DNA from: Ottowia beijingensis
Lineage (GTDB): Bacteria; Pseudomonadota; Gammaproteobacteria; Burkholderiales; Burkholderiaceae_C
Direction of reading: 5' to 3'
Assembly: GCF_013423955.1 (NCBI RefSeq)
Contig: NZ_JACCKX010000001.1
Coordinates: 3,844,001 to 3,908,000 of the forward strand
DNA length: 64,000 bases
Of the stretch, positions 1-64,000 are shown in pieces. The notes beneath the pieces are model-generated. The model was not told the origin of the DNA, did no database searches, and was given only the letters and a program-made list of their open reading frames with translations. How positions within the stretch are numbered: position 1 is the stretch's first letter; every line of letters begins with the position of its first letter. Both the position numbers and the translations under genes were made by a program.

Positions 1-270
1 GGCCATGGCCTTGTACGGAATCTGCTCCAGGATGCGCGTCAGCCCATAGCCGCCGCGCGAGATGAGCGCCACATCGGCCCCGCTGGCCGCGGCCCGCCCG
101 ATGGCGGCCAGGCGCGTGTCGTCGTCGCCGGCAAAGCGCTGCCAGCTGGCCAGTGCCGAGGGATCGACCTCGACCTCATGCCCCAGCGCCTTGAGCCGCG
201 CCACACCGCGCTTGAAAGCCGCGCGGTCGCGCACAGCGCCGGAAGGGGAATACACGTAGACATGGGCCAT
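1..270 (-). CDS. ldcA: LD-carboxypeptidase (peptidase S66), partial
   Basis: This is the N-terminal 90 residues of a muramoyltetrapeptide carboxypeptidase; the rest lies beyond the left edge. The enzyme removes the terminal D-alanine from murein tetrapeptides during cytoplasmic peptidoglycan recycling. Visible are the start MAHVYVYSPSG, a Rossmann-like first strand, and the family motif SRGGYGLTRIL near residue 80, which corresponds to the conserved RGGYG loop before the catalytic serine region of S66 peptidases. The catalytic residues themselves are outside the window. The start at 270 is the first ATG with a family-like N-terminus. An AmpG homologue, also a recycling protein, lies at 15291 but is truncated. 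Confidence 0.8.
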   Translation of the reverse strand, partial: MAHVYVYSPSGAVRDRAAFKRGVARLKALGHEVEVDPSALASWQRFAGDDDTRLAAIGRAAASGADVALISRGGYGLTRILEQIPYKAMA

Positions 271-287
271 GGCACGGCTTCTTTCAA

Positions 288-2076
<1,789 letters not shown>

Positions 2077-2079
2077 GGC

Positions 2080-2745
2080 TCAGTTCCCTCCTTGGTTGAT
2101 GCGGTCCGTCATGCCCAGTGTCTCCATCCAGCCTGCCAGCGCGCGCTCGTTCGGCATGCCCTGGGCACAGGCGCTGTGCAGCGCCGCGTGCGACTCTTTC
2201 CGGTGCTGGTTCAGCTTGAGCTTGCACTGCCAGCTGGTCACTGTCAGCTCGAACGCGACGATGCCCTGCAGCAGCTTGCCCGCCAGTTCTTCGTCCAGCG
2301 CGCGCCATTGCGCGGCATAGGCCGGCTCGTGGTCGCCGATCAGGCATTTGAGCAGGCGCTCCTTGCCCGCCGCATCGTTGTGCGGCAGCAGGGTGGCCTG
2401 CACAGTGCAGTGCACGGCGACGTAGTTCCACGTCGGCACGCGCGCCAGATCGGGGTACACCTGCGGCGACATGTAGGCGTGCGGCCCCAGAAAGCTGACC
2501 ACCGCGCGCGGCCGCGCCTGCAGATGGCGCCACTGCGGGTTGGGCCGGGCCACGTGCCCGAGCAGCGTGAAGCCCGCCGCGTCTTCCCCATCGGGCGATG
2601 CCTGGGGCTGCAGGTGCAACGGCAGGTGCGTGACGAAGGGCAGGCCCTCGTCGTCGGTGGTGATCAGGCTGGCGAACGGGTGCTCGCGCATCACGCGGGC
2701 GGCAAGGCGCGCGTCGCGGCTGGCAAAGTAAGGGGGCAGGTACAT
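2080..2745 (-). CDS. PaiB-family FMN-binding protein
   Basis: A 221-residue protein of the PaiB family, split-barrel FMN-binding proteins originally described as negative regulators of sporulation and protease genes in Bacillus. The start MYLPPYF matches the conserved family N-terminus (MYxPxxF), so I prefer 2745 to the longer in-frame start. Also visible are ASLITTDDEGLPFVTHLPL, the first barrel strands, a central GHVARPNPQW motif, and VSFLGPHAYMSPQVYP followed by VPTWNYVAVH, which are hallmark PaiB segments. It is likely the first gene of a three-gene minus-strand unit with the small membrane protein and tadA. The physiological role in proteobacteria is unclear. Confidence 0.85.
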   Translation of the reverse strand: MYLPPYFASRDARLAARVMREHPFASLITTDDEGLPFVTHLPLHLQPQASPDGEDAAGFTLLGHVARPNPQWRHLQARPRAVVSFLGPHAYMSPQVYPDLARVPTWNYVAVHCTVQATLLPHNDAAGKERLLKCLIGDHEPAYAAQWRALDEELAGKLLQGIVAFELTVTSWQCKLKLNQHRKESHAALHSACAQGMPNERALAGWMETLGMTDRINQGGN

Positions 2746-2956
2746 GGCGTGTGTGCGGCATCGGGCCGCAGGCACGATTCTGGCGCAAGGCAAGCGGCGC
2801 CGGCGCGGCAGCGTTCGATGCTATGCTCCTGATAGCTGCCGGTGTCGATGGCATAAAGGCTGCATACGGAATTTCTTTCAGGGTGACCAATCGCCTAATG
2901 CAAGGTTGAGCGCGTGAGCCGCTCTCCTGTGCGGCCAGCCCCAGCGCATCAACCCG

Positions 2957-3743
2957 ATGGATTCTTCAATGACGCCACCGCCCCAGCCCGAGCAGAACGC
3001 CCTGTTCGACGAGCCGCTGGCGCCGGCTGATGCACCCGCCGCCGAGCCCACAGCGCCCCGGCCCGCCCGCCGCCCGCGCGCTGGCGTTGAGGCCACCGCC
3101 GTGGGCGACGCCACCCGCACACTCGCCGCCGCCCTGCCCCACGGGCTGCACCTGGGCACCTCGTCGTGGCACTTTCCCGGCTGGGCCGGGCTGGTGTGGG
3201 GCGGCGACTACGCCGAGGCGACGCTGTCGAAGCACGGCCTGGTCGCCTACGCCCGGCACCCGCTGCTGCGCAGCGTCAGCCTCGACCGCGCGTTCTACCG
3301 CCCCCTCACCGCCACCCAGTACGCGGGCTATGCCGCCCAGGTGCCGGCGCACTTCCGCTTCGTCGTCAAGGCGCCTGCGCTGGTGTGCGACGCGCAGGTG
3401 CGCGCCGAAGACGGCCGCGGCCGTGCGCCCAACCCGGCCTTCCTGAGCACGGAGCTGGCCATCCGCCAGTTCGTGCAGCCCGCGCTGGAAGGGCTGGGCG
3501 ACAAGATCGGCGCGCTGGTGTTCCAGATCAGCCCCTTGCCACGCCACATGCTGGCGCGCCTGCCCGAGCTGATCGACCGCATCGGCGCCCTGCTGTCTGC
3601 CCTGCCCCGCCTGCAACCCGCTGCCCCCGGCGGCGTGATCGCGCTGGAAGTGCGGGATGCGGCCTTTCTGGCGCCTGAGCATGCCCCGCACCTGGCCCGC
3701 ACCCTGCGCGCCGCGCGCCCGCCAGCGGCAACCGTGTCACCTA
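2957..3743 (+). pseudogene. DUF72 protein, truncated by IS1071
   Basis: About 262 residues of a DUF72 (YecE-like, TIM-barrel) protein before the reading frame runs into IS1071 at 3744. An Ala/Pro-rich low-complexity N-terminus (residues 1 to 55) is followed by the family segment HLGTSSWHFPGW, FYRPL, FRFVVKAP and LGALVFQISPLP-like sequence (here IGALVFQISPLPRHML). VIALEVRD lies near the break. The C-terminal third, including the usual WHG region, is missing and was not found elsewhere in the window. The last residues before the in-frame stop (VSPRGLLVFSAI..) are encoded by the IS end, so the gene is very probably inactive. Confidence 0.85.
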
Positions 3744-4421
3744 GGGGTCTCCTCGTTTTCAGTGCAATAAGTGACGGTACGAAAAGCTAGCACTGGCGCG
3801 GAGGTGGTGTTGGTAGATCGTTGATTTCATTGACTTTCCTGTTCACTTTCAAATCTGCGATTCGTGGCGTCAAACCGTGGTCGGTTTCATCCATTGGTGC
3901 CAGTTATCGATGCATTTGGCCGCGAAGGCAGGATTTGGTCAGCATAGCGGTCAACCGGGAAGCGAAACACACCCCGCAAGTTGATGCTCTCCAGCCTGGT
4001 GGGCGCAATCTTCCCGATCAGTTCCGGTGGAATGACCTGGCGGCGGTTCGACCAGCGATCCAGGACCGCCTGCATCTGTGAGGTATTCCACGCCATCACG
4101 ATGTTGGCCATCAGGCTCAACGCATCGGCCACAGCCTGCATTTCATCGACACGTTTGGCCTGCGCCGGGCTGATCCGGCCGGTATAAATGGCGCGCTTGA
4201 GGGCGTTAACAGCCTCGCCCCGATTGAGCACCCGGCGCAACTCGTTCCTGAAAGCGTCCTTGACAAAGTAGTCAGCCAAAAACGCCGTACGCAGCAACCG
4301 CCCCAATTGCACGCCAGCCTCATAGATTGGATCGCCCTGGGCGGCAGAACCGAACCGCGCAAGAGCTGCCACCGCACTGGCATGTCCGCTCATGACCGAG
4401 GCTGCCAGGTGCACCAGACTA
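3744..4421 (-). mobile_element. IS1071 right-end fragment, inverted
   Basis: Starts with the terminal sequence GGGGTCTCCTCGTTTTCAGT at 3744 and reads inward into the 3' end of an IS1071 transposase gene on the minus strand (coding remnant 3887-4421, ending in the same C-terminus NASITGTNG as the full copy). It stops at 4421, exactly where the full IS1071 begins. So a second IS1071 inserted into, or recombined with, this older copy, and the rest of the older copy is gone. No 5-bp target duplication links 4417-4421 with the sequence after 7622. Confidence 0.9.
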
Positions 4422-7400
4422 GGGGTCTCCTCGTTTTCAGTGCAATAAGTGACGGTACGCAAAGCTAGCACTGGCGCGGGGGTGGTCTGGGTAGACCGTT
4501 GATTTCATTGACTTTCCTGTTCGCTTTGTAAACGGGTATGGTGGCCTCCCACTTTTGAGGTTCACGATGCAGGGTTGGCACACAACGTTTTTGGGGATGC
4601 GTGGGCTCCCCGCGATATCAGCGACTTCGAGATGAAGGCATTTTTCACCTTCGATGGTGCCGAGCGCGACGCAATCAATGCACGCCGAGGTGATTCCCAC
4701 AAGCTTGGTCTGGCGCTCCATATTGGTTTCCTGCGCATGAGTGGGCGTTTGCTCGGTGCCTTTCGGGTAATTCCAGTAGCCTTGTGGCGCCACCTTGGCA
4801 ACGAGCTTGGCATTGCAGCACCAGAAGTCGCCTCGCTGAGAGCCATGTATGAACGCGGGCGCACGCTATTCGATCACCAACAAGTAGCCTGCACGGTCCT
4901 TGGATTCCAGTGGATGAGCGAGCACCAGCGCCGCTCACTGGTACGTGAACTGCGCGACGAAGTGGCGCGCTGCGCCGACCGCGATCAGCTACTCGTGCGG
5001 GCGCGTCAATGGCTGTACAAGAACAAGCTGGTGATCGTGCACGAGCGGGCAATTCGGACACTGATTGCGGCGGCACTTGCCCAGCTTGAAGTTGAAACAG
5101 GCACCGCCATCGCCGCCAGCGTTGATCCAGCAACACTTGATCGCTGGCGAGCTCAGTTTCAGAGCTGCGCCCAGATGGACAAACCCAGCAGAGTTGGCTA
5201 TGGGCTGCACCGGCGAAACACTCAACCCGCCAAATCAGCGAGGTACTGGAGCGCATCGACCTGCTTTACACGCTGGACGTTCATAAGCACCTGGCAGACA
5301 TCCCCGATCTCATCTTGCGCCGCTACGCGCGCCGACTTGTCTCCAGGCCGCCCTCAGCCGGGCCAAGATCAAAGAGCCAGCGCGCACCGTGGAGGTCGCA
5401 TGCTTTCTTCGATATTGCCTGTTCACCACCACAGACCAGTTGATCCTTATGGTGCAGCGCCGGATCGCCGATCTGTGGCGTCAGGCTGCCGCCGATGTCC
5501 CCGCTACCGTCAATTGGGCCGCAATGTACAAAACGCTGCTCGGCGAACTTGTTGCCTTGAGCGCGCAAGGTGCGGTGCCAGATGCTGAGTTGCGTGCCCG
5601 TCTTGAAGCCTTGATCACCGAAACCCAGAAACGCAAACCACCGAGCAGGGCCTCCCTGGTCCGCGAGGGATTGATTGATGGAATTCGCCCCGTGCGGTCG
5701 TTGCTCGTCGCCATTGCAAAGCTGCCCTGGCAGGCCACCGGCGAGCATCCTGCCATCGAGTACCTTGCCAAGCTGCAAGCTTTATATCTCAAAGGATCCA
5801 GAAAGCTGCCAGTTGAAGTGGTGGCACCAAGTCTGGGAATGATCTGGCAGGTTTCGATCTCCAGCCCAGACCGGGAACGGGCGTTTCAGGCGTTGGAGGT
5901 GGCCACCCTGTTTGCCCTGCGCCGCGCGGTGCGCAATGGCTCGGTCTGGATTGAGCACAGCCTGAGCTTTCGGGGTCGTGCGCGCTTGTTCTTCACGGAC
6001 GAGCGTTGGCAGGCAGAGTCCAAGAAACACTATGCCCGTCTATCGTTACCCAGCAAGGCTGCCACTTTCTTGAAGCCTTTGCTGGCCAGAGTAACTGCCG
6101 GTGTCGATGCGGTGGCCGCTGCAGCCCGCAGTGGCGTACTGCGCGTGGATGATGAACTCCATTTGTCGCCATTGCCCGCAGAGGACGAAGACCCAGAAGT
6201 GACCAAGCTGCGCGCGGCTTTGGATCACCGCATCGGTGAGGTTCAATTGCCGGAAGTGATTCTGGCCGTTGACGCCCAGGTGCGCTTTAGCTGGATCATG
6301 CTCGGACGTGAGCCGCGCTCTACCGACGAGCTGCTGATGGTCTATGCCGGCATCATGGCCCACGGCACCAGTCTGACTGCGGTCGAATGCGCGCGCATGA
6401 TTCCGCAATTGTCTGCCACCAGCATTCGCCAGGCCATGCGCTGGGCGCGGGACGAACGGCGTCTGAGCCAGGCCTGCCAGGCTGTGCTGGAATTCATGCA
6501 GCGACACCCGATTGCCGCCACCTGGGGGCGGTCCGATTTGGCATCTTCTGACATGATGAGCATGGAGACCACCAAACGGGTGTGGCAAGCCCGGCTTGAT
6601 CCTCGGCGCAACACACCTTCCATTGGAATCTACTCCCATGTAAAAGACCGGTGGGGCATCTTCCATGCGCAGCCCTTTGTGCTCAATGAGCGCCAGGCGG
6701 GCGTGGCCATTGAAGGTGTCATCCGCCAAGAAAAGCTGGAGACCAGCCAGCTTGCTGTGGATACCCATGGCTACACCGACTTTGCCATGTCACATGCCCG
6801 TTTGCTTGGTTTTGATCTTTGCCCGCGGTTGAAGGAACTCAAACAGCGCCACCTCTTTGTGCCACGCGGCACCAAAGTGCCCGCAGAAATCGCTGCGGTG
6901 TGCGAAGCCAATGTCGACGTCGCTTTGATCGAAAAGCATTGGGATAGTCTGGTGCACCTGGCAGCCTCGGTCATGAGCGGACATGCCAGTGCGGTGGCAG
7001 CTCTTGCGCGGTTCGGTTCTGCCGCCCAGGGCGATCCAATCTATGAGGCTGGCGTGCAATTGGGGCGGTTGCTGCGTACGGCGTTTTTGGCTGACTACTT
7101 TGTCAAGGACGCTTTCAGGAACGAGTTGCGCCGGGTGCTCAATCGGGGCGAGGCTGTTAACGCCCTCAAGCGCGCCATTTATACCGGCCGGATCAGCCCG
7201 GCGCAGGCCAAACGTGTCGATGAAATGCAGGCTGTGGCCGATGCGTTGAGCCTGATGGCCAACATCGTGATGGCGTGGAATACCTCACAGATGCAGGCGG
7301 TCCTGGATCGCTGGTCGAACCGCCGCCAGGTCATTCCACCGGAACTGATCGGGAAGATTGCGCCCACCAGGCTGGAGAGCATCAACTTGCGGGGTGTGTT

Positions 7401-7622
7401 TCGCTTCCCGGTTGACCGCTATGCTGACCAAATCCTGCCTTCGCGGCCAAATGCATCGATAACTGGCACCAATGGATGAAACCGACCACGGTTTGACGCC
7501 ACGAATCGCAGATTTGAAAGTGAACAGGAAAGTCAATGAAATCAACGATCTACCAACACCACCTCCGCGCCAGTGCTAGCTTTTCGTACCGTCACTTATT
7601 GCACTGAAAACGAGGAGACCCC
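4422..7622 (+). mobile_element. IS1071 (Tn3 family), full length
   Basis: A 3,201-bp element bounded by GGGGTCTCC at 4422 and its complement GGAGACCCC ending at 7622. Long terminal inverted repeats of roughly 110 bp extend inward at both ends, as is typical of IS1071, the class II insertion sequence first known from Tn5271. It carries only tnpA, with no resolvase. IS1071 often flanks catabolic genes in Comamonadaceae; here it bounds the left side of the catabolic island and has the same orientation as the truncated copy at 40106. Confidence 0.93.
4567..7479 (+). CDS. tnpA: IS1071 transposase TnpA (reading frame broken)
   Basis: Tn3-family DDE transposase of about 970 residues. The N-terminal part (RDISDFEMKAFFTFDGAERD) is readable from about 4575. 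There is a frame break near 4570, another at about 5156-5160 (one T short; shared by the copy at 40106), and a third at 5348-5354, where this copy has GCCGGGCC and the other has GCCGGAGCC. From 5389 to 7479 the frame is open and covers the catalytic and C-terminal domains (VDTHGYTDFAMSHARLLGFD, FVPRGTK). As read, no full-length protein would be made. The indels sit in short runs, so sequencing error is plausible. Confidence 0.88.
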
Positions 7623-7859
7623 TGCATGCGGTGTTGTGCGCAGCCGGCTTCGACATCCGCTGGCTGCTGCGTGCCATCGCCCGGCGGGGCATTGCTCCAG
7701 CCTTTTGCGCTCGCTTTGGCTGCTGTCAGCGCTCGCAGCGTCGGCGAGTCGACTCGCTACTCTTACACGTCCGGCGCTTCTCGTCGGCGCCGCGAGATGA
7801 ATTTTGCAGGGCCGACGAGATCGACTCGGCGCAGTATTTCCAGGCCCTGGCGAATACTG
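7623..7859 (+). pseudogene. IS5-family-like transposase 3' remnant
   Basis: Directly after IS1071 and before the first IS91 copy. One frame gives HAVLCAAGFDIRWLLRAIAR, which resembles the C-terminal end of IS5-group transposases. After a frame change, ALALAAVSA and EMNFAGPTR follow; the motif NFAGPT is also typical of the last residues of this group. Only about 60 residues remain. It appears to be a fragment cut by the IS1071 side and by the IS91 element. The family call rests on these short segments only. Confidence 0.45.
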
Positions 7860-9608
7860 TGCATTTGTACAGTATTCATGTCAGCCACTTCCAAGCCCAA
7901 GCTCTACAACCCACGCCACCCCGAACGCACGCTGCTCTACCAAACGGTAGCCGAGCACTACGAGACCTGGCTAGAGTTGGCCAGCGCGGGTCAGTTCGAC
8001 GGCCAGGGCGACCACCACACCCCCAAGCCCTTCGTGCGCAAAGCGTTTGCCAAGTATCTTGAGTGCGGCATCTTTGCCCATGGCTTTGCCCGCGCTCGCT
8101 GCGGCGACTGTGGGCACGACTACTTTGTAGCCTTCTCCTGCAAAGGCCGGGGAGTCTGCCCCTCGTGCACCACCCGGCGCATGGTGGAGACAGCAGCGCA
8201 CCTGAACGACCACGTCTCCCCGCCTGCCGGTGCGCCAGTGGGTGCTGTCGGTTCCCAAGCGGCTTCGGTACTTCATGCAGCGCGACGGAGCGGTGCTGAG
8301 CATGGTGCTGCGCATCTTTCTGCGGGTGATCGCACAAACTCTGCAGACCCACAGCCCCGGTGCGGCCCATATGGACAAGGCAGGCCTGCACATCGGTGCC
8401 ATCGCCTTCATTCACCGATTCGGCTCCAGCCTCAATGAACACGTCCACTTCCACGTTTGTGTGGTGGACGGGGTGTTTGAGGAAGTGGAGGGCGAGGGCG
8501 ATGCTGATGCGACCCCTCGAATCTCATCGCCGGGTGTCATCTTTCACGCGGCCACCGGCATCGATGCGGCTACCGTGGCCCCAGTGCAGACCACACTGCA
8601 AAACGCATCCTGCGCGCCTTCGTTGCTCGGGGCCTGCTGGAGAACTGTGACGCCAAAGACATGCTGGGCTACAAACACAGCGGCTTCTCGGTGGACGCCG
8701 GTGTCTGCATCGAAGCCCACGACCGCGCTGCGCTGGAGCGGCTGCTGCGCTATTGCGCGCGTCCACCGTTTTCCATGGAGCGCCTACGCAAAGAGGAAGC
8801 AAACTGGTGTACCGCTGTGCCAAACAGCGCAGCGAGCCCACCAGTGACAAGCGTGGTGCCAAGGCAGATGAGCTGCACCTCACACCGCTGGAGCTCATCG
8901 ACCGCATTGCCGCGCTGGTGCCACCGCCACGCACCCACCGGCACCGCTACTTTGGTGTGCTGGCACCAAACTCGCCGCTGAGAGCGGCGGTAACGGCGCT
9001 GGCTCAGCCTGCTGCGTCGCAACCAGCCACGGTGGAGACTGCACAACCTGGCGCGGGCGTACCTGGGGTGGCGGCGCCGGGCAACGCGGCCACACCCACA
9101 CCCGAACCTGAAGCACGCCCGAAGCGAGCGGCGCATTACTTGTGGGCGGTGCTGATTGCCCGCATCTACGAGGCATTTCCGCTGCTGTGCCCCATGTGCG
9201 GTGGGCAGATGCGCATCATTGCCTTCATCACCCACAGCGCCGAAATCCGCCACATCCTGAACCACATCGGGGTGGACTCGCAGCCACCGCACATAACCCC
9301 GGCACGCGGGCCACCGCTGTGGGAGGGCTGCGACGCGCCGGTGGATGATGGTGCGCAAGGCGAGCCGGATTGGGATCTGGCAGCTCAACCCGACGAGGTA
9401 GACCAGCGCGTCAATTGGTGACCCAGTGAAGCGGCGGTATCCATCGCTGCGGGAAGCAGCTGCGCGCGCGCCAGGCCCAAATGCATACTGCCTCCCAAGC
9501 TCTTGCCATTGAGCGGCAAGCGAGCGCTCAACCTTCCTTGGCCGAACGTGTTTCGAGGCCCAAAACTCGTGCCATACTTGGCCTCATGCGGTTGAATTTC
9601 CTATCCGT
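7860..9608 (+). mobile_element. IS91-family element, copy A
   Basis: A 1,749-bp unit that is nearly identical to 13540-15290. Shared sequence starts at TGCATTTGTACAGTATTCAT and ends at GGTTGAATTTCCTATCCGT in both copies, with unrelated flanks outside, which defines the ends. There are no inverted terminal repeats, as expected for rolling-circle IS91 elements. It carries one HUH-type transposase gene. Copies A and B are in the same orientation and flank a 3.9-kb module. Confidence 0.85.
7879..9421 (+). CDS. IS91-family HUH transposase, copy A (frame broken)
   Basis: Rolling-circle transposase starting MSATSKPKLYNPRHPERTLL. The N-terminal zinc-binding region shows CGDCGHDY and then CKGRGVCPSCTTRRM. 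The HUH motif is visible in NEHVHFHVCVVDG, and a C-terminal CPMCGGQMR zinc-ribbon-like motif follows. Breaks in frame are at about 8212 (CTCCCCGCC), 8599 (CTGCAAAACG) and 8803 (GAGGAAGC, where copy B has one more G). The first two are shared with copy B. Expected length is about 510 residues. As read it would not give a complete protein. Confidence 0.82.
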
Positions 9609-9641
9609 GGGATGGCTTTGTGCATGGCGAAGAACCGGATG

Positions 9642-10223
9642 CTATCCCGCCGCGCCCTCCTGCGAGGTCCATCCCATGCGCCGGGCCATCTCCGCACGCC
9701 ATTGCGCGCGCGGGCGGAAACCGGGCAGGCCGCGCGCGTGCGCCTCCAGGCGCTGCAGCAGCGTGGCCTCGTCGTCCAGGTCGATCGGCACGGCCATGGG
9801 TTGCGAGACATACCAGGGCAGGTCGAAGTACAGCTCGAGCCGGTTGCCCTCGGGATCCGGGACATAGATGGACACCGCGTTGCCGTGGGTGATGGGCCTG
9901 ACTTCGCCTGCGCCACGGGCCTGGAGGGTGCGGTACATGCGGCACAGCGTGTCCAGGCTGTCGGCCTTCAGCGAGATCTGGTTGATCGGGTTGAAGTCCA
10001 GCTCCTTCGGACGGCCGGAGATCAGCACGAGCTGGTGGTGTTCGTCGGGATCGCGGCTGAGGAACACCAGGTCGCGCGGGCCATTCGGCCCCGGCAACTG
10101 GCCGCGGTCCGTGACGGTGAACGCCAGCAGCTCCGTGTAGAAGGCCTCGAGGGCGGCGATGTCGTGCACGAACATGCCGAAGTGGCTGAAGGAAAAGCCG
10201 GGACGCGTCACAAGAGTCTCCAT
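9642..10223 (-). CDS. VOC family (glyoxalase/extradiol dioxygenase-like) protein
   Basis: A 193-residue single VOC-fold protein, start METLVTRPGF (10223). Features: FSHFGMFVHDIAALEAFYTELL (first beta-alpha-beta module with metal-ligand His in HFGMFV), HHQLVLISGRP (second His), and IYVPDPEGNRLELYFDLPWY with the metal-ligand Glu in NRLELY. A C-terminal tail of about 50 residues is unusual for simple VOC proteins and resembles those of small extradiol-type enzymes of aromatic pathways. It is divergent from the FMN reductase at 10391. The substrate is unknown; ring cleavage or isomerisation of an aromatic intermediate fits the neighbours. Confidence 0.78.
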   Translation of the reverse strand: METLVTRPGFSFSHFGMFVHDIAALEAFYTELLAFTVTDRGQLPGPNGPRDLVFLSRDPDEHHQLVLISGRPKELDFNPINQISLKADSLDTLCRMYRTLQARGAGEVRPITHGNAVSIYVPDPEGNRLELYFDLPWYVSQPMAVPIDLDDEATLLQRLEAHARGLPGFRPRAQWRAEMARRMGWTSQEGAAG

Positions 10224-10295
10224 GGAATCAGGGCCCCGGCGCAGGCACCCGATGGCCATGCGCGGTGCGCCGGCGGATTCTAGCGCTTCGCGGTT

Positions 10296-10309
10296 AAATA
10301 TCGATATTT
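10296..10309. promoter_or_regulatory. Perfect palindrome AAATATCGATATTT in divergent promoter region
   Basis: Lies between the VOC gene (minus) and the FMN reductase gene (plus), in an AT-rich stretch of otherwise GC-rich DNA. The 14-bp palindrome is perfect and contains TATCGATA, which also occurs at 19537 and 19747 beside the phenol operon promoter. A regulator binding site for the divergent pair is inferred. Confidence 0.45.
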
Positions 10310-10390
10310 TTGCTTTAGAGATATATTTTTCCTTTTTGTCGCTATGATCGCCGCGACCTGAATCCGAAGCGGGCGCTCCGCCCCCACCGC

Positions 10391-10966
10391 ATGCAACCCA
10401 TCCTGAACGTCATCACCTGCAGCACGCGCCCCCGGCGCGTCGGCCCCGCCGTGGCCGCCTGGTTCGAGCAAGTGGCCCGCGCGCAAGGCGAATTCGAAGT
10501 CGTCGCCTGCGATCTCAAGGAACTGGCCCTGCCCCTGCTGGACGAGCCGGAGCATCCGCGCACGGGCAAGTACAGCCACGCGCACACCCTGCGCTGGAGC
10601 AAGCTCACGGCGGCCGCGGATGCCTACGTCTTCGTGCTGCCCGAGTACAACTTCGGCCCGCCCGCCTCGCTGCTGAACGCGCTGAGCTACCTGAGCGCCG
10701 AGTGGGCCTACAAGCCGGCGGCATTCGTCAGCTACGGCGGCATGTCCGGCGGCATCCGCGCGGTGCAGGTCGCCAAGCAGTTGATGACCACCCAGAAGAT
10801 CGTGCCGCTGCTGGAAGCCGTGGCCGTCCAGAACGTCGGCACGCTCGTGGACGCCGAAGGCAAGTTCCAGCCGGCGGCGCTGCACGGCGAGTCCGCCGCC
10901 GCGATGCTCAAGGAGCTCGCACGCTGGGCCGCGGCCCTGCGCCCCCTGCGCGCGCCGACGCCCTGA
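10391..10966 (+). CDS. NADPH-dependent FMN reductase family protein
   Basis: A 191-residue flavodoxin-fold protein of the NAD(P)H-dependent FMN/azo reductase family. The N-terminal strand and phosphate loop read NVITCSTRPRRVGPAVA (flavin phosphate binding, S/T-x-R), LPEYNFGPPASLLNAL is the conserved PEYN-type isoalloxazine loop, and SYGGMSGGIRAVQ is the family GG motif. It would reduce FMN or quinones in the cytoplasm. It is the first gene of a plus-strand run with the fumarylacetoacetate hydrolase (42 bp downstream) and the Bug receptor, so a reductase role in a small catabolic module is likely. Confidence 0.85.
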   Translation: MQPILNVITCSTRPRRVGPAVAAWFEQVARAQGEFEVVACDLKELALPLLDEPEHPRTGKYSHAHTLRWSKLTAAADAYVFVLPEYNFGPPASLLNALSYLSAEWAYKPAAFVSYGGMSGGIRAVQVAKQLMTTQKIVPLLEAVAVQNVGTLVDAEGKFQPAALHGESAAAMLKELARWAAALRPLRAPTP

Positions 10967-11008
10967 CGCGCAAGGCGTCCCAACCCGTAGTCACCAAGGA
11001 AGCACTCC

Positions 11009-11859
11009 ATGAAATTGATCAGTTTCACGCGGGGCGATCGCCCCGGATTCGGGGCCGTCGTCGAAGGCGGCGTCGTCGACCTGGGCGCCGCCCTGGACGG
11101 CAAGTACGCGGACCTGCGGGCGCTGCTGGCCGGCGATGCGCTGGCCGAAGCGCGCGCCGCGGTGGCGCAGCGCAAGCCCGACTTCGCCCTGGAGTCGGTC
11201 ACCCTGCTGCCCGTCATCCCCGAGCCCGGCAAGATCTGGTGCTGCGGCCTGAACTACCACGAGCACGTGCAGGAGACCAACCGCGAGGTCACCGAGCAGC
11301 CCACCTTCTTCCTGCGCGTGGCCGACTCCCAGGTGGGCCACGGCCAGGCCATCGTGCGGCCCCGCGAATCCACCCAGCTGGACTACGAAGCCGAGATCGC
11401 CGTGATCATCGGCAAGGGCGGCCGCCGCATCGCCGAGGCCGACGTGGCCCGCCACATCGCCGGCTACGCCTGCTACAACGACGGCAGCGTGCGCGACTGG
11501 CAGCGCCACACCTCCCAGTGGGTGCCCGGCAAGAACTTCTGGCGCACCGGCGGCTTCGGCCCCTGGATGGTCACCGCCGACGAGATCCCCTTCGGCACCA
11601 GCATGACGCTCGTCACCCGCCTCAACGGCCAGGAGATGCAGCGCGCCACCACCGAGATGATGATCCACAGCATCGCCCGGCAGATCGCCTACGTCTCGGC
11701 CATCGCCCCGCTGCAGGCCGGCGACGTGGTCGTCACCGGCACCCCCGGTGGCGTGGGCGCGCGGCGCCAGCCCCGGTGTGGATGAAGGCCGGCGACGTCG
11801 TGGAGATCGAGGTCGATCGCATCGGCGTGCTGCGCAACCCCATCGTCGACGAAGACTGA
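11009..11859 (+). CDS. Fumarylacetoacetate hydrolase family protein (one frame break)
   Basis: About 283 residues. The metal-binding FAH fold is clear: IPEPGKIWCCGLNYHEHVQE (conserved GLNY-x2-H), TFFLRVADSQVGHG, LDYEAEIAVIIGKGGR (metal-ligand Glu), GYACYNDGSVRDWQR (metal-ligand Asp), GKNFWRTGGFGPWMV, VVVTGTPGGVG. The frame breaks at the C run 11771-11774 (one C short); the continuation gives MKAGDVVEIEVDRIGVLRNP to the stop at 11859. Members hydrolyse or decarboxylate acyl-pyruvates in aromatic catabolism. It sits between the FMN reductase and a Bug receptor. Substrate not predictable. Confidence 0.87.
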
Positions 11860-11880
11860 ACCAACGAGGAGACCGGAAGA

Positions 11881-12831
11881 TGAACAAGACCACTCGCATC
11901 CTCGCCGCCGCTGTCCTGGGCCTGGGCGCATCGGCGGTGTCGGCTTCGGACTTTCCGCAGGGGCCGATCGAGGTGACCGTGCCCTTCGCCGCCGGCGGCG
12001 GCCTGGACCAGAACGCCCGCGCGTTCGCCAAGGCCTTCTCCGAGGCGCTGAACACGCCGGTGGCGGTGATGAACCGCGACGGCGCGGCCGGCGCGATCGG
12101 CCTGGCCTTCGTGGCCGGCGCGCGCGCCGACGGCTACGCGCTGGCGTTCACGCCCGCCGTGTCGCTCACCAGCCAGCCGCACCGCGTCAAGACGATCAAG
12201 TACGGCGTGGAGTCGTTCTCCCCGTGTGCCACGTCTTCGACAACATCTTCGCGATCGCGGTGCTGGCGAACTCGCCGTACAAGACGATCGCCGACGTGCT
12301 GGTGGGTGCACGCAAGGAGCCGGGTGCGGTGAGCTACGGCACCTCTGGCATCGGCTCGATCCCCATCTGGGCACCGCCGACATCGAGGCCGCGGCCAAGG
12401 TGCAGCTGAACCACGTCGCCTACAAGGGCGACGGCCCGATGATGCAGGACCTGCTGGGCGGCCGCCTGGGCTTCGGCGCGGTGCTGGCCAGTTCGGTGCG
12501 CGCGCAGGTGCAGGCCGGCACGCTGCGGCTGCTGGCGGTGTACTCGGACCAGCGCCATCCGCATTTCCCGGCCGTGCCCACGCTGACCGAGTCGGGCGTG
12601 CCGGTGGTGCAGCTGAGCTTCGGCGGCCTGCTGGCGCCGGCCAAGACGCCGACCGCCGTGCTGGACAAGCTGCAAGCCGCCTGCGAACGCGCGGTGAAGT
12701 CGCCCGGCTACGTGGACTGGGCCGCCAAGGCCGGCCAGGTCGTCGAGTACCAGCCGGCCGAAGCGTTCGGGCGCAAGCTGCGCGAGGACAGCCGGGCGAA
12801 GGCAGCGACGATCCAGCGGCTGGGCCTGTAA
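11881..12831 (+). CDS. Bug/TctC-family periplasmic binding protein (two frame breaks)
   Basis: About 317 residues with a Sec signal peptide (MNKTTRILAAAVLGLGASAVSA), followed by FPQGPIEVTVPFAAGGGLDQ, the usual Bug start (PxRPIxxxVPFxxGGxxD). Further Bug landmarks: GTSGIGS, VAYKGDGPMMQDLLGGRLGF and ALPHFPAVPTLTESG-like sequence (here FPAVPTLTESGVPVV). Breaks occur at the C runs 12220-12223 and 12361-12364, each consistent with one missing C. Bug proteins capture carboxylates for tripartite transporters, but here no membrane subunits are adjacent, as is common for orphan Bug genes in Burkholderiales. It follows the FAH gene by 21 bp. Confidence 0.87.
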
Positions 12832-12858
12832 CCGGCAGCGATCGCTGATCGAGGCTGA

Positions 12859-12882
12859 GGGCTCCCGCGTGGGAGCCCTTTT
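12859..12882 (+). terminator. Rho-independent terminator after Bug gene
   Basis: Stem GGGCTCCC, loop GCGT, stem GGGAGCCC, followed by TTTTGTTT. It lies 28 bp after the Bug stop codon and would end the FMN reductase-FAH-Bug transcript. Confidence 0.85.
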
Positions 12883-13047
12883 GTTTCGCTCGGGCTTGCC
12901 GCGGCGCCGAAGGCCGCCGCACAGCCGGCATCACCTACGGCCGCGCAGGAAGCGGCGCACAGGTCGCCGCTGCATGCACCGGCTGCGCACCCGGGCGCGC
13001 TGCAGTGCAATGGATCCAGAGCGGAAATGGATCCGCAGGAGCAGCTC

Positions 13048-13404
13048 ATGAAGAAGTTCATCTTGTCTGCCGTCGCCGCCAGCGCGATGGCGTTCGGCGG
13101 CTTCGCGCACGCCGACCTGATCGATGGCGTGGGAAAGACGCTGTCGCAGATCTTCGGCGTCCCGTACGACCCGACGCCGCCCGACCGGCCCGCCTTCCCC
13201 GTGGGCACCGTGTACACCGACGCCAACGGCACGCGCTACCAGGTGGACCCGGCCGGCCGCCACATTCCGCTGGCGCAGGGGCCCGCGCCCTATGCCGACG
13301 TCGTCGTGCCGCCCACGGTCGCCGTCGCGCCGGTCTTCGACGACGACGGCGACGGCGTGGCGAACCAGTACGACCGCTATCCGTACGACGGTCGCTACCG
13401 CTGA
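13048..13404 (+). CDS. Secreted small protein with Asp-rich calcium-type loop
   Basis: A 118-residue protein. Start MKKFILSAVAASAMAFGGFA with Shine-Dalgarno AGGAG just upstream (13036-13040), so I take 13048 over the earlier in-frame ATG. The signal peptide probably ends after AHA. The mature part is proline-rich, contains GTVYTDANGTRYQVDPAGRH, and ends with FDDDGDGVANQYDRYPYDGR, which resembles a thrombospondin type-3 or EF-hand-like calcium loop (DxDxDG). No enzyme family is recognised. Similar small periplasmic proteins occur in Burkholderiales without known function. Confidence 0.68.
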   Translation: MKKFILSAVAASAMAFGGFAHADLIDGVGKTLSQIFGVPYDPTPPDRPAFPVGTVYTDANGTRYQVDPAGRHIPLAQGPAPYADVVVPPTVAVAPVFDDDGDGVANQYDRYPYDGRYR

Positions 13405-13539
13405 CCCCGGCACGCCGCCGCCGACCACGGCAGGGCCGGGCGGCGGATCACGCCAGGGATCCAGCTGGCCTACACGGCCACCCGGCCAGGCGCATCGACA
13501 CTGCGTCATCGGCGCTACTGGAGCTAAATAGATACCCCT

Positions 13540-15290
13540 TGCATTTGTACAGTATTCATGTCAGCCACTTCCAAGCCCAAGCTCTACAACCCACGCCACC
13601 CCGAACGCACGCTGCTCTACCAAACGGTAGCCGAGCACTACGAGACCTGGCTAGAGTTGGCCAGCGCGGGTCAGTTCGACGGCCAGGGCGACCACCACAC
13701 CCCCAAGCCCTTCGTGCGCAAAGCGTTTGCCAAGTATCTTGAGTGCGGCATCTTTGCCCATGGCTTTGCCCGCGCTCGCTGCGGCGACTGTGGGCACGAC
13801 TACTTTGTAGCCTTCTCCTGCAAAGGCCGGGAGTCTGCCCCTCGTGCACCACCCGGCGCATGGTGGAGACAGCAGCGCACCTGAACGACCACGTCTCCCC
13901 GCCTGCCGGTGCGCCAGTGGGTGCTGTCGGTTCCCAAGCGGCTTCGGTACTTCATGCAGCGCGACGGAGCGGTGCTGAGCATGGTGCTGCGCATCTTTCT
14001 GCGGGTGATCGCACAAACTCTGCAGACCCACAGCCCCGGTGCGGCCCATATGGACAAGGCAGGCCTGCACATCGGTGCCATCGCCTTCATTCACCGATTC
14101 GGCTCCAGCCTCAATGAACACGTCCACTTCCACGTTTGTGTGGTGGACGGGGTGTTTGAGGAAGTGGAGGGCGAGGGCGATGCTGATGCGACCCCTCGAA
14201 TCTCATCGCCGGGTGTCATCTTTCACGCGGCCACCGGCATCGATGCGGCTACCGTGGCCCCAGTGCAGACCACACTGCAAAACGCATCCTGCGCGCCTTC
14301 GTTGCTCGGGGCCTGCTGGAGAACTGTGACGCCAAAGACATGCTGGGCTACAAACACAGCGGCTTCTCGGTGGACGCCGGTGTCTGCATCGAAGCCCACG
14401 ACCGCGCTGCGCTGGAGCGGCTGCTGCGCTATTGCGCGCGTCCACCGTTTTCCATGGAGCGCCTACGCAAAGAGGGAAGCAAACTGGTGTACCGCTGTGC
14501 CAAACAGCGCAGCGAGCCCACCAGTGACAAGCGTGGTGCCAAGGCAGATGAGCTGCACCTCACACCGCTGGAGCTCATCGACCGCATTGCCGCGCTGGTG
14601 CCACCGCCACGCACCCACCGGCACCGCTACTTTGGTGTGCTGGCACCAAACTCGCCGCTGAGAGCGGCGGTAACGGCGCTGGCTCAGCCTGCTGCGGCGC
14701 AACCAGCCACGGTCGAGACTGCACAATCTGGCGCGGGCGTGGGCGTACCTGGGGTGGCGGCGCCGGGCAACGCGGCCACACCCACACCAGAACCTGCAGC
14801 ACCTCCCAAACGCCCAGCGCACTACCTATGGGCGGTGCTGATTGCCCGCATCTACGAGGTCTTCCCACTGCTGTGTCCGAACTGCGGGGGCAAATGCGCA
14901 TCATTGCCTTCATCACGCACAGCGCCGAAATCCGCCACATCCTGAACCACATCGGGGTGGAGTCTGCCCCCGCACATCACCCCGGCACGCGGGCCACCGC
15001 TGTGGGAGGGCTGCGACGCGCCGGTGGATGATGGTGCGCAAGGCGAGCCGGATTGGGATCTGGCAGCTCAACCCGACGAGGTAGACCAGCGCGTCAATTG
15101 GTGACCCAGTGAAGCGGCGGTATCCATCGCTGCGGGGAAGCAGCTGCGCGCGCCAGGCCCAAATGCATACTGCCTCCCAAGCTCTTGCCATTGAGCGGCA
15201 AGCGAGCGCTCAACCTTCCTTGGCCGAACGTGTTTCGAGGCCCAAAACTCGTGCCATACTTGGCCTCATGCGGTTGAATTTCCTATCCGT
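13540..15290 (+). mobile_element. IS91-family element, copy B
   Basis: A 1,751-bp direct copy of 7860-9608. The right end (CCTATCCGT at 15290) abuts the truncated ampG coding region, and the left end abuts DNA 135 bp after the secreted protein gene. The two copies differ mainly by scattered indels and in about 14690-14990, where copy B encodes CPNCGGK in place of CPMCGGQM. Direct copies with the intervening 3.9 kb could move as a unit. Confidence 0.85.
13558..15104 (+). CDS. IS91-family HUH transposase, copy B (frame broken)
   Basis: Same protein as at 7879-9421. Breaks: about 13829 (GCCGGGAGTC, one G fewer than copy A), about 13893 and 14281 (both shared with copy A), about 14886 (GCGGGGGCAAATG) and about 14973. 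In contrast, the G run at 14473-14476 is intact here, so the frame that is broken at 8803 in copy A stays open. HUH motif HVHFH and zinc-finger cysteines are present. The element is probably dead unless the shared breaks are base-calling errors. Confidence 0.8.
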
Positions 15291-15966
15291 ACAGCAGTAC
15301 CGTCACCACGCCCAGCAGCATGGATGCCGCCATCACCAAGTAGGCCGTGGTCCAGGCGCCGGCCTGGTAGCCCGCCAGGCCGGCCACTTCAGCGCGCGCG
15401 GCCACCCACAGCACGCCCGCGCCGGCCCAGATCATGGCCAGGCGGTAGCCCGTCTGGTAGGTGGCGGCCAGGGCGGCCTGGTGGTCGGCGTCGGCGGATT
15501 CGATGCGGAAGGCGTCCAGCGCAATGTCCTGCGTGGCAGAGCCAAAGGCCACCAGCAGCGCGCACCACACTATGGGCCCCAGGGCGTCGCGCGGGTCGGC
15601 CAGCGCCATGCCGACCAGGCCGGTCATCACCAGCGCCTGCGCCAGCAGCAGCCAGCTGCGCCGCCGGCCCAGCCAGCGTGTGAGCAATGGCAGCGGCAGG
15701 CGGTCCACCAGCGGCGACCAGACCCACTTGAACGCATAGGCCAGCCCCACCCACGACAGGTAGCCGATGGTGGTGCGGTCGATGCCCGCCTCGCGCAGCC
15801 TGAAAGACAGCGTGCCCAGCACCAGCAACAGCGGCAGCCCCGCCGCAAAGCCCAGGGCCAGCATGCGCAGGCTGGCGGGCTCCAGATAGACAAGCCAGGC
15901 CTGGCGCCAGGAGCGGCGAGGGGGCAGCGGCAGCAGGGGAGCGTTGGTGGCGGTTTCGGCAGGCAT
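15291..15966 (-). pseudogene. ampG: AmpG-family muropeptide permease, C-terminally truncated by IS91
   Basis: The N-terminal 225 residues of an MFS permease that imports anhydromuropeptides in peptidoglycan recycling. GFAAGLPLLLVLGTLSFRLREAGIDR and TTIGYLSWVGLAYAFKWVWSPLVDR match the AmpG signature (SGLP, WLREAG, TIG, K-W-x-P-x-D). Also GRRRSWLL and ATQDIALDAFRIE. About six membrane segments remain; the other half is missing because the IS91 end follows at 15290. The ATG at 15966 is preferred over a TTG two codons earlier. Likely inactive. Confidence 0.82.
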
Positions 15967-16098
15967 GGGCAAGGGCGGGGGATGGGTGCAATCGCGGGAT
16001 TATCCGCACCGCAGCGCGCAGCGCGCAGCGCGCAGGACGCCATGACACCCGCCGGCCAGCATTGGCGGGGTGCGCCAGTCTGTCCTAGACTCGCGCCC

Positions 16099-16988
16099 AT
16101 GACCATCCGCACCCCCAACCCCTTGTCCTCGTTGTCCGCCTGGCCGGGCTGCCTGTGCTGCGTCGCGCGCGGTGATCAGTCCGGCGGAATCTGGCAGGCG
16201 CGCCGCGCCTTTGTGCTGGCGGCGGCTGGGGCGGCGGCGCTGCCGGCGGCGGCGCAGGTGGATGTGGGCAGCGCATCGGGCATGCGCATGCTGGTGCCCG
16301 CCGAGACGCTGGAAGAATCCGCCGTGCAGCAATACAACCAGCTGCTGGCGCAGGCCAAGGCCAAACGCGCACTGGCGCCGGACAACCACCCGCAGCTGGT
16401 GGCGCTGCGCGGTATTGCCCGCCGCCTCATTCCCCACGCCGCGCAGTGGAACAGCCGCGCGGCCCAGTGGCGCTGGGAGATCAACCTGATCGCTAGCCGC
16501 CAGATCAACGCCTTTGCATGCCGGGCGGCAAGATTGCGTTCTACACGGGCATCCTGGACCAGCTCAAACTGACCGGCGACGAGGCCGCCATGATCATGGG
16601 CCACGAAATGGCCCACGCGCTGCGCGAGCACGCCCGCTCGCGCGTGGCCAAAAGCCAGGCCACCAGCATTGGCCTGTCGCTGGGCGCGCAGCTGCTGGGC
16701 CTGGGCGAGCTGGGCAACGTGGCGGCCAACCTGGGCACGCAGCTGCTCACGCTCAAGTTCAGCCGCTCCGACGAGACCGAGGCCGACCTGGTCGGCCTGG
16801 AGCTGGCCGCCCGCGCCGCCTACAACCCGCAGGCCGCCGTCAGCCTGTGGCGCAAGATGGGCGCGGCCACGGGCAACAACGGCGTCGCGTTCTTGTCCAC
16901 CCACCCCTCGGGGCCAGACCGCATCCGCGAGCTGGAGGGCAACGTGCCCAAGGTGCAGGGGCTGTACCAGGCGGCGCGGGGTGGTTGA
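16099..16988 (+). CDS. M48-family metalloprotease, exported (one frame break)
   Basis: About 296 residues, related to BepA/LoiP-type periplasmic M48 peptidases. A hydrophobic stretch with an AQA-like cleavage site (AAGAAALPAAAQ) lies near residues 40 to 52. PGGKIAFYTGILDQL and the zinc motif HEMAHALREHARSR are followed by DETEADLVGLELAARAAYNP, which supplies the third zinc ligand (ExxxD). LSTHPSGPDRIRELEGN is the C-terminal family motif. The frame break is at the T run 16513-16515 (one T short), which restores NAFCMPGGKIAFY. It would degrade or refold envelope proteins. Confidence 0.87.
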
Positions 16989-16995
16989 TTTGCTT

Positions 16996-17056
16996 CTTTA
17001 TTGATAGCTGTTGGCGCTTGTCAGTCAAGCGCTGGTGGCTGATTTGGCTTGAAGCT
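16996..17056. repeat. Dispersed intergenic repeat, copy d
   Basis: Best-preserved copy. ATTGATAGCTGTTGGCGCTT, then stem GCGCTTG-TCAGT-CAAGCGC, then TGGTGGCTGATTTGGCTTGA. It lies between the convergent M48 and aphS-like genes and overlaps the last codons of the latter (which encode KPNQPPALD). The hairpin may serve as a bidirectional transcription end. Confidence 0.7.
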
Positions 17057-17812
17057 GCGGCGGTGCGCAGCCCGGCAAAAGGCGCGGCCTTCGCGCAGGG
17101 CGCGGATCAGCAAATCGGGCGTGGCGCGGATGTGTGCCTCCAGCGCCAGCGCGGCGCGGGCGTCCTGGCCTGACATGGCCAGCGCGAAGATTTCGGTGTG
17201 CTCGGCGTGCACATCGCGCACACCACCCGGCAGGCCCATGGCGCAGAAGCGGTAGCGCTCGCTGTGGCGCGACAGCAGGCGCAACACCCGCACCGTCCAG
17301 GGCGAGGTGTGGCCCGCCAGCAGCGCCTCATGAAAGCGCACGTTCAGCAGCTCCCACTGGCGGCGGCGGTGCGGCGCGATGGGCTGCTCTTCGGCCGAGA
17401 TGGCCGCATAGGCCTCGGCAAGCGCTTCGCGCCACTGTGCATCACCGGCGCGAATGGACTGGCGCAGCGCGTCGGTCTCGATGTGCACGCGCAGCGTGGT
17501 GATGTCTTCCAGCTCTTGCAGCGCGATGGGCGCCACGCGAAAGCCGCGCTGCCCCTCCACGGTCACCAGCGCGTCGCTCACCAGCCGCGTGAGCGCCTCG
17601 CGCAGCGTGCCCGCGCCCACCTCGTACTGGGTGCGCAGGTGCTCGATGCGCAGCTTGCTGCCGGGCGCAAGGCGGCCCTCGACGATGTCGCTGCGCAGCG
17701 TGGCGTAGGTTTGCTCGATCAGCGTGCGCGAGGGTGCGCCGTGCAGGCTGGCATCGGCGGCGGCGTGGCCGCCAGCCAGCGCAATCAAAGGGTGAAAGCT
17801 GCGTTTGGCCAT
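17021..17812 (-). CDS. aphS: GntR/FadR-type repressor, AphS/PhcS-like
   Basis: A 263-residue regulator. Residues about 28 to 95 are a GntR winged helix-turn-helix ([43 protein letters not shown]), and the rest is an FCD ligand domain ([48 protein letters not shown] with metal-binding His). In Comamonas testosteroni TA441 and R5, a GntR-type repressor (AphS, PhcS) sits beside the sigma-54 activator of the phenol genes and silences them. Position and family match that here, so I infer repression of dmpKLMNOP. It is encoded immediately downstream of the activator gene. Confidence 0.83.
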
Positions 17813-17836
17813 GGCAATGCGGGGCTGGTGTGCGCC

Positions 17837-19536
<1,700 letters not shown>

Positions 19537-19564
<28 letters not shown>

Positions 19565-19766
19565 CGGGATCGACCCGGGGAGGTTTTTCATCATTTCATG
19601 AACTGGCTGACCCCTGGGTCTCATCAAAACATCATGCTGCTGTGCAGCAATCGCGGCTCCGGGCTGTCCGCGGGTGCCGCAGCCGGCGGCTACCAACCTG
19701 CGGGCGGGCCTCTTTGACGCGATTTGCTAGGGATTAACCCTGGATTTATCGATATTTGCGCGCAAA
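19537..19766. promoter_or_regulatory. Operator candidates of the phenol operon: two TATCGATA sites and TTTGCGCGCAAA
   Basis: TATCGATA occurs at 19537-19544 (start of dmpR) and 19747-19754, and a perfect 12-bp palindrome TTTGCGCGCAAA lies at 19755-19766, 11 bp upstream of the -24 box. TTCATGAA (19595-19602) and TGCTG-N5-CAGCA (about 19633) are weaker inverted repeats. Binding by the GntR repressor or the DmpR-like activator is inferred. The exact DmpR/XylR upstream activating consensus was not found. Confidence 0.4.
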
Positions 19767-19776
19767 ACGCCAGCAT

Positions 19777-19792
19777 TGGCATGGCCCGTGCA
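19777..19792 (+). promoter_or_regulatory. Sigma-54 (-24/-12) promoter of the phenol hydroxylase operon
   Basis: TGGCATGGCCCGTGCA: the GG at 19778-19779 and GC at 19790-19791 have the required 12-bp register and agree well with TGGCACG-N4-TTGCA. It lies 35 bp upstream of the dmpK start and downstream of the divergent sigma-54 activator gene, as in the dmp and aph systems. Confidence 0.82.
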
Positions 19793-19826
19793 AAACAGAT
19801 GGCGCAAAACCGAAAAGGAGACCGTC

Positions 19827-20045
19827 ATGACCCACACCGCCATTGCCACCGACGCATCTGCCACCCCGCAACCCGTCTGCGATCTGTCGCAGCGGTTTGT
19901 GCGCGTGCTGGGCCGCCGCGACAACGGCTTTGTCGAGTTTGCTTTCTCGATCGGATGGCCCGAGCTGTCGGTGGAGCTGATGCTCCCTGAACCGGCATTC
20001 GATGCCTTTTGCGCGGCGCACCGCGTGCGCCACCTGGATGACTGA
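19827..20045 (+). CDS. dmpK: Phenol hydroxylase P0 assembly protein
   Basis: A 72-residue protein (MTHTAIATDASATPQ start, Shine-Dalgarno AAGGAG 9 bp upstream). DmpK/PhhK is the small accessory protein that helps assemble the iron-containing hydroxylase and is not part of the catalytic cycle. The segment RFVRVLGRRDNGFVEFAFSI followed by GWPELSVELMLP and FDAFCAAHRV matches the P0 family. It is the first gene of the operon, directly after the sigma-54 promoter, with dmpL 37 bp downstream. Confidence 0.87.
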   Translation: MTHTAIATDASATPQPVCDLSQRFVRVLGRRDNGFVEFAFSIGWPELSVELMLPEPAFDAFCAAHRVRHLDD

Positions 20046-20082
20046 GCCCTGCCCCAACAACCACGACCAGGAGATAAGCCCC

Positions 20083-21074
20083 ATGAACATCGACTTGCAG
20101 GCGCGCGAAATTCAGCCGCTGCGCAACACCTTCGCCCGCGTGGCGGCCTACACGGGCGACAAGCCCGCGTCGCGCTACCTTGAAGCCACGCTGGGCATTC
20201 AGAACGCCGCGAACTTCCATTACCGCCCGACCTGGGAGCCCGAATTCGAGCTGTTTGATGCTGGCCGCACGGCCGTCAAACTGGCTGACTGGGATGCCCT
20301 GCGCGACCCGCGCCAGTATTACTACGCCAACTGGACCATGGCGCGTGCGCGCCAGCAAGAGGCGATGGAGGCCAACTACCAGTTTGTCGAGTCGCGCGGC
20401 CTGATCGACAAGATTCCCGACGCGCAGCGCGCCGCAGCCTGCGAGGTGCTCATGCCGCTGCGCCACGCGGCCTGGGGCGCCAACATGAACAATTGCCAGG
20501 TGTGTGCACGCGGCTATGGAACGGCCTTTACCGCCCCGGCCATGATGCACGCCATGGACCAGCTAGGCGTGGCCCAGTACCTGACCCGCCTGGGCCTGGC
20601 GCTGGGGAGCCCGGCGCACTGGAAGCCGGCAAGAACGACTGGCTGCAGGACCCGCGCTGGCAGGGACTGCGCAAGCTGGTGGAGGACACGCTGGTCGTCA
20701 ACGACCCGTTCGAGCTGTTTGTGGCGCAGAACCTGGCGCTCGACGGTCTGCTGTACCCGCTGATCTACACGCATTTCGTGGACGACCACCTTGCGGTGCA
20801 GGGCGGTACGGCGGTGGCCATGCTCACGGCCTTCATGCCCGAATGGCATGACGAGAGCGCACGCTGGGTGGACGCGGTCATCAAAGTGGCCGCCGCCGCA
20901 TCGGACGACAACCGCGCGCTGATTACCGGCTGGTTCAAGACCTATGCCGACAGTGCGCAGGCCGCGCTGGCGCCGGTGGCAGAGATGGCCTTGGGCGCTG
21001 CCGGTGCCGAAGCCCTGCTGGCCGTGCGCGAAACCCTCAACACCCGCGCCCGCAAGGCCGGTCTAACCCTCTGA
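20083..21074 (+). CDS. dmpL: Phenol hydroxylase P1 oxygenase beta subunit (frame breaks)
   Basis: About 330 residues, the usual DmpL length. It is the beta subunit of the soluble diiron hydroxylase dimer (alpha-beta-gamma)2 and has no metal site of its own. Family segments: NTFARVAAYTGDKPASRYLEA, FHYRPTWEP, YYYANWTMARARQQEAM, NNCQVCARGYGTA, then after the break GKNDWLQDPRWQGLRKLVED and DPFELFVAQNLALDGLLYPL. The reading frame is disturbed at about 20602-20618 (CTGGGGAGCCCGGCGC), where the family expects GEP-ALEAGKNDW. Start at 20083 has the Shine-Dalgarno AGGAGAT. Confidence 0.9.
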
Positions 21075-21085
21075 GAAAGTTTGTG

Positions 21086-21367
21086 ATGACCGAACCCGTT
21101 TCTAAAGTTTTCATTGCCTTCCAAGACAACGAAGAATCGCGCCCGATTGTCGATGCCATCTTGGCCGACAACCCCGAAGCCACTGCCGTGCATTCGCCCG
21201 GTTTGGTCAAGATCGACGCCCCCGGCCGCTTGGTAGTGCGCCGCGAGAGCATCGAAGAGCAAACCGGCCAGCGTTTTGACCTGCAACAGATTCACGTCAA
21301 TCTGGTCACGATCTCAGGCTACATCAATGAAGACGACGACGAGTTGTCGTTGAGCTGGCTGCGCTAA
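21086..21367 (+). CDS. dmpM: Phenol hydroxylase P2 regulatory (coupling) protein
   Basis: A 93-residue cofactor-free effector protein (MmoB/DmpM family) that binds the hydroxylase and tunes oxygen activation and substrate entry. Sequence landmarks: VFIAFQDNEESRPIVDAIL, HSPGLVKIDAPGRLVVRRES, and FDLQQIHVNLVTISGYINED with a short acidic tail. The ATG at 21086 follows a GTG three bases earlier; ATG is preferred. It lies 11 bp after dmpL. Confidence 0.92.
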   Translation: MTEPVSKVFIAFQDNEESRPIVDAILADNPEATAVHSPGLVKIDAPGRLVVRRESIEEQTGQRFDLQQIHVNLVTISGYINEDDDELSLSWLR

Positions 21368-21416
21368 AGCAGCCGCCACCCCCGATTTATTGCCGCAACC
21401 ACCAGGAGATAACACC

Positions 21417-22976
21417 ATGGACGCACCCGTTACCAAAAAGAAGCTCGGCCTGAAAGAACGCCACATCGCCATGACGCGCGATCTGGCCTGGGACACTACC
21501 TACCAACCGATGGACAAGGTGTTCCCGTTCGACAAATACGAAGGCATCAAGATCCACGACTGGGATAAATGGGAAGACCCGTTTCGCCTGACCATGGACG
21601 CCTACTGGAAATACCAGGGCGAGAAGGAAAAGAAGCTCTATGCCGTGATCGAGGCCTTTGCGCAGAACAATGGCCAGCTGGGTATTTCGGATGCGCGCTA
21701 TGTGAATGCGATCAAGATCTTCTTCCAGGCCGTGACCCCGATAGAGTACCTCGCGCACCGCGGCTTTGCCCATGTGGGCCGCCACTTCACCGGTGCCGGT
21801 GCCCGCGTTGCCGCGCAGATGCAGTCCATTGACGAGCTGCGCCACTGCCAGACCGAAACCCACGCCCTGTCGCACTACAACAAGTATTTCAATGGCCTGC
21901 ACCAGGCACCCCACATGTTTGACCGTGTGTGGTACCTGTCCGTGCCCAAGTCGTTTTTTGAAGACGCCTCCACCGCAGGGCCGTTCGAGTTCCTCACCGC
22001 CGTGAGCTTCTCGTTCGAGTACGTGCTGACCAACCTGGTGTTCGTGCCCTTCATGTCCGGCGCCGCCCACAACGGCGACATGAGCACCGTGACGTTTGGC
22101 TTCTCGGCCCAGTCCGACGAATCGCGTCACATGACCCTGGGCATCGAGTGCATCAAGTTCATGCTCGAGCAGGACCCGGCCAACGTGCCGATCGTGCAGA
22201 AGTGGATCGACAAGTGGCTCTGGCGCGGCTACCGCCTGCTGACCATCGTGGCCATGATGCAGGACTACATGCTGCCCAAGCGCGTGATGAGCTGGAAGGA
22301 GGCCTGGGAGATGTACGCCGAGGAAAACGGTGGCGCGCTGTTCCGCGATCTGGCCCGCTATGGCATCCGCGAACCCAAGGGCTGGAAGGAGGCGTGCGCC
22401 GGCAAAGACCACATCAGCCACCAGGCCTGGAATACCTTCTACAACTATGCGGCTGCTGCGCCCTTCCACACCTGGATTCCCAAGGAAGACGAGATGCAGT
22501 GGCTGAGCGAAAAGTACCCCGACACCTTCGACAAGTACTACCGGCCGCGCTTCGAGCATTTCCACGCGCAGCAGCAACAGGGCAAGCGCTTTTACAACAA
22601 GACGCTGCCCATGCTGTGCACCATCTGCCAGGTCCCCATGTTCTTTACCGAGCCCGGCGATCCGACCAAGATCTGCTACCGCGAGTCCGACTACCACGGC
22701 GACAAGTACCACTTCTGCAGCGACGGTTGCAAAGAAATTTTTGACGACGAGCCCGAGAAATATTCGCAAGCCTGGCTGCCCGTGCACCAGATTTACCAGG
22801 GCAACTGCTTCCCCGAGGGCACCGACCCGACGGTGGAGGGCTTTGACCCGATGGCTGCCGTGATGGACTACTACGACCTGAAGGTGGGCCGGGACAACCT
22901 CGACTTTGAAGGCTCGGAAGACCAGAAGAACTTTGCCGCCTGGCGTGGTGATGCTGTTCAAGGAGACAAGGCATGA
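21417..22976 (+). CDS. dmpN: Phenol hydroxylase P3 oxygenase alpha subunit (diiron catalytic)
   Basis: 519 residues, intact. The catalytic subunit that inserts one oxygen atom ortho to the phenol hydroxyl, giving catechol. Both diiron ligand motifs are present: DELRHCQTETH and SDESRHMTLGIE (D/E-x2-R-H pairs), inside a four-helix bundle. A C-terminal zinc-ribbon-like segment, CTICQVPMFF and FCSDGCKEIF, is typical of DmpN/TouA-type phenol hydroxylases (YHS-like). Start MDAPVTKKKLGLKERH with Shine-Dalgarno CAGGAGAT. Its stop overlaps the dmpO start (ATGA). This is one of the few long genes here with no frame break. Confidence 0.95.
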   Translation: MDAPVTKKKLGLKERHIAMTRDLAWDTTYQPMDKVFPFDKYEGIKIHDWDKWEDPFRLTMDAYWKYQGEKEKKLYAVIEAFAQNNGQLGISDARYVNAIKIFFQAVTPIEYLAHRGFAHVGRHFTGAGARVAAQMQSIDELRHCQTETHALSHYNKYFNGLHQAPHMFDRVWYLSVPKSFFEDASTAGPFEFLTAVSFSFEYVLTNLVFVPFMSGAAHNGDMSTVTFGFSAQSDESRHMTLGIECIKFMLEQDPANVPIVQKWIDKWLWRGYRLLTIVAMMQDYMLPKRVMSWKEAWEMYAEENGGALFRDLARYGIREPKGWKEACAGKDHISHQAWNTFYNYAAAAPFHTWIPKEDEMQWLSEKYPDTFDKYYRPRFEHFHAQQQQGKRFYNKTLPMLCTICQVPMFFTEPGDPTKICYRESDYHGDKYHFCSDGCKEIFDDEPEKYSQAWLPVHQIYQGNCFPEGTDPTVEGFDPMAAVMDYYDLKVGRDNLDFEGSEDQKNFAAWRGDAVQGDKA

Positions 22977-23329
22977 GCGTCGTTGCTGTCAAACCCTACG
23001 ACTTTCCCGCCCGCGACCGGCGCGAGAACTTCCCCGCACCGCTGCTCTACATCGGCTGGGAGGATCACCTGATGTTTGCATCACCGGTCTGCCTGCCGTT
23101 GCCGCCGGATACCCCGTTCGGCGCGCTGGCCCAGGGCGTGCTGCCCGGCGTGTACGGCGAGCACCCCGACTTTGCCAAGATCGACTGGTCCCAGGTCGAG
23201 TGGTTCAAGTCCGGCCAGCCGTGGACGCCCGATCCGGCCAAGTCGCTGCAGGCCAATGGCCTTCAGCACAAGGACGCGATCCGTTTTCGCACCCCGGGCC
23301 TGACCGGCATCCAGGGTACGTGCAGCTAA
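22973..23329 (+). CDS. dmpO: Phenol hydroxylase P4 gamma subunit
   Basis: A 118-residue protein, the small gamma subunit of the hydroxylase. Landmarks: YDFPARDRRENFPAPLLYIGWEDHLMFASP, VYGEHPDFAKIDW and a C-terminal KDAIRFRTPGLTGI. Four-base ATGA overlap with dmpN suggests translational coupling. A strong GC hairpin lies in the 51-bp gap before dmpP. Confidence 0.92.
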   Translation: MSVVAVKPYDFPARDRRENFPAPLLYIGWEDHLMFASPVCLPLPPDTPFGALAQGVLPGVYGEHPDFAKIDWSQVEWFKSGQPWTPDPAKSLQANGLQHKDAIRFRTPGLTGIQGTCS

Positions 23330-23347
23330 GTCCCATTCGGTGAGGAA

Positions 23348-23366
23348 GCCCGGGGCTACCCCGGGC
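23348..23366 (+). promoter_or_regulatory. Strong intercistronic hairpin between dmpO and dmpP
   Basis: GCCCGGGG-CTA-CCCCGGGC: an 8-bp perfect stem with a 3-nt loop and no following T tract. It is placed 19 bp after the dmpO stop and 14 bp before the dmpP start. It could stabilise upstream mRNA or reduce dmpP expression relative to the oxygenase subunits. This is inferred from position only. Confidence 0.5.
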
Positions 23367-23380
23367 CCCGCGTCCATGCC

Positions 23381-24444
23381 ATGACCTACCAACTGACCAT
23401 CGAGCCCTTGGGCGCAACGATCGACGTCGAAGAGGGCCAGACCCTGCTCGACGCCGCGCTGCGCCAGGGCATCTACATTCCCCACGCCTGCGGCCACGGC
23501 CTGTGCGGCACCTGCAAGGTGCAGGTATCCGACGGCGAGGTGGACCACGGTGCCGCCAACCCCTTTGCGCTGCTGGAGATGGAGCGCGACGACGGCAAGA
23601 CCCTCGCCTGCTGCGCCACGCTGCAGTCGGACGCCACCATTGAGGCCGATATCGACGACGAGCCCGATGCACAGATCATCCCCATGCGCGACTTTGAAGC
23701 CACGGTGGCGCGCATCGAGCAGCTCACGCCAACCATCAAGGCGCTGCATTTGCGTCTGAACCAGCCCATCCGCTACCAGGCGGGGCAGTATGTGCAGGTG
23801 CAGATTCCCGGCGTGGAAGGGGGCCGTGCGTTCTCGATTGCCAATGCCCCGCAAGCCGGCGGCCAGAGCAGCGAGATCGAGCTGAATGTGCGCCGGGTGC
23901 CCGGCGGTGCGGGCACCACCTGGCTGCACGAATCGCTCAACGTGGGCGACCGGTTGCAGCTGACCGGGCCGTATGGGCGCTTTTTGTGCGCCGCTCGGCC
24001 GCCATGCCGATGGTGTTCATGGCCGGCGGCTCGGGCCTGTCGAGTCCGCGCGCCATGATTCTGGATCTGCTGGCCAGCGGTTGCACGCAGCCCATCACGC
24101 TGGTCTATGGCCAGCGCAGCGCGCAGGAGCTTTATTACGACGCCGAGTTTCGCGCCCTGGCGGCGCGCCACCCGCATTTCACCTACGTGCCCGCGCTGTC
24201 GGAAGCTGCCGACAGCGATGGCTGGGACGGTGCGCGCGGCTTTGTGCATGAAGCGGCCAGGGCGCACTTTGGCGGCAGCTTCACCGGTCACAAGGCATAC
24301 CTCTGCGGGCCGCCGCCCATGATCGAAGCGTGCATCGGAACGCTGATGCAGGGGCGCCTTTTCGAGCGCGACATCTACACCGAGAAATTCCTCTCGGCAG
24401 CCGATGCGCAGCAGGCGCGCAGCCCGTTGTTCCGGACCATCTAG
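23381..24444 (+). CDS. dmpP: Phenol hydroxylase P5 reductase (one frame break)
   Basis: About 354 residues. An N-terminal plant-type [2Fe-2S] ferredoxin domain (CGHGLCGTCKVQ, then LACCATL) is followed by an FAD domain (YQAGQYVQVQI, GRAFSIANAP) and an NADH domain (MVFMAGGSGLSSPRAMI, AYLCGPPPMIEACI, ending FERDIYTEKF). Electrons pass from NADH through FAD and the iron-sulfur centre to the diiron oxygenase. The frame breaks at the T run 23981-23985 (one T short); correction gives YGRFFVRRSAAMPMVF. Family length and order are otherwise normal. Confidence 0.92.
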
Positions 24445-24452
24445 GAGTTGCC

Positions 24453-24809
24453 ATGGGTGCCACCACCTGCCAGCAAGTGCGTGTCAGCGTGTCGCAGACC
24501 GGCGACTGTTTTGACTGCGCCACCAACGAAAGTCTGCTCGCCGGCATGTTGCGGCTGGGCCGCAAGGGCATTCCAGCCGGGTGCGTCAATGGTGGCTGCG
24601 GGGTCTGCAAGGTGCGCATTGTGGAGGGTGCGGTGCAGTCGCTCGGACCCGTCAGCCGTGCGCATGTCAGCACCGAAGAAGAAGCCAACGGCTACACGCT
24701 GGCCTGCCGCGTGGCGCCCACCCAGGCGGTGTGCCTGGAAGTGGCCGCCCGATTGCGCAAACCGTTTCTGGGCAGTGCCGCCTCGGTGGCGCAACGTCCA
24801 GCCAATTGA
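24453..24809 (+). CDS. dmpQ: [2Fe-2S] ferredoxin, DmpQ/XylT-like
   Basis: A 118-residue ferredoxin of the XylT/DmpQ type, which re-reduces the active-site iron of catechol 2,3-dioxygenase after oxidative inactivation by substituted catechols. Cysteine pattern: CVNGGCGVCK (C-x4-C-x2-C) with the fourth Cys in LACRV. It sits between the hydroxylase reductase and the dioxygenase, the standard location. Start ATG 24453 with TAGGAGT upstream. A second ferredoxin of the same kind is at 28607. Confidence 0.88.
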   Translation: MGATTCQQVRVSVSQTGDCFDCATNESLLAGMLRLGRKGIPAGCVNGGCGVCKVRIVEGAVQSLGPVSRAHVSTEEEANGYTLACRVAPTQAVCLEVAARLRKPFLGSAASVAQRPAN

Positions 24810-24844
24810 GTCATTGAAGATTTATCAACCAAGAGGAGACATGA

Positions 24845-25789
24845 ATGGGTGTACTGAGAATCGGCCACGCGAGCCTGCGGGTCATGGATATCGCTGCTGC
24901 CGTCAAGCACTACGAAGAGGTCCTGGGCCTCAAGACCGTCATGAAGGACAGTGCGGGCAACGTCTACCTGAAATGCTGGGACGAGTGGGACAAATACTCC
25001 ATCATCCTGACCCCCAGCGACCGGGCGGGCCTGAACCACGTTGCCTACAAGGTGGAGAAAGACGAGGATCTGGACGCGCTGCAGGCACGCATCGAGGCCT
25101 GGGGCATCAAGACCACGCTGCTGCCTGAAGGCACGCTGCCCTCCACCGGCCGCATGCTGCAGTTCAACCTGCCCAGCGGCCACGAAATGCGCCTGTACGC
25201 CATGAAGGAATACGTGGGCACCGATGTGGGCACTGTCAATCCCGACCCGTGGCCCGACGGTGTCCGGGGCGCGGGCGCGCACTGGCTCGACCACCTGCTG
25301 CTGATGTGCGAGATGAACCCCGAGGCCGGCATCAACACCGTGCAGGACAACACGCGTTTCATGAAGGAATGCCTGGACTTTTTCTTGACCGAGCAGGTGC
25401 TGGTGGGCCCCCAGGGCGACATGCAGGCCGCCACCTGGATGGCGCGCACGTCCACGCCACACGACATCGCCTTTGTGGGCGGCCCTGTCAGCGGCCTGCA
25501 CCACATCGCGTTTTTCCTGGATTCGTGGCACGACGTGCTCAAGTCCGCCGACGTCATGGCCAAGAAGAAGGTCAAGATCGACGTGGCCCCTACGCGCCAC
25601 GGCATCACGCGCGGCGAGACCATTTATTTCTTCGACCCCAGCGGCAACCGCAACGAAACCTTTGCCGGACTGGGCTACCTGGCGCAGCCCGACCGCCCAG
25701 TGACCACCTGGAGCGAGGACAAGATGGGCAGAGGGATCTTCTATCACACGGGTGACCTGGTGCCGTCCTTCACGGACGTCTATACCTGA
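24845..25789 (+). CDS. dmpB: Catechol 2,3-dioxygenase, XylE/DmpB type
   Basis: 314 residues, intact, a two-domain extradiol dioxygenase that cleaves catechol to 2-hydroxymuconic semialdehyde with Fe(II). Iron ligands are visible: His in [10 protein letters not shown], His in [10 protein letters not shown], and Glu in [11 protein letters not shown]. Catalytic His and Tyr regions ([19 protein letters not shown]) are conserved. Start [13 protein letters not shown] at 24845 with GAGGAG 8 bp upstream; the ATG at 24841 is out of frame. Closest in character to XylE/AphB (subfamily I.2.A). Confidence 0.94.
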
Positions 25790-25821
25790 TCGGGCGCGCA
25801 TCCATGCACAAGGAACACAGC

Positions 25822-26710
25822 ATGAAAAACACAGGGTCATTGCCGCGCTTGCCCTGGCAGGCGGTCTGGCCGCGCCGCTGGCTCAGGCCGAGGGCACTAC
25901 GTGCCCGGCGTCGAGGGGATGCAGGCGGCGAGCGTGCCGCCGCCCGGCTTCTACTACCTGGGCTATCTCCTCAACTACGACATCGACGATTTCCGCGCGC
26001 CAGGCACCAAGAGCAACCTGCCGGGGCACAACCGCGGCACCGTCTCGGCGCTGGCCAACCGCTTCGTCTGGGTCACGCAGCACAAGCTGCTGGGCGCCGA
26101 CTACGGCATGGAGGCCATCGTGCCCCTGATGCGCACTTCGCTCACCATCAACGCGGCGGGCATCTCCGACACCCGCTCGGGCGTGGGCGACGTGTATCTG
26201 GGGCCGCTGGTGCTGGGCTGGCATGGCCCCCAGTGGGACGCCGTGGCGGCCGCGGGCATGTGGTTCGACACCGCCAGCACCAGCGACCCCGCCTCCCCGG
26301 GCAAGGGCTTCAAGAGCACCATGCTCACGGGCGGCCTGACCTACTACTTCGACGGCGCCAAGACCTGGTCGGGTTCGGGGCTGATGCGCTTCGAGCGCAA
26401 CGGCAAGAACGGCGCGGGCATGCGCCCTGGCAACCAGATCACGCTGGAATGGGGCCTGGGCAAGTCCTTCGGCGCCTGGCAGGCGGGGCTGGTGGGCTAC
26501 AGCCAGTGGCAGACCAGCGAAGACAGCGGGCCGGGCGCCAGCACCCACAAGGCATCGCGCCACGCGCTGGGCGCCGAGGTGGTCTATCCCGTGCCTGGCG
26601 CGGGCATGTTCCTGAAGGGCGCGCTCTACAAGGAGCTGAGCGCCGAGGCCGGCACCGGCGCGCAGCCCAAGGGCTCTCTGCTGCGCTTCTCGCTCGTAAA
26701 AGCCTTCTGA
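25822..26710 (+). CDS. Meta-pathway outer-membrane protein (two frame breaks)
   Basis: About 295 residues of the family annotated as protein involved in meta-pathway of phenol degradation (COG4313), a probable beta-barrel channel for hydrophobic aromatics. Signal peptide restored after correcting the A run 25825-25829: MKKHRVIAALALAGGLAAP then LAQAEG. A second break at 25892-25895 (one C short) restores HYVPGVEGMQA. The mature part GFYYLGYLLNYDIDDFRA, then alternating amphipathic strands, ends in RFSLVKAF, with a terminal Phe as in outer-membrane barrels. Last gene of the upper operon; convergent with the LysR gene. Confidence 0.85.
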
Positions 26711-26740
26711 GCGGTGAGCGGTGAGCGCTGCCGCAGGCGG

Positions 26741-27643
26741 CTACCCCGGCGCAGCGGCGCGCACTTGTGCAAAGGCGCGCACCACGTCCAGAAATGCCCC
26801 CAGCACGGGGAAGGGTCATCGCTGCGGTACAGGCAGCTGAGCTCGATGTCGCTCAGGTGGCGCGAGCGCAGCGGCCGGTAGGTCACGCCGGGCAGGCGCA
26901 AGCTGGTGGCCGAGCGGGTGGTGATGCAGCAGCCAAAGCCGCCCGCCACCAGCGCCACGGCGGTCACTACGTCCTGCACCTCCTGCTCGACGCGCAGGGG
27001 ACGCCCTCGGCGCGGAAAGCGTCCGTCACCTCCTGTGCCAGACCGCGCAGGGGCACGTTGGGGTAGAGGATGAGCGGCATGCCCTCCAGGTCGGACAGGC
27101 GCAGCGAGGGGCGCACCGCCAGCGGGTGGCTGGCCGCCAGGGCCACCACCAGCGGCTCGTGCAGAACGGTTTCGATGCTGATGTCGGCCTCTTGCGGCAC
27201 CAGACGGTTAAAGCCCACGCTGATGCGCCGCTCGCGCAGCGCCTGCAGCTGGGCGTCTTTGGTCAGGTTATGCAAAACAATTTTGACTTCGGGGCGCTCC
27301 TCGTGAAAGCGCGCCAGGATGCGTGGGATCACATCCAGCACGCCCGAGCCGAACAGCCCCACATCCAGCTGCCCGATCAGGCCCTGGCCTGCCAGTCGCG
27401 TGCGCTCCAGCGCCTGCTGTGCCAGCGCGAGCAGGTTGGGGGTTTCCTGCAGCAAGGTGTGGCCGGCGTCGGTGAGCTGCATGCCTTTGGGGGTGCGCAC
27501 AAACAGCGGCACGCCGATTTTTCTTCCAGCGCCTGGATGTGGCGCGTCAGCGGCGGCTGCGACAAATGCAGGCGGGCCGCCGCACGGCCAATGTGGCCCT
27601 CTTCGGCCACGGCAAGAAAGTGGCGCAGGTCACGCAAATCCAT
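26741..27643 (-). CDS. LysR-type regulator of the meta-cleavage genes, AphT/PhcT-like (frame breaks)
   Basis: About 300 residues. N-terminal winged [23 protein letters not shown] and [20 protein letters not shown]. The effector domain includes [40 protein letters not shown] and [14 protein letters not shown]. Breaks at 27518-27522 (A run; restores [15 protein letters not shown]), about 26997-27000 and about 26806-26823. The corrected C-terminus is [20 protein letters not shown]. It is divergent from the ABM-protein gene at 27783. Location at the start of the second catabolic block, as for aphT in Comamonas, suggests it activates these genes in response to a pathway intermediate; that is inference. 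Confidence 0.82.
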
Positions 27644-27678
27644 GGGGGCTCCCGTCCGTGCTGTAAAGATGCTGAAAT

Positions 27679-27717
27679 GGTATGGGATACCGCAAAAACA
27701 GTATTGGAAGGTATCGG
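27679..27717. promoter_or_regulatory. LysR operator array 1 (GGTATYGG half-sites)
   Basis: Between the LysR gene and the ABM gene. Half-sites GGTATGGG (27679), AGTATTGG (27700) and GGTATCGG (27710) are spaced 21 and 10 bp. The first forms a perfect inverted repeat GGTAT-GGG-ATACC (27679-27691). A second array with the same spacing lies at 28494. Candidate recognition and activation sites for the adjacent LysR regulator. Confidence 0.6.
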
Positions 27718-27782
27718 GAGGGCGTCCCATCATCGCGGGCATGGCCTGCTTGCCGAGTGGCGCAGCTTTTCAAGGACACCGA

Positions 27783-28445
27783 ATGACGGCTTCTTCACCC
27801 GCCTCTCCCGCCTCCCACACTTCCCCTTCGGCGACCGCCCGCGGTGCAGTGTCCGACGCTTCCCGCCGTGTGGTCACCGTGCTGATTGCCCGCCGCGTGG
27901 CGCCCGCGTCGGTGGCGGCGTTTGAGGTGGCCATCCAAGGCATGCTGGCCGCTGCCGAAGGGTTTGCCGGGCACCTGGGCGGCCAGGTCATCCGACCCGG
28001 TGACAGCGACACCCCGGGCGAATCGCTTGCTGCGGACGGCAGCACCGAGCCGCTGCTCTACCACGTCGTTTTTGCGTTCGATAACGAAGCCCACCTGGCC
28101 GCCTGGCAAAACTCCGCCGAGCGCGCGCACTGGCTGGCCCAGGTGCTGCCGCACACCGTGGGGCAGCAGCAGCTGCACCGGGTTACCGGCCTGGACTACT
28201 GGTTTGCCGCCCCCAACAGCACCACCCGCCCCGCGCCGCCGCGCTGGAAGGTGGCCACCGTGACCTGGCTGGGCATTTTTCCTACCGTGCTGCTGCTGTT
28301 TCTGACCATTGCGCCGCTGATGGCCGACTGGTACCTGGTGCCGCGCGTGATGGTCATTACCGTGCTGGTCGTGCTGATCATGACCTGGGTGGTGGCGCCG
28401 CGCCTGACGCGCTGGCTGCATTCCTGGCTGCACGCCAAGCGTTGA
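27783..28445 (+). CDS. ABM-domain protein with C-terminal membrane anchor
   Basis: A 220-residue protein. Residues about 28 to 140 are an antibiotic-biosynthesis-monooxygenase (ABM, dimeric alpha-beta barrel) domain: VVTVLIARRVAPASVAAFEVA, HLGGQVIRP, YHVVFAFDNEAHLAAWQNS and ERAHWL. Residues about 152 to 205 contain two hydrophobic helices (TWLGIFPTVLLLFLTIAPLM and VMVITVLVVLIMTWVV). This is the COG3224 architecture, of unknown function. It is divergent from the LysR gene and downstream of operator array 1, so it likely responds to the same inducer. A role in handling quinones or reactive intermediates at the membrane is possible but unproven. Confidence 0.75.
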   Translation: MTASSPASPASHTSPSATARGAVSDASRRVVTVLIARRVAPASVAAFEVAIQGMLAAAEGFAGHLGGQVIRPGDSDTPGESLAADGSTEPLLYHVVFAFDNEAHLAAWQNSAERAHWLAQVLPHTVGQQQLHRVTGLDYWFAAPNSTTRPAPPRWKVATVTWLGIFPTVLLLFLTIAPLMADWYLVPRVMVITVLVVLIMTWVVAPRLTRWLHSWLHAKR

Positions 28446-28493
28446 AATCGCCCTATCACAAAAATCAAGGGAAAACCTAATAAATGCCAAAAC

Positions 28494-28533
28494 GGTATTG
28501 AGGGTGGGCAAAAATGGTATTGGACGGTATTGA
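28494..28533. promoter_or_regulatory. LysR operator array 2 (GGTATTG half-sites)
   Basis: GGTATTG at 28494-28500, 28516-28522 and 28526-28532, spacing 22 and 10 bp, almost the same as array 1. It lies 75 bp upstream of the second ferredoxin gene, first of the lower meta operon. The stretch 28446-28606 has no gene. A shared regulator for both transcription units is inferred. Confidence 0.6.
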
Positions 28534-28606
28534 AATGTCTTTCTATCGTTGCTTCCTGGCTCGCAATTGCTGGTTTTTAAAGGCACCGCGTAAGCGACAC
28601 ACCACC

Positions 28607-28940
28607 ATGCAGAAATTTGTCGTCAGCATCGAAGACACCGGCGAGCAGTACAGCTGCGTCGGCGGTCGCTCCGTGCTGGAAGGCATGGAAGCGTTGGGCA
28701 AAAAGGCATTCCCGTGGGCTGCCGGCAGGGCGGCTGCGGCGTGTGCAAGGTGCACATCCTGGAAGGCCAGTACGCGCGCCGCGTGATGAGCCGCGCGCAT
28801 GTCAGTGCCGAGGAAGAAGCCGCTGGCTGCGTACTGTCGTGCCGCATCTACCCGACCAGCGACCTGCGTCTGCAGGTCGTGGGTGCAATGAAAAAGAACG
28901 TCTGCCGCCCGCTGGCGGCGCCCCGTCAACCCACCCGTGA
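28607..28940 (+). CDS. Second [2Fe-2S] ferredoxin, XylT-like (frame breaks)
   Basis: About 111 residues: MQKFVVSIEDTGEQYSCVGG, LEGMEALGKKGIPVGCRQGG (after correction) and CGVCKVHILEGQYARRVMS. Cysteines CRQGGCGVCK plus CRIYP give the C-x4-C-x2-C and fourth ligand. Breaks at 28700-28706 (one G short) and about 28920 (C run), the latter giving a stop at 28940; without it the frame would run into the next gene. As with XylT, it likely keeps the iron of the dioxygenase encoded directly downstream reduced. Pairing of a ferredoxin with each dioxygenase supports this. Confidence 0.83.
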
Positions 28941-28962
28941 ACCCCATCAAAGGAGACCCACC

Positions 28963-29887
28963 ATGGCATTAACCGGCGTTTTGCGCCCAGGACACGCACA
29001 AATCCGCGTGCTGGATCTGGAGGAATCGGTCAAGTGGTACACCGAGGTCATGGGCCTGGTGCCCATGGGCCGCGACAGCCAGGGCCGCGCCTATTTCAAA
29101 ACCCGCGCCGAGCGCGATCACAACAGCGTGATCCTGCGCCAGGCCGACCAGGCGGGTATCGACCTGTTTGCCTTCAAGGTGCTGGACAAGGCCACGCTGG
29201 AAGACTTCGACAAAGCTGCAAGCCTTCGGCGTGAAAACCGAGCGCATCCCCGCCGGTGAGCTGCTGGAGACCGGCGAGCGCGTGCGCTTCCAGATCCCCA
29301 CGGGCCACACCGTCGAGCTGTACGCCGAGAAAACCGACGTGGGCAACGGCATCGGCTACTTCGACCCCGATGTGGACGTGCTCGACGGCCCTGGCATTCG
29401 CCCCATCCGCATGGACCACTGCCTGCTGTACGGCGGCGACATCGAAGGCAACCTCAAGCTGTTCACCGAAGTACTGGGCTTCACCCTGGTCGAGCGCGTG
29501 AAGCTGGAAGACGGCAAGACCGACCTGGCCATCTGGATCACCTGCAGCGCCAAGGCGCACGACATCGCCTTCGTGCGCAGCCCCGAGGACGGCAAGCTGC
29601 ACCATGTGTCGTTCCAGATGCCCAGCTGGGAGAGCGTGCTGCGCGCGGCCGACATCATGAGCATCAACCGCGTCTCGATCGACATCGGCCCCACGCGCCA
29701 CGGCGTCACGCAGGGCACGACGATCTACTTCTTCGACCCCAGCGGCAACCGGCTGGAGACCTTCTGCGGCGGCTACGACCACTACCCCGACATGCACCCC
29801 ATCACCTGGAGCTGGGAGAACGTGGGCCGCGGCATCTTCTATCACGACCGCAAGCTCAACGACGCTTTCCTGAGCGTGGTGACCTAA
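28963..29887 (+). CDS. Second catechol 2,3-dioxygenase, TdnC/CdoE-like subfamily (one frame break)
   Basis: About 308 residues: MALTGVLRPGHAQIRVLDLE start, iron ligands in MDHCLLYGGD, LHHVSFQMP and SGNRLETFCGG, and the catalytic segment [19 protein letters not shown]. It differs clearly from the enzyme at 24845 and resembles the aniline- and chlorocatechol-associated I.2.C group; the subfamily call is from sequence character only. An extra A at 29212-29214 breaks the frame; removing it gives DKLQAFGVKTERIPAGELLE. It probably widens the range of catechols cleaved. Confidence 0.87.
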
Positions 29888-29901
29888 AGGAGCAGGCGGC
29901 A

Positions 29902-30333
29902 ATGGCACAACACAGCGTTGAACAACGCGCCATCACTGCCGAGGCCGCCAACGCGGCCGTGGTTGCAGCGGTGGCCAAGGCGGGCGAGCTGGGCATCCGC
30001 ATCAATGTCGCCGTGACCGACGCATCGGGCGTGCTGGCGGCCTTTCTGCGCATGCCGGGGGCGTTTTTGCATTCGGTGGACATTGCCATCGACAAGGCCT
30101 ACACCAGCGCCGGCTTTGGCTTTGCCACGGCGCAGTGGGCCGGCATTTTGCAGGGCGACGAAGCGCTGCGCCTGGGCATGCCCACGCGCCCGCGCAACGT
30201 GGTTTTTGGCGGCGGCCTGCCCATGCGTGAGGGCGGGGCGCTGATCGGCGGCATTGGCGTGTCCGGCGGCAGCGCCGAGCAGGACGAAATCTGTGCCCGC
30301 GCCGCGCTGGCCGCGCTGGGGCTGGATTGCTGA
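29902..30333 (+). CDS. HbpS/GlcG-family protein
   Basis: A 143-residue heme-binding-protein-like (HbpS/GlcG, DUF336) protein. Landmarks: AVVAAVAKAGELGIRINVAVTDASG, FLRMPGAFLHSVDIAIDKAYTS and GALIGGIGVSGGSAEQDEICA, the last being the most conserved motif. No signal peptide, so cytoplasmic. Homologues are often found in meta-cleavage and nitroarene clusters, but the role is not established. It lies 14 bp after the second dioxygenase and 62 bp before dmpC, inside the operon. Confidence 0.83.
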   Translation: MAQHSVEQRAITAEAANAAVVAAVAKAGELGIRINVAVTDASGVLAAFLRMPGAFLHSVDIAIDKAYTSAGFGFATAQWAGILQGDEALRLGMPTRPRNVVFGGGLPMREGGALIGGIGVSGGSAEQDEICARAALAALGLDC

Positions 30334-30395
30334 GGATGCCCGGCATCCCGGACAAGCCGCAGCGTTGTTCAACATTTCCATAGCAAGGTAACACC

Positions 30396-31855
30396 ATGAA
30401 AGAGTTTCTGAATTTCATCAACGGCGAATATGTTCGCAACGCCAGCGGCAAGACCTTCCAGGACATCAACCCGGTGAACGGCAGCGTCATCGGCAATATT
30501 TACGAAGCGGGGCAGGCCGAGGTCGATGCCGCCGTGGCCGCCGCGCGCGCCGCGCTCAAGGGCGACTGGGGCCGCCTGTCGGTGGCCGAGCGCTGCAAGC
30601 TGCTGGACGCCGTGGCCGGTGAGATCAACCGCCGCTTCGACGACTTTTTGCAGGCCGAAATTGCCGACACCGGCAAGCCGCACCACCTGGCCTCGCACGT
30701 GGACATTCCGCGCGGCGCCGCCAACTTCCAGATCTTCATCGACACCATCAAGAGCACGGCCACCGAGTCGTTCAACATGCGCACGCCCGACGGCAAGACG
30801 GCATTGAGCTACGGCGTGCGCGTGCCGCGCGGCGTGATTGCCGTGGTCTGCCCCTGGAACCTGCCGCTGCTGCTGATGACCTGGAAGGTGGGCCCGGCCC
30901 TGGCCTGCGGCAACACCGTGGTCGTCAAGCCCAGCGAAGAAACCCCGCTACCGCCACGCTGCTGGGCGAGGTGATGAACGCTGTGGGCATGCCCAAGGGC
31001 GTGTACAACGTGGTGCACGGCTTTGGCCCTGCCTCGGCCGGTGAATTTTTGACCAAGCACCCCGGCGTGAACGGCATTACCTTCACCGGCGAGACGCGCA
31101 CCGGTACCGCCATCATGAAGGCCGCTGCCGATGGCGTGCGCCCCGTGTCGCTGGAAATGGGCGGCAAGAACGCCGCCGTGGTGTTTGCTGATTGCGACTT
31201 CCAGGTAACCATCGATACGCTGACGCGCTCGTGCTTTGAAAACGCTGGCCAGGTCTGCCTGGGCACCGAGCGCGTGTACGTCGAGCGACCCATCTTCGAC
31301 AAAGTGGTGGCTGCCCTGAAAGAGCGCGCCGAAGCCATGAAGCCCGGCCTGCCGTTTGATCACGACACCAAGATTGGCCCGCTGATCAGCAAGAAGCACC
31401 AGGCCAAGGTGCTGGGCTTGTACAAGACAGCCAAGGACGAAGGCGCCACCATCGTCACCGGCGGCGGCATCCCCGACATGCCCGACGCGCTGAAGGATGG
31501 CTCCTGGGTGCAACCCACCATCTGGACCGGCCTGCCCGAAACCGCCACCGTGGTGACCGAAGAAATTTTTGGCCCCTGCTGCCACATCAGCCCCTTCGAC
31601 AGCGAAGAGGAAGTGCTGGGCAAGGTCAACGCCAACCGCTACGGCCTGGCCACGGCCATCTTCACGCAAGACATTGCGCGCGCCAACCGCCTGGCGCACC
31701 AGATCGAAGTGGGCCTGTGCTGGATCAACGCCTGGTTCCTGCGCGACCTGCGCACGCCGTTTGGCGGCTCCAAGCAATCGGGCATCGGCCGCGAAGGCGG
31801 TGTGCACTCGCTCGAGTTTTATACCGAGCTGCGCAACGTGATGGTGAAGTTCTAA
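30396..31855 (+). CDS. dmpC: 2-hydroxymuconic semialdehyde dehydrogenase (one frame break)
   Basis: About 486 residues of the aldehyde dehydrogenase superfamily, oxidising 2-hydroxymuconic semialdehyde to 4-oxalocrotonate with NAD (the dehydrogenase branch). Landmarks: FINGEYVRNASGKTF, PWNLPLLLMTWKVGPALACG, catalytic Glu in LEMGGKNAAV and catalytic Cys in ENAGQVCLGTERVYVE, then C-terminal FGGSKQSGIGREGG. The frame breaks at 30945-30951 (ACCCCGCTACCGCC); the family expects TPLTATLLGEVM. The alternative hydrolase branch (dmpD) follows after a 73-bp gap filled by a dispersed repeat. Confidence 0.92.
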
Positions 31856-31912
31856 GCCAAATCGGCCTCTCGCGCTTGCCAGGCAAGCGCGAGTAGCTCT
31901 TATAAAAATAGC
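31856..31912. repeat. Dispersed intergenic repeat, copy e
   Basis: GCCAAATCGGCCTCTCGCGC then stem CTCGCGCTTGCC-AG-GCAAGCGCGAG and TAGCTCTTATAAAAATAG. Inverted relative to copy d. It fills almost the whole gap between dmpC and dmpD and so forms a hairpin inside the operon message. Confidence 0.7.
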
Positions 31913-31928
31913 AAGGAGACAGTTTCAC

Positions 31929-32793
31929 ATGAGCAATACATCGTCCAACCCCGAGATCGGGCACAGCATCGAAGCAGCGGGCATTCGCACCAACTACCAC
32001 GACAGTGGTGGCCAGAACGCGCCCGTGCTGCTCATCCACGGCTCGGGGCCGGGTGTTTCTGCCTGGGCCAACTGGCGCCTGGTGATGCCCGCGCTGGCGC
32101 AGAACGCCCGCGTGATTGCGCCCGACATGGTGGGCTTTGGCTACTCGGAGCGCCCGCAAGGCTTTGTCTACAGCATGGACGCCTGGGTGCGCCAGGCTGT
32201 GGGCCTGCTCGATGCCCTAGGCATTGAGCGCACCGACCTGGTGGGCAACTCGTTTGGCGGCGGCCTGTCGCTGGCGCTGGCCATTGCCCACCCCGAGCGC
32301 GTGCGCCGCTTGGTGCTGATGGGCAGTGCCGGTGTCTCCTTCCCCTGACCGAGGGGCTGGACGCCGTGTGGGGCTACACCCCTCGGTAGAGAACATGCGC
32401 GCCATCATGGACTACTTCGCCTTCGACCAAGGCCTGATGAGCGACGACCTGGCGCGCCTGCGCTTTGAGGCCAGCATCCGCCCCGGCTTTCAAGAATCGT
32501 TCGCCGCCATGTTCCCCGCCCCGCGCCAGCGCTGGATTGAAGCCCTGGCCAGCGCCGAGGCCGACATCCGTGCCCTGCCGCACCAAGCCCTGGTCATCCA
32601 TGGCCGCGAAGACCGCGTGATCCCGCTGAGCACCTCGCTGACCTTGTCCAGCTGGATTCAGCGCTCCCAACTGCACGTCTATGGCCAATGCGGCCACTGG
32701 ACGCAAATTGAACACGCCGCGCGCTTTGCCCGCCTGGTGGGCGACTTCCTTGCTGAAGCGCACCCCGACGAGCCGCTGCCGCTGCGGCCCTGA
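31929..32793 (+). CDS. dmpD: 2-hydroxymuconic semialdehyde hydrolase (two frame breaks)
   Basis: About 288 residues, alpha/beta hydrolase that releases formate and 2-oxopent-4-enoate from the ring-fission product. Oxyanion region LLIHGSGPGVSAWANWR, nucleophile elbow VGNSFGGGLSLALA (Ser), HGREDRVIPL (Asp) and YGQCGHWTQIEH (His) complete the triad. Breaks at C runs 32342-32345 and 32379-32382; correcting both gives VSFPLTEGLDAVWGY then TPSVENMRAIMDYF. It provides the hydrolytic route for ketones and aldehydes that DmpC cannot oxidise. Confidence 0.92.
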
Positions 32794-32829
32794 ACGACTT
32801 TTCTGAACACCCTCGCCAAAGGAACCCCC

Positions 32830-33618
32830 ATGACCATGACCCCTGCCTTGATCGAACAACTGGGCGACGAGCTGTACCAGGCCCTGACGCAGCGCCAAAC
32901 GCTGGAGCCGCTGACCAACCTCCATGCCGACATCACCATTGAAGACGCCTACGCCATCCAGCAAAAAATGCTGGCGCGCCGCTTGGCCGCTGGTGAAAAA
33001 GTGGTCGGCAAGAAAATTGGCGTGACCAGCCAGGCCGTGATGAACATGCTGGGCGTGTTCCAGCCCGACTTTGGCTGGCTCACCGACGGCATGGTGTTCA
33101 ACGAAGGCGAGGCCGTGCCCGCCAACACGCTGATCCAACCCAAGGCCGAGGGCGAGATTGCCTTCGTGCTGAAGAAAACCCTCAAGGGCCCCGGCGTGAC
33201 GGCGGCCGACGTGCTGGCCGCCACCGAGGGCGTGATGGCCTGCTTTGAAATCGTGGATTCGCGCATCCGCGACTGGAAAATCAAGATTCAAGACACCGTG
33301 GCTGACAACGCCAGCTGCGGCGTGTTCGTGCTGGGCGACCGCCTGGTCGATCCGCGCGACGTGGACTTGGGCACCTGCGGCATGGTACTGGAAAAGAATG
33401 GCGAGATCGTTGCCACCGGTGCTGGCGCTGCGGCCCTGGGCCACCCCGCCAACGCCGTGGCCTGGCTGGCCAACACGCTGGGCCGCCTGGGCATTGCGCT
33501 GGAAGCCGGTGAAGTGGTGCTGTCGGGTTCGCTGGGCATCATGGTGCCTGTGCAAGCGGGCGACAACCTGCGTGTGACCATCGGCGGCATCGGCGGTTGC
33601 TCGGTGCGTTTCCTCTAA
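32830..33618 (+). CDS. dmpE: 2-oxopent-4-enoate hydratase
   Basis: 262 residues, intact. Adds water to 2-hydroxypenta-2,4-dienoate to give 4-hydroxy-2-oxovalerate. Family segments: GKKIGVTSQAVMNMLGV, PKAEGEIAFVLKKTLKGPGV (metal-binding E-x-E), ACFEIVDSRIRDWKIKIQDT, VADNASCG and LGHPANAVAWLANTLG. It is a paralogue of dmpH at 38016, with which it forms a complex in the Pseudomonas CF600 system. Starts 36 bp after dmpD. Confidence 0.92.
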   Translation: MTMTPALIEQLGDELYQALTQRQTLEPLTNLHADITIEDAYAIQQKMLARRLAAGEKVVGKKIGVTSQAVMNMLGVFQPDFGWLTDGMVFNEGEAVPANTLIQPKAEGEIAFVLKKTLKGPGVTAADVLAATEGVMACFEIVDSRIRDWKIKIQDTVADNASCGVFVLGDRLVDPRDVDLGTCGMVLEKNGEIVATGAGAAALGHPANAVAWLANTLGRLGIALEAGEVVLSGSLGIMVPVQAGDNLRVTIGGIGGCSVRFL

Positions 33619-33628
33619 GGAGCGCGGC

Positions 33629-34420
33629 ATGGACTTGCAACTCAGCGGCAAACGCGCCCTGGTCACCGGCTCCACCGCAGGCATTGGCTTTGCCATTGCC
33701 ACCGAACTAGCACGCGAAGGCGTGGCCGTCGTGCTCAATGGCCGCAGCGAGGAGCGCGTGGCCCAAGCCGTGCAGCGCCTGCAGGCGGCCGTGCCACAGG
33801 CCCAGGTGCGCGGCGTGGCTGCCGACGTGGCCACGGCCGTCGGCTGCGACCTGCTGGCCCAGGCCAGCGCGGGCGTGGACATTCTGGTGAACAACTTCGG
33901 CATCTTCGATCCGCAGCCCTTCGGGGCCATCGACGATGCCCAGTGGCAGCGCTTTTTGATGCCAACGTGATGAGTGGCGTGCGCCTAAGCCGCGCACTGC
34001 TGCCCGCCATGCAGGCCGCAGGCTGGGGCCGGATCGTGTTCATTAACAGCGAGTCCGGCGTGAATCCCCCACCGAAATGGTGCATTACGGCATGAGCAAG
34101 GCAGCACAGCTGTCCGTCTCACGCGGGCTGGCGCAGCACTGCGCAGGCACGGGCGTGACGGTCAATGCCGTGCTGCCCGGCCCCACCAGCACTGAGGGAG
34201 TGGGCGACTTTTTCGCCAAGCTGGCTGCCGACCAGGGCGTGGATCTGGCCGAGGCCGAGCGGCGCTTTTTCGCCCAGGCACGCCCCACCTCGCTGCTGCG
34301 CCGCTTCATCGAACCTTCCGAGGTTGCCGCACTAGTGGCCTATGTGTGCAGCCCCGATCCTCCGCCACCAATGGTGCAGCGCTGCGGGTTGAGGGCGGCA
34401 TCCTGTCTTCGATTTGCTGA
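33629..34420 (+). CDS. Short-chain dehydrogenase/reductase inside the meta operon (frame breaks)
   Basis: About 264 residues. NAD(P)-binding TGSTAGIGFAIATELAREG, NNFGIFDPQPFG (modified NNAG), SINS-like segment INSESGVN, catalytic YGMSK and VNAVLPGPTSTEGV. Breaks at T run 33953-33957, C run 34065-34070 and 34352-34361; the corrected C-terminus is SATNGAALRVEGGILSSIC, stop 34420. Classical SDR length and motifs. SDRs are not part of the standard dmp operon, though related ones occur in aph-like clusters; substrate unknown, possibly an alcohol or diol formed from substituted phenols. Only 8 bp separate it from dmpE. Confidence 0.84.
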
Positions 34421-34442
34421 CCCTTTTTCCAAAGGACTTCTT

Positions 34443-35348
34443 ATGACCCAAAAATCAAATGTGCCCTGATCGGCCCCGGTAACATCGGCACCGACCTGCT
34501 GGCCAAGCTGCAGCGCAGCCCCGTGCTCGAACCCGTGTGGATGGTGGGTATCGACCCCGAATCGGACGGCTTGAAGCGTGCCCGTGAGATGGGCATCAAA
34601 ACCACCCACGAAGGCGTGGATGGCCTGATCCCCTACATGAAGGCAGACGGCGTGCAAATCGTCTTCGACGCCACCAGCGCCTACGTGCACGCCGAGAACT
34701 CGCGCAAGGTCAACGCGCAGGGCGCCCTCATGATCGACCTCACGCCTGCGGCCATCGGCCCGTTCTGCGTGCCGCCCGTCAACCTGAAGGAGCACGTGGG
34801 CAAGGCCGAGATGAACGTCAACATGGTCACCTGCGGTGGCCAGGCCACCATCCCCATGGTCGCAGCGGTGAGCCGCGTGCAGCCTGTGGCGTATGGCGAG
34901 ATCGTCGCCACCGTCTCCAGCCGCTCGGCGGGCCCCGGCACGCGCAAGAACATCGACGAGTTCACCCGCACCACCGCCGGTGCCATTGAGAAGGTGGGCG
35001 GCGCCAAAGGGCAAGGCCATCATCATCATCAACCCGGCCGATCCACCGCTGATCATGCGCGACACCGTGCACTGCCTGGTGGAAGGCGAGCCCGACCGCG
35101 AAGCCATCACCAAGAGCATTCACGACATGCTGGCCGAAGTGCAAAAGTACGTGCCCGGCTACAAGCTGGTCAACGGCCCGGTGTTTGACGGCAACCGCGT
35201 CTCGGTCTTTCTGGAGGTTGAAGGCCTGGGCGACTACCTGCCCAAGTACGCCGGCAACCTGGACATCATGACCGCCGCTGCCGCGCGCACCGCCGAAATG
35301 TTTGCCGAAGAAATTTTGGCCGGCACGCTCACCTTGCAAGCCGCCTAA
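34443..35348 (+). CDS. dmpF: Acetaldehyde dehydrogenase (acylating) (two frame breaks)
   Basis: About 302 residues. Converts acetaldehyde, channelled from DmpG, to acetyl-CoA with NAD and CoA. Nucleotide-binding start [19 protein letters not shown], catalytic Cys in [14 protein letters not shown], and C-terminal [17 protein letters not shown]. Breaks at the A run 34450-34454 right after the start (ATGACCCAAAAATC; one A short) and at 35009-35011 (extra G; correct reading [17 protein letters not shown]). The same kind of run at the start of dmpG is also short by one A. Family length is normal. Confidence 0.92.
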
Positions 35349-35359
35349 GGAGTTTTGAC

Positions 35360-36387
35360 ATGACACAAAAATCACCCTGCACGACATGACGCTGCGCGAC
35401 GGCATGCACCCCAAGCGCCACCTGATGACCTTGGAGCAAATGAAGTCCGTGGCCCAGGGGCTGGACGCTGCAGGCATCCCACTCATCGAGGTCACCCACG
35501 GCGATGGCCTGGGCGGCGCTTCGGTGAACTACGGCTTTCCGGCGCACAGCGACGAAGAGTATTTGAGCACCGTCATCCCGCTAATGAAACAGGCCAAAGT
35601 CTCGGCCCTGCTGCTGCCGGGCATCGGCACCGTCGATCACCTCAAAATGGCCCATGGCCTGGGTGTGCACACCATCCGCGTGGCCACCCACTGCACCGAG
35701 GCCGATGTGAGCGAGCAGCACATCACCATGGCCCGCAAACTGGACATGGACACCGTCGGCTTTCTGATGATGGCGCACATGAGCGATTCTGCCGGTCTCA
35801 TCAAACAAGCCAAGCTGATGGAAGGCTACGGTGCTAACTGCATCTACGTCACCGACTCGGCCGGCTACCTGCTGCCCGACCAGGTGAAAGAGCGCATCGC
35901 TGCCGTGCGCGATGCCCTGAAGCCCGAGACCGAGCTGGGCTTTCACGGCCACCACAACCTCGCCATGGGCGTAGCCAACAGCGTGGCCGCCATCGAGGCC
36001 GGTGCCAACCGCATTGATGCCGCTGCTGCTGGCCTGGGCGCTGGCGCAGGCAACACCCCGATGGAAGTGCTGGTGGCCGTTCTCGACCGCATGGGCATCC
36101 AAACCGGGGTGGACGTGTGGAAGATCCAAGACGTGGCCGAAGACCTGGTCGTACCCTTGATGGACTTCCCTATCCGCATCGACCGCGACGCGCTCACGCT
36201 GGGCTACGCCGGGGTGTATGGCAGCTTCTTGCTGTTTGCCAAGCGTGCTGAGAAGAAGTACGGCATTCCGGCGCGCGATCTGCTGGTCGAGCTGGGCCGC
36301 CGTGGCATGGTGGGTGGTCAGGAAGACATGATTGAAGACACCGCCCTGACCATGGCCCGCGAACGTGGCATTGCCCTGCCTGCATAA
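35360..36387 (+). CDS. dmpG: 4-hydroxy-2-oxovalerate aldolase (one frame break)
   Basis: About 343 residues, Mn-dependent class II aldolase splitting 4-hydroxy-2-oxovalerate into pyruvate and acetaldehyde. [14 protein letters not shown] carries the metal and catalytic residues (R, D), [16 protein letters not shown] supplies the HxH metal ligands, and [14 protein letters not shown] and [14 protein letters not shown] are conserved. The A run at 35367-35371 is one base short just after the start ATGACACAAAAATC, giving a stop after eight codons as read. Forms a complex with DmpF for acetaldehyde channelling; the two genes are 11 bp apart. Confidence 0.93.
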
Positions 36388-36484
36388 CCTGCTTGCAAAG
36401 CAACGTCAGCACTGCCCCAGCGCGGTGCTGACCTGGGCCACCACGCTCAACCCTTGATCAACCCTTGAACCAGGAGTGCCTCCA

Positions 36485-37942
36485 ATGAACATGCTCGCAT
36501 GGTGGAACCCCGCTACAGGGCTTGGCTTTGCGCTGGGCCTGCTGTGCGGAATGGCCTTGGTGGCCCTGGTGGCCTGGTGCAGTCGTGGAAGACTTCGGTG
36601 GCGCAACCGCCGGGGCGCTTCTCGCCAGACCGTATTGGCACAGATCGACCAGCACGCGCTGGACGTGATTGTCAATAACGCGAGCATGCTGTCCTCCTTC
36701 ACCCGGGTGGTGGCTTTTTCTCGCACGCAAGAGAGCAGCCTGCAGGCCCTGGATCAGAGCGTGCATGGCTTGTCTGAAAGCGTCGAGACGGTGGTGCAAT
36801 CGGCCGACATCTCTCGCCAGCAAGTGCAATCCATGTACGAGCTGGCACTCGATGGCGACCGCTTGCTGCGCGAGACAACAGAGCAAATCACCGCCCTGGG
36901 CAGTTCTGCCCATGGCCTGGATGTCCGTTTTGGCGAAGTCCGCCAGCACACTGCCGCCATTGACGGCATCCTGTCCATGATTAAGAACGTAGCCATGCAA
37001 ACGCACTTACTCTCCCTCAACGCCGCCGTGGAAGCCGCCCGAGCGGGCGAGCAGGGTCGGGGCTTTGCCGTGGTGGCCGACGAAGTGCGCAAACTGGCCG
37101 CCCGCACCAGCGAAGCGACCCAGCAAATTCAGCAGATGGTCGTCGGCATCACCCATAGCACGCAAGAAGCCGATCAATTTCTGCAAACCGTGCTGCAAGG
37201 CATGGATAGCGGTGTGGCCCGCACCCAACAAACGAGCAATGCCCTGGCCGACATCCGCGCCCGGGCTGAACAGGCGCTGACCGCTACCAGCAGCATGGCC
37301 CAGGCGGTGCAAACACAAACCCACTGGGGCGAACGCCTGCGCCAGCAAAGCGAAACTCTGTCACAAGCGGCCAAGGAATCGGTGGAATGGATTGGCAAAA
37401 GCAACACCCAGGTGCGCACCGTGCAAGCCATGGTGGGCCAGCTCAAACGCGAAACAGCCGCCCTGCAGCCCAAGCGCCAGGCGCTGGAAGTGATCAGCGA
37501 TGGGGTGGAAGAAATGCGTGCCTGCAACATCCTTATCATGAATTCCGAAACATGGAACGATGTGGCCGCCGTAGTTCACCGCATTGGTGAACTCGACCAG
37601 CTCATCGACCAGGCATGGGCCCAGGCCGCCACCCTGCGCACCCGCGCTGCCGGCCAAGACTTTGACCGCGCCATGGCGCACTACCGCCAAGTGCGTGCCC
37701 GAATGCTGGAGTGTGCCCGCCAGGGCGACTTTGACACCATCCGGCAACTGGTCCCCGAGCAGGTGCGCCCCGCTTACGACCGCGTCAAAAACGCCTTGAG
37801 CGCCCTGGGCGATAGCACAGGCCGCAACGTTCCGGCCACCGCCGCCGCAGCGACACCCCAAACAAGCGCACCGGTGCCCGCCGTACCCAGCAACCGGGTG
37901 ACCCCAGTTCTGCGCCAGGCAGGGCAGCCTTTCAGGCTATAG
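36485..37942 (+). CDS. Chemoreceptor (MCP) with single N-terminal membrane helix
   Basis: 485 residues. One membrane helix ([20 protein letters not shown], about residues 13 to 32), no periplasmic sensor and no clear HAMP. Then a coiled-coil signalling domain with the conserved hairpin: [20 protein letters not shown] and [20 protein letters not shown]. After about residue 330 there is a further helical region ([20 protein letters not shown] onward) with a Thr/Ala/Pro-rich tail. It lies between dmpG and dmpH in the same direction, so it is probably induced with the pathway and senses aromatics, intermediates or energy state from the cytoplasm. ATG 36485 follows CAGGAG; a GTG three codons earlier is less likely. 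Confidence 0.85.
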
Positions 37943-38015
37943 CCCATTAACCAACGCGGCACTTGGGCTAACGATTTCCGACTTTTATTCATCCCAACTT
38001 TTTGGAGTATTCACT

Positions 38016-38804
38016 ATGGCACTCTCACCCCAAACCATCGCCCAACTTGCTGAACACCTGGAAACCTGCCAGCTTGAAGTTCGCGATACACCCAAAATCA
38101 CCAACGACCACCCTGATATGGACTGGGACGATGCCTATGCGATTCAAGATGTCATCCTGCAGCGCAAGCTGGCACGCGGCGCGCGCGTTGTTGGCCTGAA
38201 GGCGGGCCTGACCTCACACGCCAAAATGAAACAAATGGGCGTGACCAACCCGGTGTTCGGCTTCCTGGTCGATGAATACGTGGTCTCCGAAGGGGCCACC
38301 GTGAACACCGCCGAACTGATTCACCCCAAGGTAGAACCCGAAATCGCCTTCGTGCTCAAGCACGCGCTCAAAGGGCCGGGCTGCCACATCGGCGCCGTGC
38401 TGGCGGCAACCGACTTCGTGCTGCCCGGCATCGAGGTCATCGACAGCCGCTACCGCGACTTCAAGTTTGACCTCAAGAGCGTGGTGGCCGACAACACCTC
38501 GGCCTCGCGCTTCGTGGTCGGCGGGCGCGCGATGCGCCCCGAAGACGTGGACCTGCGCACCGTGGGCATCGTGCTGGAGAAAAACGGCGAGCCCGTCGCT
38601 CTGGGCGCTGGCGCTGCCGTGCTGGGTCACCCCGCAGCGGCCATTGCCATGCTGGCCAACCACCTGGGCCGCCGCGGCCAGGAGATCCCGGCCGGCAGCC
38701 TGATTCTGTCGGGCGGCGCCACCGAAGCCGTGGCCGTGGCCGCGGGCGACAGCGTCTGCCTGCGCGTGCAGGGCATGGGCAGCGTCTCGCTGCGCTTTGC
38801 CTGA
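38016..38804 (+). CDS. dmpH: 4-oxalocrotonate decarboxylase
   Basis: 262 residues, intact. Decarboxylates 2-oxo-3-hexenedioate to 2-hydroxypenta-2,4-dienoate. Homologous to DmpE: GLKAGLTSHAKMKQMGV, HPKVEPEIAFVLKHALKGPG (metal-ligand Glu pair), EVIDSRYRDFKFDLKSVVAD, LGAGAAVLGHPAAAIAML. Separated from dmpG by the chemoreceptor gene, and followed by a rho-independent terminator, so it may be the last gene of the main transcript. Confidence 0.92.
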   Translation: MALSPQTIAQLAEHLETCQLEVRDTPKITNDHPDMDWDDAYAIQDVILQRKLARGARVVGLKAGLTSHAKMKQMGVTNPVFGFLVDEYVVSEGATVNTAELIHPKVEPEIAFVLKHALKGPGCHIGAVLAATDFVLPGIEVIDSRYRDFKFDLKSVVADNTSASRFVVGGRAMRPEDVDLRTVGIVLEKNGEPVALGAGAAVLGHPAAAIAMLANHLGRRGQEIPAGSLILSGGATEAVAVAAGDSVCLRVQGMGSVSLRFA

Positions 38805-38825
38805 GGGGCCGCGTCGCCCCTTTTT
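38804..38825 (+). terminator. Rho-independent terminator after dmpH
   Basis: Stem AGGGGC, loop CGCGTC, stem GCCCCT followed by TTTT, directly at the dmpH stop codon. It would separate the Bug receptor and dmpI from the main meta operon, at least in part. Confidence 0.65.
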
Positions 38826-38857
38826 GATGCAACCACAACGATAACTGGAGACAGCGC

Positions 38858-39840
38858 ATGCAACGACGTGACTTCATGACCGCAGGCGCGCTGGCCGCGC
38901 TGGGCGCAACCCTGCCCGGCGCCGCCTGGGCGCAGTCGGCCTACCCGACCAGGCCTGTGCGCCTGATCGTGCCCTTTCCGCCCGGCGGGCCGACAGACAT
39001 CATGGGCCGCACGGCCGCCAAGGCCATGGGCGACCAGCTGGGCCAGCAGTTCGTGGTGGAAAACAAGGCCGGCGCGGGCGGCAACATCGGCACCGACGCG
39101 GTGGCCAAGTCCGCGCCGGATGGCTACACCGTCGGCCTGTCGGCCATCAGCAGCCTGGCGATTGCCCCGCACCTGTATGGCAGCGTGCCGTTCAATGTCG
39201 AAAAAGACTTTGTCCCGATCTCCTGGTGGGCACCACGCCTTGCGCGCTGGTCGTGAATCCGTCGGCGCCGTTCTCCGACTTCAAGGGCATGGTGGCCTAT
39301 GCCAGGGCCAACCCCGGCAAGCTCAGCTACGCCACTTCCGGCATCGGCACCAGCAACCACCTGGCGGCCGAGCTGCTGCAGTCGGTGGCGGGTATCAAGC
39401 TGACCAACGTGCCGTACAAGGGCTCCAGCCAGATCGTGCCGGACCTGCTGTCGGGCACGGTGCTGATGAGCATGGAAAGCTCGCTGGCCACCACCTTGCA
39501 GCATGTCAGGGCAGGCAAGCTCAAGGCCATCGCGGTCACATCGCAACAGCGCACCAGGGCCCTGCCCCATGTGCCGACGATCGCCGAGTCCGGCTACCCC
39601 GGCTTTGAGGTGGAGACCTGGTTTGGCCTGATCGCGCCCGCCGGCACACCCGCAGCCATCGTCCAGAAGCTGCAGGCTGCCTGGGCCGCCGGCTCTGCCG
39701 CCCCCGAAGCGCAGACCGCGTTTGACAACATCTCCGGCAACCTGCGCGTCACCACGCCGCAGCAGTTTGCCGAGTTCATCCGCACCGAAAACCGCCGCTG
39801 GGGCGACCTGATCCGCAAGAACGGCATCAAGGCGGAATAA
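38858..39840 (+). CDS. Bug/TctC-family periplasmic receptor within the meta cluster (one frame break)
   Basis: About 328 residues. Twin-arginine-like signal MQRRDFMTAGALAALGATLP with AWA cleavage, then YPTRPVRLIVPFPPGGPTDI, the Bug hallmark, SATSGIGTSNH-like YATSGIGTSNHLAAELL, VPYKGSSQIVPDLLSGTV and LPHVPTIAESGYPGFEVETW. The frame breaks at about 39220-39230 (CCGATCTCCTGGTGGGC); correction gives ISLVGTTPCALVVNP. No TctA/B genes are near. It lies between the terminator after dmpH and dmpI; its ligand may be an aromatic carboxylate or a pathway dicarboxylate. Confidence 0.86.
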
Positions 39841-39865
39841 ACCCCTTTTCACAGACGGACACACC

Positions 39866-40057
39866 ATGCCATTCGCACAGATCTACATTATCGAAGGCCG
39901 CACCGAGGAGCAGAAAAAGGCTGTCATCGAGAAGGTGACCCAGGCCCTCGTCGATGCAGTGGGCGCGCCGCCCGCCAACGTGCGCGTCTGGATCCACGAT
40001 GTTCCCAAGGAAAACTGGGGCATCGCGGGCGTCAGCGCCAAGGAACTGGGACGGTAA
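39866..40057 (+). CDS. dmpI: 4-oxalocrotonate tautomerase
   Basis: 63 residues. Begins MPFAQIYIIEGRTEEQKKAV, so removal of Met exposes the catalytic Pro1; the conserved arginine R12 (EGRTEEQK) and R39 (VRVWIHDVPKENWG) are present. Isomerises 2-hydroxymuconate to 2-oxo-3-hexenedioate between DmpC and DmpH. It completes the lower pathway. The IS1071 fragment starts 48 bp downstream. Confidence 0.92.
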   Translation: MPFAQIYIIEGRTEEQKKAVIEKVTQALVDAVGAPPANVRVWIHDVPKENWGIAGVSAKELGR

Positions 40058-40065
40058 GCGCCTTG

Positions 40066-40105
40066 TGGCCAAAATAGCTTGCAGCGCTTATCCAGCAAGC
40101 GTTGC
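40066..40105. repeat. Dispersed intergenic repeat, copy f, cut by IS1071
   Basis: GGCCAAAATAGCTTGCAGCG, then CTTATCCAGCAAGCGTTG. It has the ATAGCT and GCGCTT..AAGCG stem of the family but its right part is missing because IS1071 sequence begins at 40106. It marks the right edge of the catabolic DNA. Confidence 0.6.
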
Positions 40106-42817
40106 GGATGAGCGAGCACCAGCGCCGCTCACTGGTACGTGAACTGCGCGACGAAGTGGCGCGCTGCGCCGACCGCGATCAGCTACTCGTGCGGGCGCGT
40201 CAATGGCTGTACAAGAACAAGCTGGTGATCGTGCACGAGCGGGCAATTCGGACACTGATTGCGGCGGCACTTGCCCAGCTTGAAGTTGAAACAGGCACCG
40301 CCATCGCCGCCAGCGTTGATCCAGCAACACTTGATCGCTGGCGAGCTCAGTTTCAGAGCTGCGCCCAGATGGACAAACCCAGCAGAGTTGGCTATGGGCT
40401 GCACCGGCGAAACACTCAACCCGCCAAATCAGCGAGGTACTGGAGCGCATCGACCTGCTTTACACGCTGGACGTTCATAAGCACCTGGCAGACATCCCCG
40501 ATCTCATCTTGCGCCGCTACGCGCGCCGACTTGTCTCCAGGCCGCCCTCAGCCGGAGCCAAGATCAAAGAGCCAGCGCGCACCGTGGAGGTCGCATGCTT
40601 TCTTCGGTATTGCCTGTTCACCACCACAGACCAGTTGATCCTTATGGTGCAGCGCCGGATCGCCGATCTGTGGCGTCAGGCTGCCGCCGATGTCCCCGCT
40701 ACCGTCAATTGGGCCGCAATGTACAAAACGCTGCTCGGCGAACTTGTTGCCTTGAGCGCGCAAGGTGCGGTGCCAGATGCTGAGTTGCGTGCCCGTCTTG
40801 AAGCCTTGATCACCGAAACCCAGAAACGCAAACCACCGAGCAGGGCCTCCCTGGTCCGCGAGGGATTGATTGATGGAATTCGCCCCGTGCGGTCGTTGCT
40901 CGTCGCCATTGCAAAGCTGCCCTGGCAGGCCACCGGCGAGCATCCTGCCATCGAGTACCTTGCCAAGCTGCAAGCTTTATATCTCAAAGGATCCAGAAAG
41001 CTGCCAGTTGAAGTGGTGGCACCAAGTCTGGGAATGATCTGGCAGGTTTCGATCTCCAGCCCAGACCGGGAACGGGCGTTTCAGGCGTTGGAGGTGGCCA
41101 CCCTGTTTGCCCTGCGCCGCGCGGTGCGCAATGGCTCGGTCTGGATTGAGCACAGCCTGAGCTTTCGGGGTCGTGCGCGCTTGTTCTTCACGGACGAGCG
41201 TTGGCAGGCAGAGTCCAAGAAACACTATGCCCGTCTATCGTTACCCAGCAAGGCTGCCACTTTCTTGAAGCCTTTGCTGGCCAGAGTAACTGCCGGTGTC
41301 GATGCGGTGGCCGCTGCAGCCCGCAGTGGCGTACTGCGCGTGGATGATGAACTCCATTTGTCGCCATTGCCCGCAGAGGACGAAGACCCAGAAGTGACCA
41401 AGCTGCGCGCGGCTTTGGATCACCGCATCGGTGAGGTTCAATTGCCGGAAGTGATTCTGGCCGTTGACGCCCAGGTGCGCTTTAGCTGGATCATGCTCGG
41501 ACGTGAGCCGCGCTCTACCGACGAGCTGCTGATGGTCTATGCCGGCATCATGGCCCACGGCACCAGTCTGACTGCGGTCGAATGCGCGCGCATGATTCCG
41601 CAATTGTCTGCCACCAGCATTCGCCAGGCCATGCGCTGGGCGCGGGACGAACGGCGTCTGAGCCAGGCCTGCCAGGCTGTGCTGGAATTCATGCAGCGAC
41701 ACCCGATTGCCGCCACCTGGGGGCGGTCCGATTTGGCATCTTCTGACATGATGAGCATGGAGACCACCAAACGGGTGTGGCAAGCCCGGCTTGATCCTCG
41801 GCGCAACACACCTTCCATTGGAATCTACTCCCATGTAAAAGACCGGTGGGGCATCTTCCATGCGCAGCCCTTTGTGCTCAATGAGCGCCAGGCGGGCGTG
41901 GCCATTGAAGGTGTCATCCGCCAAGAAAAGCTGGAGACCAGCCAGCTTGCTGTGGATACCCATGGCTACACCGACTTTGCCATGTCACATGCCCGTTTGC
42001 TTGGTTTTGATCTTTGCCCGCGGTTGAAGGAACTCAAACAGCGCCACCTCTTTGTGCCACGCGGCACCAAAGTGCCCGCAGAAATCGCTGCGGTGTGCGA
42101 AGCCAATGTCGACGTCGCTTTGATCGAAAAGCATTGGGATAGTCTGGTGCACCTGGCAGCCTCGGTCATGAGCGGACATGCCAGTGCGGTGGCAGCTCTT
42201 GCGCGGTTCGGTTCTGCCGCCCAGGGCGATCCAATCTATGAGGCTGGCGTGCAATTGGGGCGGTTGCTGCGTACGGCGTTTTTGGCTGACTACTTTGTCA
42301 AGGACGCTTTCAGGAACGAGTTGCGCCGGGTGCTCAATCGGGGCGAGGCTGTTAACGCCCTCAAGCGCGCCATTTATACCGGCCGGATCAGCCCGGCGCA
42401 GGCCAAACGTGTCGATGAAATGCAGGCTGTGGCCGATGCGTTGAGCCTGATGGCCAACATCGTGATGGCGTGGAATACCTCACAGATGCAGGCGGTCCTG
42501 GATCGCTGGTCGAACCGCCGCCAGGTCATTCCACCGGAACTGATCGGGAAGATTGCGCCCACCAGGCTGGAGAGCATCAACTTGCGGGGTGTGTTTCGCT
42601 TCCCGGTTGACCGCTATGCTGACCAAATCCTGCCTTCGCGGCCAAATGCATCGATAACTGGCACCAATGGATGAAACCGACCACGGTTTGACGCCACGAA
42701 TCGCAGATTTGAAAGTGAACAGGAAAGTCAATGAAATCAACGATCTACCAACACCACCTCCGCGCCAGTGCTAGCTTTTCGTACCGTCACTTATTGCACT
42801 GAAAACGAGGAGACCCC
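40106..42817 (+). mobile_element. IS1071, left-truncated copy
   Basis: Corresponds to 4912-7622 of the full copy, with one indel (GCCGGAGCC against GCCGGGCC) and one visible substitution (40607 region, TTCGGTATT against TTCGATATT). The left terminal repeat and the first 490 bp are absent; the right end GGAGACCCC is at 42817. It is a direct repeat of the copy at 4422, so the two can recombine and delete the whole 35-kb island between them. Confidence 0.93.
40108..42674 (+). pseudogene. tnpA: IS1071 transposase, N-terminally truncated
   Basis: Begins inside the TnpA frame at MSEHQRRSLVRELRDEVARC and lacks about 115 N-terminal residues. One frame break at about 40350 is shared with the full copy; from about 40440 on the frame is open to NASITGTNG, stop 42674. 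The long uninterrupted part (about 740 residues) has the catalytic core. Not expected to be active without the DNA-binding N-terminus and left repeat. Confidence 0.88.
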
Positions 42818-43821
42818 AACAGCACCGGCACCACATCGAGCGGCTTCGAGCAGTTCGGCGAGACGGTCAACCGGCTGGACCAGATCAGCAAAAGTGTGGC
42901 GGACACGACGGGGCTCACGCAATCTCAGGTGGCACGCATTGCCATGGGTGCATCCGGTCACGTGGGAATCAATACCCCCTTGCGGGACTAGGCGCAAACG
43001 CGTCTGGCGACAAGAGCTATTTATCGGGGCTATCTGCCGCTGAACAAAAGGTGCTGACCTCCATGAACAGCGAGCAACTGGCCGAGTTCAAGCAGTTTGG
43101 CGACCGGGTGTCTCGGGACAGAAGCTTCATCAGCATGGTCGCCAGCGATAGCCGTGAAGCCCAGGACCTGTCCGCCCGGCTGGCATCGACCACCGCGCGG
43201 ACCGAGCGGGCTGACGCCAGCCTGAACGAGCGTAGCGCCTTCGCAGAGCGGGTCTCGACGGCCTATGAGCGAGGAGAGACTATCTCGATCGATATCGCCC
43301 AGGATCCCCACAACCTCGCGATGTTCACCCGCTACGCCGAGCAGTATGGTGGCAACAGCGCGTCGGCGCGCGTGCTGATGGAAGCGGAGCTGGCCAGGCA
43401 GTCGCTGCAGCCCAACCGGGTGTTCTCGGACGGCACTGCAGTGCCGTCCGCCTTTGGGGACCTGTCCGTCCAGCACCTGCAGAATTCCAGCAGCCCTGCC
43501 CTTGCGCCGGATCTTGGAGGCCAGCACCGCGCCAACCAAGGCAGCGTGCGCAGCTCTGGCGGTGGGCCCAGGGCTGCGTCGCCGGGCGAGTCCCCGTCGG
43601 CCATGCGCAGCGAGGTCCAGGCAGAAGGCCAGCGTATCCGTGCAAGCTCCTCCGCGGATCAGGCCACCTTCGAGCGCAAAGCGCAGATCACCAAAACGCC
43701 GGATGGGACCCTGGCTTCGGAGCGGTCCCTGATGCTGCAAACTGGCAAGCAGGTGAAGGAGGATGCCGCCCCCATCGTTGAGGACGCCAAGCAAGCTGTC
43801 AAAGATGCGCTGAAGAAATAG
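42818..43821 (+). pseudogene. traG: TraG-like conjugation protein, 3' remnant
   Basis: The C-terminal 330 or so residues of an F-type TraG-like mating-pair protein, cut at its 5' side by the IS1071 end. Visible: NSTGTTSSGFEQFGETVNRL, GLTQSQVARIAMGASGHVGI and, after a frame break at the C run 42975-42979, GLGANASGDKSYLSGLSAAE, then NSARVLMEAELARQ-like sequence and a polar C-terminus rich in Gln, Ser and Lys. Such proteins occur in integrative conjugative elements of Burkholderiales. It shows that the catabolic island entered, or rearranged, conjugative-element DNA. Confidence 0.75.
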
Positions 43822-43826
43822 ACCCG

Positions 43827-44159
43827 TTAGAGGCTCTTGTCTGCGTCGTGCATGCGATTGCCGTACTCAGAGTGCGGCGGCTTCATGAACGGCGGATGTC
43901 CTTCGTCCCGCCAGTAGTTCGCCGCCAGGTCTCGACCGGAGGTACCCATTCCGGGGATCGGATTGAGTTCCTCCTCCGTCGGAGCTCGGCGAAGCAAACG
44001 CTGCCGCTTCCCAACTTGCGATAGCGCTCCTCCGATTGCCCCCGAACAGCATCCCCAAGACCATCATGACAACGCGTACCCCCAGTCTTCGTGGCGCGCA
44101 GGCAGGTAGCCGAGACCTGCGCCCAGCACTAGGATGAAGAGGAAGATGGCTTTTCGCAT
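43827..44159 (-). CDS. Small exported protein next to traG (one frame break)
   Basis: About 111 residues. Start MRKAIFLFILVLGAGLGYLP with a near-perfect Shine-Dalgarno AAGGAGGT, 6 bp upstream. After a break at the C run 44079-44083 the frame continues RVVMMVLGMLFGAIGGALSQ, then PTEEELNPIPGMGTSGRDLA and NYWRDEGHPPFMKPPHSEYG to the stop at 43827. Two hydrophobic stretches suggest membrane location. It is convergent with the traG remnant (stops 6 bp apart) and probably belongs to the same conjugative element. Function unknown. Confidence 0.6.
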
Positions 44160-44261
44160 AGAACCTCCTTGCGATACGAGACACCTTACTGATCGACAGC
44201 CAGAAATCAAGGCGATCGGCGCATCCGCCACCGAGCTTCAAGCTCCTGTAACGCGCTGAAG

Positions 44262-44920
44262 CTATATCAGATTGGCTACGAGCTGTTCCAGTGTGAGGCG
44301 TTCTCGCGGAAATTGCGCTCGCACCGCGCTAGGCTCGGCGATACCCAGTAGCAGTCCAACTTGCACTTCGTCCGCCCCTCTCGCATACAGCTTTGCCGCA
44401 ACAGTATGGCGCGCTCGAAGCGCCGTCATATTCTTGAGCTCGGCATAGCAGAAGATCTTGCGATAGGCTTCCAGGATGCTGCGGCATTGAAACTGCCTCT
44501 GACCGTTCGCTTCGTACGGCGTGATTTCAAAACCCCGTCCACTGGAAGACAAGAACAGTCGAGTGGTTGGATCGAGCCCTCTATATGCCCTATCGTCACC
44601 AAGTCCGAGTTTTCGGAGAACGCGCTCGGCGAGATAGCTGCTCAGAACCTCATCTAGCCTAGAGCTGCGAAAGAACAATGGCCGCGACCGGCCATTGATC
44701 GCGACCTCTGGTCGAAACTCGGACGAGTGGCGCACGCCCCAGTGGGGTCAAGGTAGTCTCGGATCTCCAGACGCGCGATCTCCAACGGTCGAGCCCCAGT
44801 GGCCAAGAGGAGAAAGTACAGCCCCAGATCTTCATGAGGCTGATGACTACGGCCGCGGATGCGTTGAGCACCTTCAGCGATCTCCTCTTCACTGAGGACG
44901 TGAGTGTTATGACTTGGCAT
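44262..44920 (-). CDS. Tyrosine-recombinase-like protein, possibly inactive (one frame break)
   Basis: About 219 residues: MPSHNTHVLSEEEIAEGAQR, LYFLLLATGARPLEIARLEI (box I Arg in GARPLEI) and ALRARHTVAAKLYARGADEV, which resembles box II around the R-H motif. After QVGLLLGIAEPSAVRAQF no catalytic Tyr in the usual position is seen. The frame breaks at the C run 44737-44740; correction gives DPTGAVRHSSEFRPEVAING. It looks like a short integrase-core protein associated with the conjugative element. Whether it is catalytic is doubtful. Confidence 0.6.
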
Positions 44921-45099
44921 AGGCTTCCCCTCTGTCCGCCCACTTCGAGAATTGAATCGCCATCCGATGCAAGCGAACTTGCTGCACAAACCTCTCGTTC
45001 TGGACTCCTGAACGCCCCCACCACCCTTACATCCTCCGAGCAGATACGTGCCCATTCAGTCGTCGTATCAGTTCTCGGACTCGACTCGCACACTCGCCC

Positions 45100-46515
<1,416 letters not shown>

Positions 46516-46554
46516 GGTGTTGTGCTCTCCTCGTTCTTCTTGTTGTGGCGATGC

Positions 46555-48174
46555 CTACTTGCGGAACATGGCCAGCATGCGGCGCGTGACGGCAAAGCCG
46601 CCGAACATGTTGACGGCCGTGAGCACCAGGGCGGCGAACGCCAGCCACATGATGAGCCCATCGGGCCGTCCGTTGGTCCCCGCCTCGGGGGTGCGATCTG
46701 CACCAGCGCGCCGATGGCGATGATGCTGGAGATGGCGTTGGTCACGCTCATCAGCGGCGTGTGCAGCGCGGGCGTCACGTTCCACACCACCATGTAGCCG
46801 ATGAAGCACGCCAGCACGAAGACCGTGAAGTGGCCCAGGAAGGCCGCGGGCGCATAGGCGCCAATGAGCCAGAACAGCACGGCCGCCACGGCGAAGATAA
46901 TGGTCAGCGCCTTGGCGGACATGGGCGCGCCCGCGCCATGGCCGTGGCCGTTCTTCTTCTCGGCCACCGCCGCGGCCGCGGCCTTGGGCGCCGGTGCGGG
47001 CGCCTGCTTGAGGGGCGGTGCGGGCCAGGTGATGGCGCCGTCCTTGACCACGGTGAGGCCGCGGATCGCCTCGTCTTCCATGTTGACCACGGCCACGCCG
47101 TCCTTGGCCTTGCACAGCTCTTCGGTCAGGCGCAGCAGGTTGGTGGCGTACAGCGTGGACGACTGCTTGGCCAGGCGCGAGGCCAGGTCGGTGTAGCCGA
47201 TGAGGGTCACGCCATGGCGCACCACGGCCTCGCCGGGCACGGTGAGCTCGCAGTTGCCGCCCTGCTCGGCGGCCATGTCCACGATCACGCTGCCGGGCTT
47301 CATGCTCTGCACCATCTCGGCGGTGATGAGCTTGGGCGCAGGCTTGCCGGGGATCAGCGCGGTGGTGATGATGATGTCGGCGTCCTTTGCCTGCTCCGCG
47401 TACATCTTGCGCTGCGCAGCCTGGAAGCCCTCGCTCATGACCTTGGCGTAGCCGCCGCCGCCCGAGCCGTCTTCCTCGTAGTCCACCTTGACGAACTCGC
47501 CGCCCAGCGACTTGACCTGGTCGGCCACCTCGGCGCGCGTGTCGTTGGCGCGAACGATGGCACCCAGGTTGGCCGCCGTGCCGATGGCAGCCAGGCCGGC
47601 CACGCCCGCGCCGGCGATGAAGACCTTGGCCGGAGGCACCTTGCCCGCGGCCGTGATCTGGCCGTTGAAGTAGCGGCCGAAGGCATTGGCCGCCTCGATG
47701 ACGGCGCGGTAGCCGGAGACGCCGGCGGTGGAGGTCAGCGCATCCATCTTCTGCGCGCGCGAGCGTGCGCGGCAGGCAGTCGATGGCCAGCACCGTGGTC
47801 TTCTTGGCGGCCAGCTGCTGCATCAGCTCGGGGTTCTGCGCGGGCCAGATGAAGTCGATCAGCGTGCCGCCTTCGCGCATCAGGCCGACTTCGGCCTCGC
47901 TCGGCGGGCGCACCTTGAACACGATGTCCGACGCGGCCCACAGCGCGGCCGCGTCCGGCAGCACCTCGGCCCCGGCGGCGCGGTAGGCATCGTCGCTGAA
48001 GTTGGCGGCTTCACCCGCGCCGGATTCGATGGAGACCTTGAAGCCCAGCTTAATGAGCTTTTCGACCACGTCGGGCACGGTGGCGACGCGTTTTTCGAGC
48101 GGGAAGGTTTCGCGGGGAATGCCAATGCACTGGGCGTCACGGCGATGCATTGCTGCGCTGGGGGCTGACTGCAT
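46555..48174 (-). CDS. pntA: NAD(P) transhydrogenase subunit alpha (two frame breaks)
   Basis: About 540 residues. NAD-binding domain: [59 protein letters not shown]-terminal membrane part: [20 protein letters not shown] and [20 protein letters not shown], then [20 protein letters not shown]. An Ala/Pro-rich linker with NGHGHGAG joins them. Breaks at about 47745-47765 and at the G run 46687-46691. Start 48174 ([12 protein letters not shown]) has GAGGAG upstream. First gene of the pntAB operon. Confidence 0.93.
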
Positions 48175-48486
48175 GAATACTCCTCTCGATATGTGGCATT
48201 CCTTCTGGTGCATAGCGGTGCACCTGCCCTCGAAGGAGCGTTGAAGAAACTACTTCGTCAAACCTCTTCTCTTCACCGCCTCTAGCAACCATCCCTCACT
48301 GGCGGGTATCCCGGAATGAACACCTGCAGCGGCATGAGATAGAGCGACGGTTTCGCAGGCGGCATTCCCAACGAGAATCCCCACCGGGGCTTCCCGCAGA
48401 TTCAGGCCGCTTGACTGGCCGATTGCAGCATTCGCAGGTTCACGGCACAGAGAGTGACCGCGTCTGCAATACAAGCAATTGCCTCT
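48175..48486. other. Intergenic region upstream of pntA
   Basis: 312 bp between the pntA start and the stop of the acyl-CoA dehydrogenase gene. It contains an inverted repeat GGTGCA-TAGCG-TGCACC type sequence near 48211-48228. A short minus-strand frame at 48250-48474 (74 codons) has no recognised similarity and no good start signal; I do not call it a gene. The pntA promoter should lie here, but no clear -35/-10 was found. Confidence 0.5.
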
Positions 48487-50280
48487 TCAGAACGCTGCGT
48501 CAGAGAACTCCAGCGTGGCGCCCGAGCCAGAGACGATTGCATGCCGCAGCCCCGCCGATTTGGAAAGAACGTGGTCACCGTAGAAGCGGCAGGTCAAAAT
48601 CTTGTAGGTCAAGAAGTCCGAGCCAGGATCCGATGCGAGGAGGCGGTCGGCAGCCAATGCGGCCCGTCCCATTTGCCATCCAGCCGCGACGATGCCCAGG
48701 AGTTCCAGGAACGGACCAGAACCCGCCAGGGCAGGCTTGGGACCGCCCTCCCAAGACTTCACAAGCGACTCCACTGCTGCCTCGAGGTCGCCGATACCCT
48801 TGTTCAACTGAGCACCAATGGCGCGGAGTTCGGCATGCGCATGGGATTCCAGGTCAGCCTGGACCTGCCGCATACGCACGATCACCGCACCAATCGCGCG
48901 TCCGCCATCGCGGCCGATCTTGCGTCCCACCAGATCCATCGCCTGGATGCCGGTCGTGCCCTCATAGATCGTCGTGATGCGGGCGTCGCGGAGATACTGC
49001 GCGGCTCCGGTTTCTTCGATGAAGCCCACGCCGCCGTGAACCTGGATCCCCATGGAGGCGATATCCAGACCGGTTTCCGTGAACCACCCCTTGGCGACCG
49101 GCATCATCAGTTCGACGAAGGCCTGGTGGGCATCCCGGACTTCCGGATCCTGATTCAGCGCAGCCTGGTCCATGCTTGCCGCCATCACCGCCGCCAGCGC
49201 GCGCATGGCCTCAATCCGGGATTTCATGCTCAACAGCATTCGGCGCACATCGGGGTGCCGGATGATCGCAACTTTGGCGCTGGTCTCACCGCCTTGCTCC
49301 ACGCCTTGAACCCGCTCCCGCGCATATGCCCTGGCCTTCTGGTAAGCGCGTTCGGCCAGCCCAATGCCCTCCAGGCCCACGGCGAAGCGCGCCGAGTTCA
49401 TCATGATGAACATGTACTCCAGCCCGCGGTTCTCCTCACCGACCAGATAGCCGACCGCTCCCGCACCGTCGCCGAAAGCCATGACGCACGTGGGCGTGGC
49501 ATGCAGGCCGAGCTTGCGCTCGATCGACACTGCTCGCACGTCGTTGTGCTCGCCCAGCGAACCATCTTCATTGACCAGCACCTTCGGCACCGCGAACAGC
49601 GAGATCCCCTTGGTTCCGGCCGGGGCGCCTTCGACCCTCGCAAGCACCAGATGCACCACGTTCGGAACCAGATCGTGGTCCCCGTAGGTGATGAAGATCT
49701 TGGTGCCATGCAATCGGTACGAGCCATCGGCCGCGCGGGTGGCGCGGGTGCGCACGGCGGAAAGGTCAGAGCCTGCCTGCGGCTCGGTCAGCACCATCGT
49801 GCCGGTCCATTCACCGCTGACCATGCGCGGCAGGTACCGCTGCTGCAGTTCAGGCGAACCAGCGTGACGCAGCACGTTCACCGCGCCTCGCGACAGCAGG
49901 CTCAGCAGGCCAAACGCGACGCTGCCGCTGTTCCACATTTCTTCGACTGCAGCGGCCAGCACGCCGGGAAGATTCTGTCCGCCCTGCTCTTCAGGCGCGG
50001 ACAGTGCAGGCCAACCGGCCTCGACGAAACGCGCATACGCCTGCGCCCAGCCCGCTGGCATACGGGGCGCGCCACCTTCAAGGCGAACGCCCTCAATGTC
50101 TCCCGAGTGGTTCAGAGGAGCGATGACCTCCGAGGCAAAGACTCCAGCCTCTTCCAGCACTGCGCGAGCAAGGTCGGGAGTGGCCTCGCCATAGCCGGGC
50201 AGCGCTGCGATTTCATGCAGGTCCGCGAGCTCATTCAGAACGAACTGCATGTCCTGCAAAGGTGGGGTGTACTGACTCAT
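48487..50280 (-). CDS. Acyl-CoA dehydrogenase, DmdC-like
   Basis: 597 residues, intact. Long-form acyl-CoA dehydrogenase with an extended C-terminus, as in the DmdC/3-methylmercaptopropionyl-CoA dehydrogenase-like group. FAD and substrate motifs: TGTMVLTEPQAGSDLSAVRT, KIFITYGDHDL, IERKLGLHATPTCVMAFGDG, QVHGGVGFIEETGAAQYLRD, ITTIYEGTTGIQAMDLVGRK (catalytic base region). It introduces an alpha-beta double bond into an acyl-CoA. In this cluster it may dehydrogenate the cyclohexanecarboxyl-CoA-type intermediate before hydration and BadH oxidation; that assignment is inferred from neighbours. Confidence 0.88.
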   Translation of the reverse strand: MSQYTPPLQDMQFVLNELADLHEIAALPGYGEATPDLARAVLEEAGVFASEVIAPLNHSGDIEGVRLEGGAPRMPAGWAQAYARFVEAGWPALSAPEEQGGQNLPGVLAAAVEEMWNSGSVAFGLLSLLSRGAVNVLRHAGSPELQQRYLPRMVSGEWTGTMVLTEPQAGSDLSAVRTRATRAADGSYRLHGTKIFITYGDHDLVPNVVHLVLARVEGAPAGTKGISLFAVPKVLVNEDGSLGEHNDVRAVSIERKLGLHATPTCVMAFGDGAGAVGYLVGEENRGLEYMFIMMNSARFAVGLEGIGLAERAYQKARAYARERVQGVEQGGETSAKVAIIRHPDVRRMLLSMKSRIEAMRALAAVMAASMDQAALNQDPEVRDAHQAFVELMMPVAKGWFTETGLDIASMGIQVHGGVGFIEETGAAQYLRDARITTIYEGTTGIQAMDLVGRKIGRDGGRAIGAVIVRMRQVQADLESHAHAELRAIGAQLNKGIGDLEAAVESLVKSWEGGPKPALAGSGPFLELLGIVAAGWQMGRAALAADRLLASDPGSDFLTYKILTCRFYGDHVLSKSAGLRHAIVSGSGATLEFSDAAF

Positions 50281-50302
50281 AGTGCCTCCTGTGGCGAAGC
50301 GC

Positions 50303-50320
50303 TTGCGTTCAACAACGCAA
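50303..50320. promoter_or_regulatory. Perfect inverted repeat TTGCGTT-CAAC-AACGCAA
   Basis: Lies 23 to 40 bp upstream of the acyl-CoA dehydrogenase start codon. It is an operator-like 7-4-7 palindrome with no T tract, so it is not a terminator. It occurs in the 146-bp gap after the crotonase gene at 50427. Confidence 0.4.
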
Positions 50321-50426
50321 ACAGATGGATAAATTTCTTATTCGGATCTCCAACCGTGTGCGATGCCTCGGTCGTGAAGTACCGCTGCCTGAGACATCGC
50401 AAGGGCTTGCTGCAAGAGCATGCCGC

Positions 50427-51221
50427 TCACTCGCCGGTGAAGTTCGGGGGCCGCTTTTGGGAGAACGCCTGCAGACCTTCCCGGTAGTCGGCACTCCAGC
50501 CCATTTCGCGAATGAAGCTGGCCTCCATGGACAGTTGCTGCTCCAGCGAATGGCTGGTGGCCGCATGCATCAACTGCCGGGTGCGTACCAACGCCTTGGT
50601 CGGCATCTGGGCGATTTGTGCTGCCAAGGCATCGATGGTGCCGGCGAACTTCGAGTCCTCGACCACCTGCCAGATGAGCCCCCACTCAGCCGCCGTCGCG
50701 GCTGGGAGCTTCTCGGCGAGCATTGCCAGACCCAGAGCACGCACGGTGCCAACGGATCGCGTGAGAAACCAGGTACTGCCGGTATCCGGCGTCAGCCCGA
50801 TCCTGGAGAAGGCTTGCAGAAAGTAAGCGGATTGGGCGGCCACCACCAGATCGCAAGCCAGCGCGATGGATGCGCCGCCTCCCGCAGCCAACCCTTGCAC
50901 CGCCGCGACAGTAGGAACCTGCAGGCTCTGCAAGCGCATCACCAGCGGCTTGAAGTACCGCTCCACCAGATTGCCGATGTCCGGCAACTTGCCATCGACC
51001 TCCTGCATGGCGGGATCGGCAAGATCCTGCCCCGCGCAGAAGGCACGTCCCGCCCCGCCAAGCACCAGCACCCGCAACTGGCGGTCGGCTTCAATTCGGG
51101 ACATGGCCTCATGGAGCTCCACCATGGTCTCGGCGTCCAGGCTGTTGAGCTTCTCCGGCCGGTTCAGCACGATGCGCGCCACGCCGCTGTCCACCGTGAA
51201 AAGAATGTTCTTGAATGTCAT
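50427..51221 (-). CDS. Enoyl-CoA hydratase/isomerase (PaaG-like)
   Basis: 264 residues, intact. Crotonase fold: VARIVLNRPEKLNSLDAETM, RAFCAGQDLADPAM (CoA/oxyanion), AAVQGLAAGGGASIALACDL and SRIGLTPDTGSTWFLTRSVG. The second oxyanion and catalytic positions resemble PaaG-type isomerases (D in TPDTGST, with no Glu in GGGASIAL), so isomerisation is more likely than simple hydration. It ends with SADYREGLQAFSQKRPPNF, the family C-terminus. It lies between the acyl-CoA dehydrogenase and a DMT transporter in the minus-strand cluster. Confidence 0.87.
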   Translation of the reverse strand: MTFKNILFTVDSGVARIVLNRPEKLNSLDAETMVELHEAMSRIEADRQLRVLVLGGAGRAFCAGQDLADPAMQEVDGKLPDIGNLVERYFKPLVMRLQSLQVPTVAAVQGLAAGGGASIALACDLVVAAQSAYFLQAFSRIGLTPDTGSTWFLTRSVGTVRALGLAMLAEKLPAATAAEWGLIWQVVEDSKFAGTIDALAAQIAQMPTKALVRTRQLMHAATSHSLEQQLSMEASFIREMGWSADYREGLQAFSQKRPPNFTGE

Positions 51222-51250
51222 GCTTCAACTCCTTCAGGACGTGATCGGAA

Positions 51251-52194
51251 TCAGTTCGGCTTGCGCACGACGATCCCGACGCCGATTGCGGTGACGACCA
51301 TCCCGGCGACCGTCAGCCCCGTGACCGGCTCGCCAAAAGCACCCACGCCATCACCGCTGTCGTGGGAGGTACTAGGTAGAAAAGACTGGTGACGGAGGTT
51401 GCGGCGCCTCGCTGGATCAACAGATACAGCAAAGAGCTGCCTCCCAACGTCAGCCCCAGCACGGACCAGGCCATGGCCCCCGCCAGCTCCGAATTCAGGC
51501 CCCCAGCGGCGCCGACCCACCGCATCGGCTCCGTTTCCAGCAACGCCAGAGGTGTGGTCACCACAAACGCCGCCAGCAATTGGATGAAGCTGGCGGTCCG
51601 AACATCGCAGGGAGCCACGAAGCGCTTCTGGTACAGGGTTCCCATGGTGATGGCCAGCAGAGCCGTCAACGCGCAACCCAAACTGGCAGGGCCGACCTCC
51701 CCGAACCCCAGCTTTGCCCAAACCACCAGCAGCAATCCCAGCAGTCCGAGAACAAGCCCCACCCATTGGGCTCTTGTCACGCTGCCGCCTCGGCGGGAAA
51801 GCCAGATCGCCGTCAGAACGGGCTGCAACCCGACGAGCAATGCAGTCAGGCCCGCGCCCATCCCCATCTTCACTGCGGCCCACACGCCGCCCAAGTAGAT
51901 GGCGTGCATCAGCATCCCGGTGACGCTCAGGTGCAGCCAGCTCCGGGCGTCCCGCGGCCACGTCGCCCGGGCGGCAACGGCCCAAATGCCAAAGCAGCCG
52001 ACGGACAAGGCATAGCGAACCGCCAGGAACTTCATGGGCGGCGAATGCGGCATGCCGTACCTGGCCACGACAAAGCCCGTGGCCCAGATGACCACGAACA
52101 CAAGGGGCATCGAGCGCACCAGCATCGGACTTGCCGCCGAATGCGCTGGCTCCCGGAGATCAGATGCGCTGGAAATAGGGACTCCCTGAATCAA
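51251..52194 (-). CDS. EamA/DMT-family transporter (one frame break)
   Basis: About 314 residues with ten predicted helices in two EamA repeats: LVFVVIWATGFVVARYGMPH, MLMHAIYLGGVWAAVKMGMG, GLVLGLLGLLLVVWAKLGFG, VLGLTLGGSSLLYLLIQRGA, VTSLFYLVPPTTAVMAWVLL. After a break at about 51326-51340 the frame continues GEPVTGLTVAGMVVTAIGVG to the stop at 51251. DMT proteins usually export metabolites or amino acids. Why it is embedded in an acyl-CoA cluster is unclear; export of an acid intermediate is one option. Confidence 0.85.
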
Positions 52195-52214
52195 AGACTG
52201 CGTGGGGAAACCAC

Positions 52215-52987
52215 TCAGTGTCCGGTGAACAGAGGCTTGCGCTTGCCCAGGAAGGCAGTGACTCCTTCGACGGCATCACCGGTCTGGGTCGCCGCCGAGA
52301 AACACTCCGCCTCCTGCTGCAGCCCGTCCTCCATGCGCATGGACTGCGAATGCCGGATCGCCTCGAGCGCATGGCCCAGGGACGCCGGAAACGGCTCGCC
52401 GAGGCTCTTCAGATAGGCGACTCCCGCATCGATCGGATCCTCGACCTCGACGATGCGATGGATCAGGCCGATGCGCTCTGCTTCCTGGGCATCGATCGCA
52501 CGGCCGCTGGCAATCAACTCCACAGCTCGCCCAACGCCCACCAGGCGCGGCAGCCGCTGCGTTCCCCGTAGCCGGGAATCAGGCCCAGCTTGATCTCGGG
52601 GAGGCCGAGCCGCGACGTGGGCGTCGCGATCCGAAAGGTGCACGCCATCGCCAGCTCGAGCCCGCCCCCGAACGCCACGCCAGTGATGACTGCGACGGAA
52701 GGAATGCGCAGGCTGTCCAGCTTGGCGAACGCCAACTGACCACGCCGTGCGGTTTCGCGCTGCTCGCCGGCATTCTTGCCCTGCAGTTCGCTCACATCGG
52801 CGCCCGCGCAGAAGGACTTGCCGCCGCCTGCACCAACGATGAGCAGTGCCCGGGCGTCCGATACCGCGACCTCGTCAAGACGGTTGGAGATCTCTCCGAC
52901 CATCTCGGCGTTCAGCGCATTCAAGGCCTTCGGGCGGTTCAGCGTCAGGATCGCGACACCATCACGGTAGGTCAGCTCCGCGCTCAT
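52215..52987 (-). CDS. Enoyl-CoA hydratase (one frame break), BadK-like role possible
   Basis: About 257 residues. [57 protein letters not shown] and [20 protein letters not shown] (after correcting the C run 52564-52567). Both catalytic glutamates (GLELA and LPEIKLG) are present, so true hydratase activity is expected. The start ATG (52987) overlaps the badI stop as ATGA. Next to badI and badH, it is the best candidate for hydration of cyclohex-1-ene-1-carboxyl-CoA, the BadK step; inferred from context. Confidence 0.87.
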
Positions 52988-53784
52988 GCCTGGCTGCCTT
53001 CGTCGGATTGGGGACGGAAACGCGGCTTGCGCTTCTCCAGGAACGCCTTGACACCCTCGTGAGACTCTTCGGTACCGTAGTACAGCGCCAGCGCCTGCAT
53101 GCCCAGGCCGCCAATACCACGGATCGAATCCGAATCGGCGTTGAAGGAGCGCTTGGCGATGGCAATCGCTGTCGGGCTCTTTTCCATGATTTCCTGGCAC
53201 CAGCGATCGACTTCGGCATCCAGTTCCGCCATGGGAACGACAGCGTTGACTAGCCCCATGGCGAGCGCTTCCTGCGCCTTGTAGCGGCGGCACAGATACC
53301 AGATCTCACGGGCTTTCTTCTCGCCAACCACGCGGGCGAGATAGGCCGTGCCAAAGCCGGGATCCACCGAGCCGACCTTCGGGCCGACCTGGCCGAACTG
53401 AGCCGTGTCCGCAGCAATCGCGAGATCGCAGCAGGTCACCAGCACGTTGCCGCCACCGATGGCAAAGCCATTGACGCGGGCAATCACGGGCTTCGGCACC
53501 TCGCGGATCATTCCTTGCAGTTCCTCGACCGGCAGACCGATCAGGCCCCGGCCGTCGTAGCCACCATCATGGGCCGACTGGTCGCCCCCTGTGCAGAACG
53601 CCTTCTCGCCCACGCCGGTGAGCACGATGACGCCAATGCTCTTGTCCCAGCCGGCACGGTGCAGCGCGTCGATCAGTTCGTCGCAGGTCTTGCCGCGAAA
53701 TGCGTTGTACTTTTCGGGACGGTTGATGGAGATGCGGGCAACGCCGCCCTTCACTTCGTAGAGGATGTCCGTGTAGTTGCTCAT
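52984..53784 (-). CDS. badI: 2-ketocyclohexanecarboxyl-CoA hydrolase
   Basis: 266 residues, intact. Member of the crotonase superfamily that opens the alicyclic ring of 2-ketocyclohexanecarboxyl-CoA to pimelyl-CoA. It matches Rhodopseudomonas BadI and MenB-like enzymes closely in [82 protein letters not shown], and [17 protein letters not shown]. The CTGGDQ and GSVDPG motifs separate it from ordinary enoyl-CoA hydratases. Adjacent to badH. Confidence 0.92.
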
Positions 53785-53802
53785 GGTCGTCTCCTGGTGG
53801 GG

Positions 53803-54570
53803 TTAGCCGTGCATGGTCAGGCCGCCGGACACCGAGATGACCTGGCCGGTGATGAAGTTGGCGTCGTCGCTGGAGAGGAACGCCACGGCGCCGGGAATGT
53901 CCTCGGGCTGGCCAAGGCGCTTCAGGGGAATGGCCCGCTTGAGACCGTCGTAGATCTTCTGGCCGAACTCGCCGCCGCCCGTGAAGGACTGCAGCAGCGC
54001 GGTATCGGTGGGCCCCGGGCACACCACGTTGACGCGCACATTGCTGCGTGCCGTCTCACGGGCCAGCGTCTTGCTGAAGGCGATGATGCCGCCCTTGCAT
54101 GCGGAGTAGACGGATTCGCCGGACGAACCGACGCGCCCCGCATCGGAGGCGATGTTGACGATCTTGCCGCCGCCGGCCGCCACCATGAAAGGCACCACGG
54201 CATGCTGCAGGCTCAGGGGGCCCTTGAGGTTGATCGCGATCAGTTTGTCCCACAGATCGGGCGTGGTCTCGACAAACTGCTTGGCCACGTCCCAGCCGGC
54301 GTTGTTGACGAGGATGTCGATCTGCTTGAGATCGGCGTGGATCTTCTGCACAGCCTTGGCAACCGCGTCGTGATCCGTGATATCCAGCTGAGCCGTGGTC
54401 AGCTGACCCGCGTACTGTTGGAACTGGCCCTTGATTTCATCGAGGCCAGCCTGGTTCAGATCCAGTGCGGCGACGCGCGCACCCTCCTCCAGGAAACGCT
54501 GCACCAGGCTGCGCCCGATGCCGCCGGCTGCGCCAGTGATGATGGCCACTTTGTCTTTGAGTCCACGCAT
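53803..54570 (-). CDS. badH: 2-hydroxycyclohexanecarboxyl-CoA dehydrogenase
   Basis: 255-residue SDR, intact. NAD-binding TGAAGGIGRSLVQRFLEEGA, NNAGWDVAKQFVETTPDLWD, active-site SDAGRVGSSGESVYSACKGG (S, Y-x3-K), VNVVCPGPTDTALLQSFTGG, and FITGQVISVSGGLTMHG at the C-terminus. NNAGWD and VCPGPTDTALL match BadH of the cyclohexanecarboxylate pathway well. Oxidises the 2-hydroxy to the 2-keto acyl-CoA, the substrate of BadI encoded 18 bp downstream. Confidence 0.9.
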   Translation of the reverse strand: MRGLKDKVAIITGAAGGIGRSLVQRFLEEGARVAALDLNQAGLDEIKGQFQQYAGQLTTAQLDITDHDAVAKAVQKIHADLKQIDILVNNAGWDVAKQFVETTPDLWDKLIAINLKGPLSLQHAVVPFMVAAGGGKIVNIASDAGRVGSSGESVYSACKGGIIAFSKTLARETARSNVRVNVVCPGPTDTALLQSFTGGGEFGQKIYDGLKRAIPLKRLGQPEDIPGAVAFLSSDDANFITGQVISVSGGLTMHG

Positions 54571-54598
54571 GGGAATGCTCTCCTGTAAATAAATTGAG

Positions 54599-56247
54599 TC
54601 AGTGATTGCGGTTGGCGATGACCTGAGCGACGTGGTCGCGCAGCTTGAATTTCTGCAGCTTGCCGGTGGCAGTGCGCACGATGGGCTCGAAGAGCACGTG
54701 CTTCGGCGTCTTGAAACCCGGTAGCCTGGCGCGGCAGAACTGGATGACCTCTTCCTGCGTCAAGGTGCCGACGTGCTGCGGATGCAGCTCCAGCACTGCA
54801 CAGGGGACCTCACCCCATTTCTCGTCCGGCACGGCGACCACCGCGGCCTGGAACACCGCCGGGTGCGTGAACAGGACCTCCTCGACCTCGATGGAAGAGA
54901 CGTTCTCGCCGCCGGAAATGATGATGTCCTTGGAGCGGTCCTTGATCTCGATGTAGCCGTCCTCATACACCACGGCCAGATCGCCACTGTGCATCCAGCC
55001 ACCCTCGAAGGCCTCTCGCGTAGCCTCGGGGTTCTTGAGGTAGCCCTTCATGCCCAGATTCCCTCGGAAAAGCACCTCGCCGATCGTCTTGCCGTCGCGG
55101 GACACGGGCTGCAGGGTATGGGGATTGGCCACCATCATGTCTCCCGCGACCGCCGTGCGAACGCCCTGACGGCCCATGTGGCGCAGACGCTCTTCAGCCG
55201 GCATGGCGGCCCACGAATCCTGAGGCACGCAGGTGGTGTTGACACCGTGCTGCTCAGTCATGCCATACACGTGCAGCACCTCGAAGCCCAGGGCCTCGGT
55301 TTGAGCGATCACCGACACTGGCGGCGAGGCTCCGGCGCAGGCGACCCAGATGGGGAGCTTGGCTTGCTCCAGTTCTGCGGCTTGCCTGCGATCAGCGAAC
55401 TGAGCACCGCCGGGGCGCCGCAGAAATGCGTCACGCTATGCTGGCCGATGGCGTCGTAGATGTCCTCCGCGACCACCTTGCGCAGGCACACACTCGTCCC
55501 GGCCACGGCGGCCAGGGCCCACGCATAGCACCAGCCGTTGCAATGGAACAGCGGCAAGGTCCACAGGTAGACCGGGACTCCTACGTTCAACCGCGCATAG
55601 AGGGAGGTGCCGAGCGCATTGAGATAGGCCGCACGGTGGTGGTAGACCACGCCCTTGGGGTTGCCCGTGGTTCCCGAGGTGTAGTTCAACGCGATGGCGT
55701 CCCACTCGTCCTCGGGGTAGCGCAGCTGCGCATCAGCAGGCGCATCGGCCAGGAAACGCTCGTAGTCGATCACACCCACCGGGTCGGCGTCTGGGACGTC
55801 GCTTGCACGGATGTCCACCACATCCATTTGCAAGCCGGAGAGCTTCACCGCCGCACGCGCCACCTCGGCAAATTGCTGGTCCACCATCAGCAACCGGGTC
55901 TCGGAATGCTGCAGGATGAAGGCGATCGCCGCCGCGTCCAGGCGGATGTTGATGGAGTTGACGACAGCGCCCGCCATGGGCACCCCAAACTGCGCCTCCA
56001 GCATCTCGGGGATATTGGCCGCGAGGATGGCGACCGTATCTCCACGCTGGATGCCCGCGCCGATCAACGCGCGTGCCAGGCTGCGGCAACGCTGGGCGTA
56101 GGCGGCCCATGTATAGCGCCGCTCGCCATGAATGACAGCGATGCGGTCTGGATGGATGTCCGCCGCTCGGTCGAGCAACGCCAGCGGGGTCAGTGGCTGG
56201 TAGTTGGCCGGGTTCTTGTCAAGACCTTGTTTGAATTTGTTCGTCAT
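54599..56247 (-). CDS. Acyl-CoA synthetase (AMP-forming) (one frame break)
   Basis: About 549 residues. Start MTNKFKQGLDKNPANYQPLT at 56247. AMP-binding signature NYTSGTTGNPKGVVYHHRAA, HVYGMTEQHGVNTTCVP, MHSGDLAVVYEDGYIEIKDR, IISGGENVSSIEVEEVLFTH and C-terminal Lys in RTATGKLQKFKLRDH. The frame breaks at about 55370-55378. Sequence style is of the AlkK/plant AAE group rather than BadA. In this cluster it most likely forms the CoA thioester of the imported acid (cyclohexanecarboxylate or similar); the substrate is inferred. Confidence 0.88.
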
Positions 56248-56275
56248 GCTTGTCTCTGAGTTAGGGCTGTCAAAG

Positions 56276-58303
56276 TCAGAACGAAACGGCCAGACGCGTT
56301 GCCTGGTCGATGGCGCGCAATGCGTCCAATTCGGCAGCAACATCGGCTCCGCCGATCACGTAGGGCTTGACGCCTCGCTCGGCCAAACCATCAAACAGCG
56401 TCCGGTTCGAGAGCTGTCCCGCGCAGAGGATGACAGTGTCCGCGTCCAATACGCGAGCCTCGCCATTCACGCTGTAGTGCAGGCCCTGGTCGTCAACGGC
56501 CTGGTAACTTGCTCCGGCCGTCATCGCCACGCCTGCCTTGCGCAGCTTGGCCTTGAGAATCCACCCGGTGGACTTGCCCAAGTTCTTGCCCAGTGACTCG
56601 GGCTTGCGTTGGAACATGTGGATGACGCGCTCGGTGCCGTGCTGCGCAGGCGCCTTGAGCCCGCCCGCGCTGCGAATGGCCGTATCCACACCCCAGGCAT
56701 CCATGAATACCTTTGGCTTGAGCGACTCCTCGGCACTGCCGACCAGGTACTCGGCCACGTCGAAGCCGATTCCGCCCGCGCCGATGATAGCGACCTTGTT
56801 GCCCACCGGCACGCCGTTGGCCAGCACATCCAGGTAGCTGACCACCTTCGGGTGATCAAGGCCTTTGATCTCGGGCTCGCGCGGGATCACGCCCGTCGCA
56901 ATCACCACCTCGTCGAACTCACCCGAACGCACACGCGCGGCGAGATCCTCCGCATCGGCTCGGGTTTTCAGATGCACCGCGACCTTCAGGCGCTCCAGCG
57001 AGACCCGGAAGTAGCGCAGCATTTCGTTGAACTCGTTCTTGCCCGGCACTTTGCGAGCCATATTCAGTTGGCCACCGAGCTGATCGCCTGCCTCGAACAA
57101 GGTGACCCGATGACCACGCTGCGCGGCATTGATCGCAAAGGCCATGCCGGCAGGCCCGCCACCGACAACGGCGAAATGCTTGGGCGCGGTGGTCTTGCTA
57201 TCGTCGAACTCGATCTCGCGCCCTGCCCTCGGGTTCACCAGGCAAGTCGCCACGCGGTCGGTAAAAATGCGGTCAAGGCAGGCTTGGTTGCAGGCGATGC
57301 AGGTATTGATCTCGTCGGCGCGGTTCTCGCGCGTCTTGCGGGCGAACTCGGGATCGGCGAGCAGCGGACGGGCCATCGAAACCAGATCGGCAGCGCCGGA
57401 AGCGATGATCTCTTCAGCCACATCAGGAGCATTGATGCGGTTGGACGCCATCACCGGAATGCCGACCGCACGCTTCACGTTGCGGATCGCGTCGATCCAT
57501 GCCGCACGCGGGACCGGCGCTGCCATGGTCGGCACGGACGATTCGTGCCAGCCGATGCCGGTGTTGATCATGTCGGCACCCGCCGCTTCGACCCGGCGGG
57601 CGAGTTCGGCCACTTCTTCGCCGGTCATACCCCCGTCCATCAGGTCGATGGACGAGATGCGGTAGATGACCATGAATTCGGGCGAGACCCGCGCCCGCAC
57701 GGCCTTCACGATTTCAAGGGGAAGCGGATCCGGCGATCAAAGTCGCCGCCGAACTCGTCGTCGCGCTGATTGGTCAATGCTGCGGTGAACTCGTTGATCA
57801 GGTAGCCCTCGGAGCCCATGATTTCGACACCCACGTAGCCAGCCTGCTCTGCCAGTGCCGATGTGTTCGCAAAGCTCTCGACCGTTGCCCAGACCTCTTC
57901 GGTCGTCAGCGCACGTGGAGGAAAGACGTTGATCCGCGCCTTGCCGGCCGACGGCGCCACACAGGTGGACACCTTGGCATAACGGCCTGCGTGAAGAATC
58001 TGCAGGACGATGCGTCCACCGGCCTCATTCACCGCCGAGGTGATCGCGCGATGCTCGCCCAAATCCCCGGGCTTTTGCAGCACCAGACCACCTTCATCCA
58101 TCACCCCTTCGGGCACGGGGAGTAGCCGCCGGTAAGGATGAGGCCGATCTCACCTGCGGCACGGGCCGCGTAGAAGGCCGCCAGTCTTTCATGGGGACGA
58201 TCCATTGTTTCCAGGCGCGTATGCATTGCGCCCATCACCATGCGGTTCGGCAGATCTACCCCAGCGACGCGCAGGGGCTCAGGAGGTGTGGATAGGTTGA
58301 CAT
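56276..58303 (-). CDS. FadH-like 2,4-dienoyl-CoA reductase / OYE-family flavoenzyme (frame breaks)
   Basis: About 675 residues. An N-terminal FMN TIM barrel (MSTYPHLLSP, PNRMVMGAMHTRLETM, GYVGVEIMGSEGYLINEF), a [4Fe-4S] cluster (CIACNQACLDRIF then CLVNP) and FAD/NADPH domains (FAVVGGGPAGMAFAINAAQR, VAIIGAGGIGFDVAEYLVGS). Strong resemblance to E. coli FadH along the whole length. Breaks at G/C runs 58274-58277, 58117-58120 and 57718-57721. It would reduce conjugated dienoyl-CoAs, here perhaps cyclohexadiene-carboxyl-CoA intermediates. It is the first gene of the minus-strand unit, with regulatory cassette 1 upstream. Confidence 0.87.
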
Positions 58304-58349
58304 GTTTGTCTCTCGTGCTGGGTTTGGGGTGAGTGCAATGATCCTCGCC

Positions 58350-58409
58350 CCATCAATTTACGTCAAGATCATGACGTATTTTATTTGAGAAATACAGGGT
58401 TAACACCTA
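58350..58409. promoter_or_regulatory. Regulatory cassette 1: MarR-type operator plus second motif
   Basis: Operator TACGTCAAGATCATGACGTA at 58359-58378 (9 of 10 positions palindromic), flanked by CCATCAATT on the left, then a 17-bp spacer and AGGGTTAACACCTA at 58396-58409. The same layout recurs at 60112-60171. It lies 47 bp upstream of the FadH-like start. The remaining part of 58304-58618 holds no gene. Confidence 0.7.
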
Positions 58410-58618
58410 CTTCATATAACATCTCAATCCAAATAACCATCAACATCACTACACAAATGAAAGCGATCGGCGCTACGACGATGACAGCTCCTACAGGCGT
58501 GCGGGGATGCCGAACCAGGTGTGGAACTCGCATTCGACGCGCGGCGCCCCTCCCCCGGCAAGGCGAGGTTGGGCTAGCAGCACCTGGCCAGGCCGCGAGG
58601 CCCCCACATCCATGCCAC

Positions 58619-59968
58619 TCACGTGGCAGTACTCGTCTTGAGGGTCTTGAGGGTCAGTTCCGAAGCCGATCGGCCATGGTTGATGCACGCAAGCGCAATC
58701 GCTCCCACAACGCCTGCGGCACCGATGACCAGGAAGTTCTGCTCAAGAGGAAGTTGCAGGGACACGATCAACCCGATCAGCAAAGGCGCAGCGATCGCCC
58801 CCATGCGCCCGATGCCCGACGCCATGCCGATGCCGGTGGACCGAATGTCTGACGGGTAGTACTGGCCGCTGTAGGCGTAGACCACAATTTGCGCCCCCGT
58901 CGAGCAAGCCCCAACCGCTGCGATGATGAAATAGAGCACCTCCGTCGAGGTTTTCAGCGTCATCATGTACAGGAAGACGCCGCCCAACGCGTACATGCAG
59001 ACCACGACCCATTTGATGTGGAACCGGTCCGCAAGCCACCCGCCGCCGATCGATCCGATCACCGCACCCACATTGAGTGCGATGACAAAACTCAATGCGG
59101 AGCCAAGGCTGTAGCCCGACATGGCCATCAGCTTCGTCAGCCAGGTGCTGAGCGCGTAGATCATGAACAAGCCAGTGAAGAAAGCCACCCAGAACATCAC
59201 CGTGCTCAGTCCGCGCCCATCTTGGAACAGTTGCGCTACGGTGGCACCGGCCCCAGCATTGGTGGCCCGAGGCGGATGGAAGGTGTCGTTGGCGCCGATC
59301 TTCAACCCCGGATCGATGGATTGGGCGATCTGACGCAGTTGCGCACTGTCTCGCCGGGATACCAGGAACGACAGCGATTCAGGCATCGACTTCAGGATGA
59401 AGGGGATCAGCAGCACCGGGACACCGGCGGCAAAGAACACGATCTGCCAGCCAAACTGCGCAATGAACTGCTTTCCCAGCACGGCAGCCAGAATGCCGCC
59501 GATGGCGTAGCCGGAAAACATCACGGTCGTCAGGAAACTCCGGATCCGCTTGGGCGCGTACTCGGTCATCTGAGCTGTGATGTTCGGCATCACGCCGCCA
59601 ATGCCCAGCCCCGCGATGAAGCGCGCGATGCTGAAGGTGACAGGATCTTTGGTCAGCCCCGCTGCCGCGGTGAATACGCTGAAGAGAAACACACAAAGAG
59701 AGATCGTCCAACGGCGGCCGATCTTGTCCGACAGCGCGCCCAGAAAGATAGCGCCGAACATCATCCCGAACAGAGCCGAGCTGGCCATGAAGCCAGCGGT
59801 CGCGGCTTCCACGCCCATCTCCTTCATGATGGCCGGAAGCGCCGCTCCAGCGACCGCCAAATCATAGCCATCAATGATGATGACCACGAAGCACCAGGCC
59901 AGCACCTTGGCATGGAAACGATTGAACTTGGCCTCATCGGCAAGTTCGTGCACGTTGATCTCTCGCAT
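58619..59968 (-). CDS. AAHS-type aromatic/alicyclic acid:H+ symporter (MFS)
   Basis: 449 residues, intact, 12 helices. Start MREINVHELADEAKFNRFHA (59968). DGYDLAVAGAALPAIMKEMG is the AAHS signature in helix 1; GALSDKIGRRWTISLCVFLF carries the loop 2-3 MFS motif; GLGIGGVMPNITAQMTEYAP and RIRSFLTTVMFSGYAIGGIL are typical of PcaK/BenK-like carriers. It would import the organic acid that the CoA ligase activates. Regulatory cassette 2 lies 144 bp upstream. Confidence 0.9.
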   Translation of the reverse strand: MREINVHELADEAKFNRFHAKVLAWCFVVIIIDGYDLAVAGAALPAIMKEMGVEAATAGFMASSALFGMMFGAIFLGALSDKIGRRWTISLCVFLFSVFTAAAGLTKDPVTFSIARFIAGLGIGGVMPNITAQMTEYAPKRIRSFLTTVMFSGYAIGGILAAVLGKQFIAQFGWQIVFFAAGVPVLLIPFILKSMPESLSFLVSRRDSAQLRQIAQSIDPGLKIGANDTFHPPRATNAGAGATVAQLFQDGRGLSTVMFWVAFFTGLFMIYALSTWLTKLMAMSGYSLGSALSFVIALNVGAVIGSIGGGWLADRFHIKWVVVCMYALGGVFLYMMTLKTSTEVLYFIIAAVGACSTGAQIVVYAYSGQYYPSDIRSTGIGMASGIGRMGAIAAPLLIGLIVSLQLPLEQNFLVIGAAGVVGAIALACINHGRSASELTLKTLKTSTAT

Positions 59969-60111
59969 GGGTCTTGTCTCCTTGTTTCGGTAGGGATACA
60001 TCGGAACCACGACCAAGACGTGCTACATCGGCGCGCTCATGCGAAGCACAAGCGACCAGAACAGACCTGCGCGCAGCCCATCGCTCTAGCGACGGCGCGA
60101 TCTTTGCAGAG

Positions 60112-60171
60112 CCAGCAATTTATATCAAGTTATTGATACATAATTTCTCTAAAGACTAGGGTTTACACCTA
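60112..60171. promoter_or_regulatory. Regulatory cassette 2: MarR-type operator plus second motif
   Basis: CCAGCAATT, operator TATATCAAGTTATTGATACA (60121-60140), a 17-bp spacer, then AGGGTTTACACCTA (60158-60171). Motif order and spacing are identical to cassette 1. It lies in the 344-bp divergent region between the AAHS transporter (minus) and the quinone-reductase-like gene (plus, 60313) and may serve both. No gene is seen in 59969-60312. Confidence 0.7.
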
Positions 60172-60312
60172 TATTTATACGGAAAATCAAACCGATCTAT
60201 GCAAATATGATTACATAATTCCAAGAATCGACGCATCAGAATCATCAGCAGAATTGGGCAACTTGAGTCCGTAGTTTTGACACGTCCCCATCACCCCTCC
60301 CCTCCGAGCAGC

Positions 60313-61305
60313 ATGAAAGCCGTACTCATTCGTCAGTTCAGCGAGGACCCTCGCACACATCACGTCGAAGAAGTGGCCGAACCGGTTGTCGGCTCCGATG
60401 ACATCCTGATCGCTGTCAAAGCAGCGTCTCTCAACTTTCCCGATCTCCTGGTCATGAGCGGGAAGTACCAAATCCTTCCCGAGCGCCCGTTCACTCCTGG
60501 AAAGGACGCAGCTGGCATCGTGGAGGCCGTCGGCCCGAACGTCCGCACCTTCAAGCAAGGGGACCACGTTGTGGCCCAAGTGGAGAACGGCTGCTTCGCA
60601 AGTCGCCTGTCCGTTCCTCAGTCGAGCGCACAAAAGATACCAACAGAAATGCCCTTCGCTGATGCGGCCGCGATGGGCCTCGTGTACCAGACGGCGTACT
60701 TTGCGCTCACGGACCGCGGCAATTTCCGCAACGGAGAGACCGTGCTGATCAGTGGAGCTGCCGGGGGTGTAGGGCTTGCCGCCGTTCAGATCGCCAAGGC
60801 CCTAGGCGCGAAAGTCCTCGCGGGCGTGACCTCGGAAGCCCAGGCGAAAGCAGTGCATCAATCCGGAGCCGATGAGGTGATTGACCTCTCGGCCGCCAAC
60901 CTTCCCGAGTCCACTCGCGAGCAAGTGCATCGCGCTACGAATGGAAAAGGAGCCGACGTCTTCCTCGATCCCGTGGGCGGCGATGTGTTCGATGCGTGCA
61001 TTCGCTCGCTCGCGCGGCGCGGCCGGGCGGTGATCATCGGGTTCGCCGCTGGCAAGATTCCGGTGATCAAAGGCTCCTACCTGCTGCTCAAGAACATCTC
61101 TGTCTCCGGTATGCAGTGGACGGACTACCCGACCTACTCGCCCGAGCTCGTCGCAGAGGCTCAAGCAAAACTGAACGAACTCTACCTGCAGGGACTCTTG
61201 CGCCCACACATCACGCAAGTGTTCGCTCTTGAATCTTTCGCTGACGCAGCCGCCCGGCTGACATCAAGAGGGGTGATCGGGAAGCTTGTCCTAACCATCC
61301 ACTAG
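60313..61305 (+). CDS. MDR-family NADPH:quinone reductase-like / enoyl-CoA reductase
   Basis: 330 residues, intact; start MKAVLIRQFSEDPRTHHVEE at 60313. Zinc-independent medium-chain reductase: ASLNFPDLLVMSGKYQILPE, PGKDAAGIVEAVGPNV, cofactor loop GETVLISGAAGGVGLAAVQI, ALGAKVLAGVTSEAQAKA and DPVGGDVFDACIRSLARRGR. No zinc cysteines. Related proteins act as quinone reductases or acrylyl/crotonyl-CoA-type reductases; in this cluster reduction of an unsaturated acyl-CoA is plausible but not shown. Confidence 0.86.
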   Translation: MKAVLIRQFSEDPRTHHVEEVAEPVVGSDDILIAVKAASLNFPDLLVMSGKYQILPERPFTPGKDAAGIVEAVGPNVRTFKQGDHVVAQVENGCFASRLSVPQSSAQKIPTEMPFADAAAMGLVYQTAYFALTDRGNFRNGETVLISGAAGGVGLAAVQIAKALGAKVLAGVTSEAQAKAVHQSGADEVIDLSAANLPESTREQVHRATNGKGADVFLDPVGGDVFDACIRSLARRGRAVIIGFAAGKIPVIKGSYLLLKNISVSGMQWTDYPTYSPELVAEAQAKLNELYLQGLLRPHITQVFALESFADAAARLTSRGVIGKLVLTIH

Positions 61306-61335
61306 CACTGTTCACTACTCACTTCGGAGACTTGG

Positions 61336-61635
61336 ATGAAAGGCTACGTGCTGGCATTCATTGACGTGGAAGATCCGTCAAGCTATGCCCCCTATGCAGC
61401 AGGCGCACCTGCAACGATCGCAGCCCATGGCGGCAAGTACCTCATCCGCAACGGAGCCAAGGAACTGCGCGAAGGAGCGCTTCCAGCAGACCGCCTCGTC
61501 GTCCTGGAGTTCCCGTCCGTGGCCCAAGCCCGCGCCTGGTACGAATCACCCGAGTACCAGGCGCTGGTACCAATTCGCCAAGGAGCCTCGAAAGGATCTC
61601 TCATGATCGTGGAAGGATTTGGCGAAGTTTCGTGA
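61336..61635 (+). CDS. DUF1330 protein
   Basis: A 99-residue ferredoxin-like-fold protein of the DUF1330 family: KGYVLAFIDVEDPSSYAPYA, ATIAAHGGKYLIRNGAKELR, RLVVLEFPSVAQARAWYESP and YQALVPIRQGASKGSLMIVE. The family has no assigned function. It lies 30 bp downstream of the quinone-reductase-like gene, probably the same transcript. Confidence 0.85.
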   Translation: MKGYVLAFIDVEDPSSYAPYAAGAPATIAAHGGKYLIRNGAKELREGALPADRLVVLEFPSVAQARAWYESPEYQALVPIRQGASKGSLMIVEGFGEVS

Positions 61636-61795
61636 GGCGTGCAGACGGACACCCTTGCTCCCCGATCAAGCAAACGCTTGAACCACCGTTGCCGTTGCAT
61701 TGCCTCGGATCCACCTCCGGCGACGTGGCGCCCTAGCCATGACGCTCAACCAGAACGCCCTACAGCGGACGATAACTCACCTCGGAATCTCGGTT

Positions 61796-62292
61796 CTAGC
61801 CCTCATCTTCCTCAGGGATAGCATCCATTTCCAAGGCGACCTTCGACATCCCGTCATTGAGCTGGTTAATGTGGTGCAGCAGAGAGATCTTGTCGTCGAA
61901 GCGAAAGCTTGCCACCGCTTGACGATAGAACTCGTAGATTCTTGGCTGGATTCCGTCCCAGAACGCCCGACCCGGTGGCAGCATCACAACTTTCTTGGCG
62001 CGCCTATCAGCTGGATCCACGACGCGAGCCACGTGCCCTTCGCGCTCCAGGCGCTTGAGAACCCCATCGAGACTCTGGCGGCTCACGACCAGATAGTCCG
62101 CCAGGTCGGAAAACGACATTCCATCCTTCACCTGCTTACGCGACAAGGCTCCCAGCGTCGCCCACTGGACTGTGGTGATGCCAAGCTCCTTGACGGACTG
62201 GCGATCCAAGGTGTTGCCAGCTTGGAACAGGCGAAAAACAATCGGTTGTGAACGGCGGAAACCGATTGATCGTAGTTTTCGTTATCAGACAT
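61796..62292 (-). CDS. MarR-family regulator, BadR-like candidate (one frame break)
   Basis: About 165 residues: MSDNENYDQSVSAVHNRLFF, then after the A run 62234-62238 (one base short) RLFQAGNTLDRQSVKELGIT. The winged HTH is MSFSDLADYLVVSRQSLDGV and LKRLEREGHVARVVDPADRR, with the wing motif D-x-R-D/A-R. The C-terminal helix is long and acidic at the end. MarR proteins usually repress genes and release DNA on binding aromatic or CoA ligands; BadR of Rhodopseudomonas does this for cyclohexanecarboxylate genes. The palindromes at 58359, 60121 and 62881 are natural targets. Convergent with the DUF1330 gene. Confidence 0.84.
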
Positions 62293-63119
62293 GCGCAGGT
62301 TAGTAGTCAGGGAGCTTCAAAGAGTTCAGAACCGAGCCATCAGGTAGCTGAACACCTCACGGGAACGACGGACAGGCGCCGTACCGCGATCCGCGAAAAC
62401 GCGTCTTCCCTAAGCGCCGCGAGCATCGACAGCCATTTGTCCATCTTAGCGGCTTTGCGCAAGGATGTTGACATAAACCCCTTTGGATTGAAGGCCGGGC
62501 CCAAATTGCCCGTCAGGTACTCGCCAAGAGATGGGGCACTCCTCATGTCGGCGCTTTACCGCAGTTGCCGCGGTCGCCCGGATCATCGGCGTCGCCAAGA
62601 GTCGTTCAAGGAAGTCATCACCCCGCTGTCCGACAAGCTGACGCCCGCGGCCCGAAAGGAAAAGCGGCCTAGTCACACAAAGCCCATCACGGCGACGGAC
62701 TTCGCGGCCGCTCGCGCAGTGTCTCGCGGCCTTGGCGCCCAGCAGTTCATCAGGGGAAACATGGCACCCCAAACAGGAGCCAGAGCCAAGGACACCCCGG
62801 ATTCACATCTACATCCTTATATACCTTAACCACCCACATCTCTCACACCACAGTAAAAGCCCCAGGTTTTCCCTAGTTTTTATATCAAGTTATTGACGTA
62901 TATTCTCGGCATCCAAAAGACTTCAAGAAGTTTCACGAGACAACGTATGGGATCCGGTATCTGCTTTCAAGGGCCGTCCACCCGGGCCGGCCCACTTCTT
63001 CCCGACAGCTTCGCACGACCGATTTAGCCACCCGGCGACGACCGAATGCGACCGAGGCCCTCGCCTCCCGCAACGCCTGACGCGCCGCTCTGCCCACCAT
63101 CAGCCCGAGAAGGACGCCC
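62293..63119. other. Gene-poor region with third operator copy
   Basis: 827 bp without a convincing gene. Frames on both strands at 62340-62829 show no recognised family and no good ribosome binding site. At 62881-62900 lies TATATCAAGTTATTGACGTA, the third copy of the operator found at 58359 and 60121; its upstream flank GTAAAAGCCCC only weakly resembles the second motif. TTGACG within the operator could be a -35 box, so binding would block transcription of the ABC transporter genes starting at 63120. Confidence 0.6.
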
Positions 63120-63880
63120 ATGGGATCCGACACCATCCTCGAGACCACCGATCTCACCAAGACGTTCAGTGGCTTCACTGCCGTGAACAAGGTCAACCTG
63201 CGCGTGCGCCGGGGTTCGATCCACGCCCTGATCGGCCCTAACGGCGCTGGCAAGACGACGGTGTTCAACTTGCTGACGAAGTTTCTGCCGGTGTCCAGCG
63301 GCACCATCCGCTACCGCGGCGACGACATCACCCACGAGACCCCCGCGAAAACTGCTCGCAGGGGCATCGTCCGGTCCTTCCAGATCTCGGCCACGTTCCC
63401 GCATCTCACCGTGTTGCAAAACGTGCGGGTTGCGCTTCAGCGCAGGCAAAGCGCGTCCTTCGAGTTCTGGCGCCATGAGAAAGCGTTGAGCGTGCATGAC
63501 GCCAGAGCCATGGAACTGCTCGAGTCGGTCGGCCTCGGTGGCCTGGCCGGCGTGAAGGCCGTGGAACTGCCCTACGGCCGCAAGCGCGCGCTCGAACTAG
63601 CCACCACCCTGGCCCTCGAGCCAGAGCTGATGCTCCTGGATGAACCGACCCAGGGCATGGGCCACGAGGACGTGGGACAGGTGGTGGGCCTCATCCAAAG
63701 GTCGCCGCCCACCGGACGATCCTGATGGTGGAACACAACCTGTCCGTGGTCTCCCAGTTGTGCGACACGATCACCGTGCTGCAGCGCGGCGCCATCCTCG
63801 CCGAAGGCGATTACCAGACTGTTTCGAACGACGCGCGTGTGCGAGAGGCCTATATGGGCGCCGAAGCGGAGGCAGCATGA
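63120..63880 (+). CDS. Branched-chain-type ABC transporter ATPase, LivG-like (one frame break)
   Basis: About 253 residues. Walker A IGPNGAGKTTVFNLL, Q-loop VRSFQISATFPHLTVLQNVR, signature-like ELPYGRKRALELATTLAL (LSYG variant), Walker B LMLLDEPTQGMGHED, and H-loop MVEHNLSVVSQLCDTITVLQ. The frame breaks at 63697-63699 (one A short), restoring LIQKVAAHRTILMVEHN. Insert typical of LivG (RRGIVRSF). Its stop overlaps the next start as ATGA. Probably drives uptake of the acid substrate of this cluster (as in benzoate/cyclohexanecarboxylate Liv-type systems). Confidence 0.88.
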
Positions 63881-64000
63881 GCGACATCCTCCTTGAAGTA
63901 CGCGATCTGAACGCCTACTACGGCGAGTCCCACGTGTTGCATGGCGTTGACCTCGAAGTCCGCACGGGTGAACTCGTCACCCTGCTGGGCCGCAATGGTG
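63877..64000 (+). CDS. Branched-chain-type ABC transporter ATPase, LivF-like, partial
   Basis: The first 41 residues before the window ends: MSDILLEVRDLNAYYGESHV and LHGVDLEVRTGELVTLLGRN, i.e. the first strands up to the start of Walker A. LivF partner of the LivG-like ATPase, overlapping it by four bases. Permease and binding-protein genes should follow beyond the right edge. Confidence 0.85.
   Translation, partial: MSDILLEVRDLNAYYGESHVLHGVDLEVRTGELVTLLGRNG

Follow-up and report, generated by a model that had tools for sequence, protein, structure and literature searches.

The window, by which we mean the whole 64,000-nucleotide stretch that we analysed, carries a bad-ali gene cluster near its right end. 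Promoter 1 heads the bad-ali operon, which runs on the minus strand from 58303 down to 48487. The operon begins with a flavoenzyme of the 2,4-dienoyl-CoA reductase type (56276-58303, minus strand; named after its annotated C. basilensis orthologue), and the rest (48487-56343, minus strand) encodes an acyl-CoA ligase, a BadH-like SDR, BadI, enoyl-CoA hydratases, a DMT transporter and an acyl-CoA dehydrogenase. Promoter 2 serves an MFS transporter gene (58619-59968, minus strand; PF07690 and PF00083). To its right lie a divergent zinc-type quinone oxidoreductase gene (60313-61305, plus strand; assigned by profile and annotated in C. basilensis), a MarR-type repressor gene (61796-62292, minus strand) and, downstream of a third operator, the ATPase genes of an ABC transporter whose branched-chain-amino-acid type was read from sequence (63120-63999, plus strand; frame broken).

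Other reading frames in the cluster are broken as well. The flavoenzyme frame is interrupted at about 57709 and that of the acyl-CoA ligase (54599-56343) is also broken, both at the same place in D. aerolatus, the flavoenzyme being intact in C. necator; the MarR-type gene is broken near 62233-62242. These breaks may be assembly errors or real frameshifts, some of them common to D. aerolatus. The region recurs almost unchanged on two further small contigs of the window's genome, C2 (99.7%, 25 gaps) and C3 (99.8%, 14 gaps), in each case over about 12 kb. The sites that they hold are therefore no independent evidence, and the assembly seems rich in indels. The D. aerolatus chromosome record has shifted frames in badR and in a neighbouring Lrp-type gene (L168:5347-5835 and L047:1070-1547), and a LysR gene beside beta-oxidation genes carries an in-frame TAG in three Cupriavidus records (L212, L213 and L216).

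Because the flavoenzyme and MFS genes both read leftward, the order at their promoters in the coding sense is box 2, operator, gene. At promoter 1 a 20-bp palindrome (58359-58378, minus strand; coding strand TACGTCATGATCTTGACGTA) adjoins CCATCAATT (58350-58358), and box 2 lies 17 bp upstream of it (58396-58409, minus strand; AGGGTTAACACCTA as read, TAGGTGTTAACCCT in the coding sense). The same layout is found at promoter 2, with CCAGCAATT (60112-60120) adjoining the palindrome (60121-60140, minus strand; coding TGTATCAATAACTTGATATA) and box 2 again 17 bp away (60158-60171, minus strand; AGGGTTTACACCTA as read, coding TAGGTGTAAACCCT). Promoter 3 has a third palindrome, TATATCAAGTTATTGACGTA (62881-62900, plus strand), and 17 bp upstream of it a degenerate box 2, ACAGTAAAAGCCCC (62850-62863, plus strand). 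Direct reading thus reproduced the boxes, coordinates and 17-bp spacing given in a preliminary description of this DNA, including its third palindrome copy at 62881, to which the degenerate box is now added. Only one of the two catabolic genes that it placed behind these sites heads a catabolic operon, namely the flavoenzyme gene; the other encodes the MFS transporter. Its estimate of three and a half helical turns needs correction, the centres of box 2 and operator being 34 bp apart, or 3.2 turns of 10.5 bp.

With up to three mismatches the palindrome pattern matches nine times in the window against 0.54 expected, a count reached by none of 100 shuffles; six of the nine matches are the three palindromes above, each counted on both strands. 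The box word at the same tolerance is not rare alone (three matches against 1.34 expected, with 12 of 100 shuffles reaching three). Without mismatches it is confined in the window to promoters 1 and 2, and with up to one mismatch the window's whole genome holds only these two sites and their copies in C2 and C3. A box-like word with two mismatches, AGGGTTAATCCCTA, is located at 19728-19741.

The palindrome resembles a site that has already been described. According to the accessible part of PMC9795900, CAAN4TTG is the operator of BadR, a MarR-type repressor of bad-ali genes; its outer CA and TG are essential, the Aromatoleum operators lie over predicted -35 boxes and the effector in Aromatoleum is cyclohexanecarboxyl-CoA. 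Operator copies 2 and 3 in the window read CAA-GTTA-TTG and match CAAN4TTG exactly, and copy 1 reads CAA-GATC-ATG, a single substitution at the third position that leaves CA and TG at the ends intact. The window operators therefore retain the essential letters; a badR homologue lies within the same cluster, its frame broken in the window's assembly, and the operator overlaps, as judged from sequence, the -35 of a bad-ali promoter. In sequence, then, the 20-bp palindrome agrees with the BadR operator described for the bad-ali (cyclohexanecarboxylate) genes and would be a site of known kind. We also considered an FNR/CRP-type site, which has the form TTGAT-N4-ATCAA, and rejected it: the palindrome has its half sites the other way round, copy 2 reading ATCAA-N4-TTGAT.

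The neighbouring MarR-type gene is consistent with this assignment. A 137-residue piece of its product (61796-62209) scores 47.4 bits against PF12802 (MarR_2; cut-off 27, E 2e-12) and 33.6 bits against PF01047 (cut-off 24.6), so the product of 61796-62292 matches winged-helix profiles of the MarR family above their curated cut-offs. Over 102 amino acids its counterpart in D. aerolatus shares 96% identity with the MarR protein of a cluster-bearing C. basilensis plasmid, and a badR homologue (E 1e-15 or better) is present in 49 of 80 badI loci. On profiles, similarity to badR and cluster neighbourhood, the gene is very probably badR. The preliminary description had proposed a regulon for alicyclic-acid use with the palindrome as repressor site, to which it expected the MarR protein to bind; the regulon and the repressor site are supported, and so is the MarR gene as very probably that of the repressor. 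It knew of no description of the two-box arrangement. The extra box and the fixed spacing are not mentioned in the accessible part of PMC9795900, but the repressor site is already published there.

The right half of the operator is also a candidate -35 hexamer, reading TTGACG, TTGATA or TTGATG in the window, D. aerolatus and C. necator. At promoter 1 the proposed -35, TTGACG, is followed after 17 bp by the proposed -10 GATCAT (58338-58343, minus strand; 9 of 12 positions match), and at promoter 2 TTGATA is followed after 17 bp by AAAGAT (60100-60105, minus strand). Promoter-like sites at promoter 1 are weak alone (two found against 1.7 expected); GATCATTG at its -10 is preserved in D. aerolatus as well as C. 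necator. The flavoenzyme and MFS promoters have GATCAT, AAAGAT or GAAGAT 17 bp after the operator's TTGAYR, and the -10s of the six aligned promoters are invariant for A at place 2, A at place 5 and T at place 6. We applied a simple sigma70 score to eight promoters, three from the window, three from D. aerolatus and two from C. necator. The best site starts 29 bp after the end of the box, at the operator's TTGAYR, in eight of eight (z 0.5 to 2.7), and six of them combine a 17-bp spacer with NANNAT; the two ABC promoters have an 18-bp spacer and poor -10s (AAGACT and AAACCT). Given that the operator's right half looks like a -35, box 2 would be centred near -72, a usual activator position, and a further conserved element near -115, both figures assuming a start 7 bp after the -10.

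How far is box 2 itself conserved? At the same offset from the operator, promoters 1 and 2 share 13 of 14 box letters, an agreement seen in one of 2000 dinucleotide shuffles at any shared offset and in none at that offset; the likeness of the two promoters at box 2 is beyond chance. Their 17-bp spacers agree by eye at only 6 of 17 letters against 13 of 14 in the box, as the preliminary description had noted in calling the spacers otherwise unrelated. Box 2 with exactly 17 bp is kept in both orthologous promoters of D. aerolatus (L047) and of C. necator SHC 2-3 (L048), where the gene order is that of the window. The C. necator promoter sequences, box 2 and its 17 bp included, recur on plasmids from C. 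basilensis and from Cupriavidus sp. P-10. The six aligned promoters have three blocks in common: an upstream element, box 2 (GTNNAAACCCY) and the operator. Cross pairs also retain the likeness to differing degrees, the window's MFS and the C. necator flavoenzyme promoter sharing 12 of 14 box letters (0 of 2000 shuffles) and the window's flavoenzyme and the C. necator MFS promoter sharing 9 of 14 (228 of 2000 shuffles anywhere, eight at that offset). At the third operator the D. aerolatus box is ACAGGTGTAGCCCT; like the window's degenerate box it ends 17 bp before the operator, although the latter matches the boxes of promoters 1 and 2 at no more than 6-7 of 14 letters and is weak alone. The second box with constrained spacing that had been proposed earlier is thus borne out in D. 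aerolatus and C. necator, whose orthologous promoters have lost neither.

The stricter form of the two-box pattern matched one of 399 genomes, the window's own, where it recovered the third-operator box at three mismatches, and none of the 398 others. A family-wide search allowing up to three mismatches gave loose matches in 125 of 299 genomes; among the matches listed, none outside the window's genome had fewer than two mismatches. A scan of 42 other loci covered 62 operator-like sites with an operator score of at least 20; 59 of them are without a box scoring at least 4 at 17 bp, which suggests that BadR does not need box 2. The best box score falls at 17 bp in five of the 62 sites. Scores of at least 4 at this distance were obtained in three: L054 (7.6), L089 (6.6) and L120 (8.2). 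By eye L120 has nothing like GGT-N4-ACC at 17 bp and L089 only a loose GGTGAAGACC, so the TAGGTAAATTCCCG at the box place of C. pinatubonensis L054, which is suggestive only, may be a chance match too. C. numazuensis has TAGGCAAATTTAAG at the box place, and P. fungorum aliA a box-like GGGTACAAACCC 2 bp nearer the operator. Box 2 is absent at Paraburkholderia PGU19, at two Trinickia sites and at the P. fungorum flavoenzyme promoter, and relatives of the flavoenzyme gene in three genomes (L127-L129, 70-72%) lack both operator and box within the 440 bp inspected.

The box word is also found at unrelated places. In the window's family 24 of 299 genomes contain the exact 14-mer AGGGTTWACACCTA. The window's own genome has two sites plus four in the near-duplicate contigs, and 23 of the 298 others have 24 sites, compared with three for the reversed word. 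For a rotated word with almost the same dinucleotides 280 genomes gave no site, and for its reverse five. Around C. necator 44 of 279 genomes contain AGGGTTWACACCTA, at 47 sites in all, and the reversed word has four. The same 14-mer therefore recurs in two Burkholderiales families, often between genes, and box 2 is not particular to the alicyclic regulon. Within three single genomes the excess is only mild for the looser word AGGTRWWAACCCY at up to one mismatch: in the window's genome contig C1 has 18 sites, or 24 if C2 and C3 are counted, against four for the reversed word, 23 against 15 in D. aerolatus and 29 against 17 in C. necator.

We inspected 44 loci with AGGGTTWACACCTA, comprising 24 of 24 in the window's family and 20 of 47 around C. 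necator. In 32 of the 44 no open frame of at least 100 amino acids covers the box, a count to be read with the reservation that stop codons inside the word favour non-coding matches. By flank similarity the 44 loci fall into 22 groups; many are the same promoter in relatives, so that the excess over controls represents fewer independent events. Genes adjoining the box, by profile, include bchF, a BoxR-type regulator (with the box inside the first codons of its open frame), a fadD-type ligase and, at a single locus, a phasin gene with its 3' end towards the box. Around C. necator a phasin-like protein was read from sequence at 11 of 20 loci and a DUF4148-like protein at five. D. aerolatus has a box-like AGGGTTATCACCTA between pcaI and a regulator gene of the PcaR/PcaU family (IclR type), where it might be the operator of that neighbouring regulator, but pcaI has a separate GAACATTTGTTC palindrome closer to it. 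No common promoter position was found among the 23 of 24 family box loci that were scored (mean z 0.15 and -0.01).

Two of these loci, L224 (BchF by profile) and L225 (bchF-type by likeness), repeat the architecture of the window with other parts. Here the box is followed by 15 bp, TGTCAA-N6-TTGACA, 17 bp and TACAGT or TAAAGT, with sigma70 z scores of 4.6 and 3.7. As in the window, box 2 stands at a short fixed distance (15 bp) from a palindrome that bears the -35, with a -10 at 17 bp; the palindrome and the pathway are different. The palindrome contains a TGT-N12-ACA site, which we take to be of the PpsR/CrtJ type. That the box can stand next to so different a palindrome speaks against a BadR-specific partner.

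Taken together, these observations lead us to favour, with reasonable though not strong confidence, BadR-repressed promoters that have an extra upstream site for a second, Burkholderiales-wide protein, likeliest a class I-type activator. BadR on the 20-bp palindrome carrying the -35 hexamer would block RNA polymerase until a pathway acyl-CoA (cyclohexanecarboxyl-CoA in Aromatoleum) releases it; by analogy with Aromatoleum, blocking of the -35 is a well-founded expectation. Box 2, whose sequence TAGGTGTWAACCCT contains GGT-N4-ACC as an inverted repeat core and which would lie some 72 bp before the start, would be the site of the second protein, which would be common to many Burkholderiales and would work at unrelated promoters too. 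Its likeliest role would be that of a class I-type activator or a general-physiology input setting the level of expression once BadR has gone, and the fixed 17 bp would keep it on a constant helix face relative to polymerase and BadR. Box 2 is thus predicted to be a site for a factor common to many Burkholderiales, probably an activator. That box 2 is bound by a protein, the second factor of the preliminary description, and that this protein activates, we infer. The case is sequence-based and combines the operator match, the similarity and neighbourhood of badR, the presence of box 2 and its spacing in three species, the -35 and -10 hexamers and the recurrence of the box in two families.

We weighed this reading against four others. 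Box 2 could be the -35 of an activator-dependent or unusual promoter whose -10 (TATAYA) lies at the left edge of the operator, with a start overlapping the operator; an AT-rich, partly -10-like stretch is indeed visible there by eye in the six aligned promoters. Hexamers within box 2, however, match TTGACA by eye at only 2-3 of 6 places, relatives that lack box 2 often retain TTGACA inside the operator, and the Aromatoleum operators themselves overlap predicted -35s (accessible part of PMC9795900). The sigma70 scoring, with eight of eight best sites at the operator's TTGAYR, rules out this assignment as a first choice, and we regard it as unlikely. Alternatively, box 2 could act as a bend or spacer for a repression loop that joins a BadR dimer at the operator to another at the third conserved element, about 77 bp apart. 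This element lies upstream of box 2 and is weakly operator-like at promoter 1 (TGTGTAGTGATGTTGATGGT, 58436-58455, minus strand; 13.1 on the operator matrix) and a palindrome, TATGTAATCATATTTGCATA, at promoter 2 (60198-60217, minus strand). C. pinatubonensis (L054) and C. numazuensis (L055) have two true CAAN4TTG operators about 77 bp apart (about 5287-5383), one of them at about this place, so the element may be a degenerate second BadR site; yet by eye the essential outer CA and TG are missing in promoter 2, and half of them in promoter 1. The paired operators sit between divergent badR and the flavoenzyme gene, and the second C. pinatubonensis operator may simply serve badR. Moreover, 77 bp amounts to 7.3 turns, which is out of phase, the distance varies from 74 to 78 bp over the six promoters, and box 2 occurs at many places without a BadR site. 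A repression loop therefore appears quite improbable to us.

The restriction of the 14-mer, at up to one mismatch, to these promoters in the window's genome would suit a regulator dedicated to alicyclic-acid genes, as the preliminary description had envisaged. Against this stand the recurrence of the box at unrelated places in related genomes and the stop-interrupted LysR gene near the beta-oxidation genes in three Cupriavidus records that keep box 2, and we consider a dedicated regulator rather doubtful. The box might also be a functionless remnant of an ancestral promoter that was recently duplicated or inherited. The closeness of D. aerolatus to the window would suit this, and the two promoters could share an origin; but the spacer has diverged while the box was kept, and the 12 of 14 letters shared across species by promoters of different genes, unmatched in 2000 shuffles, make mere ancestry highly improbable, although the other cross pair, at 9 of 14, is weaker. 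As for specific proteins, box 2 did not fit, by eye, the consensus of FNR, IHF or BirA sites. The LysR protein encoded beside the quinone oxidoreductase gene in C. basilensis had no tblastn match at E 1e-5 in the window, L166, L168 or L047, and the LysR beside the beta-oxidation genes was set aside for its in-frame stop.

Returning to the activator reading, we compared the promoters with known systems. They resemble the BadR system of Aromatoleum sp. CIB and Rhodopseudomonas palustris in the CAAN4TTG palindrome, the bad-ali targets, the MarR repressor gene in the same cluster and the operator over the -35. They differ in having operators also at MFS and ABC transporter genes, and in the second box 17 bp upstream and the third conserved element, neither of which is mentioned in the accessible part of PMC9795900. 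A literature search for the exact strings of box 2 returned, among the matches listed, no title or abstract on a bacterial promoter box. GntR/HutC-type operators include GGT-CTAG-ACC; the geometry of the box 2 core, GGT-N4-ACC, is alike and the central letters differ, so this is a resemblance only.

Through the repressor half of the arrangement, a known regulon comes to include transporters encoded next to the alicyclic-acid genes. Box 2 offers a short, testable lead to a regulatory protein seemingly used in at least two families of the Burkholderiales, an order rich in pollutant degraders, and the loci described above could serve as bait for it. More tentatively, TAGGTGTWAACCCT might be the operator of an unrecognised Burkholderiales regulator, a fixed-position upstream input paired with many pathway-specific repressors (BadR at ali, a PpsR-type protein at bchF, and others), which would bring one signal to catabolism, storage and photosynthesis; we raise this as a possibility that we would not expect to hold.

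Two further arrangements of the box were observed. In 11 genomes of the C. necator family (L241-L250 and L252) it lies about 13 bp from a conserved TTAATTGTCAATTAA palindrome, which differs by one letter in L247, before a phasin-like gene. In D. aerolatus three box-2-like sites fall within about 90 bp (L175:1422-1513), in the interval separating a murA-like gene from an IclR-type regulator gene (types judged by eye) and before a frame of about 25 codons.
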